Assembly: GCA_009924775.1 (NCBI GenBank)
Contig: RFQY01000008.1
Span: 1 to 34,046 of the forward strand
Source: Paracoccaceae bacterium
GTDB taxonomy: Bacteria; Pseudomonadota; Alphaproteobacteria; Rhodobacterales; Rhodobacteraceae
Reading direction: 5' to 3'
Length of the DNA stretch: 34,046 nt
In this document: positions 1 to 34,046 of the stretch, in pieces
How positions within the stretch are numbered: the stretch's first letter is position 1
Layout: each line of letters starts with the position of its first letter
Made by a program: the position numbers and the translations under genes
Notes under the pieces: model-generated
The model's input: only the letters and a program-made list of their open reading frames with translations
The model's database searches: none
Told to the model about the DNA's origin: nothing

Positions 1-180
1 TTTGATTAGGCCATACTCTGCCGCCCCCTTATGTGGCTGCGATCACAGCTGGGTTATCTGCCCTTTAAGCCTGCGTTGGGATGCCTACATCAAAGGATAG
101 GCGCGGGCCCGGAACGTCCGTGTCTTTCACTGTCCCTCGTTCCGTGACTGGCGCCCAAGGTTTACTTGGGCGCTTTTTTC
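1..180 (+). ncRNA. Putative small RNA (3' part), possibly 6S RNA
   Basis: No convincing coding frame runs through this stretch, yet it ends in a textbook intrinsic terminator on the plus strand, so a transcript enters from the left and stops here. Two local hairpins support a structured RNA: gccta (83-87) with taggc (98-102), and cggaacg (110-116) with cgttccg (138-144). Its 5' end is probably outside the window. 6S RNA is my first guess, from the general look of the sequence and the absence of tmRNA, RNase P or SRP hallmarks, but I cannot confirm it. Alternatively it could be only the 3' UTR of an upstream gene; one plus-strand frame stays open from base 2 to a stop at 98-100. Confidence 0.4.
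151..179 (+). terminator. Intrinsic terminator
   Basis: A perfect 9-bp stem, gcgcccaag (151-159) with cttgggcgc (165-173), has a 5-base loop and is followed directly by six T residues (174-179). It ends the transcript entering from the left, just before the CoA-binding protein gene. Confidence 0.85.
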
Positions 181-208
181 TTGCCCGCCCCCGCGCTAAG
201 CTGTGGGC

Positions 209-682
209 ATGAGCTTGCATTATTCTGATGATTTTCTGAAAACGATTCTTCGCCGCGCGCGCCGCATTGCCGTGGTGGGTGTGTCGATGAACCCTGTGCG
301 CCCCAGCTATTATGTGGCGCGCTACCTGTCGCTAAAGGGCTACGAGGTGGTGCCGGTAAACCCCGGTCATGCGGGCGAACAGCTGTTTGGCACCAAGGTG
401 GTGGGCAGCCTTGCCGAAATCGAGGGGCCCGTGGATATGGTGGATGTGTTTCGCCGCCCCGAACATGTGCCCCCCATCGTTGATCAGGCCTTGGCGCTGT
501 TTCCACAGTTGCAAACCATTTGGCTGCAAATTGGCGTGGTGCACGAGGGGGCTGCGGCCACTGCACAGGCCAAGGGTGTGGACGTGGTGATGGACCGTTG
601 CCCCAAGATCGAATACCAGCGCCTGTTCGGCGAACTGCGCATGGGCGGTTTTGCCACTGGCATTATCTCGGCCAAGCTATAG
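209..682 (+). CDS. CoA-binding domain protein (YccU-like)
   Basis: The product is a small cytoplasmic single-domain protein of about 157 residues with a Rossmann-type CoA-binding fold. The N-terminal part shows the family pattern: RRIAVVGVSMNPVRPSYYVA followed by a short helix and LKGYEVVPVNPGH. The mid region KVVGSLAEIEGPVDMVDVFR and the later VVMDRCPKIEYQRLFGEL are also typical. The family binds CoA or acyl-CoA in vitro; its physiological role is not established, and it resembles the nucleotide-binding part of succinyl-CoA synthetase alpha. A GTG at 203 would add two residues; I prefer the ATG at 209 because the family usually begins near this point. The gene converges on hisE, leaving only 3 bp between the stops. 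Confidence 0.85.
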   Translation: MSLHYSDDFLKTILRRARRIAVVGVSMNPVRPSYYVARYLSLKGYEVVPVNPGHAGEQLFGTKVVGSLAEIEGPVDMVDVFRRPEHVPPIVDQALALFPQLQTIWLQIGVVHEGAAATAQAKGVDVVMDRCPKIEYQRLFGELRMGGFATGIISAKL

Positions 683-685
683 GGC

Positions 686-997
686 TTATTTTGGGCGCGC
701 GGCCTTTTCTGCCAAGCCCGATTGCCCCTGACGGCGCTGCAATTCTGCCATGACCTGCGCCACGCTTACCCCGCGCGAATGCAGCATCACCAGCAGGTGA
801 AACAGCACATCGGCCGCTTCGCTGGTCAGCGCGGCGCTGTCGCCTTTCACGGCCTCGATCAGCGCCTCTATCGCCTCTTCGCCAAATTTCTCGGCCACTT
901 TTTCGGGGCCTTTGGCCAGCAGCCGGGCGGTCCAGCTGTCGTCGGGCGCGGCTGTGGCGCGGCTGGCGATGATGGTTTCCAATTCGTCCAGTGTCAT
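686..997 (-). CDS. hisE: Phosphoribosyl-ATP pyrophosphatase
   Basis: This 103-residue enzyme hydrolyses phosphoribosyl-ATP to phosphoribosyl-AMP and pyrophosphate, the second step of histidine synthesis, in the cytoplasm. It is an all-alpha MazG-like fold; the metal-binding acidic motif is visible as [11 protein letters not shown], followed by [13 protein letters not shown]. The length is normal for a stand-alone HisE, as opposed to the HisIE fusion. Its ATG overlaps the TGA of hisF by four bases, so it is translationally coupled as the last gene of the minus-strand hisA-hisF-hisE group. No hisI is present in the window. Confidence 0.95.
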
Positions 998-1758
998 GCG
1001 TCCAGCCTCATCTCGATGCCCGCGGCGGCCATGTGTTTTTTGGCCTCGCGGATGGTGTAATCGCCAAAGTGAAAGATCGAGGCGGCCAAAACCGCGCTTG
1101 CGCCGCCTTGGGTGACCCCTTCGACCAAGTGATCCAGCGTGCCCACCCCACCCGAGGCGATCACGGGAATATCGACCGCTTGGGAAATGGCGCGGGTGAG
1201 CGGCAGGTTAAACCCCGCCCGCGTGCCATCGCGATCCATCGAGGTGAGCAAGATTTCACCCGCCCCCTTGGCCTGCACCAAACGGGCAAATTCCACGGCA
1301 TCAATTCCGGTGGGTTTGCGCCCGCCATGGGTGAAAATTTGCCATTGCCCGGGCGCCACGGTTTTGGCGTCGATCGCCACAACGATGCATTGGCTGCCAA
1401 ACTGATCGGCGGCTTCTGCCACCACATCGGGGTTGGCCACCGCGGCCGAGTTGAAGCTGACTTTATCTGCCCCCGCCAACAACAAGTTGCGCACATCTTG
1501 CGCGCTGCGCACCCCGCCCCCCACGGTCAGCGGGATATAGCATTGCTCGGCGGTGCGCGTGACCACATCCATCATCACGCCGCGGTTTTCATGGGTGGCG
1601 TGGATATCCAAAAAGCACAGCTCGTCGGCGCCCGCCGCATCATAGGCGCGCGCCGATTCAACCGGGTCGCCCGCGTCGCGCAGCCCAACAAAATTGACGC
1701 CCTTGACCACACGGCCATCGGCAACATCAAGGCAGGGAATGATACGGGTTTTCAGCAT
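994..1758 (-). CDS. hisF: Imidazole glycerol phosphate synthase, cyclase subunit
   Basis: HisF takes ammonia from HisH and converts PRFAR to imidazole glycerol phosphate and AICAR. The (beta/alpha)8 barrel starts with [20 protein letters not shown], which carries the catalytic Asp near residue 11. The second catalytic Asp lies in the segment [13 protein letters not shown], and the C-terminal phosphate site in [14 protein letters not shown]. The predicted length of 254 residues is normal. I chose the ATG at 1758 because the frame stays open upstream without family similarity. hisE overlaps its stop; hisA lies 52 bp upstream. The partner hisH is nearby but separated by hisA and an opposite-strand gene. 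Confidence 0.96.
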
Positions 1759-1810
1759 GTGGGCGTTATGCCTTGTTCCATAAGGGGCGAAAAGGGGCGG
1801 GTGCGGGCGC

Positions 1811-2533
1811 TTATGCGCGCAACACGCCCAAAGCCTGTTGCAGATCAATCGCGCCATCATACAGAGCGCGGCCCGAAATGGCACCGTTCAGTGGCGCGCC
1901 ACAGTCTTTTAGCGCTTGCAGATCCGCCAGTGACGATACCCCGCCCGAGGCGATAACGGGTATCGACACAGCCTGCGCCAGCGCGGCGGTTTCGGCCACG
2001 TTCGGCCCCTGCATGGCGCCATCGCGGTTGATGTCGGTATAAATGATGGCGGCCACGCCTGCATCTTCAAAGCTGCGTGCCAGATCTGTTGCCAAAACAT
2101 CGGTATCTTCGGCCCAGCCCTTTGTGGCCACGCGGCCGTTGCGGGCATCGATTCCCACCGCCACCTTGCCCGGAAAAGCCCGGGCAGCTTGACGCACCAG
2201 ATTTGGGTTTTCCACGGCGATCGTTCCCAAAATAACCCGCGCCAGCCCCCGATCTAGCCAGCGCTCAATCGTGGCCATATCGCGGATGCCACCGCCCAGC
2301 TGCGCGGGTACTTGGGTGCGGCGCAAAATCTCTTCGACGGGGGCCGCGTTTACCGGCTCGCCTGCAAAGGCGCCGTTCAGATCGACAAGATGCAGCCATT
2401 CGCAGCCTGCCACGACAAATTCCATGGCTTGGGCGGCGGGGTCTTCGTTGAAAACGGTGGCCTTTTCCATATCCCCTTTGAACAGGCGCACGGCGTTGCC
2501 ATCTTTCAGGTCGATTGCGGGGTAAAGGATCAT
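1811..2533 (-). CDS. hisA: ProFAR isomerase (HisA)
   Basis: HisA isomerises ProFAR to PRFAR, the Amadori rearrangement of histidine synthesis. It is a (beta/alpha)8 barrel related to HisF. The start [17 protein letters not shown] carries the first catalytic Asp, and [15 protein letters not shown] the second. Phosphate-binding segments QLGGGIRD and [14 protein letters not shown] are also present. Length is 240 residues. The open frame extends far upstream, but the ATG at 2533 matches the family N-terminus. The upstream neighbour on the minus strand, hisH, is separated by the plus-strand DUF2147 gene, so hisA probably needs its own promoter in 2534-2675 or read-through antisense to that gene. 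Confidence 0.96.
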
Positions 2534-2675
2534 GCGGGCTCCTGCGGTGCGTGGCGTCTTTCCTGTGCGTTTGGCATGCACATCCAGAAAATGCAACGCG
2601 TGGCCATGCAGCACTTGCGCCGAAAGCGATTGCTTCGCAAGATTGCCCCATATCAGACCCACAAAGGAGCGCGCG

Positions 2676-3071
2676 ATGCGGTCTATTATTCTTGGTACAG
2701 CCCTTTTCGCTTTTGGCGCCGCCGCCCCGGCCAGCGCGGACCCATCAGCTGGCATATGGCAAACCGCCCCGGGCGAGACGGGGGGCTATTTGCACGTGTC
2801 AATTGCCCCTTGTGGTGAAAACCTGTGCGGCACAATCCAGCGTGCCTATGGGGCAGATGGCACCCTTGCCAGTGATTATGAACATCTGGGCAAGCCGATC
2901 CTTTGGAACATGGGGCGCGATGGCGATGGGCGCTATTCGGGTGGCACGATCTGGGCGCCCGATGTTGATAAAACCTATCGTTCCAAAATGCAGCTCAAGG
3001 GCAACCAGCTGGCCGTATCGGGCTGTGTGGGGCCGTTTTGCCGCAGCCAAGACTGGCAGCGCGTTAAGTAA
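2676..3071 (+). CDS. DUF2147 secreted protein
   Basis: The gene encodes 131 residues with a Sec-type signal peptide ([20 protein letters not shown], cleavage near ASA-DP) and a compact DUF2147 domain. Family features visible are [19 protein letters not shown] at the start, CGENLCGTI in the middle, and the C-terminal [20 protein letters not shown], with four cysteines that could form disulfides in the periplasm. The function of DUF2147 is unknown. The ATG at 2676 is supported by an aaaggagc ribosome-binding site at 2663-2670; the open frame upstream is a read-through. It sits alone on the plus strand inside an otherwise minus-strand histidine block. Confidence 0.85.
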
Positions 3072-3136
3072 GGCATCTGCCGCCTGCCGGCCATTGGCGG
3101 CCCTGTGCCGGGGCTACGCGCCCGGTGCCGGGGCCC

Positions 3137-3775
3137 CTAGGGGCGCCAGCGCAGGAAATTGCCAATCATCTGCAATCCAACGGTTTGGCTTTTTTCGGGG
3201 TGAAATTGCATGCCCACAATCGTGTCGCGCCCAACCATGGCCGTCACTGGCCCGCCATAGTCCACATGGGCCAAGCGATGCGCTGGGTTGTCCACCAGCA
3301 TATGGTAGGAATGCACGAAATAGGTGTGCTGGCCGCTGCGGATCCCTTCAAACACCGGGTGTGGGTGATCGATGACCAGATCGTTCCAGCCCATATGCGG
3401 CACCTTTAGCCCGGCTGTGCTGGGGGTGATGCGGGTGACGGTACCAGCGATCCAGTCAAAGCCATCTGTGGGGGTATATTCCAGGCCTTGGGTTGCCAGC
3501 ATTTGCATGCCGATACAGATGCCCAAGAATGGCCGCGCGTTCAGGCGCACGGCCTCGTCCATGGCCTCGAACAGGCCGCGGTGGTCAAACAGCTGGGCGC
3601 GGCAGGCAGGAAAGGCGCCATCGCCGGGCAAAACGATGCGATCGGCACGGCGCACCTGATCTGGGTCGCTGGTCACGATCACATCGCCCAGCCCCAACTC
3701 GGTGGACATGCGCTGAAAGGCCTTGTGCGCCGAATGCAGGTTGCCGCTTTCGTAATCCACAATAACGGTGGTCAT
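3137..3775 (-). CDS. hisH: Imidazole glycerol phosphate synthase, glutaminase subunit
   Basis: HisH is a class I glutamine amidotransferase that releases ammonia from glutamine for HisF. The 212-residue product starts MTTVIVDYESGNLHSAHKAF. The nucleophile Cys lies in FLGICIGMQML, and the His and Glu of the triad lie in GMQFHPEKSQ near the C-terminus. The oxyanion-loop region is seen as VLPGDGAFPACRAQL. I chose the ATG at 3775 because it fits the family start; the frame remains open upstream across hisB. Only 4 bp separate it from the stop of hisB, so the two genes form one transcription unit. Confidence 0.95.
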   Translation of the reverse strand: MTTVIVDYESGNLHSAHKAFQRMSTELGLGDVIVTSDPDQVRRADRIVLPGDGAFPACRAQLFDHRGLFEAMDEAVRLNARPFLGICIGMQMLATQGLEYTPTDGFDWIAGTVTRITPSTAGLKVPHMGWNDLVIDHPHPVFEGIRSGQHTYFVHSYHMLVDNPAHRLAHVDYGGPVTAMVGRDTIVGMQFHPEKSQTVGLQMIGNFLRWRP

Positions 3776-3779
3776 GGGG

Positions 3780-4367
3780 TTACAGCGTTCCCTTGGTGGA
3801 TGGGATGGCATCGGCCTTGCGCGGGTCGGTTTCCACAGCCACGCGCAGCGCCCGTGCCACGGCCTTGAACGCGGCCTCGGCGATATGGTGGCTGTTGATC
3901 CCATGCACCTGATCTAGGTGCAAGGTAATGCCGCCATGGGTGGCGAAGGCCTGAAAGAATTCGCGCACCAGCTCGGTGTCGAATGTGCCAATCTTTTGGG
4001 TGGGCAGGGTCACATTCCACACCAAGAACGGACGGCCCGACAAATCCAGCGCACAGCGCACCTGTGCGTCATCCATGGGCAGGCTGCATTCGCCATAGCG
4101 GCGGATGCCGCGCTTGTCGCCCAAGGCCTGCGCCAGCGCTTGGCCCAAGGCGATGCCAACATCCTCGACCGTGTGGTGATCGTCGATATGCAGATCGCCA
4201 CTGCAGCGGGTGGTGATGTCGATCAGCGCGTGGCGGGCCAACTGATCGAGCATATGATCGAAGAATCCCACACCGGTTTCGTTTTTATAGGTGCCGGTGC
4301 CATCGAGATTGATCTCGACCGCAATATCGGTTTCCGCAGTCTTGCGGCTGATGCTGGCCGTGCGCAT
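3780..4367 (-). CDS. hisB: Imidazoleglycerol-phosphate dehydratase
   Basis: This 195-residue monofunctional IGPD removes water from imidazole glycerol phosphate. Two internally related halves each carry a manganese-binding histidine motif: [14 protein letters not shown] in the first and [14 protein letters not shown] in the second. Other family blocks are [19 protein letters not shown] and the substrate-binding [13 protein letters not shown]. Length is standard for bacteria without the HisB phosphatase fusion. It is the first gene of the minus-strand hisB-hisH unit; a likely promoter lies in the 158 bp before the tRNA-Gly genes. Confidence 0.97.
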
Positions 4368-4481
4368 GGGCTACTCCGTCGCTGTCTTTGGGGTGCTTAT
4401 AGGCGGCTGGGCCTGACGGGGGAAGGGGCGCTGTAGCAAAAGCCGCCGCGCAGTGCGCCGGTGCCACATCCCCGTTGGGGT

Positions 4482-4509
4482 GGTCACTGCTGTCTGGCCA
4501 CTGCTGTCT
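4482..4509. repeat. Two-copy 14-bp tandem repeat
   Basis: The unit ggYcactgctgtct occurs twice head to tail (4482-4495 and 4496-4509), followed by a partial third copy (ggtca from 4510). It lies between hisB and the tRNA-Gly genes, and I see no function. Confidence 0.6.
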
Positions 4510-4525
4510 GGTCATCTGTGGTAGT

Positions 4526-4600
4526 TGGAGCGGGCGATGAGATTCGAACTCACGACCCTTACCTTGGCAAGGTAATGCTCTACCCCTGAGCTACGCCCGC
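4526..4600 (-). tRNA. tRNA-Gly (anticodon GCC), copy 1
   Basis: Read on the minus strand this is a 75-base tRNA including an encoded CCA end. The acceptor stem begins GCGGGCG, the D arm contains AGCTCAGGGGTAGAGC, the anticodon loop is TTGCCAA with anticodon GCC, and the T arm contains GTTCGAATC. It is base-for-base identical to the second copy at 4643-4717, 42 bp away. Confidence 0.97.
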
Positions 4601-4642
4601 GCTCCGTTGGGTTGGCCATGGCCACCCCGATTTTAGACCCCA

Positions 4643-4717
4643 TGGAGCGGGCGATGAGATTCGAACTCACGACCCTTACCTTGGCAAGGTAATGCTCTAC
4701 CCCTGAGCTACGCCCGC
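4643..4717 (-). tRNA. tRNA-Gly (anticodon GCC), copy 2
   Basis: An identical 75-base copy of the neighbouring tRNA-Gly, with the same GCC anticodon and encoded CCA. On the minus strand it is the first of the two, so both are probably cut from one precursor. Confidence 0.97.
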
Positions 4718-4808
4718 GTCCTTGGGTGAGGCGTGAGGTATAAATTCCGCGCGCCAACTGCAAGAGGAAAAATGCGTTTTGGGGCAAATTTCTTGGCGGT
4801 GTCCCGGC

Positions 4809-5303
4809 TTAAGCCTTGTTGCGCAAGTCTTTCAGCGCGTCAGCCAATTCGCCATACAGGCTGCGCCGCTCGTCTTCGCTCAGAAAGGCGCCAATTTCGA
4901 CGGTGCGGCCATTGCCCGATAAGGTGACATACCATGGCACAGGCCCGGCTGTGGGGTGAATTTCGGTGCGGGCCCAATAGGTGTTTGCCTCCCATTCTTT
5001 GGCAGGCTTGCGGCGCGCGCGGTGGCACAGGTGTACCCGTTCGGGCGCCAGCGTCAGCACCTCTAGCACTTCGGCATCGCGGTAGTTGCGCTCTAGCGCC
5101 CACCACATGCCGCCCAGCACCAGCAATAAAAACGGCAATAGCCCCCACAACACGAAAGTGCCCAAGAGCGGGTAAAGCGGGATGGTGATCAACCCGAATG
5201 TCGACAGAATAAAGATGGCCGATCCCCGCCGCGGCATCGAGCGGAAGGGCCACAGCTCTAGCTGTCGTTCGGTTTCAGAAACTTGGGTCCAACGGTAAGG
5301 CAT
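4809..5303 (-). CDS. DUF2244 membrane protein
   Basis: The product is about 164 residues and matches the DUF2244 integral membrane family in architecture. A short hydrophilic N-terminus (MPYRWTQVSETERQLELWPF) and the segment SMPRRGSAIFI lead into two adjacent hydrophobic helices (about residues 30-50 and 52-70), followed by a soluble domain with EVLTLAPERVHLCHR and a C-terminal tail. The function of the family is unknown; in Rhodobacterales it often sits beside cytochrome oxidase genes, as here just downstream of ctaD. The start at 5303 is chosen from family look; no strong ribosome-binding site precedes it. A terminator separates it from ctaD, so it may have its own promoter or depend on read-through. 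Confidence 0.8.
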   Translation of the reverse strand: MPYRWTQVSETERQLELWPFRSMPRRGSAIFILSTFGLITIPLYPLLGTFVLWGLLPFLLLVLGGMWWALERNYRDAEVLEVLTLAPERVHLCHRARRKPAKEWEANTYWARTEIHPTAGPVPWYVTLSGNGRTVEIGAFLSEDERRSLYGELADALKDLRNKA

Positions 5304-5326
5304 GGGCAAAAAATAGGGGGAATGAG

Positions 5327-5360
5327 GAAAAGAAAAGGGCCCGAACTGATGTTCGGGCCC
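5327..5360 (-). terminator. Intrinsic terminator of ctaD
   Basis: A perfect 10-bp stem, gggcccgaac (5337-5346) with gttcgggccc (5351-5360), has a TGAT loop. On the minus strand the stem is followed by TTTTCTTTT, the complement of 5327-5336. It lies 29 bp beyond the ctaD stop. Confidence 0.85.
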
Positions 5361-5389
5361 AAATCTGGTTTGGTTCCAGCACTTGGCCC

Positions 5390-7063
5390 TTAGTGGGCGG
5401 GTGCTTTGTCCCAGTCTTCGCGCTTGGGCAGCTGCTCGAACGTATGTTCGGGCGGGGGCGAGGGCAGGGTCCATTCCAGCGTATCGGCGTATTCGTTCCA
5501 GTAGTTGTTCTGGGTCACCTTCGCGCCGCGGAACAGCGAGTAGAAGATGATGCCGAAGAAGAACACAAAGGACGCAAACGAAATGAATGCACCGATCGAC
5601 GACCAGTAGTTCCAGAAGGCAAACGCCTCGGGATAGTCGATATAGCGGCGGGGCATGCCCTGACGGCCCAAGAAGTGCTGCGGGAAGAAGGTCAGGTTTG
5701 CACCGATGAACATCATCCAGAAATGCAGCTTGGCGGCCCATTCAGGGTAGTGGCGGCCGGTCATCTTGCCAAAGTAGAAGTAGATGCCAGCAAAGATGGC
5801 AAATACAGCGCCCAGCGACATCACGTAGTGGAAGTGCGCAACCACGTAATAGGTGTCGTGATAGGCACGGTCTACGCCCGCTTGGCTCAGCACCACACCC
5901 GTAACACCGCCAACGGTGAACAGGAACAAGAAGCCAAAGGCCCACAGCATCGGCGCTTTGAATTCAATCGAGCCGCCCCACATGGTGGCGATCCAGCTGA
6001 ACACTTTCACCCCGGTCGGCACCGCGATCACCATGGTGGCCAGCATGAAGTAGCTTTGCTGGGTCAGCGACATGCCGACGGTGTACATGTGATGCGCCCA
6101 AACAACAAAGCCCAGTGCGCCAATCGCGATGATGGCCCATACCATCGGCAAATAGCCGAAGACGGGTTTGCGCGAGAAGGTGGCGATCACGTGGCTGATG
6201 ATACCAAAGCCGGGCAGAATGATGATGTACACCTCTGGATGGCCAAAGAACCACAGAATGTGCTGATACAGGATCGGGTCACCGCCACCTGCCGGATCAA
6301 AGAAGGTGGTGCCAAAGTTGCGGTCTGTCAGCAGCATGGTGATGGCGCCAGCCAGAACCGGCAGCGACAGCAGAATCAACCACGAGGTCACAAAGATCGA
6401 CCACGAGAACAGCGGCACTTTGAACAGGGTCATGCCCGGTGCGCGCATGTTCAGGAAGGTGGTGATCATGTTGATCGCACCCAGAATCGAGGACGCGCCC
6501 GAAACGTGCACGGCAAAGATGGCCAGATCCATGGACATGCCAGCTTCGGTGGTCGACAGCGGCGGGTACAGAACCCAACCCACACCCGAACCCAGCTGGT
6601 CGTTGCCACCCGGCGCCAGCAGCGAGGCCACACCCAACGAGGTGCCCGCAACATATAGCCAGTAGCTGAGGTTGTTCATCCGCGGGAACGCCATGTCCGG
6701 CGCGCCGATCTGCAGCGGCATGAAGTAGTTGCCAAAACCGCCAAACAGCGCGGGAATCACAACGAAGAACATCATCAGAACGCCGTGATAGGTGATCATC
6801 ACGTTCCAAAGATGGCCATTGGGCGTGCATTCGCCCGCGGCGGCAGCAGTAAAGCGTGCACCTTCAAGGCACATGTACTGCACGCCGGGTTCCATCAGCT
6901 CTAGCCGCATGTAAACGGTGAAAAGAACCGAAATCAGGCCGACAATCGCCGACGTGATCAGATAAAGGATCCCGATGTCCTTATGGTTGGTCGACATGAA
7001 CCAGCGGGTAAAAAAGCCGCGCTCGTCTTCATGATCGTGGCCATGAATGGCTGCGTCTGCCAT
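5390..7063 (-). CDS. ctaD: Cytochrome c oxidase subunit I (aa3-type)
   Basis: This is the catalytic subunit of the aa3-type cytochrome c oxidase in the inner membrane, reducing oxygen to water and pumping protons. The 557-residue product has 12 predicted transmembrane helices. Haem and copper ligands are visible: [10 protein letters not shown] (low-spin haem a His), [17 protein letters not shown] (CuB His and the cross-linked Tyr), WAHHMYTVG (two CuB His) and [11 protein letters not shown] (haem a3 and a ligands). The ATG at 7063 follows a clear aggagg site; a further upstream ATG in frame is unlikely. It is transcribed alone, with other ctaC-type genes elsewhere. The cytochrome c2/c550 gene upstream is a plausible electron donor. 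The 317-bp region upstream holds the cycA terminator and a perfect FNR box. Confidence 0.98.
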
Positions 7064-7163
7064 TATCTGCCTCCTGTTGGTGTGCAAAAAAAGGCGCAGG
7101 AACCCCTGCACCGCTATCCATTCACGTTTTAGAATGGAGGGACGGGCACGGCAATGGTGTAGT

Positions 7164-7177
7164 TTGATCTATATCAA
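7164..7177. promoter_or_regulatory. FNR/FnrL-type box upstream of ctaD
   Basis: The sequence TTGATctatATCAA is an exact match to the FNR consensus TTGAT-N4-ATCAA. It is centred about 107 bp upstream of the ctaD start codon, in the intergenic region after the cycA terminator, so ctaD is the only sensible target. The position suggests oxygen control of the aa3 oxidase by an FnrL protein; whether it activates or represses depends on the transcription start, which I cannot place. Confidence 0.8.
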
Positions 7178-7305
7178 AATATTTTGTCGCACCTTGGGCG
7201 CAGGCGCAGGCTGCAACCCCATGAGGCAATTTGCGAATTTGGTGCTTTGGCCGCGCTGGCGGCGTGGCTGGGGCGGGGGGCGCGGCCAACTGCCGCGTGG
7301 CCATG

Positions 7306-7339
7306 AAAAACCGCCCGCCACGGGTGTGGCGCGCGGTTT
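7306..7339 (-). terminator. Intrinsic terminator of the cytochrome c2/c550 gene
   Basis: The arms aaaccgcccgccac (7308-7321) and gtggcgcgcggttt (7326-7339) pair with a single mismatch around a GGGT loop. On the minus strand a run of T follows (complement of 7306-7310). It lies about 40 bp past the stop of the cytochrome gene. Confidence 0.8.
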
Positions 7340-7380
7340 GGCCCGGGCTGTGGGCCTGCGTCATGGGCCGGTTTTGCGCC

Positions 7381-7791
7381 TTATTGGGCTGCGGGCCCGA
7401 CAGAAGCCAGATAGGCGGCCACGTCTTCTGCGCCTTTGCGCAGTTTGAAGCTCATCTTCGATTTATCCGAATAGCCCTGCTCTTTGAGCCAGCTTTTGGG
7501 GTCGGTCATAAAGCCCGCCACGGCCTCGGCCGTCCAGACAAAGCCCGCGGCATTGGCCTCGCTCAGGCCGTCGCCATATTTGAAATCGGGGGCACTGCCT
7601 GCCACGCGGCCGATCACACCATAAAGGTTGGGCCCGGTTTTGCCGCCTTTGTAAATTTCAGTGCCATCATCGGCAACGATCATGTGGCAGGCCTTGCACT
7701 TTTTGAATTCGCTCTCGCCTTTCCCCGCATCGCCCGCAAAGGCAGGGGCGGCAAGCGCGATCAGTGCAGCGGCTGTCAGCATCTTTTTCAT
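7381..7791 (-). CDS. cycA: Cytochrome c2 / c550
   Basis: The gene encodes a 136-residue periplasmic class I cytochrome c that carries electrons between the bc1 complex and terminal oxidases. A Sec signal peptide (about residues 1-19, ending APAFA) precedes the haem-binding CKACH at 32-36. The segments KTGPNLYGVIGRVAG and the distal Met ligand in KSKMSFKL (Met near 113) match the cytochrome c2/c550 family of Rhodobacter and Paracoccus. A good ribosome-binding site (ccggag) precedes the ATG at 7791. The gene follows lipB in the same direction after 103 bp and probably has its own promoter there. The symbol cycA is by similarity to Rhodobacter/Paracoccus. Confidence 0.88.
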   Translation of the reverse strand: MKKMLTAAALIALAAPAFAGDAGKGESEFKKCKACHMIVADDGTEIYKGGKTGPNLYGVIGRVAGSAPDFKYGDGLSEANAAGFVWTAEAVAGFMTDPKSWLKEQGYSDKSKMSFKLRKGAEDVAAYLASVGPAAQ

Positions 7792-7894
7792 GTTTTGATT
7801 TCTCCGGTGTTGGGGCGCGCCCGTTGGTTTGGCGCAGGCCTAAAAGTGGGCGAGAAATGTATTTTTCTCAACCCCCTGCGACAGAGTTGCACGC

Positions 7895-8566
7895 CTAGCT
7901 GGCGGGCGGGCAGGGTTTGGGTGCCATAACCGCGTCGAAGCTGCGTTTCAAAGCCAAGTCAACATCGTGCATGGTGACAGGCAAGCCCAAATCCACAAGG
8001 CTTGTCACCCCGTGGGCGCTGATGCCGCAGGGCACGATGCCACCAAAATGGCTGAGATCGGGGTCAACATTGATGGAAATGCCATGAAAGCTGACCCATT
8101 TGCGCAGGCGGATTCCGATAGCGGCAATTTTGTCTTCGGCGATGCTGCCATCGGCCATGCGCGGTTTTTCAGGGCGCGGCACCCACACACCCACACGCCC
8201 ATCGCGAATTTCGCCGCGCACGTTGAATTCCGCCAGCGTGGCGATCACCCATGCCTCTAGGTCACGCACGAAACAGCGCACATCGCGCCCGCGCTGGCCC
8301 ACGTTTAGCATCACATAGATCACCCGCTGGCCCGGACCGTGATAGGTATATTGCCCGCCGCGTTTGCTGGGGAATACCGGAAACCTGTCTGGATCGACCA
8401 GATCGGCAGGTTTGGCGCTGGTTCCGGCAGTATAGAGCGGCGGATGCTCGAGCAGCCAGATCGCCTCGTCTGCGGTGCCTGCGGCAATCTCGGTGGCGCG
8501 CTGCTCCATAAAGGCGCAGGCGGCGTCATAATCCGTCAGCCCGTCGGTTGTGATCCACTCTACCAT
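7895..8566 (-). CDS. lipB: Octanoyl-[ACP]:protein N-octanoyltransferase
   Basis: LipB moves octanoyl from acyl carrier protein to the lipoyl domains of 2-oxo acid dehydrogenases and the glycine cleavage H protein. The 223-residue product shows the family blocks: [16 protein letters not shown] near residue 45, the glycine-rich [20 protein letters not shown], the Lys-containing [17 protein letters not shown], and the Cys in GGIVPCGIS. The Cys and Lys form the catalytic dyad in the family. It lies 39 bp downstream of rpiB on the same strand and may be co-transcribed with it. An aaggag site precedes the start, about 12 bp away. Confidence 0.95.
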
Positions 8567-8605
8567 GATGCGCAGATACTCCTTTTGGTGCGGTGCGCTG
8601 CGGTG

Positions 8606-9046
8606 TCAGCCTTCGATCATATCCACGCGTGTGGCGTGGCGGCCGCCTTCGAATTGGGTGCCAAGGAAGGCGTCGACGATTTCCAGCGCCAGACCTTCGC
8701 CCACGACACGCGCGCCGATGGACAGCATGTTGGCGTTGTTGTGTGCCCGCGTCATCGCCGCCGAATAGGGGTCAGCGCACACACCACAGCGGATGCCCGC
8801 CACCTTATTGGCCGCCATCATGATGCCTTGGCCGGTGCCGCACAGGATGATGCCCAGATCGGCCGCGCCGCTGGCCACCTGTTCTGCCGCTGCGCGCCCG
8901 TGCAGCGGGTAATGCGTGCTTTCGGGGGTCATCGGGCCGATGTCGGCCACCTCATGGCCTTGGGCCGCGATATGGGCGGCAATCGCGCGGCGCAGATCAA
9001 TGGCTGCGTGGTCGCTGGACAGGACGATGCGTTTCGGGGTGGTCAT
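8606..9046 (-). CDS. rpiB: Ribose 5-phosphate isomerase B
   Basis: RpiB interconverts ribose 5-phosphate and ribulose 5-phosphate in the pentose phosphate pathway. The 146-residue product begins MTTPKRIVLSSDHAAIDLR, with the family Asp-His, and carries ILCGTGQGIMMAANK, where the Cys and the phosphate-binding glycine loop reside, then VCADPYSAAMTRAHNNANML, matching the RpiB/LacAB fold. The start at 9046 fits the family; the open frame extends 24 codons further without similarity. It is the first gene of a short minus-strand unit with lipB. Confidence 0.93.
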   Translation of the reverse strand: MTTPKRIVLSSDHAAIDLRRAIAAHIAAQGHEVADIGPMTPESTHYPLHGRAAAEQVASGAADLGIILCGTGQGIMMAANKVAGIRCGVCADPYSAAMTRAHNNANMLSIGARVVGEGLALEIVDAFLGTQFEGGRHATRVDMIEG

Positions 9047-9189
9047 GGCCGGGCCTTTCGCTGGGTTTGCTGCCCTTTTGAAACCGTCGCGCGCCCGATG
9101 CAAAGGGTTTTCGCCCAATGCGCCGATTTTCCCCCTTCACATCGCCGCGCCGCTTCGCTAAACGACGGCCTTACCAAGCCTATGGCAGT

Positions 9190-9276
9190 GCGGTCGTGGC
9201 GGAATTGGTAGACGCGCAGCGTTGAGGTCGCTGTTCCTTAACCGGAGTGGAAGTTCGAGTCTTCTCGGCCGCACCA
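9190..9276 (+). tRNA. tRNA-Leu (anticodon GAG)
   Basis: An 87-base class II tRNA with encoded CCA. The acceptor stem GCGGTCG pairs with CGGCCGC, allowing one G-U pair. The anticodon stem CAGCG/CGCTG encloses the loop TTGAGGT with anticodon GAG. A long variable arm and the T arm GTTCGAGTC follow. Confidence 0.96.
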
Positions 9277-9277
9277 T

Positions 9278-9323
9278 TTAAAAACACGGGCCTTTGCTGG
9301 TTAAAAACACGGGCCTTTGCTGG
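9278..9323. repeat. 23-bp tandem duplication at the tRNA-Leu terminator
   Basis: Two exact 23-bp copies, 9278-9300 and 9301-9323, each start ttaaaaacacgggcc and end tttgctgg. The second copy supplies the left arm of the terminator; the first copy repeats that arm without its own right arm, so the right arm could pair with either. Confidence 0.9.
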
Positions 9324-9333
9324 CCCGTTTTTT
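9309..9333 (+). terminator. Intrinsic terminator of tRNA-Leu
   Basis: The stem acgggcc (9309-9315) with ggcccgt (9322-9328) has a 6-base loop and leads into a T run (9328-9333). It ends the tRNA-Leu transcript. Confidence 0.85.
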
Positions 9334-9435
9334 ATTGTGCTTTTTCTGGGTAAGGGGGGCAGAAAGCGGGGGGCATCCCCGGCCCGGTTTGTTGCCCCAA
9401 CCGCGTGGGCCTTGCGCGCGGTCTTTCCCCTTGCG

Positions 9436-10479
9436 CTAGCGCGCGTGCAAGCCAACCGCTGCAAACCGGCCCAGAAGATCGCCATTTTGAACGCTATCTG
9501 CAAGACCGATCACCACAAGAGCGGTCTCCACAGGGCAATCGTTGCACTCGGTCAGGCTCCATCGGCGCCCAACAAGTTGCAAAAGCAAGGGCACCGGCGC
9601 ATCTGCAAACCACACGAACCCCTTGGCGCGAAAAATACCGCTTGGCATATCGCATAAACATCGTGCGAATGCATCGCGGTCGATGGGCTTGGATTGGCGC
9701 AAGACGATGCTTGCAAAGGTTTGATCGGCATGGGCCGGCTGGCTGTGGTCGGCAGGTTCGGGCCGCAGGGCTGCGTCAAAAAGCAAACCGATGGGCACGG
9801 CGCAGCGCGTTGTGCGCAAAACCTGTGCGCGCGGGGCAAAGGCCCTTAGCCGCGCCTCGGCAAGTTCGGCCTGTTTGGGTGATACCAGATCGCATTTGTT
9901 CAAAAGTATCAGGTTGGCCGCTGCCACTTGCCGTGCCACCAGCGCGTCATGCGCTTTTCCTTGGATGCTTTCAGCGGCATCGACCACGGCAACAATGCTT
10001 TCAAGCGTGATACCCTCTAGCGTTTGCGCCACATGGGCGATGCCGGAAGGGTCAGACACGCCGCTGGCCTCGATGACGATCGCATCGACCGTCGTTTCGC
10101 GCTCTACGATCGCGGCAAGGCTGCGCGCCACGCCGCCCGACAGGCTGCAACAGATACAGCCATTTTGCAGCGCGGTCGTGTCGTTGGAGACATCTGCGAT
10201 CAATGCGGCATCAATGTTAAGCGCGGCAAAGTCGTTCACCAGCGCCGCGATCTTCATCCCATGTGAGCCGCTGAGCAGGTGGCGCAACAGCGTCGTTTTG
10301 CCTGCGCCCAGAAAGCCGGAAAGAACAATGGTGGGGATCGCGGCGGCGGCGCTGGGCGCTTTTGACCGGGGCAGCGCAGCGGCCTCGATCAGGCCGGCGA
10401 AGAAATCCATGGTATCAAGCGCGCGGCGCAGTTCTGCAGGGTCTGCGCTGCGGGGGGTTGCGTTGGCGGGCTGCACCAT
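9436..10479 (-). CDS. COG0523 (CobW/YeiR-like) GTPase, putative metallochaperone
   Basis: The 347-residue protein is a G3E-family P-loop GTPase of the COG0523 group, whose members deliver or handle zinc, cobalt or related metals. Visible motifs are the Walker A GFLGAGKT (about 55-62), the metal-binding CxCC as NGCICCSL (Cys 108, 110, 111), a switch-type EASGVSDP and the guanine-specificity motif NKCD (194-197). A CobW C-terminal domain with a Cys-containing SLTECNDCP segment ends the protein. There is an unusual N-terminal extension of about 48 residues. Its start is 2 bp beyond the stop of the YtcJ-type amidohydrolase, so the two are co-transcribed. I infer that it could supply metal to that enzyme; the family annotation is firm, the client is a guess. 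Confidence 0.85.
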   Translation of the reverse strand: MVQPANATPRSADPAELRRALDTMDFFAGLIEAAALPRSKAPSAAAAIPTIVLSGFLGAGKTTLLRHLLSGSHGMKIAALVNDFAALNIDAALIADVSNDTTALQNGCICCSLSGGVARSLAAIVERETTVDAIVIEASGVSDPSGIAHVAQTLEGITLESIVAVVDAAESIQGKAHDALVARQVAAANLILLNKCDLVSPKQAELAEARLRAFAPRAQVLRTTRCAVPIGLLFDAALRPEPADHSQPAHADQTFASIVLRQSKPIDRDAFARCLCDMPSGIFRAKGFVWFADAPVPLLLQLVGRRWSLTECNDCPVETALVVIGLADSVQNGDLLGRFAAVGLHAR

Positions 10480-10481
10480 GG

Positions 10482-12149
10482 TCAGTTTTCCGTCAGGAAG
10501 GGTTTGCCACCCAAAACTGTTGCATGCACGCGGATATCGCGGATGCGCGCTGGTTCCACCTCGTAGGGGTCTTCATCGAGAACGGTGAAATCGGCATATT
10601 TTCCCACCTCGACGCTGCCATGCACCCTGTCGCGCCCGATCACATGCGCGGCATCGATGGTAATGGCGCGCATGGCCCGGTCGACGCCGATACGCTCGCC
10701 CGGGGCCAGCACGGTTTTGCCATCTAGCGCAATGCGTTCGACCGCGATCCAAACAGCCGTAAGCGGGCTGATCGGGGTCAGCACCAGCGAAAAATCTGAA
10801 TGTAGTGCAAAGACCACGCCCTCGCGTTCCAAGCTGCCAAGCCGTGCCGTCGCCTCGGCGCGGTCAAAACCAAAGCCGCTATCGGCATGCAAAAGCGCGC
10901 GGTAGTGCACGAACATATTATTCACGCTGGCCAAGCCGCCAAGCGCCTTGAGCCGGCGCGCCTGATCTGGCGTCGACAGGCAGTAATGTTCGATTGTAAA
11001 GCGGTGGTCGAACCGCGGATGTGCCAATTGTAGCTGTTCCAGCAGATCCAGCGTCATTTCGACCGTCTCATCGCCATTGGCATGGCTGTGGATTTGAAAG
11101 CCTGCTTTCCAATAGGGCAGCATCGCGCCCCAAAGATCTTCCCACGGTGTTTCGCCGCGGTGGCCTTTATGGCCGTCCAGATAGCCAGGGTAGCGCAGGC
11201 GCAACGTTTGCGCGGGGTATGACCCATCGTTGATGAACTTCACCCCATGCACGGCCAATTTGTCCGTGTTGCTTGCCATAAGTTTGCGCAGATAGCTTGG
11301 CGCTTCGGCGCCGTGCTGCGCGTTCAGTGGCGGGCCTAATGGCACCAACAGCATCCGCAGCGGAAAGGCATCATCCTCAACCACCTTTTTGTGCAAACCA
11401 AGCTCGTAATCGATGCCCAGCTTTCCAAACGCCATGTCGGCGGTCAGTGTGATCCCCGCCTTTTGCGCGGTGCGCCCCTGCGCCCAAAGCGCAGCAGCAC
11501 CGCGTTTGGGGTCGGCTAGAAAGCCCACCACTGGGCGCAGCGCAATTGTGGTGGCGCCCAGTTCGATAAATTGCCCGTTCAGCCGCCCGTCATCGTATTT
11601 TTCGATCCCGTAGACATTGGTTGTTTCGTCCACACCGATGATGTCCAACATTGGCGAATTTGCCACCACCACATGCGGCGCATAGGTCATGGTCCAGATC
11701 GGGCGGGTGGCAGAGACTGCATCCAGCTCGTCGCGGTGAAGCTGGCCGCCATGAAGCGCGGGGTCAAACCCCCAAGCCAAAATCGGGTCTTGCGACATCG
11801 GGTCCTGATCGGCCACGCGTTTAAGCTTGTCCAGCACCGCTTGCCGGCTGGTCAGCCCCTCGTCAAACCCGTTCGGCCCGTTTTGGTCTAGCGGCCCGAT
11901 ATATGTCATCCCCATCAGCGAACCGGAGGCTTGCAAATGGGTGTGTGGGTCGATGAAACCCGGAAAGATCACCTTGTCTGAAAAACGATCGTCGATCACA
12001 TGCTCTTCGCGGTCCAACCAGTTGCGCATCGTCGCAAGCGTGCCGACTGAAACAATGCGCCCATCCTTGACGGCAACGGCATCGGCCAGCGGGCGCCCGG
12101 CGTCCATGGTGCGAATATGTTTGGCGGTAAAGACAGTCAGCTTGGTCAT
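10482..12149 (-). CDS. Metal-dependent amidohydrolase, YtcJ-like (COG1574)
   Basis: The 555-residue product belongs to the amidohydrolase superfamily, YtcJ-like group, which hydrolyses amide or related C-N bonds with a metal in a TIM barrel. The first metal-binding HxH is seen in PGFIDPHTHLQASG (His 69 and 71). Further ligand-type motifs are IHSHANGDETV, RFTIEHYCLS and ALHSDFSLVLTP (the conserved late Asp). N- and C-terminal beta-sandwich parts (DAVAVKDGRIVSVG and GKYADFTVLDEDPYEV) frame the barrel. A gaggag ribosome-binding site precedes the ATG. No signal peptide is visible, so it is cytoplasmic. It is the first gene of a two-gene unit with the COG0523 GTPase. The substrate is unknown; YtcJ-like enzymes are often annotated as exoenzyme- or N-substituted-amide hydrolases without experimental support. 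Confidence 0.88.
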   Translation of the reverse strand: MTKLTVFTAKHIRTMDAGRPLADAVAVKDGRIVSVGTLATMRNWLDREEHVIDDRFSDKVIFPGFIDPHTHLQASGSLMGMTYIGPLDQNGPNGFDEGLTSRQAVLDKLKRVADQDPMSQDPILAWGFDPALHGGQLHRDELDAVSATRPIWTMTYAPHVVVANSPMLDIIGVDETTNVYGIEKYDDGRLNGQFIELGATTIALRPVVGFLADPKRGAAALWAQGRTAQKAGITLTADMAFGKLGIDYELGLHKKVVEDDAFPLRMLLVPLGPPLNAQHGAEAPSYLRKLMASNTDKLAVHGVKFINDGSYPAQTLRLRYPGYLDGHKGHRGETPWEDLWGAMLPYWKAGFQIHSHANGDETVEMTLDLLEQLQLAHPRFDHRFTIEHYCLSTPDQARRLKALGGLASVNNMFVHYRALLHADSGFGFDRAEATARLGSLEREGVVFALHSDFSLVLTPISPLTAVWIAVERIALDGKTVLAPGERIGVDRAMRAITIDAAHVIGRDRVHGSVEVGKYADFTVLDEDPYEVEPARIRDIRVHATVLGGKPFLTEN

Positions 12150-12568
12150 GTCATCTCCTCGGCTTGGCGTGCTTGGATCGGCAGTATTGGGGTTTCAATC
12201 GGCGCATTTGTCGGTGCTATTTCTGCGAGGTGTTGGGCGCGCCTTGTTCGATCTGGTAATGCACCGCCGGGTTGCGGGCAAAATTTAGCCGTGCGTCATG
12301 ATTGACACAGTGATGATAATTCTCAAGCTGTTTTGACAGGCGCGCCGCGCCGCCATCGGTGCCATCACAGCGCTGGGCCTGTCATGGGTTGGGGCCGCCG
12401 CTTTGATTGCAGATGTGCAGCAAAGCATCGAACCTTATGGGCGCTTGACACCGAATTTATGCAACAGGGGCAAAACAAATGTACTACCATGCCAGCCAAG
12501 GCCAATCTGCGCGCGTCTCAGCAGCGTGCTGTCGCAGATTGGATTGATCGCACAAACAGGGGGGACGC
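12150..12568. other. 419-bp divergent intergenic region
   Basis: This lies between the outward-facing amidohydrolase and DUF1989 genes and must contain both promoters. TTGACA-like hexamers occur at 12302, 12333 and 12445, but none has a convincing -10 box at normal spacing. Short open frames here have no recognisable family pattern and no good ribosome-binding site. I see no RNA gene or clear operator. Confidence 0.5.
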
Positions 12569-13252
12569 ATGAGCCACACCGATATTGCAGTCCCGGACGG
12601 GGTAAACAACAGCCTGAATATCGCCATCTCGGCAGATGGAACCGCAGAGGTGGGGCGCACCTACCAGATACCTGCCCGATGTGGTGTTGCCGTCAGGCTG
12701 GCCCGGGGGCAGGTGCTGCATATCGTCAATCCAAGCGGGTCTCAGGTGTGCGACTTCTTCGCCTTTGCTGCCGCTTGCTTGCACGAGCATCTGTCGATGG
12801 CCCATCTGCACACCTCGCTTGCGTCACTGTTCCCAAAAGTTGGTGACGCCTTGGTCAGCAACCAGCGCAGGCCCTTGTTGACAATCACGGCAGACACATC
12901 GCCGGGCGTGCATGACACGGTTATCGCCTGTTGTGACCACGCGCGGTACCGCGAATTGGGGTGCGAGGGGTATCACGATAATTGTGCCGATAACCTGCGC
13001 ATGGCGCTTATGGCGATCGGGCTAAAGGCGCCGCTTATCCCGGCGCCGTTTAACATCTGGATGAATGTGCCGGTGCAGGCGGATGGGTCAACCAGCTTTC
13101 AGCCCCCGGTCGCGCGCGCGGGCGACTGTATTTCGCTGCGGGCCGAGGTAGAGCTTATCGCCGTCATGTCGGCCTGCCCGCAAGATATCACGCCCGTAAA
13201 CGGCGCGGGGGTTTCGCCAGATATCTTGGCCTTTCGCGTTTCGGCTAGCTAA
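12569..13252 (+). CDS. DUF1989 (urea carboxylase-associated family) protein
   Basis: The 227-residue protein matches the DUF1989 family, members of which are encoded beside urea carboxylase/allophanate or amine-degradation genes. Typical blocks are VNPSGSQVCDFFAF (about 54-66), SNQRRPLLTITADTSPGVHD (about 97-116), ACCDHARYRELGCEGYHDNC and ADNLRMALMAIGL. The Cys- and His-rich segments fit the metal-binding character proposed for the family. The exact reaction is unknown. It stands alone on the plus strand, divergent from the amidohydrolase. Its stop overlaps the 3' end of the convergent phosphoribosyltransferase gene by 8 bp. The context of deaminase, ring-hydrolase-like and amidohydrolase genes suggests a role in breakdown of a urea-like or amidine product, which is inference. 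Confidence 0.82.
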   Translation: MSHTDIAVPDGVNNSLNIAISADGTAEVGRTYQIPARCGVAVRLARGQVLHIVNPSGSQVCDFFAFAAACLHEHLSMAHLHTSLASLFPKVGDALVSNQRRPLLTITADTSPGVHDTVIACCDHARYRELGCEGYHDNCADNLRMALMAIGLKAPLIPAPFNIWMNVPVQADGSTSFQPPVARAGDCISLRAEVELIAVMSACPQDITPVNGAGVSPDILAFRVSAS

Positions 13253-13880
13253 GCTTTGCACGCGGAAAGGCCAATTCTGGCGCGTAATTGTCAAAGCTGC
13301 TCAGGGTTTGTGCATTACACTCGGCCTGCCAGCGCGACCCCGGAACAACCGCGGAAATGCAAGGGTAGGTTTGGCGATAGTGGTCTGTGCGTTCGTTTTC
13401 TTCGATCGCGATGGCCAAAAGCCCGGCCACCACACCGCCTTGCCGTTCGACAAGCCGGATTGCGCCATCTATTGTGCCGCCGGTTTCCACCCATTGATCC
13501 ACCAGCAAAACCCGCGTGCCGGCGCCAAAGGCGGGCTTGCGCATCTCCATCTCTTGGGTGCGGCCAGAGTAATTGCCAAAACTTACCTTATCGGTATCGA
13601 CACATAGTTTTCCGGCCTTGCGGATTGGCAAAAAGCCCACGCCAGAACGCGCCGCGATGGCTGCCCCCAGCACAAAGCCCATGGCATCAAGCCCACCGAC
13701 AACGTCATAATCTACGTCTTTCAGGTCAGCCATCAGATCATCAAGCAGGTCGTTGAACGCCGCACCATTGATGTAGATCGAGGTCGGATCTAGCCAGGCG
13801 AATTTGTCGCCCTTGGTGTTGGGGGCCATGATGTTAAGATACCAACGGTCGTCGCGCGGACCTTTGTTTGGTGCTGTCAT
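13245..13880 (-). CDS. Phosphoribosyltransferase, adenine phosphoribosyltransferase-like
   Basis: The 211-residue product has a type I PRTase fold. The PRPP-binding loop is VLLVDQWVETGGT (about 124-136), with DQ in place of the usual two acidic residues of DD/ED at the third and fourth positions, which is a noticeable substitution. The flanking GLDAMGFVLGAAIAARSGVG and KVSFGNYSGRTQEMEM segments resemble APRT hood and flexible-loop regions. I therefore call it APRT-like, transferring ribose 5-phosphate from PRPP to a base. It overlaps the upstream TIM-barrel gene by four bases (start inside its stop), so the two are coupled. The base recognised is unknown; the DQ change may mean altered specificity or a regulatory role. 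Confidence 0.75.
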   Translation of the reverse strand: MTAPNKGPRDDRWYLNIMAPNTKGDKFAWLDPTSIYINGAAFNDLLDDLMADLKDVDYDVVGGLDAMGFVLGAAIAARSGVGFLPIRKAGKLCVDTDKVSFGNYSGRTQEMEMRKPAFGAGTRVLLVDQWVETGGTIDGAIRLVERQGGVVAGLLAIAIEENERTDHYRQTYPCISAVVPGSRWQAECNAQTLSSFDNYAPELAFPRAKLS

Positions 13881-14623
13881 GATTTTTCTCTTTGTCCAAG
13901 GGAACGTGTGACCTGCATCAGCGCGTGAAGGCGTGCCGGGTCGATGTCATAGAAATTGCCCGCTTCGTTGATGCCTGTGGCAACCATGAAGCAATCCACA
14001 TCGCGGTAGTTTGCCGCGTTCTGCGGTGTGATGCCGGACGCAATTGCAAGGGCCTTATCCCCAATAGCGTCTCGAAAGGTGGTTATCTTGCCGAGATCTG
14101 CCTCTTGGCCCGTGGCAACGCCTGATGTGGTGACAACATCCATAAAAGCGCAGGCGTGCTGGGCTGAGGCGCTGTAAAACGCAGGGTCGATTTCGCGCTG
14201 TTTCTTAAAACAGGTGCCCCCAAAATACAGGCCTGCCCAGCCGCTGTCTTGATAAATCTGGGCGATTTCTTGCGCTTCGATGTTTGCGCCATGTTCGTCT
14301 ATGCGCGCGTCATCGGCCCAATAGGCATCGACATGCACGCCCTCTGCCGCCAATTCCCCCAATCGCGGAAACGCATCTTTTCCGGTCACGCCCAAGAAAT
14401 TGACGCCCATCCAAAGCGATGGATAGGCGGCGCGGGTGCCGCGGATGATGGGCAAAAAGCGCTCTGGCTCGAAATCGTGGTTGATTAGAAAGCAGCCGGG
14501 CGCACCGGCGCCAATGACCTCGCGCACGTTGCGCAAGGTGCGGGGCAAATCCAGCACATGGATCACCGGCAGAACGACCGGACCAGCTGATTTGAACAAT
14601 TTATGAAATGTATCGCGTTGCAT
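13877..14623 (-). CDS. BtpA/SgcQ-like TIM-barrel protein
   Basis: The 248-residue protein looks like a (beta/alpha)8 barrel of the BtpA/SgcQ type. An early strand PVVLPVIHVLDLPRTLRNV is followed by GAPGCFLINHDFEPERF, and the C-terminal half holds the phosphate-binding-type segments VTTSGVATGQEADLGKI and ALAIASGITPQNAANY. The family has no clear biochemical role: BtpA was linked to photosystem I biogenesis, SgcQ to sugar metabolism. The four-base overlap with the downstream APRT-like gene indicates a functional pair, perhaps acting on a nucleoside or ribosylated intermediate; this is inference. It is transcribed divergently from the LysR gene across an 79-bp AT-rich region. Confidence 0.6.
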   Translation of the reverse strand: MQRDTFHKLFKSAGPVVLPVIHVLDLPRTLRNVREVIGAGAPGCFLINHDFEPERFLPIIRGTRAAYPSLWMGVNFLGVTGKDAFPRLGELAAEGVHVDAYWADDARIDEHGANIEAQEIAQIYQDSGWAGLYFGGTCFKKQREIDPAFYSASAQHACAFMDVVTTSGVATGQEADLGKITTFRDAIGDKALAIASGITPQNAANYRDVDCFMVATGINEAGNFYDIDPARLHALMQVTRSLGQREKS

Positions 14624-14702
14624 GGGCCAAGAATATTCCTTGGTGCAGAATAAAGGAAATTTATTGTTGCAATTTATTAATTAAGCTTTGAAATTCGAGC
14701 TT
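14624..14702. promoter_or_regulatory. Divergent promoter with candidate LysR operator
   Basis: This AT-rich 79-bp spacer separates the BtpA-like gene from the divergent LysR gene, the classic placing of a LysR-type operator. It contains AGGAAATTTAT (14654-14664), which recurs inverted before the ABC importer (15625-15635). It also contains the imperfect dyad attg-ttg-caat (14664-14674) and ttaattaa just after. I take the shared 11-mer as the best operator candidate. Confidence 0.55.
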
Positions 14703-15593
14703 ATGCGTGTCGTCAACTTGCCAACAGATCTTTTGCGAACCTTCGTCACTGTGATCGAGGTCAAAAGCCATACCCGCGCGGCTGACCTGCTTAATCGTTC
14801 GCAGCCAGCGGTCAGCTTGCAGATCAAGCGTTTGGAAGATCTGGTGGGCTACAAACTTATCCGGCAGAAAGGCCGGACGATGGAGGTCAGCGAAAAGGGC
14901 GAGGCGCTGGCCATGCACGCGCGCCAGATCCTGCGGCTTAACGATATGGCCATGGGCCTGTTTGAAAGGTCAGACGCAGATACGGATTTGCGTATCGGCC
15001 TGCCGCTTGATTATGGCGTGCGGCTGTTGCAGCAGGAAATCACGTCTTTGCTGAAAGAAAATGGCGGGCTGAGGGTGACGATCAACTGCGATTTGTCGCA
15101 AAACCTGCACGATGCCTTGATGCGCGACGAGCTGGACATGATTGTTGCGCTCTACCAAGGGGGCGATCCGCAATTTCTGGTGCAAAAATGGTGCGAACAG
15201 CCGGTTTGGGTGGGCGCAGACACCAGTTACCCCGACGCGTTGGACACCCTGCCGCTTGTGGCCCATCCCTTGGGGTGTGTGTACCGCCAGCGCATGACAG
15301 ATGCTTTGAAGTCGGTTCAGCGCAACTGGCGCGTTGTGTTTTCTAGCCCCAATATCGATGCGGTGCAGGATGCCGTTTGCGACGGGCTGGGCTTTACCTG
15401 TTTGACAACCCCCACCACGCGCAGCGGGATGCGGATTATCAGGGCGGACGAGGGCTTGCCCGCCCTAGAACCATTGCGCATTGGCCTGTTTTATCGGCAA
15501 ACCCGGCTGGGCAGTTGGGGCAATCTGGTTGCAGAACGACTGACCGCAGCGATCGAAAATGCGCTTGGGGATGGGGCCGGCGCAGGGGCCTGA
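14703..15593 (+). CDS. LysR-family transcriptional regulator
   Basis: The 296-residue protein has an N-terminal winged helix-turn-helix (LPTDLLRTFVTVIEVKSHTR, then LLNRSQPAVSLQIKRLEDLV) and a C-terminal periplasmic-binding-like effector domain. It starts at the ATG at 14703; a TTG at 14688 would add five residues but fits the family less well. It faces away from the BtpA-like/APRT-like pair and precedes the ABC importer operon in the same direction, so it probably controls both. The effector is likely the imported substrate or a breakdown product; the sequence does not reveal which. Confidence 0.92.
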   Translation: MRVVNLPTDLLRTFVTVIEVKSHTRAADLLNRSQPAVSLQIKRLEDLVGYKLIRQKGRTMEVSEKGEALAMHARQILRLNDMAMGLFERSDADTDLRIGLPLDYGVRLLQQEITSLLKENGGLRVTINCDLSQNLHDALMRDELDMIVALYQGGDPQFLVQKWCEQPVWVGADTSYPDALDTLPLVAHPLGCVYRQRMTDALKSVQRNWRVVFSSPNIDAVQDAVCDGLGFTCLTTPTTRSGMRIIRADEGLPALEPLRIGLFYRQTRLGSWGNLVAERLTAAIENALGDGAGAGA

Positions 15594-15624
15594 CATAAGA
15601 AGGCTTAATGCATCCATATCACGC

Positions 15625-15635
15625 ATAAATTTCCT
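15625..15635 (-). promoter_or_regulatory. Second copy of the 11-bp candidate LysR operator motif
   Basis: ATAAATTTCCT is the reverse complement of AGGAAATTTAT at 14654-14664. It lies 102 bp before the start of the substrate-binding protein gene, where an activator or operator site is expected. Two exact 11-mers flanking one regulator gene are unlikely by chance in GC-rich DNA. Confidence 0.55.
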
Positions 15636-15667
15636 ATGGGGCACGATTCTAAGTAATCTTGTCATAA

Positions 15668-15702
15668 GGGCTGTTAGCCCGTGTCCGAAGTTTAAAACGG
15701 GC
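15668..15702 (+). other. Two mutually exclusive short hairpins in the leader of the importer operon
   Basis: Stem gggct/agccc (15668-15672, 15676-15680) and stem gcccg/cgggc (15677-15681, 15698-15702) use overlapping bases, so only one can form. They sit 36 bp before the start of the substrate-binding protein gene. Both stems are only 5 bp, no U run follows, and I recognise no known riboswitch. Confidence 0.3.
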
Positions 15703-15737
15703 CAAGAAAATGACTAGAAAACAGCGGAGTGTGACCT

Positions 15738-16874
15738 ATGGAAAAATCAAATAAAAAACAGCAAAAGCATTACCTTAGAAGGGATGTGCTGCGCATTGGG
15801 GGGGGTGTTGTTTTATCAACCCCTTTCGTTGGTCGCGCATGGGCGCAGACCACTGAAATCAACATGCTTGCATGGTATGGCCATGGCGAACCGGACATGG
15901 TTGGCGCCTTTGAAGAGGCAAACAACGTTAAGTTTGTGCCTAAATATTATGCAGGTGGGGATAATATGTTGGCACTGATCGCGCAGTCGCCTCCGGGCAC
16001 CTATGACATCATCTTGTCGGATGGCGAGTTCGTGCAGCAGCTGAACGCCGCCGGGTATATCGAAGCGCTTGACCCCAACGATTACCCCTTTGAGGATATG
16101 TTGCACGAGGACTTTACCAAGTTCCCCGGCCACTGGGATGGTGACACGCTCTATTCGATGATCTTGCGTGGCGGGCATCTTGGGGTGTCTTACAACACCA
16201 CCGCCATGAGCGCCGAGGAAGCATCAAGCTACGAAGGGTTCTGGAAGCCCGAGTTGAAGGGCAAAGTGGGCCACTTTGACTGGCATCTGCCAAACCTTGG
16301 CATGATGAGCCTGAAAAACGGAAACGGCGCTGGGCTTTGGGACCTTACCGGCGATCAGTGGCAGGCGGTGCAGGACACCACGATGAGCCTGCGCCAGCAA
16401 GTTGGCGGCTTTTTCGACTATGGCGGCACCTTCAACGGGCTGAAGAATGGCGAGATGCTGGCGATGTGCGGCATTGGGGATTGGATCACCGGCGTGCTAG
16501 AGCGCGATGGTGCGCCCGTGGCCTCGGTCATTCCCAAGGAGGGCGGCATTCAGTTCACCGAAAGCTATTGCATCGGCAAGGGCAGCAGCAAAGCGGATCT
16601 GGTGAAATCGTTCATCCAATACATGCTGTCCCCCGAAGGTCAGGTGAAATCGGCCCAGATGCTGGCCTATCCCGGTTTCTGCGTCACCAAAGCCGGCCGC
16701 GCCATGCTGCAAGAGGTCGACCCCAAAGAGGCCAAACGCAGCCACCAGATGGATGGCATGCCCAATGATCCGATCGCGCTGATCAACGAAGGGCGCATCC
16801 ATTACCGTGACATTCCCCAGCAGCAGTCGCTAGAGGATTGGAACGACTTCTGGTCTGAATACAAAAACGCCTAA
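15738..16874 (+). CDS. ABC importer substrate-binding protein, PotD-like
   Basis: The 378-residue protein is a periplasmic solute-binding protein of the PotD/spermidine-putrescine type. It has a twin-arginine signal: a basic head, YLRRDVLRIGGG, a hydrophobic stretch and the AWAQ cleavage region (about residue 36). The mature part begins TTEINMLAWYGHGEPDMVGA, and later blocks such as APVASVIPKEGGIQFTESYC and FIQYMLSPEGQVK are typical. A ggag ribosome-binding site at 15726-15729 precedes the ATG. It is followed by two permease genes and an ATPase, the standard Pot order. The acidic polyamine-binding residues cannot be judged by eye, and neighbouring enzyme genes point to a nitrogen heterocycle rather than polyamine. 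Confidence 0.88.
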   Translation: MEKSNKKQQKHYLRRDVLRIGGGVVLSTPFVGRAWAQTTEINMLAWYGHGEPDMVGAFEEANNVKFVPKYYAGGDNMLALIAQSPPGTYDIILSDGEFVQQLNAAGYIEALDPNDYPFEDMLHEDFTKFPGHWDGDTLYSMILRGGHLGVSYNTTAMSAEEASSYEGFWKPELKGKVGHFDWHLPNLGMMSLKNGNGAGLWDLTGDQWQAVQDTTMSLRQQVGGFFDYGGTFNGLKNGEMLAMCGIGDWITGVLERDGAPVASVIPKEGGIQFTESYCIGKGSSKADLVKSFIQYMLSPEGQVKSAQMLAYPGFCVTKAGRAMLQEVDPKEAKRSHQMDGMPNDPIALINEGRIHYRDIPQQQSLEDWNDFWSEYKNA

Positions 16875-16883
16875 AGGCCAAGT

Positions 16884-16906
16884 CGGGCGGCCCAAAGGGC
16901 CGCCCG
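16884..16906 (+). other. Intercistronic hairpin after the binding-protein gene
   Basis: A perfect 10-bp stem, cgggcggccc (16884-16893) with gggccgcccg (16897-16906), has an AAA loop and no following T run. Such structures after a binding-protein gene usually stabilise its mRNA, giving excess binding protein over permease. Confidence 0.75.
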
Positions 16907-16929
16907 TCACAAGGCAAGGACCTAAAGAT

Positions 16930-17787
16930 TTGAGCACAAAACATAAAATCGACCTTTATGCCCTGACATGGCGGCTGCCGATTATCTTGTGGCAGCTGAT
17001 CTTCTTCGTTGGGCCGGTCGTGTTCATGATCGCGATCTCGTTCTTCGTGGTGAAAAATTACCGCATGACCGAGGCCTTCGAGTTCGTGAACTGGCAGCGC
17101 ATGCTGACGCGTGGATATTTCTGGGACAGCTATTGGTACACATTGTTCATCGCCTCGCTCAGCGCGGCGATCGCCATGATGCTGGCCTTTCCCGCCGCTT
17201 GGGCGCTGGCCTTCCGCGCCTCGGAAAACCTGCGCCGAGGGGCGGTGTTTTTGCTGATCATCCCTTTTTTCACCTCTTACTTGGTGCGAACATTTTCTTG
17301 GTACGTGATCCTTGCCGAAAGTGGCGTTTTGAATGCCATGCTTGGCTATGTCGGGCTGGGGCCTTTCAAGATGCTGAACACCCATTTCGGAACCGTGGTT
17401 GGCTATCTGACCCTGACATTGCCGCTGGCGGTGATTTTGCAAACCGTAACCATGGCCAATATCGATAAAACACTGGTCGAGGCCGCGCGCAATTTGGGGT
17501 GCAAGCCCTTGGCAACGATCTGGCGTGTGGTGCTGCCGCTATCAAAAACCGGGTTTGTCGTAACCGCGCTGTTTTGCTTCATCCTTGCCTTTGGGGATTT
17601 CGTGGCGCCCTTCTATCTTGGCGGCTCGCAAGAGCCGACATTGCCCATTTTGATCCTTGATACCACCAAATCTGGCCAGCAATGGCCCCGGGCCGCGGTT
17701 GTGGCAATCATGATGATGCTGACACTGTTTGCCGTGGCATTCACCGCCATCATGCTGGCCTATCGCAAACCCAAGGTGGCACGCTGA
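16930..17787 (+). CDS. ABC importer permease, PotB-like
   Basis: The 285-residue inner-membrane protein has six predicted helices and the inner-membrane permease signature ending in EAARNLGCKPLATIWRVVLP (the EAA loop that contacts the ATPase). It begins with TTG at 16930, preceded by aagga at 16916-16920 with 9-base spacing; the next in-frame ATG is too far inside the first helix. Its TGA shares the A with the ATG of the next permease gene, showing tight coupling. Confidence 0.88.
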   Translation: MSTKHKIDLYALTWRLPIILWQLIFFVGPVVFMIAISFFVVKNYRMTEAFEFVNWQRMLTRGYFWDSYWYTLFIASLSAAIAMMLAFPAAWALAFRASENLRRGAVFLLIIPFFTSYLVRTFSWYVILAESGVLNAMLGYVGLGPFKMLNTHFGTVVGYLTLTLPLAVILQTVTMANIDKTLVEAARNLGCKPLATIWRVVLPLSKTGFVVTALFCFILAFGDFVAPFYLGGSQEPTLPILILDTTKSGQQWPRAAVVAIMMMLTLFAVAFTAIMLAYRKPKVAR

Positions 17788-18581
17788 TGCACGGGCGCGG
17801 GTTGAATATTATCTTGGGTGTTTACGTGGCGCTGATCTTTACGTTTGTCTTTGCGCCGATCTTTTTCAGTCTGGTTTTCTCGTTCAATTCTCAACGCTTT
17901 CCGACGATCCCGCTGGGCGAGTTTTCTACCGAATGGTACGCCAAAATCCTAAGCGACCCCGATATCTGGCAGGCGGTCCGCAATTCGGTGATCGTGTCAA
18001 CCACGACCGCTATATTAGCGACAACCTTGGGCTTTTGCACCGCCTACACCGACTTTCGCTATAATTTCCGGTTCAAGGGGCCCTATCTTGCCCTGATCTT
18101 GCTGCCACCAACCATTCCGCTGATCATTATGGCGCTGGCCATGCTTGCGTGGTTGTCACGGCTGGGGCTTTCGGGGCAGCTGTGGAGCATCATCATGGCG
18201 CATTCGGTGCTGACCGCCCCCTTTGCCATGGCGATCATTCGGCTAAGATTGCACCAGATGGACCCTGACCTAGAGGCCGCTGCATGGAACCTTGGCGGCA
18301 CAGAATGGCAGGCCATGCGCCATGTCATCGTGCCGTTTTGCATGCCGGCCATCATCTCGTCGCTGTGTTTGACCGCAGCGGTGTCTTTCGACGAATTCGC
18401 GGTTGCTTGGTTTGTTTCTGGCCTGAACAAAACGGTTCCGATCGTGATCCTTGAAATCGTTCAGGGCAACATCGACCCGCAGGTCAACGCCATTGGAACC
18501 TTTGTTTTCCTTACCTCAATATCGCTGGTTGTCGCCGCTCAGGTGATTTTCATCAGCCGCCAGATCAAGAGCCATTCCTGA
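17787..18581 (+). CDS. ABC importer permease, PotC-like
   Basis: The 264-residue second permease has six predicted helices and the EAA-type loop LEAAAWNLGGTEWQAMRHVI. PotC-type features include the N-terminal YVALIFTFVFAPIFFSLVFS helix and the later SFDEFAVAWFVSG segment. The ATG at 17787 overlaps the previous stop by one base; the longer open frame upstream is read-through of the first permease. The ATPase gene starts one base after its stop. Confidence 0.88.
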   Translation: MHGRGLNIILGVYVALIFTFVFAPIFFSLVFSFNSQRFPTIPLGEFSTEWYAKILSDPDIWQAVRNSVIVSTTTAILATTLGFCTAYTDFRYNFRFKGPYLALILLPPTIPLIIMALAMLAWLSRLGLSGQLWSIIMAHSVLTAPFAMAIIRLRLHQMDPDLEAAAWNLGGTEWQAMRHVIVPFCMPAIISSLCLTAAVSFDEFAVAWFVSGLNKTVPIVILEIVQGNIDPQVNAIGTFVFLTSISLVVAAQVIFISRQIKSHS

Positions 18582-18582
18582 T

Positions 18583-19668
18583 ATGACTGAACCGCTGGTT
18601 ACCTTCCGCAATGTCGAAAAACGCTTTGGCGACTTTGTGGCCGTTCGCAACATGGTCCTCGACATTCACGAGGGCGAGTTTTTGGCCATCATGGGGTCGT
18701 CGGGCTGTGGCAAGACCACAACCTTGCGTATGTTGGCTGGGCTAGAGGCCCCGACAGCGGGCGAGATCCGCATGGCTGGCCGCCTGATGAATGACGTGAA
18801 ACCGCATGAACGGGATACGCCACTGGTGTGGCAGTCGCTGGCGCTGTTTCCATTTCTGACGGCACGGGAAAACGTGGAATTCGGCCTGAAGATGCGCGGG
18901 GTCGGCGCGGCCGAGCGAAAGCGCCGGGCGCTTGACTGGCTGGACCGAATGCAGATTGCGGACTTCGCCGAGCGCAATGTGGCAACGCTGTCTGGTGGGC
19001 AGAAACAGCGCGTGGCATTGGCCCGTAGCCTGGTCATGGAACCAAAGATGCTGCTGTTGGATGAGCCGCTTTCGGCGCTTGATGCCAATTTGGTGATCCG
19101 CATGCAGGGCGTGCTGACCAAGCTGCAAAAAGAGCTGGGCATCACCTTTGTATACGTGACCCATTCCCAGTCCGAGGCCTTTGCCATGGCAGATCGGGTT
19201 GTCATCATGAGCCAAGGCGACATTGCCCAAGTGGGGTCGCCAAAAGATATCTATCGTACACCCGCAAATCGTTTTGTGGCCGAATTTGTCGGGCGGAACA
19301 ATATCCTTAGCGGAAAGGTTTTAGGCGGCGATGCCAAGGGCATGCAGATCGCGACACCGCAAGGCACCTTCACCGCGCAAACCCCGCAAACGCCCTTGGC
19401 ACCGGGCCAATCTGTCAGCTTTGCGGTTTCGGCCGACCTGCTGACATTGTCAGAAACAGAACCGGACACGGTGAACAAGGCGCAGGCCACGCTGATTTCG
19501 GAAGAGTTCATCGGCTCGCTTGTGACGCTTTTCCTAGAAGGTGCTGACGGCATGGAGTTCAAAGTGCAGATGCAAGAACGCGCGCTCATGGATCTCGATC
19601 TTAGCCCGGGTGCGACCCTGTGGCTGGGCTGGGATGCTGCCAGCGCCAGTATTCTTTCCGAGGGCTGA
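18583..19668 (+). CDS. ABC importer ATPase, PotA-like
   Basis: The 361-residue ATP-binding subunit powers the importer. Visible motifs are Walker A GSSGCGKT (38-45), Q-loop VWQS (Gln 84), signature LSGGQ (136-140), Walker B LLLDEP (157-162), D-loop SALDA, and an H-loop in YVTHSQSEAF. A C-terminal TOBE domain (about 240-361) is typical of PotA/MalK-type ATPases and may bind regulators. It begins at an ATG directly after the permease stop. Confidence 0.95.
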   Translation: MTEPLVTFRNVEKRFGDFVAVRNMVLDIHEGEFLAIMGSSGCGKTTTLRMLAGLEAPTAGEIRMAGRLMNDVKPHERDTPLVWQSLALFPFLTARENVEFGLKMRGVGAAERKRRALDWLDRMQIADFAERNVATLSGGQKQRVALARSLVMEPKMLLLDEPLSALDANLVIRMQGVLTKLQKELGITFVYVTHSQSEAFAMADRVVIMSQGDIAQVGSPKDIYRTPANRFVAEFVGRNNILSGKVLGGDAKGMQIATPQGTFTAQTPQTPLAPGQSVSFAVSADLLTLSETEPDTVNKAQATLISEEFIGSLVTLFLEGADGMEFKVQMQERALMDLDLSPGATLWLGWDAASASILSEG

Positions 19669-19670
19669 CA

Positions 19671-20558
19671 ATGATTCGAAACCCCATACCCTGGCCAGGT
19701 GGCGCAAAATGCGCCGTGGCGATTACCTTTGATATGGATGCAGACAGCCTGATCCATATCGCCCGTCCCGAAGACAGCCATCGCAGGCTTTACCCAATTT
19801 CGATGGGGCGTTACGGGCCAAACATCGCGCTGCCGCGTATCTTGGACACGTATAAGCGGTTTGGCCTGAAGCAATCGTTCTTCATCCCCGGCTGGTGTTT
19901 GCAGCAATATCCACAAACGGTAGAGGCGATTTTGGAAGGTGGCCATGAAATTGGCCATCACGGCTGGATCCATGAGGACCCGATCGCCACCTATGGCAAC
20001 CAGCGCGAGGCGTTCGAGCGCGCATTAGAGGCCCACAAACGCATCTGTGGCAAACTGCCCGCAGGCTATCGCGCGCCTGTCTACAACATCACCGACGAGG
20101 TTGTGGATCTGATGCTAGAGCATGGGCTGCGCTATGATAGTTCGCTGATGGGCGATGACATTCCGCATGCGCTGCACACGGCGAAAGGCCAGCTATACGA
20201 GATGCCCGTGCATTGGGGCACCGACGATTGGCCGCCCTTCGCCCATTACGACGAGATTGGCTATTTGATGCCAGTCAAATCCCCCTCAGAGGGGCTGGCC
20301 GGGTTCTGGGAGGAATTCGAAGCACAATACGAGGCGGGCGGGTTTTTCATGCTGATCGTCCATCCTTTCTTGACCGGACGGCTTGCGCGCTGGAGGTTGG
20401 TTGAGAAATGGATCGAAGAAACGCTAGAAACCCGCGATGTGTGGTTCACCAGCCTTGTCGGGATCGCCGACCATATGGACAAGCTATCGGCCGAAGGCAC
20501 ATGGTCGCCCTCGGTAGAGGTGCTGCCATATTACCAAAAACCGCCCGCAACAGAATGA
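19671..20558 (+). CDS. NodB-fold polysaccharide deacetylase-family hydrolase (HpPgdA/cyclic imidase-like)
   Basis: The 295-residue cytoplasmic protein has the NodB fold: AVAITFDMDADS near residue 16 (metal-binding Asp pair) and GHEIGHHGWIHEDP (about 91-104, the HxxxH motif). The segment AGYRAPVYNITDEVVDLM and the long tail resemble the Helicobacter PgdA/cyclic-imide hydrolase branch, not secreted chitin deacetylases; there is no signal peptide. Members of this branch hydrolyse cyclic amides, and allantoinase PuuE is a relative. It starts 2 bp after the ATPase stop, so it belongs to the importer operon and probably processes the imported compound. Substrate is inferred, not shown. Confidence 0.82.
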   Translation: MIRNPIPWPGGAKCAVAITFDMDADSLIHIARPEDSHRRLYPISMGRYGPNIALPRILDTYKRFGLKQSFFIPGWCLQQYPQTVEAILEGGHEIGHHGWIHEDPIATYGNQREAFERALEAHKRICGKLPAGYRAPVYNITDEVVDLMLEHGLRYDSSLMGDDIPHALHTAKGQLYEMPVHWGTDDWPPFAHYDEIGYLMPVKSPSEGLAGFWEEFEAQYEAGGFFMLIVHPFLTGRLARWRLVEKWIEETLETRDVWFTSLVGIADHMDKLSAEGTWSPSVEVLPYYQKPPATE

Positions 20559-20567
20559 GGCCTCAAA

Positions 20568-21014
20568 ATGATGACAGATGACGACAAGCGGCTCCTGCGG
20601 ATCGCCTATGAAGAAGCCAAAGCTGGCTTTGATGAAGGTGGCTGCCCTATCGGTTCGGTTCTGGCGCGCGGGGGGCAGGTGGTGGCCCAAGGGCGCAACC
20701 AACGCGTACAGGGCGGTGACCCGATTGCGCATGGCGAAATGGACGCGCTGCGCAAGGCCGGGCGCCAAAAGACCTATCGTGATACGGTGCTTTATACCTC
20801 GCTGTCGCCTTGCATGATGTGCTCGGGCACCATCGTGCAATTCGGTATCCCGCGTGTCGTGATCGGTGACACCACGAATTTTGGCGGCAACGAACAGTTT
20901 CTGCGCGAACGCGGTGTGGAGGTTGTGATCGCAGAAGACCCCGATTGCGTGGCCCTGATGAAACGTTTCATCGACGAAAAACCGGAACTTTGGGCCGAAG
21001 ACATTGCCGAGTGA
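20568..21014 (+). CDS. Cytosine deaminase-family nucleobase deaminase
   Basis: The 148-residue protein is a zinc-dependent CDA-fold deaminase: HGE at 55-57 (zinc His and catalytic Glu) and SPCMMC with Cys 82 and 85 as zinc ligands. The segment GGCPIGSVLARGG before it and FGGNEQFLRERGVEV after it match the yeast-type cytosine deaminase and related nucleobase deaminases. Length fits. A GAGG-like site within the end of the preceding gene precedes the ATG at 20568; a second ATG follows at 20571. As the last gene of the importer operon it probably removes ammonia from an amino-substituted ring. Cytosine, guanine, or a creatinine-like substrate would all fit the fold. Confidence 0.85.
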   Translation: MMTDDDKRLLRIAYEEAKAGFDEGGCPIGSVLARGGQVVAQGRNQRVQGGDPIAHGEMDALRKAGRQKTYRDTVLYTSLSPCMMCSGTIVQFGIPRVVIGDTTNFGGNEQFLRERGVEVVIAEDPDCVALMKRFIDEKPELWAEDIAE

Positions 21015-21142
21015 CGGATCTGGCCGCGTGCCGGTCTTGTAAGACCCAAGCCTGCGGCGGGGCAGGGGGGGCACGGGTGTGCGACCGCAGCCTGCGCCCA
21101 AAACCCGTGGGCCTGTGGGGTCGCTGTGGGCTAGATGTCTAG
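21011..21142 (+). CDS. Candidate small Cys-rich protein, 43 aa
   Basis: A GTG at 21011 overlaps the TGA of the deaminase gene by four bases, as in coupled genes. The 43-residue product has five cysteines (about 7, 10, 15, 24 and 39), starting MTDLAACRSCKTQACGG. No homologue family is recognised. Against it, composition is G-rich and there is no separate ribosome-binding site. It could be a chance open frame. The 3' end overlaps the convergent small gene at 21131-21301. Confidence 0.25.
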   Translation: MTDLAACRSCKTQACGGAGGARVCDRSLRPKPVGLWGRCGLDV

Positions 21143-21301
21143 CGCGGCCAACAGCGACAGGGTCAGCCCTGCCAATACCATCGGGGGAATAGCCTGTGTT
21201 CGGTTCCAAAATGGGGCGTCATAATAACAAAACGAACACCGTTTGCAGCCAAATCGGTTTTTGTGTTTGCACGCCCAGCAACGCCATAGTCTGACGGTCA
21301 T
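21131..21301 (-). CDS. Candidate small zinc-ribbon/membrane protein, 56 aa
   Basis: This minus-strand gene would encode 56 residues: a Cys-rich N-terminus (CWACKHKNRFGCKRCSFC, four to five cysteines in CxxC pairs) and a hydrophobic C-terminal segment (IPPMVLAGLTLSLLAALDI). A GGAGG site lies 5 bases before the ATG at 21301; ATGs at 21304 and 21313 are alternatives. The layout suggests a metal-binding, membrane-anchored peptide. I recognise no family. Its 3' end overlaps the plus-strand candidate at 21011-21142. Confidence 0.5.
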   Translation of the reverse strand: MTVRLWRCWACKHKNRFGCKRCSFCYYDAPFWNRTQAIPPMVLAGLTLSLLAALDI

Positions 21302-21547
21302 CATAGCCTCCATGTTCGCAGCTTGATGCTAGGCGCTGGCAAGCGGCCCCGCCTCGGACCAAGGTTGGCGGCGATTTCAGCCCATGGTCGGGGCTGGCCG
21401 CGTTGCGCTAGGGCCTTGGGCGGTGCGCTTTGAGCGGCTGTGACGTGCCGTCGCTTGGCTTGGTTCTTTTCTTCTGTGCGCGCCCGTGCTGATATGATGC
21501 GGAACAGTGTTTCGCATATTGGAAAAAATCGAGGGAGGATTGACCGT

Positions 21548-22783
21548 ATGGATATGAATTTTGGCATGCGCGCAGAAAACCGCAAGCTGTTGGCGCGGGT
21601 GGCCGATATGGTGCGCAACGATGTCATGCCGCTGGAAGAAGAATACGAAAAAGAGGTCAACACCGGCGATCGCTGGCAATTTACCGAGCGGCAGTCTGAA
21701 ATCTTGGAAGGCCTGAAAAACAAGGCGAAATCCCAAGGTTTGTGGAACTTTTGGCTGACCAACAGCGACAAAGGCTTTGGGCTAAGCACGGTGGAATACG
21801 CCTATTTCGCCGAGGAAATGGGCCGCACCCCGCTGGGGGCCGAGGTGTTTAACTGCTCTGCGCCCGACACTGGCAATATGGAAGTGTTCGAGCGCTATGG
21901 CACCGAGGCGATGAAGCAAGAGTGGCTGGCGCCGCTTCTCGATGGGCAGATCCGGTCGGCCTATTTGATGACCGAACCTGACGTTGCCAGCTCGGATGCC
22001 ACCAATATTTCCATGTCTTGCGTGCGCGATGGCGATCATTACGTGCTGAACGGCGAAAAATGGTGGTCCTCGGGGGCCGGTGATCCACGCTGTAAAGTGT
22101 ATATCGTGATGGTGAAAACCGGCACCGATGATATGCCAAAGCACCAGCGCCATTCGATGATTGTGGTGCCTGCTGGCGCGCAAGGCATCGAGGTGTTGCG
22201 CCCGATGCTGGTATATGGGGCCGATGATGCGCCGCATGGGCATATGCATATCCGCTTTACCAATGTGCGCGTGCCGGCAGAAAACCTGCTGCTGGGCGAG
22301 GGGCGTGGTTTTGAAATCTCGCAAGGTCGCTTGGGGCCAGGCCGCATTCACCACTGCATGCGCGCCATTGGGCAGGCAGAATCGGCGCTTGAACTGATGT
22401 GCAAGCGCAGCCTAGAGCGCGAGGCGTTTGGCAAGCCGCTGGCCCAGCTTGGCGCCAATTTCGACATCATCGCCGAATGCCGGATGGAAATTGAACAGGC
22501 GCGCCTGCTGTGCTTGAAGGCGGCATGGTATATGGATCAGGGCGATGCCCGGGCTGCGGCGCCGTGGATCTCGATGATCAAAACCGTCGCCCCGCGGATG
22601 GCGCTGAAGGTCATCGACGAGGCTGCGCAGATGTTTGGGGCGCAAGGCATCAGCCAAGATACGCCCTTGGCCAACAAATGGACCCATGTGCGCACCTTGC
22701 GTTTGGCCGATGGGCCAGACGCCGTGCACCGCCGCCAAATCGCGCGGGCCGAGCTGAAAAAATACACCCAGATGAAACTGTAA
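21548..22783 (+). CDS. Acyl-CoA dehydrogenase, ACAD10/11-like
   Basis: The 411-residue protein is a FAD-dependent acyl-CoA dehydrogenase. Family blocks are YLMTEPDVASSDATNISMSC (FAD/substrate region, about 172-191), YVLNGEKWWSSGAGDPRCK, and the C-terminal MFGAQGISQDTPLANKW with LRLADGPDAVH. The GPDAVH end matches the ACAD10/11 group. It oxidises the alpha-beta bond of an acyl-CoA, passing electrons to ETF. The ATG at 21548 follows gggagg at about 21532; an ORF extends further upstream without similarity. It is transcribed alone and converges on soxT with a strong terminator between them, so no link with sox is implied. Confidence 0.92.
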   Translation: MDMNFGMRAENRKLLARVADMVRNDVMPLEEEYEKEVNTGDRWQFTERQSEILEGLKNKAKSQGLWNFWLTNSDKGFGLSTVEYAYFAEEMGRTPLGAEVFNCSAPDTGNMEVFERYGTEAMKQEWLAPLLDGQIRSAYLMTEPDVASSDATNISMSCVRDGDHYVLNGEKWWSSGAGDPRCKVYIVMVKTGTDDMPKHQRHSMIVVPAGAQGIEVLRPMLVYGADDAPHGHMHIRFTNVRVPAENLLLGEGRGFEISQGRLGPGRIHHCMRAIGQAESALELMCKRSLEREAFGKPLAQLGANFDIIAECRMEIEQARLLCLKAAWYMDQGDARAAAPWISMIKTVAPRMALKVIDEAAQMFGAQGISQDTPLANKWTHVRTLRLADGPDAVHRRQIARAELKKYTQMKL

Positions 22784-22804
22784 CCTGTCTGTCTGGTGAC
22801 ATGC

Positions 22805-22836
22805 AAAAGGGGGGCGCTGGCGCCCCCCTTTTTTGT
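22805..22836. terminator. Bidirectional intrinsic terminator
   Basis: The inverted repeat aaaaggggggcgc/gcgcccccctttt is centred at about 22818 and ends in a T run on the plus strand (22829-22834) and, by symmetry, on the minus strand. It serves the convergent acyl-CoA dehydrogenase and soxT genes. Confidence 0.85.
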
Positions 22837-22849
22837 GCCTAACCGCTAT

Positions 22850-23908
22850 TTATTCGGCGGGTTGAAACCCTTCGATCAACTGCCGCAGGCCAAGGGCTGC
22901 GCCCGCAAATATCGCGGCAAAGACCAAGGGGGCCGAATAGGCCAGCATGGAAAAGGCCGACAAACCCTGCCCAATGGTGCATCCCAGGGCCAAGACAGCG
23001 CCCGCACCCATCAACACTGCACCCAAGATCTGCCTGCGCAATTCGCGCGGGTCTTCGCAGGCCTCCCAGCGAAAATGCCCTTTGATGAGCGAGCCGATAA
23101 AGGCCCCCAAGGCCACCCCTGCCACCGAACCCACCGCAAAGCTGGGAGCGCGGGCCGAACCCGTCATGGCATAAAGCAGGGCCTCGCCCACGGGGGCAGA
23201 AAAGCTGTGCGACACCATCGGCATGGGGCTAAAGCTTTGCGAGGCCACCCAGTAGCTGCCCGCCCAGCCCGAAGTGATGGCAACCCCCACCACGACCGAC
23301 CAGAAAATCTCTTTGCGCGCAGCCAGCATACCGCCCGAGGCCAAGGCCCCCAGCGCCACCATGGCACCAATGCCAACCCCCAGCCCAGCCACGGGCAGGC
23401 CCGTCCAGCTGTGCAGCAAATGTGCAAAGCCCGGGGGGGTGGTGTTGATGACCTCGGACTGCGGAAAGACCTGCACCCGCAAAAACGCCAGCGGCCCAGA
23501 GAGCACCGCATAGGCCGAAACACCCATAATGATCACGATGACAAAGGCACGAAAATCGCCGCCGCCCAGCCGGGCAATGCTGCCAAAGCCGCAATTGCCA
23601 GCCAAGGCCATGCCATAGCCAAACATCAGCCCGCCCAAGACCATGGCCAGCGGCATCCATTCAATCGATAAGTAATACGAGCGTTCCAGCTCGATCACAC
23701 CCAGCCCAGACAGGCTGAAGGTGCCCATGATCGCCACGCCGATAGCCAGCACCCACATGCGCATGCGCAAGGACGAGCCACCATAAAGCAGATCTTCAAT
23801 CGCACCCATGGTGCAAAACCGGCCCAATCGGGCGGCAAGGCCCAATAATACGCCGCCACCCAGACCGACAAACGCCACCAGCGCCTCGTCGGAAATCCAG
23901 TCAAACAT
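22850..23908 (-). CDS. soxT: SoxT-like YeeE/YedE-family sulfur transporter
   Basis: The 352-residue inner-membrane protein has about ten predicted helices and belongs to the YeeE/YedE family, which includes thiosulfate transporters. The three conserved Cys of the transport pathway are present: RFCTMG (about Cys 32), NCGFG (Cys 106) and GCTIGQG (Cys 310). Its position next to soxR and soxS is the arrangement named soxT in Paracoccus-type clusters. A good aggagg site precedes the ATG at 23908. It follows soxR by 41 bp in the same direction. Thiosulfate or another sulfur species is the likely substrate; direction of transport is not evident. Confidence 0.85.
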   Translation of the reverse strand: MFDWISDEALVAFVGLGGGVLLGLAARLGRFCTMGAIEDLLYGGSSLRMRMWVLAIGVAIMGTFSLSGLGVIELERSYYLSIEWMPLAMVLGGLMFGYGMALAGNCGFGSIARLGGGDFRAFVIVIIMGVSAYAVLSGPLAFLRVQVFPQSEVINTTPPGFAHLLHSWTGLPVAGLGVGIGAMVALGALASGGMLAARKEIFWSVVVGVAITSGWAGSYWVASQSFSPMPMVSHSFSAPVGEALLYAMTGSARAPSFAVGSVAGVALGAFIGSLIKGHFRWEACEDPRELRRQILGAVLMGAGAVLALGCTIGQGLSAFSMLAYSAPLVFAAIFAGAALGLRQLIEGFQPAE

Positions 23909-23949
23909 GTTTTTCCCTCCTGGCAGCCGTCTTGCGCGGCTTTCAGCGC

Positions 23950-24285
23950 CTATTCACAGAACAGATCATAGACCAGCTCAAGTATACGCTTTGGCCGGTC
24001 ATCTGCCAAACGGTAATAAATGGCCTTGCCATCGCGGCGGGGAATAACCAGCCCCTCAAGGCGCAACCGCGACAATTGCTGGCTAACAGCCGCTTGGCGG
24101 GCGGCCAGCAGCTCTTCTAGCTCGGTCACGGATTTTTCGCCCGACACCAGATGACACAAGATCATCAGCCGGCCTTCGTGGCTGACCGCTTTCAGGAAAT
24201 TTGACGCCGTCGTCGCGTTATCGACGATACGCTCCATTTCCGTGTCTGATATGCCTTTATCAAATACTGGAAGTGTCACTGGCAC
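23950..24285 (-). CDS. soxR: SoxR-like ArsR-family persulfide-responsive repressor
   Basis: The 111-residue winged-helix ArsR protein shows ASNFLKAVSHEGRLMILCHL (helix alpha2-3), KSVTELEELLAARQAAVSQQ (recognition helix region) and GKAIYYRLAD (wing). Cys 44 and Cys 110 (counting from GTG at 24285) are 66 residues apart, the spacing of the sensing pair in SqrR (41/107) and BigR (42/108), which form a tetrasulfide link with persulfide. Start is uncertain: GTG at 24285 or GTG at 24279, the latter placing a ggggga site at good spacing and the cysteines at 42/108. It is the expected repressor of the sox promoters nearby. Confidence 0.88.
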   Translation of the reverse strand: MPVTLPVFDKGISDTEMERIVDNATTASNFLKAVSHEGRLMILCHLVSGEKSVTELEELLAARQAAVSQQLSRLRLEGLVIPRRDGKAIYYRLADDRPKRILELVYDLFCE

Positions 24286-24294
24286 TGTCCCCCA

Positions 24295-24330
24295 CTTTGC
24301 GCCCCTTTTTAAAGGGGGTGCGGCGCAAAG
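24295..24330. other. Stable hairpin between soxS and soxR
   Basis: The 9-bp arms ctttgcgcc (24295-24303) and ggcgcaaag (24322-24330) pair, with an inner ccttt/aaagg stem. No T run follows on the minus strand, so it looks like an mRNA-stability or processing element that could set different soxS and soxR levels, more than a terminator. Confidence 0.6.
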
Positions 24331-24388
24331 AGCAACTCGTTCGCGACATCAGCGCTGCGAAAGAGTGCGGATGTGCCGCCATTGGGCC

Positions 24389-24757
24389 CTACCCTTGGCC
24401 GTTGTAACCTGCGCTTTCGCGCAGCAATTTTTCTAACATGCCCCAGAAAAAGTGATCGCCCGGGTGCCCTTCGATGCGGCCAATTTCGCGCCCGTCCGAT
24501 ACCAGCACAAACGTGGGCGTGAACAAAATGCGGCCCTTGTACTGAATGTCGCCGCCCAAGGTATCTTTGATGTCGACCATCCGCAAAGGTGCGAATTTTC
24601 CCATCTCGGTTTGCGGATAGGCGGGGCCAATTGTTTCCTTCCACGAAACGCAATAGCTGCAGCCTTGGCGTTCGACCATCACCAGCTCTAACGCGTCAGC
24701 GCGGCTGGCCAAAGCCCCCAGCCCGACGAGGGCAATAAAAAAAAAGCGCCTTAGCAT
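24389..24757 (-). CDS. soxS: SoxS periplasmic thioredoxin-like protein
   Basis: The 122-residue protein has a signal peptide (MLRRFFFIALVGLGALASRA, cleavage near residue 22) and a thioredoxin-like domain with CSYC (Cys 33 and 36), then FTPTFVLVSDG and a tail. In Paracoccus, SoxS keeps SoxY reactive by reducing its disulfide or removing adducts. The start at 24757 is chosen because a signal peptide begins there; no strong ribosome-binding site precedes it. It is the first gene of the minus-strand soxS-soxR-soxT unit, divergent from soxV across a 75-bp region with a likely SoxR site. Confidence 0.9.
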   Translation of the reverse strand: MLRRFFFIALVGLGALASRADALELVMVERQGCSYCVSWKETIGPAYPQTEMGKFAPLRMVDIKDTLGGDIQYKGRILFTPTFVLVSDGREIGRIEGHPGDHFFWGMLEKLLRESAGYNGQG

Positions 24758-24793
24758 GGAACACCCAATTGACGACCGTTGTATACAAAACAT

Positions 24794-24811
24794 AATCTGA
24801 ATATGTGAATT
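24794..24811. promoter_or_regulatory. Degenerate SoxR operator in the soxS-soxV intergenic region
   Basis: AATCTGAATATGTGAATT aligns with the perfect 18-bp palindrome upstream of soxX at 12 of 18 positions, with the right half TGTGAATT identical. SoxR of Paracoccus is known to bind the soxS-soxV and soxW-soxX regions; this site fits the first. A TTGATCAA lies just after it. Confidence 0.55.
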
Positions 24812-24832
24812 GATCAAGGAGTGCCGCGCGCC

Positions 24833-25567
24833 ATGGACGTTACTTTCGCCGGGGCTGCCTTTGCGGGTTTTCTAGCCTTCTTCACGCCCTGCATCCTGCC
24901 GATGGTGCCCTTTTACCTAAGCTACATGGCAGGGCTGTCGATGGCCGAGTTGCGCGGCGAGGGCCAGATTGCAGCAGGCGCGCAGCGGCGTTTGGCGCTG
25001 TCTTCGGTCGCATTTGCGCTGGGGGTGACGACCATTTTCATGCTGATGGGCATGGGCGCCACCGCGTTGGGGCAGGTGTTTCGCGACTGGTTCGATGTGC
25101 TGCGATACGCGGCGGCGGCGCTGATTTTCGTGTTTGGTCTGCATTTCCTTGGGCTTATTCGCATCGGCCTGTTTTACCGCGAGGCCAAGCTGCAATCAAA
25201 GCTGGATCCCAGCTCGGTGGTTGGCGCCTATGTGATGGGGCTTGCCTTTGGTTTCGGCTGGAGCGCCTGCGTGGGCCCCGTTTTGGCAACGATTCTGATG
25301 ATCGCCAGCGGTATGGGCGATATTTGGCGGGGCGGGCTGCTGCTGGCGCTGTTTGGCTTGGGCATGACCGCGCCTTTCGTGGTGGCGGCGCTGTTTGCGC
25401 GCCCGTTTTTGGACTGGATGCAGCGCAACCGCAAATATCAACCTTATGTTGAAAAAGCGCTGGGCGTGATGATGATTGTCTTTGCGCTGCTCATCGCGAC
25501 GGGCACTGTAAACGAATTGGCAAATTGGATGATCGAAACATTCCCCATCTTTGCGCAAATCGGTTGA
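24833..25567 (+). CDS. soxV: SoxV CcdA-family electron transporter
   Basis: The 244-residue inner-membrane protein has six predicted helices and the two redox cysteines of the CcdA/DsbD family (TPCILP, Cys 20, and SACVGP, Cys 146). It moves electrons from cytoplasmic thioredoxin across the membrane to SoxW, and from there to the sulfur-oxidising complex. I chose ATG 24833; the GTG at 24821 overlaps the aaggag ribosome-binding site, so is unlikely. It is the first gene of the plus-strand soxVW unit. Confidence 0.92.
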   Translation: MDVTFAGAAFAGFLAFFTPCILPMVPFYLSYMAGLSMAELRGEGQIAAGAQRRLALSSVAFALGVTTIFMLMGMGATALGQVFRDWFDVLRYAAAALIFVFGLHFLGLIRIGLFYREAKLQSKLDPSSVVGAYVMGLAFGFGWSACVGPVLATILMIASGMGDIWRGGLLLALFGLGMTAPFVVAALFARPFLDWMQRNRKYQPYVEKALGVMMIVFALLIATGTVNELANWMIETFPIFAQIG

Positions 25568-25592
25568 GGCAAAGCGGGGCAGGGAGGGTGTT

Positions 25593-26171
25593 ATGAAACA
25601 TTGGGTTATGGGTTTGGCCGCAGCTGTATTGGCGTTTCCGCTATTGGCGGCCGAGGTGGATGGCGATGGCCTGCACGTCGAGCCATGGATTCGCGATACG
25701 TTCAAAGACTTGCAAGAAGACTTGGCCGAAGCCCGCGCCGAGGGCAAAAGGCTAGCGATTTTTGTCGAACAAAAGGGCTGTATTTACTGCAGCAAAATGC
25801 ACACCGAGGTTTATTCAAACGAAACCATTGCCGACTATATCGAAGAGAATTTTTTCGTGGTTCGGTTGAATTTGCATGGCGCAACCGAGGCCACCGATAC
25901 CGATGGCGAAGCGATGGCAGAAAAGGATTTAGCCCGCAAATGGGGCATTTTGTTCACGCCAACCGTGGTTTTCTTGCCCGAAGAGGTGCCCGAAGACACG
26001 CCTGCCATTCGGGCGGCCGTGGCGGTGATGCCGGGCGCCTTTGGCAAGCAGACCACGCTGGATATGTACACTTGGGTAAAGGAAGAGCGGTATGCGATTG
26101 AAAACGGTGAAGATTTTCAGCGCTACCATGCCCGCCGCATTGCCGAACGCCAAGCGGCGGGGGGCAATTGA
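25593..26171 (+). CDS. soxW: SoxW periplasmic thioredoxin
   Basis: The 192-residue protein has a short signal peptide (MKHWVMGLAAAVLAFPLLAA) and a thioredoxin-like domain with CIYC (Cys 63 and 66), then FTPTVVFLPEEVPED. It accepts electrons from SoxV. An agggagg ribosome-binding site precedes the ATG at 25593. It lies 25 bp after soxV. Confidence 0.92.
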   Translation: MKHWVMGLAAAVLAFPLLAAEVDGDGLHVEPWIRDTFKDLQEDLAEARAEGKRLAIFVEQKGCIYCSKMHTEVYSNETIADYIEENFFVVRLNLHGATEATDTDGEAMAEKDLARKWGILFTPTVVFLPEEVPEDTPAIRAAVAVMPGAFGKQTTLDMYTWVKEERYAIENGEDFQRYHARRIAERQAAGGN

Positions 26172-26192
26172 GGCAAATTTGACCAAATCAAT

Positions 26193-26210
26193 AATTCACA
26201 ATTGTGAATT
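26193..26210. promoter_or_regulatory. Palindromic SoxR operator upstream of soxX
   Basis: AATTCACAATTGTGAATT is an exact 18-bp palindrome and fits ATTC-N8-GAAT, the operator pattern I recall for SqrR. It lies 82 bp before the soxX start, in the soxW-soxX gap where SoxR is known to bind in Paracoccus. It is the best operator in the window. Confidence 0.85.
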
Positions 26211-26248
26211 TGATGTTGCCATACAGGGCATTCGTGCTCTACGGTATA

Positions 26249-26262
26249 CCGAGCTAACTCGG
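26249..26262 (+). other. Leader hairpin before soxX
   Basis: The 5-bp stem ccgag/ctcgg (26249-26253, 26258-26262) has an outer tcgtg/cacga pair (26232-26236, 26264-26268). It is immediately upstream of the soxX ribosome-binding site and could affect translation or mRNA stability. Confidence 0.35.
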
Positions 26263-26291
26263 TCACGAGAACTGAAGCCATGGGAGGAATC

Positions 26292-26762
26292 ATGAAGGTT
26301 TATGCACTGACACTGGCGGCAACGCTGGCAGCTGGAGCAGCGTTTGCAGGCGAGGTGGCACCCGCCGATGTGGTATTCAACGAAGACGGCGCCATTGTCG
26401 CTTCGTTGACCGGCGTCGAGGGCAACCCTGCCGAAGGCGCCAAGGTGATGACGAATCGCGGGCTGGGCAATTGCGTGGCCTGCCACGAAGTCAGCGCGCT
26501 GAACAATGCACCGTTCCACGGCAATGTGGGCCCGTCGCTGGATGGCGTGGGCGACCGGTGGAGCGCGGCAGAGCTGCGCAGCATCATTGTGAACGCGAAA
26601 GTCATGTACGAAGGCACTGTGATGCCCTCGTTCTACCGCGTGAGCGGCTTTTACCGCCCGGGTGACGGGTATACCGGCAAAGCCGCAACCGAAATTGCAC
26701 CGCTGCTGACTGCGCAGCAGGTGGAAGATGTTGTCGCGTTTTTGGGCACTCTGAAAGAGTGA
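26292..26762 (+). CDS. soxX: SoxX monohaem cytochrome c
   Basis: The 156-residue periplasmic protein has a Sec signal (cleavage near AFA-G, residue 19) and one haem site CVACH (61-65), with the distal Met in TVMPSF (about 111). It pairs with SoxA in the SoxAX complex that couples thiosulfate to SoxY and passes electrons on. The C-terminal helix AQQVEDVVAFLGTLKE is typical. A ggagg site precedes the ATG at 26292. Its partner soxA in this window is broken. Confidence 0.95.
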   Translation: MKVYALTLAATLAAGAAFAGEVAPADVVFNEDGAIVASLTGVEGNPAEGAKVMTNRGLGNCVACHEVSALNNAPFHGNVGPSLDGVGDRWSAAELRSIIVNAKVMYEGTVMPSFYRVSGFYRPGDGYTGKAATEIAPLLTAQQVEDVVAFLGTLKE

Positions 26763-26795
26763 TCAAGGCGCAACAGAGTAACTAAGGAGATAGAA

Positions 26796-27212
26796 ATGGA
26801 TTTCACAAGACGTGAGACGCTAGCGCTGGGTGCTGGTGCTGTTGCTCTGACAGTGCTGCCGTTCCGCGTGAACGCAGCGGCTGAAGATGCAATTGCCGCA
26901 TTTACTGGTGGTGCAGCTGTCGCCGATGGCGGCGTCAACCTGACCGCCCCTGAAATTGCAGAAAACGGTAACACCGTGCCGATCAGCGTATCGGCAGAAG
27001 GCGCGACCGTGATCATGCTGCTGGCAGCTGGCAACCCCACACCCGGTGTGGCCACCTACAACTTTGGCGAATTGGCGGGTAGCGCTTCGGCCTCGACCCG
27101 TATTCGTTTGGCCGGCACCCAAGACGTGGTTGCCGTTGCCAAAATGGCAGACGGCTCGTTCGCGCAGGCCCGCTCGACGGTGAAAGTCACCATCGGCGGC
27201 TGCGGCGGCTAA
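26796..27212 (+). CDS. soxY: SoxY carrier subunit
   Basis: SoxY is the carrier that holds the sulfur substrate on the Cys of its C-terminal GGCGG, visible here as VKVTIGGCGG. The 138-residue precursor has a twin-arginine signal (MDFTRRETLALGAGA). The mature domain is small and beta-rich. An aaggag site precedes the ATG. It is followed by soxZ, and the YZ heterodimer is the substrate of SoxAX, SoxB and SoxCD. Confidence 0.95.
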   Translation: MDFTRRETLALGAGAVALTVLPFRVNAAAEDAIAAFTGGAAVADGGVNLTAPEIAENGNTVPISVSAEGATVIMLLAAGNPTPGVATYNFGELAGSASASTRIRLAGTQDVVAVAKMADGSFAQARSTVKVTIGGCGG

Positions 27213-27237
27213 TCGGAATTCCACAGGAGATACTAAC

Positions 27238-27567
27238 ATGGCAGACGGTGTAAAACCCCGCGTCAAAGCCCCTAAATCGGCCAGCGCCGGTGAAGTGGTC
27301 GTGCTGAAAACTTTGATCAGCCACAACATGGAATCGGGCCAGCGCAAAGATAAATCGGGCAACCCGATCCCGCGCTCGATCATCAATCGCTTTACGTGCG
27401 AATTTAATGGCACTTCTGTGATTGACGTGCAGATGGAGCCGGCGATTTCCACGAACCCCTATTTTGAGTTCGAGGCAAAAATCCCGGAAGGGGGCAATCT
27501 GAAGTTCACTTGGTACGACGACGACGGCTCGGTCTATGAAGAAACCAAGTCGATCAAGGTCGGCTGA
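27238..27567 (+). CDS. soxZ: SoxZ, SoxY partner
   Basis: The 109-residue SoxZ has no signal peptide and is co-exported with SoxY by the Tat pathway. Family blocks are KSASAGEVVVLKTLISHNME and IINRFTCEFNGTSVID, ending in LKFTWYDDDGSVYEETKSIK. A strong cacaggag ribosome-binding site is 25 bp after soxY. Confidence 0.95.
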   Translation: MADGVKPRVKAPKSASAGEVVVLKTLISHNMESGQRKDKSGNPIPRSIINRFTCEFNGTSVIDVQMEPAISTNPYFEFEAKIPEGGNLKFTWYDDDGSVYEETKSIKVG

Positions 27568-27583
27568 TCCAAAAATACAGGCA

Positions 27584-27609
27584 GCCCGCCCCTACAATGG
27601 GGGCAGGGC
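27584..27609 (+). other. Hairpin between soxZ and soxA
   Basis: Arms gcccgcccc (27584-27592) and ggggcagggc (27600-27609) pair with one bulged A around a 7-base loop, with no T run. It could protect the soxYZ message, giving more SoxYZ than downstream proteins. Confidence 0.55.
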
Positions 27610-27628
27610 CACCCAAGGGAGGACGCTT

Positions 27629-28340
27629 ATGAAATTCAAAGCTTTGACAGCGGTTGCAGCGCTGATGGTCACGATCCCGGCTATCACACTTGCAGACCCC
27701 GATGATGATACGCTGGTGTTGAACGGCGAGACTGAGATGGTCACAAAGGTGGCTGCGCCCGCGCATATGGCCGAAACCGGTGTTGATACTGTGATGTCGG
27801 GCTGGCATTTCCGTAATGACGACACCCAGGCCATGCAGACCGATGATTTCGACAACCCCGGCATGCTGGCGGTAGAGGCGGCGATCGAGGCATGGAATAC
27901 GGTGGAAGGTGAAGCAGGCAAATCCTGCGCTAGTTGCCATGGCGCCGCGGAAGACAGCATGAAGGGTATCCGTGCGGTTTATCCCAAATGGAACGAAACC
28001 GCTGGTGAATTGCGCACCTTGGCCATGCAGGTCAACGATTGCCGCACCAACCAGATGAAGGCAGAGCCATACAAATACACTTCGGGCCCCATGGCTGCGA
28101 TGGAAGCACTGATTTCGGTACAGTCGCGCGGCATGCCGGTTAATGTGGCCATTGATGGCCCCGTTCAGGCAATGTGGGAAAAAGGCAAAGAGATGTATTA
28201 TGCCCCGTTTCAAAGGCTGCGTGCGTGACACCCGCGCCGAAACCTACAAGCCCGGCAGCGAAGAGTTCATCGCGCTAGAGCTGTATGTCGCCTCGCGCGG
28301 CAATGGCCTCAGCGTCGAAGGCCCCTCGGTTCGCAACTAA
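27629..28340 (+). pseudogene. soxA: soxA, broken: second haem region missing and frame shifted
   Basis: The first frame runs 27629-28228 (199 residues): a Sec signal (to about 22), SCASCH (99-104) as first haem site, and AMWEKGKEMYY (181-191), then YAPFQRLRA and a premature TGA at 28226. The conserved end of SoxA continues in another frame, from about 28200 to TAA at 28340, with RFKGCVRDTRAETYKPGS (holding the catalytic Cys ligand) and ASRGNGLSVEGPSVRN. In intact family members these two parts are joined by about 45-50 residues with the second, catalytic haem motif CxxCH; nothing of it is here. Removing one C from CCCC at 28203-28206 puts both parts in one frame, as GKEMYYARFKGC. The retained haem is the one dispensable in some SoxA types. 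Either a natural deletion or a sequence error. Confidence 0.9.
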
Positions 28341-28352
28341 CTTATAGCTTCG

Positions 28353-28384
28353 CCCGCGCTGGTTTTGCACCGGCGCGGGTTTTT
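28353..28384 (+). terminator. Intrinsic terminator after soxA
   Basis: The arms cccgcgctgg (28353-28362) and ccggcgcggg (28370-28379) pair with one G-U, leading into TTTTT (28380-28384). It separates soxXYZA from soxBCD, so soxB needs its own promoter or read-through. Confidence 0.85.
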
Positions 28385-28396
28385 CACTTAAAACAA

Positions 28397-28430
28397 ATTC
28401 ACATATGCGCATCTGTTCTCCGCGTATGTG
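28397..28430. promoter_or_regulatory. Candidate third SoxR-like site and inverted repeat upstream of soxB
   Basis: ATTCACATATGCGCAT (28397-28412) fits ATTC-N8-GCAT; 12 of 16 bases match the soxX palindrome core, with left half AATTCACA identical. It overlaps an inverted repeat, cacatatgcg (28400-28409) and cgcgtatgtg (28421-28430), 9 of 10 bases complementary. It lies between the terminator and soxB. Confidence 0.45.
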
Positions 28431-28455
28431 TGAGCAACACAAAGAGAGACACCGC

Positions 28456-30153
28456 ATGATCTCGCGTCGCGATTTTCTTCAGGTTTCCATGGCCGCATCT
28501 GCCATGTTGGGGGCCTCGGGTTTTAGCAATTGGTCAAAGTTGGCTGCGCAACAGGCCCTGACCCAGGACCAATTGCTAGAGTTTGATACATTCGGCAATG
28601 TCTCTTTGATCCACGTTACCGACATCCACGCCCAGCTAAAGCCGATCTATTTCCGCGAACCCGAGGTCAATATCGGCGTGGGCGAGAACCGCGGCGCGGT
28701 GCCCCATGTGACGGGCGCCGATTTCCGTAAGCTTTACGGCATCGCCGATGGCAGCCCCAGCGCCTATGCGCTGAGCTATAATGATTTTTCGGCTCTGGCC
28801 CAAACCTATGGCCGGGTCGGCGGTTTGGATCGTGTGGCCACGGTTGTGAATGCTATTCGCGCCGCCCGCCCCGATGCGCTGCTGCTGGATGGTGGCGATA
28901 CATGGCACGGCTCTTACACATGCTATCATTCGCAAGGCCAAGACATGGTGAACACCATGCAATTGCTTAAACCCGAGGCGATGACCTTCCATTGGGAATT
29001 CACGCTGGGCCAAGAGCGGGTGCGCGAATTGGTGGAACAATCGCCCTTTGCCATGCTGGGGCAGAATATTTTTAACGCGGAATGGGATGAGCCCGCCGAA
29101 GAATTCAAACCCTACGAATTCTTTGAACGTGGTGGCGCCAAGATTGCGGTTATCGGGCAGGCCTTCCCCTATATGCCCATCGCCAACCCGGGCTGGATGT
29201 TCCCTGATTTCTCGTTCGGGATCCGCGATCAGCGCATGCAAGAGATGGTAGACGAGGTGCGCGCCGCCGGTGCAGATCTGGTGGTTGTCTTGTCGCATAA
29301 CGGCTTTGACGTGGATAAGAAAATGGCGGGCCGTGTCACGGGTATCGATGTTATCTTGTCGGGCCACACCCATGATGCCCTGCCCGAGCCGGTTTTGGTG
29401 GGTGAAACCATCATCGTGGCCTCTGGGTCGAACGGCAAATTCGTCAGCCGCGTTGATTTGGACGTGCGCGATGGCCGGATGATGGGCTTCCGCCACAAGC
29501 TGATCCCGATTTTCTCGGATGTGATCACCCCCGATGCCGAAATGGCCGCCGCCATCGAGGCCGAGCGCGCGCCCTACAAAACCGCCATGGAAGAGGTGAT
29601 TGGCCAAACCGACAGCCTGCTGTACCGCCGCGGCAATTTCAACGGCTCGTGGGACGACCTGATTTGCGACGCGCTGATCAGCGAACGTGACGCCGATATC
29701 GCCATGTCGCCGGGCGTGCGTTGGGGGCCATCGGTTTTGCCGGGTCAGGACATCACCCGCGAAGATATTTGGAACGCCACCTCGATGACCTACGGCAAGG
29801 CCTATCGCACGGAAATGACTGGTGAATTCATCCATGTGATCATGGAAGACGTGGCCGACAACCTGTTCAACCCCGACCCCTATTACCAGCAGGGCGGCGA
29901 CATGGTGCGCGTGGGTGGCATGGGCTACCGGATCGACGTGAACAAAAAACAGGGCGAGCGCATCACCAATCTAACCTTGCTGCGCACCGGCGAACAGATT
30001 GACCCGGCCAAAACCTATGTGGTCGCAGGCTGGGCCAGCGTGAACGAGGGCACCGAGGGCCCACAAATTTGGGATGTGGTGGAAAATCATATCCGCCAGA
30101 AGGGCACCGTAACCGTTGCCCCGAACACCAGTGTCGAGGTGGTGGGGGCCTAA
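28456..30153 (+). CDS. soxB: SoxB thiosulfohydrolase
   Basis: The 565-residue periplasmic dimanganese enzyme removes sulfate from SoxY-bound sulfonate. It is a 5'-nucleotidase-type metallophosphoesterase: HVTDIHAQ (Asp 56, His 58), LLLDGGDTWHGS (Asp 148), the SoxB-type HWEFTLG (about 179-185, replacing GNHE), SHNGFD (His 281) and SGHTHD (His 304, 306). A twin-arginine signal (SRRDFLQVSMAAS) begins it. The C-terminal domain ends normally. The ATG at 28456 is chosen because the Tat signal begins there. The gene follows a terminator and a candidate SoxR-like site. Confidence 0.97.
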   Translation: MISRRDFLQVSMAASAMLGASGFSNWSKLAAQQALTQDQLLEFDTFGNVSLIHVTDIHAQLKPIYFREPEVNIGVGENRGAVPHVTGADFRKLYGIADGSPSAYALSYNDFSALAQTYGRVGGLDRVATVVNAIRAARPDALLLDGGDTWHGSYTCYHSQGQDMVNTMQLLKPEAMTFHWEFTLGQERVRELVEQSPFAMLGQNIFNAEWDEPAEEFKPYEFFERGGAKIAVIGQAFPYMPIANPGWMFPDFSFGIRDQRMQEMVDEVRAAGADLVVVLSHNGFDVDKKMAGRVTGIDVILSGHTHDALPEPVLVGETIIVASGSNGKFVSRVDLDVRDGRMMGFRHKLIPIFSDVITPDAEMAAAIEAERAPYKTAMEEVIGQTDSLLYRRGNFNGSWDDLICDALISERDADIAMSPGVRWGPSVLPGQDITREDIWNATSMTYGKAYRTEMTGEFIHVIMEDVADNLFNPDPYYQQGGDMVRVGGMGYRIDVNKKQGERITNLTLLRTGEQIDPAKTYVVAGWASVNEGTEGPQIWDVVENHIRQKGTVTVAPNTSVEVVGA

Positions 30154-30180
30154 CCCCGCCGACTTGGAAGGAGAGAAACA

Positions 30181-31464
30181 ATGACCACAGAGAACAAGGG
30201 CAAAGGCACCTCGCGCCGCTCGTTCCTGACCGGGGCCGCTGCCATGGGCGCGGGCGCGGTTACAGCGACGGTTGCAAAAGGGGCCGGGCCAGACCCGCTG
30301 ATCGCAGAAAAACAAGCTTGGGCTATGGCCACGGGCGATGGTGTGGATGCCACCCCCTATGGCCTGCCGATCCGCTTTGAAAGCGATGTTGTGCGTCGCA
30401 ATGTGGAATGGCTGACGGCTGATACGATCAGCTCGATCAACTTTACGCCCATTCACGCGCTGGATGGCACGATCACACCGCAGGGCTGCGCCTTTGAACG
30501 CCACCATTCTGGTGCCATCGAACTGGCCAAAGAAGATTATCGCTTGATGATCAATGGCTTGGTAGATACCCCGCTGGTATTTTCCTATGCCGATCTAGAG
30601 CGTTTCCCGCGCGTCACTCGCACCTATTTCTGCGAATGTGCCGCAAATACGGGTATGGAATGGGCGGGCGCCCAGCTGAACGGCGCACAATTCACGCATG
30701 GTATGATCCACAACATGGAATATACCGGCGTCACCCTGCGCACCCTGCTGGAAGAGGCAGGCTTGGGCGCGGCTGGCGATCTGGCCGATAAATGGGTGTA
30801 TGTCGAAGGCGCCGATGCCTCGTCGAATGGCCGCTCGATCCCCATGGAAAAGGCGCTGGATGACGTACTGGTGGCCTTCAAAGCCAATGGCGAGGCGCTG
30901 CGCAAAGAGCATGGCTACCCCGTGCGCCTGGTTGTGCCGGGCTGGGAAGGCAACATGTGGGTTAAATGGCTGCGCCGCATCGAAGTGACCGCGCAAGCCA
31001 TTGAAAGCCGTGAAGAAACCTCGAAATATACCGACACGCTGGCCAATGGTGTCAGCCGCAAATGGACATGGGTGATGGATGCAAAATCTGTCATCACCTC
31101 GCCCAGCCCGCAGGCCCCCATCACCCATGGCCATGGCCCATTGGTGATTACCGGGCTGGCATGGTCTGGCCGTGGCGCCATTACGGGCGTAGATATCTCG
31201 CTGGATGGTGGCAAGAATTGGCAAAAGGCACGTCTTGCGGCCGATGGCCAAGACAAGGCGCTGACCCGCTTTTATTTGGATATCAACTGGCAGGGTGAAG
31301 ACATGTTGCTGCAATCGCGCGCGCATGATTCCACCGGCTATGTGCAGCCCTCGAAAGCGCAGCTGCGCGAAGTGCGCGGGTTGAACTCGATCTACCACAA
31401 CAACTGCATCCAAACCTGGCATGTATACCCGACCGGGGAGGCTGAAAATGTCGAAGTATCGTAA
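30181..31464 (+). CDS. soxC: SoxC, molybdoprotein of sulfane dehydrogenase
   Basis: SoxC is the molybdenum subunit of Sox(CD)2, which oxidises the sulfane sulfur on SoxY. The 427-residue precursor has a Tat signal (TSRRSFLTGAAAMGAG) and a sulfite-oxidase-type Mo-cofactor domain with the Mo-ligating Cys in FCECAANTGMEW (Cys 153; Cys 151 is an extra neighbour). A C-terminal dimerisation domain (LVITGLAWSGRGAITGVDIS) follows. A ggaagg site precedes the ATG. Its end overlaps soxD by 17 bp. Confidence 0.96.
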   Translation: MTTENKGKGTSRRSFLTGAAAMGAGAVTATVAKGAGPDPLIAEKQAWAMATGDGVDATPYGLPIRFESDVVRRNVEWLTADTISSINFTPIHALDGTITPQGCAFERHHSGAIELAKEDYRLMINGLVDTPLVFSYADLERFPRVTRTYFCECAANTGMEWAGAQLNGAQFTHGMIHNMEYTGVTLRTLLEEAGLGAAGDLADKWVYVEGADASSNGRSIPMEKALDDVLVAFKANGEALRKEHGYPVRLVVPGWEGNMWVKWLRRIEVTAQAIESREETSKYTDTLANGVSRKWTWVMDAKSVITSPSPQAPITHGHGPLVITGLAWSGRGAITGVDISLDGGKNWQKARLAADGQDKALTRFYLDINWQGEDMLLQSRAHDSTGYVQPSKAQLREVRGLNSIYHNNCIQTWHVYPTGEAENVEVS

Positions 31465-32518
31465 TCTGGCCCTGACCACAGCCATGGCCACGCTGATGGC
31501 CGCTACGCCGGCGTTTGCCGATAAAATGGGCCTTGGCCGCCCAGCCTTGCCCGAAGAGATTGCCGCGTGGAACTTGGATGTTTCGCCCAACGGCGATGGT
31601 TTGCCTGTAGGGTCTGGCGATGTGATGACCGGGGAAGAAGTGTTCGCCGAACATTGCGCCGTGTGCCATGGCGATTTTGCGGAAGGTGTCGACAATTGGC
31701 CCAAATTGGCCGGCGGCATGGACACGCTGGACCACGACGACCCGTTGAAAACCGTCGGCAGCTATTGGCCCTATCTGTCCACGGCATGGGATTACGTGCA
31801 CCGCTCGATGCCGTTTGGTAACGCGCAAACCATGTCGGTCGATGACACCTATGCCATCGTTGCCTATATTCTGTTCTCCAACGATCTGGTGGATGACGAT
31901 TTCGTTTTGTCGAACGAAAACTTCCTTGATGTTGAAATGCCCAATGCGGGTGGCTTCATCATCGACGATCGGGAAACCGCGGAAAAGCATTTCTGGAACC
32001 CCGAACCTTGCATGAGCAATTGTAAGGACAGCGTGGAAATCACCATGCGGGCCACTGTGCTGGATGTGACCCCCGAGGAAGAAGGCGCAGACGCCGCAGC
32101 CGCACAGGCCGAGCCAGTGCAAGTGGCCGCAGCCGAACCTGCGCCCGCCGCCCTGGCACCGGCCGCCGCCACGGCCGCACCCGCGGCCCCAGCCATCGAT
32201 ATGGCCTTGGCCGCCGATGGGGAAAACGTTTTCAAAAAGTGCAAAGCCTGCCACCAAGTGGGTGATGACGCCAAAAACAAAACTGGCCCCGTGCTGAACG
32301 GTGTCGTTGGCGCCAAGTTTGGCCATATCGAAGATTTCAAATACTCCAAGCCGCTGCAGGAAATGGCCGAGGCTGGTGCTGTTTGGGACGAGGCCAGCCT
32401 AACCGCCTTCCTGACCAAGCCGCGCGATTATATCAAAGGCACGAAGATGTCTTTTGCGGGCCTGAAAAAGGAAGACGATATCAAGGCCGTCATCGAATAT
32501 TTGAAGACGTTCCAATAA
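31448..32518 (+). CDS. soxD: SoxD, dihaem cytochrome c subunit
   Basis: The 356-residue periplasmic dihaem cytochrome transfers electrons from SoxC. A Sec signal (to about 24) precedes haem site CAVCH (70-74) in the N-terminal domain; an Ala/Pro-rich linker (about 211-251) leads to a second, cytochrome c2-like domain with CKACH (265-269) and Met in GTKMSF. The start at 31448 overlaps the soxC end by 17 bp, indicating coupling. Length and order match Paracoccus SoxD. Confidence 0.96.
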   Translation: MSKYRNLALTTAMATLMAATPAFADKMGLGRPALPEEIAAWNLDVSPNGDGLPVGSGDVMTGEEVFAEHCAVCHGDFAEGVDNWPKLAGGMDTLDHDDPLKTVGSYWPYLSTAWDYVHRSMPFGNAQTMSVDDTYAIVAYILFSNDLVDDDFVLSNENFLDVEMPNAGGFIIDDRETAEKHFWNPEPCMSNCKDSVEITMRATVLDVTPEEEGADAAAAQAEPVQVAAAEPAPAALAPAAATAAPAAPAIDMALAADGENVFKKCKACHQVGDDAKNKTGPVLNGVVGAKFGHIEDFKYSKPLQEMAEAGAVWDEASLTAFLTKPRDYIKGTKMSFAGLKKEDDIKAVIEYLKTFQ

Positions 32519-32751
32519 GCTTTAAAAATCCCGGCGGGGCCAGTTTTGGCCCTGCCGGACCGCTCGCTCGTTTTCAGGGAGGGAATCGTGCACGCAATAG
32601 TCAGATGTCGTCAATTTGGCCCCAGGCTGGGCCATCCACCTGTTGCCGTGCCGCGCCAGACGCTGCGCCCTATTCCCGTGAATTTTGCCAGATTTGGCCT
32701 GCAACACCCAACTTGCGTTGGTTTTTTTGCGTTTGAGAACAGGACACAGCT
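32519..32751. other. 233-bp gap between soxD and soxE with two hairpins
   Basis: Hairpin 1: ccggcggggcca (32531-32542) with tggccctgccgg (32547-32558), 11 of 12 pairs, GTTT loop, no immediate T run. Hairpin 2: ccaac/gttgg (32708-32712, 32717-32721) then T7 (32722-32728), a weak terminator-like element 24 bp before soxE. No gene is seen between. The gap is longer than others in the cluster and may hold a soxE promoter. Confidence 0.5.
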
Positions 32752-33474
32752 ATGAAGAGCGCCCTTACCTATATGTACCGGGGGGTGTTTGCCCCGCTGA
32801 TCGCGGCCGCTTTTGTGGCCACCGCCGCCATGGCCGAAGAAATCGGCGACGCCGAGCAGGGCGAAAAAGTATTTCGCAAATGCGCCAGCTGCCATCAGCT
32901 GGGGCAGGGGGCCGAACACCGCGTGGGGCCGCATCTGAACGGCATTTTTGGCCGCAAGGCCGGCACCGCCGAGGGCTATACCCGCTATTCGCCGGGGCTT
33001 TTGCGGGCAGGCGAAGATGGGTTGATCTGGTCATTGGATAACCTGTCTGCCTATTTGGAAAACCCGAAATCCTTGGTGTCGGGCACCCGGATGAATTTTC
33101 GCGGCCTAAAAGATGCCGACGAGCGGGCCAATGTCTTGGCCTATATGCGCCAGTTCTCGGATAACCCTGCCAATATTCCCGAGGCACAGCCAACCGCATT
33201 GCCCCATGAAATTACCCTACCGCCCGAGATTTTGGCCATTGTCGGCGACCCTGAATATGGCGAATATTTAGCCAGCGAATGCCAAACCTGCCACCGCTCG
33301 GATGGCTCTGATCAGGGGATTCCCTCGATCACGGGGTGGCCCACCGAAGATTTTGTTTTGGCGATGCACGCCTATAAACAAAAGCTTAGGACCAACCCGG
33401 TTATGCAAAACTATGCCGGTCGTTTGACCGATGAAGAGATTGCAGCTTTGGCTGCATATTTTGCGGGGCTCTAA
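32752..33474 (+). CDS. soxE: SoxE dihaem cytochrome c
   Basis: The 240-residue periplasmic protein has a Sec signal (to about 28) and two haem sites, CASCH (44-48) and CQTCH (177-181). The first half is cytochrome c2-like (GPHLNGIFGRKAG, GTRMNFRGL with a Met ligand), the second a smaller class I domain. Followed by soxF, it should form the SoxEF flavocytochrome c sulfide dehydrogenase. An aggacacagct region precedes the ATG. Confidence 0.93.
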   Translation: MKSALTYMYRGVFAPLIAAAFVATAAMAEEIGDAEQGEKVFRKCASCHQLGQGAEHRVGPHLNGIFGRKAGTAEGYTRYSPGLLRAGEDGLIWSLDNLSAYLENPKSLVSGTRMNFRGLKDADERANVLAYMRQFSDNPANIPEAQPTALPHEITLPPEILAIVGDPEYGEYLASECQTCHRSDGSDQGIPSITGWPTEDFVLAMHAYKQKLRTNPVMQNYAGRLTDEEIAALAAYFAGL

Positions 33475-33506
33475 ACCAGCCCCGCCCATAAATGGGAGGA
33501 CGAAGA

Positions 33507-34046
33507 ATGACATTGAACAGACGCGCCTTTATTGGCACAGGCGCCGCGGCCTTGGCCGCATTGCAGGCGCCTGCCCTTTGGGCCGCAGGCCATGGCAAGC
33601 CCAAGGTCGTTGTGATCGGCGGCGGTGCTGGCGGGGCCACTGCCGCCCGCTATCTGGCCAAAGACAGCAAAGGGGGCATTGATGTAACCTTGGTGGAACC
33701 CAGCCGGCATTATTACACCTGCTTCTTCTCGAACCTGTATATTGGCGGTTTCCGCGATATCAGCTCGATTGGTCATAGCTATGGCAAGCTGGCGTCAGAT
33801 TATGGCATCAACGTGGTGCATGATTGGGCGGTGGGCGTAGATCGCGACGCGCGCACCGTTACCTTGGCTGGCGGCGCCGTCTTGGCCTATGACAAACTGA
33901 TCCTCAGCCCCGGCATTGATTTCGTGGAAGGGGCCGTGCCCGGCTGGGATACATCGGCGCATAACAAGATGCCTCATGCCTATAAGGCAGGCAGCCAGAC
34001 CGAACTGTTGAAAGCCCAGATCGAGGCCATGCCACAGGGCGGGCGT
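33507..34046 (+). CDS. soxF: SoxF flavocytochrome c sulfide dehydrogenase, flavoprotein subunit (partial)
   Basis: The open frame begins at ATG 33507 after a ggagga site and runs 180 codons to the window edge without a stop, so it is truncated by the window. The start carries a twin-arginine signal (NRRAFIGTGAAALAAL), then the FAD-binding VVVIGGGAGGATAARYL (GGGAGG 38-43) and HYYTCFFSNLYIGG, in which the Cys (72) matches the residue that covalently binds FAD in this family. It is the sulfide-oxidising partner of SoxE. Family full length is about 420 residues, so more than half is missing here. Confidence 0.93.
   Translation, partial: MTLNRRAFIGTGAAALAALQAPALWAAGHGKPKVVVIGGGAGGATAARYLAKDSKGGIDVTLVEPSRHYYTCFFSNLYIGGFRDISSIGHSYGKLASDYGINVVHDWAVGVDRDARTVTLAGGAVLAYDKLILSPGIDFVEGAVPGWDTSAHNKMPHAYKAGSQTELLKAQIEAMPQGGR

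Follow-up and report, generated by a model that had tools for sequence, protein, structure and literature searches.

A conserved ATTC-N8-GAAT palindrome upstream of soxX is probably the operator of a SqrR-like SoxR in a Paracoccaceae sox cluster

The closest described counterpart of the site considered here is the operator of SqrR from Rhodobacter capsulatus, for which passages of PMC9774250 give ATTC-N8-GAAT as the deduced recognition site and mention a resembling site in the YgaV promoter. Published passages place the SqrR site at sqr and at a gene for a rhodanese, whereas the site described below lies in a thiosulfate-oxidising sox cluster. Repressors of sox genes have been described under the name SoxR in Paracoccus pantotrophus, Pseudaminobacter salicylatoxidans and Bradyrhizobium diazoefficiens, where the text excerpts also place soxSR divergent from soxVW; SoxR binds several intergenic regions according to published passages, with the soxS-soxV region named. 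Passages of PMC5748708 report that sox genes are derepressed in a Bradyrhizobium soxR mutant, and passages of PMC10451225 that in Hyphomicrobium SoxR binds intergenic sox DNA and comes off it with polysulfide, which joins the two cysteines of the protein by a sulfur bridge. In the excerpts on Hyphomicrobium denitrificans, SoxR and sHdrR are likewise two-cysteine repressors on sox intergenic DNA, and SoxR responds to sulfane sulfur. The text passages compared name SoxR-bound DNA fragments but give no SoxR operator sequence.

The window analysed here is the whole stretch of 34,046 nucleotides, positions 1 to 34,046 of contig RFQY01000008.1 from a Paracoccaceae bacterium. Its sox cluster has a minus-strand group, soxT, soxR and soxS, and a plus-strand group, soxV, W, X, Y, Z, A, B and C, soxTRS being divergent from soxVW in the synteny table. 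We named soxX, soxY, soxZ and soxB from NCBIfam models above cutoff together with synteny, comparing 80 fetched loci. The genes are as follows.

22850 to 23908, minus strand: soxT, TsuA/YeeE-like transporter (position and synteny; below NCBIfam cutoffs)
23950 to 24285, minus strand: soxR, ArsR-family repressor with Cys44 and Cys110 and the helix RQAAVSQQLSRLRLEGLV (Pfam HTH_5, alignment to solved chains)
24389 to 24757, minus strand: soxS (position and synteny; no match in Pfam or NCBIfam)
24833 to 25567, plus strand: soxV, DsbD-like (synteny; below NCBIfam cutoffs)
25593 to 26171, plus strand: soxW, thioredoxin-like (synteny, weak family match)
26292 to 26762, plus strand: soxX (TIGR04485 above cutoff)
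26796 to 27212, plus strand: soxY (TIGR04488 above cutoff)
27238 to 27567, plus strand: soxZ (TIGR04490 above cutoff)
27629 to 28340, plus strand: soxA, disrupted (a same-genus genome has 145 bp more near 28205)
28456 to 30153, plus strand: soxB (TIGR04486 above cutoff)

With the same-genus genome as reference, the missing 145 bp of soxA take away a CASCH heme motif and shift the frame, the gap being either genuine or an artefact of assembly.

Between the end of soxW (26171) and the start of soxX (26292) lies AATTCACAATTGTGAATT, which the initial annotation had singled out as a perfect 18-bp palindrome fitting the SqrR operator. Both parts of that description are borne out: the palindrome is present at 26193 to 26210, and the pattern is the SqrR site given in PMC9774250, as far as its passages go.

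26193 to 26210, no strand: predicted SoxR operator of soxX, perfect 18-bp palindrome AATTCACAATTGTGAATT (sequence and family conservation)
26194 to 26198, plus strand: left half-site ATTCA (93-99% per column in an alignment of 74 regions)
26205 to 26209, plus strand: right half-site TGAAT (T 77%, GAAT 93-96% in the same alignment)

The window holds no second perfect palindrome of 18 bp. Nevertheless, a palindrome that arose by chance and has no function has to be considered, because a bare palindrome of this length is not improbable in 34 kb: at least one is found in 22 of 100 dinucleotide-shuffled windows (mean 0.24), although simple arithmetic from this mean leaves only about 0.001 expected in the gap of roughly 120 bp. 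Nor does the core stand out by number. Exact ATTC-N8-GAAT occurs twice in the window, at 7120 and at 26194 (core 26194-26209), and allowing up to one mismatch yields 12 sites across the window where 12.6 are expected. Palindrome and core are thus not significant, either one taken alone; their significance comes from conservation in relatives. All 18 bases are identical in the same-genus genome, which is 91% identical over the surrounding 3.5 kb.

Across 81 sox clusters (the 80 fetched loci and the window), soxX could be placed in 74. Fifty-nine of these, the window included, carry an exact ATTC-N8-GAAT within 250 bp upstream of soxX, compared with 0.55 in dinucleotide shuffles, and 70 carry a site with at most one mismatch, compared with 6.4 in mononucleotide shuffles, counts that are not independent since the clusters share descent. 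The spacing of eight stands out, half-site spacings of 0-7 and 9-16 giving five matches in sum. In the remaining four regions not even a one-mismatch site was found upstream of soxX, and three of these four clusters have soxR. Conservation at a single place and with a single spacing across the family strongly disfavours chance without function, to which we assign a negligible probability.

The pattern of conservation also speaks to what kind of element this is. In an alignment of the 74 upstream regions, chosen independently of the motif, the columns of ATTC are conserved at 93-99%, the following A at 96% and GAAT at 93-96%; the T preceding GAAT reaches 77% and the remaining central bases 32-62%. 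The outer half-sites are kept while the centre varies, and we therefore regard the perfection over 18 bp as a local coincidence at a protein operator. In favour of the alternative that the palindrome acts in RNA, as a hairpin or terminator after soxW, its strand folds at -14.6 kcal/mol (z -1.6), a value equalled in 14 of 200 shuffles. However, the palindrome is A+T-rich, has no T run and is missing from the terminator list; conservation is lacking at the central bases, which a longer stem would need, their columns looking free to vary; and an 18-mer of any sequence with at least eight of nine pairs is found in only 15 of the 74 soxX regions. We consider an RNA element very improbable.

On the 3' side of the operator the alignment shows a conserved TTTGTTGTTGC followed by the consensus TACGGT, the window itself reading TTTGATGTTGC, and two promoter elements can be predicted from it.

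26216 to 26221, plus strand: predicted -35 element TTGCCA (TTG invariant in the alignment; absent from the simple consensus scan list)
26240 to 26245, plus strand: predicted -10 element TACGGT, three of six consensus bases (alignment; likewise absent from that list)

They are separated by 18 bases and would place the start of soxX transcription near 26252. The operator core ends 6 bp upstream of this predicted -35, promoter and start being deduced from the alignment and absent from the consensus scan, so that the operator is centred near -50 of the presumed start. The scan instead lists TTGAGG-N16-AATAAT at 26168-26195 (the region has three such matches, with 2.0 expected), and the alignment columns 26170-26173, in its first hexamer, are poorly to moderately conserved. 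One of the comparisons behind this promoter prediction used 57 sites; those of L067 and L092 and the second site of L097 fell beyond its distance limits.

The likely reader of this site is encoded 1.9 kb away. Among solved chains, SoxR best matches those of the 6o8k/6o8l type (6o8k_A, E 1.2e-34 by sequence alignment; table label 'ArsR family'), which we take to be R. capsulatus SqrR. The recognition helix of SoxR, RQAAVSQQLSRLRLEGLV, is nearly the same as RQAAVSQQLARLRLEGLV of 6o8k_A, and Cys44 and Cys110 align to cysteines of that chain. Both cysteines recur in 85 of the 86 proteins aligned, the remaining alignment stopping short of the second. YgaV and BigR, also ArsR sensors of sulfide or persulfide, are more distant from SoxR (E 1e-11 and 1e-17, versus 1e-34), and against the NCBIfam BigR equivalog SoxR scores 91.4 bits, below the cutoff of 155. 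The likeness to the R. capsulatus system, as its text passages describe it, thus extends from the half-sites and their spacing to a near-identical helix and the same cysteine pair.

On these grounds we think it highly probable that AATTCACAATTGTGAATT is a SqrR-type operator by which SoxR controls the soxX promoter, and hence soxXYZA. The initial annotation had called such control likely, and the conserved site, the SqrR-like helix and the two cysteines lend that view support. By analogy with the studied relatives, SoxR would bind here, repress, and be released by sulfane sulfur. A SoxR dimer would hold the half-sites ATTCA and TGAAT and hardly read the central bases; sitting just upstream of the conserved -35 (TTGC), it would probably extend over that element and block RNA polymerase. 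Thiosulfate or sulfide would raise sulfane sulfur, the two SoxR cysteines would become bridged by sulfur atoms, and the bridged protein would leave the DNA so that soxX transcription can start.

Two other accounts of the same site need to be weighed. Some activators bind upstream of the -35, as would the protein at the present site, and SoxR might accordingly activate soxX or work in both directions. A centre near -50 of the presumed start would suit this, as would the conflicting results for SoxR at different expression levels reported in passages of PMC10318464. However, sox expression rises in Bradyrhizobium and Hyphomicrobium when soxR is deleted, according to the excerpts on these organisms, and the candidate site at soxV (see below) overlaps the -10, and we judge activation improbable. 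The other account concerns the identity of the binder: an unlinked SqrR-like paralog could bind the site mainly, additionally or jointly with SoxR. The same-genus genome encodes one (L326:4687-4929, minus strand) with the RQAAVSQ helix RQAAVSQMLARLREEGLV and both cysteine-bearing segments; identity is 63% across 90 residues, and in the host genome contig C40 begins with the 3' part of this gene. Copies related to this paralog are found in several of the family genomes searched. For Hyphomicrobium, moreover, published passages state that SoxR sites had already been demonstrated on each of the four fragments that sHdrR binds. Against a leading role for the paralog, soxR accompanies soxX in 73 of the 74 clusters where soxX could be placed. 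The sole exception (L043, Phycocomes zhengii) has SqrR-like proteins elsewhere in the genome, yet no site with at most one mismatch was found upstream of its soxX, which makes it one case in favour of SoxR as the binder. We regard involvement of the paralog as unlikely, though the most serious of the alternatives.

Some other sox promoters carry related sites as well. Sites with at most one mismatch lie upstream of soxB in 59 of 80 clusters, soxV in 39 of 75 and soxC in 13 of 77; exact ATTC-N8-GAAT in 22 of 80, 1 of 75 and 8 of 77, respectively. Upstream of soxY (2/75), soxZ (1/76), soxW (3/73), soxR (4/74) and soxT (2/74), sites with at most one mismatch are at or below shuffle level. Many of the one-mismatch matches at soxV are elements other than the one in the window, and TGAATATGTGAAT itself occurs in 24 of 75 regions. 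In the window the following features are relevant.

24769 to 24796, plus strand: predicted soxV promoter TTGACG-N16-CATAAT (promoter consensus scan)
24795 to 24810, plus strand: weak soxV operator candidate ATCTGAATATGTGAAT at the soxV -10 (two mismatches, both confined to the left half)
28352 to 28380, plus strand: terminator-like hairpin between soxA and soxB, ahead of the soxB candidate site (hairpin list)
28397 to 28412, plus strand: soxB operator candidate ATTCACATATGCGCAT (ATTC-N8-GAAT with one mismatch; same letters in the same-genus genome)

The soxV candidate, too, is identical in the same-genus genome. The hairpin between soxA and soxB is only suggestive, because the region has seven such hairpins with 5.5 expected.

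The initial annotation had also offered the palindrome as a query with which to find the regulon genome-wide. As a bare core it is too weak for this purpose: the host genome (3.27 Mb in 485 contigs) contains 21 exact ATTC-N8-GAAT cores, several of which fall inside open reading frames. Once conservation is added, the scan becomes usable. The longer form ATTCACA-N2-TGTGAAT occurs exactly at two sites only, the soxX operator and a site on contig C436, where the near-perfect palindrome ATTCACATCTGTGAAT (L152:4732-4747) is centred 65 bp before a metallo-hydrolase gene. We call this gene no more than soxH-like because its best NCBIfam match, TIGR04559, scores 145 bits where the cutoff is 280. Our set comprises 49 homologous loci, 11 of 60 matches (at most 40% identity) having been left out, and includes one genome without a soxX match. 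Where the soxH-like gene is unlinked to soxX, an exact site precedes it in 23 of 31 loci (that on C436 included), compared with 2 of 17 where it is linked; with up to one mismatch the counts are 27 of 31 and 4 of 17. This contrast (Fisher p 4.7e-5) ignores descent, and the linked genes are also more divergent. Linkage means a position within 25 kb of soxX, a limit chosen post hoc (all other distances on the same contig are at least 71 kb), and genes on a different contig of a draft genome were counted as unlinked.

A second gene outside the cluster, which we call sqr-like, combines a BLH_phosphatase domain with a segment similar to type III SQR that scores below cutoff. Seven of 29 loci, among them that of the same-genus genome, carry an exact site whose centre is 41-54 bp upstream of the start (29 of 30 loci were used, leaving out the fragment of the host genome; L231 is a partial match). 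Between the host and the same-genus genome the halves of this site are kept and four of eight spacer bases differ. Behind the sqr-like gene, a sulfate permease gene has an exact motif about 28 bp ahead of it (L150:6338-6353, contig C48), and the motif is the same in the same-genus genome. A site on contig C27 near a petA-like gene, presumably petA itself, is also kept in the same genus.

The second exact core of the window, at 7120-7135, lies upstream of a ctaD-like gene that we assume to be ctaD. We judged this site to be chance, as among 30 homologous upstream regions the exact motif occurs in the window's own alone. It is kept in the same-genus genome; seven of the 30 regions have a site with at most one mismatch, versus 1.3 in shuffles, and four of these seven share the letters ATTCTAAAAC at about the same place.

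Helix and site were also compared across 26 clusters taken from genomes of the whole class, a single one belonging to the same family; soxR-like proteins could be aligned in 12 of these clusters. All four clusters with an RQAA or RQAG helix have at least one exact intergenic site within 20 kb, upstream of soxX in three, and a motif-free search for spaced palindromes recovers ATTC-N8-GAAT in four of four RQAA-type loci. In six clusters with 50-55% SoxR identity and an RQP-type (in one case NQP) helix, all distant loci other than Hyphomicrobium, the exact motif is absent from the stretch, and a search of spaced palindromes in seven loci for an RQP-type operator gave nothing above shuffles. L189 has a coding site only, and L194, whose SoxR is doubtful (39% identity), has two intergenic sites. 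Four distant sox clusters (L186, L191, L193 and L195) have exact intergenic sites where soxR was not found in the stretch, which speaks against a simple rule linking helix to site. In L186 (6906, 6953, 9428) and L191 (6599, 6646, 9164) the sites fall in the soxS-soxX interval and immediately ahead of soxB. Kinship, moreover, is confounded with helix type in this comparison. We suggest only tentatively, and at somewhat less than even odds, that SoxR of Rhodobacteraceae controls a dispersed regulon with a single operator code, in which the site goes with the gene (the unlinked soxH-like and some sqr-like genes have their own, a soxH-like gene close to soxX mostly none). The code would be set by the first residues of the recognition helix, the RQAA type reading ATTC-N8-GAAT and the RQP-type SoxR of other alphaproteobacteria a different operator.

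A switch of this type is already known; what is less expected is the wider map of sites and the contrast between linked and unlinked soxH-like genes. Through imperfect sites at soxV and soxB and sites of their own at the unlinked soxH-like and sqr-like genes, scattered sulfur genes may be controlled together, the latter two genes being the predicted unlinked targets. Half-sites, promoter positions and candidate targets would provide short probes for SoxR control of thiosulfate oxidation in Rhodobacteraceae.
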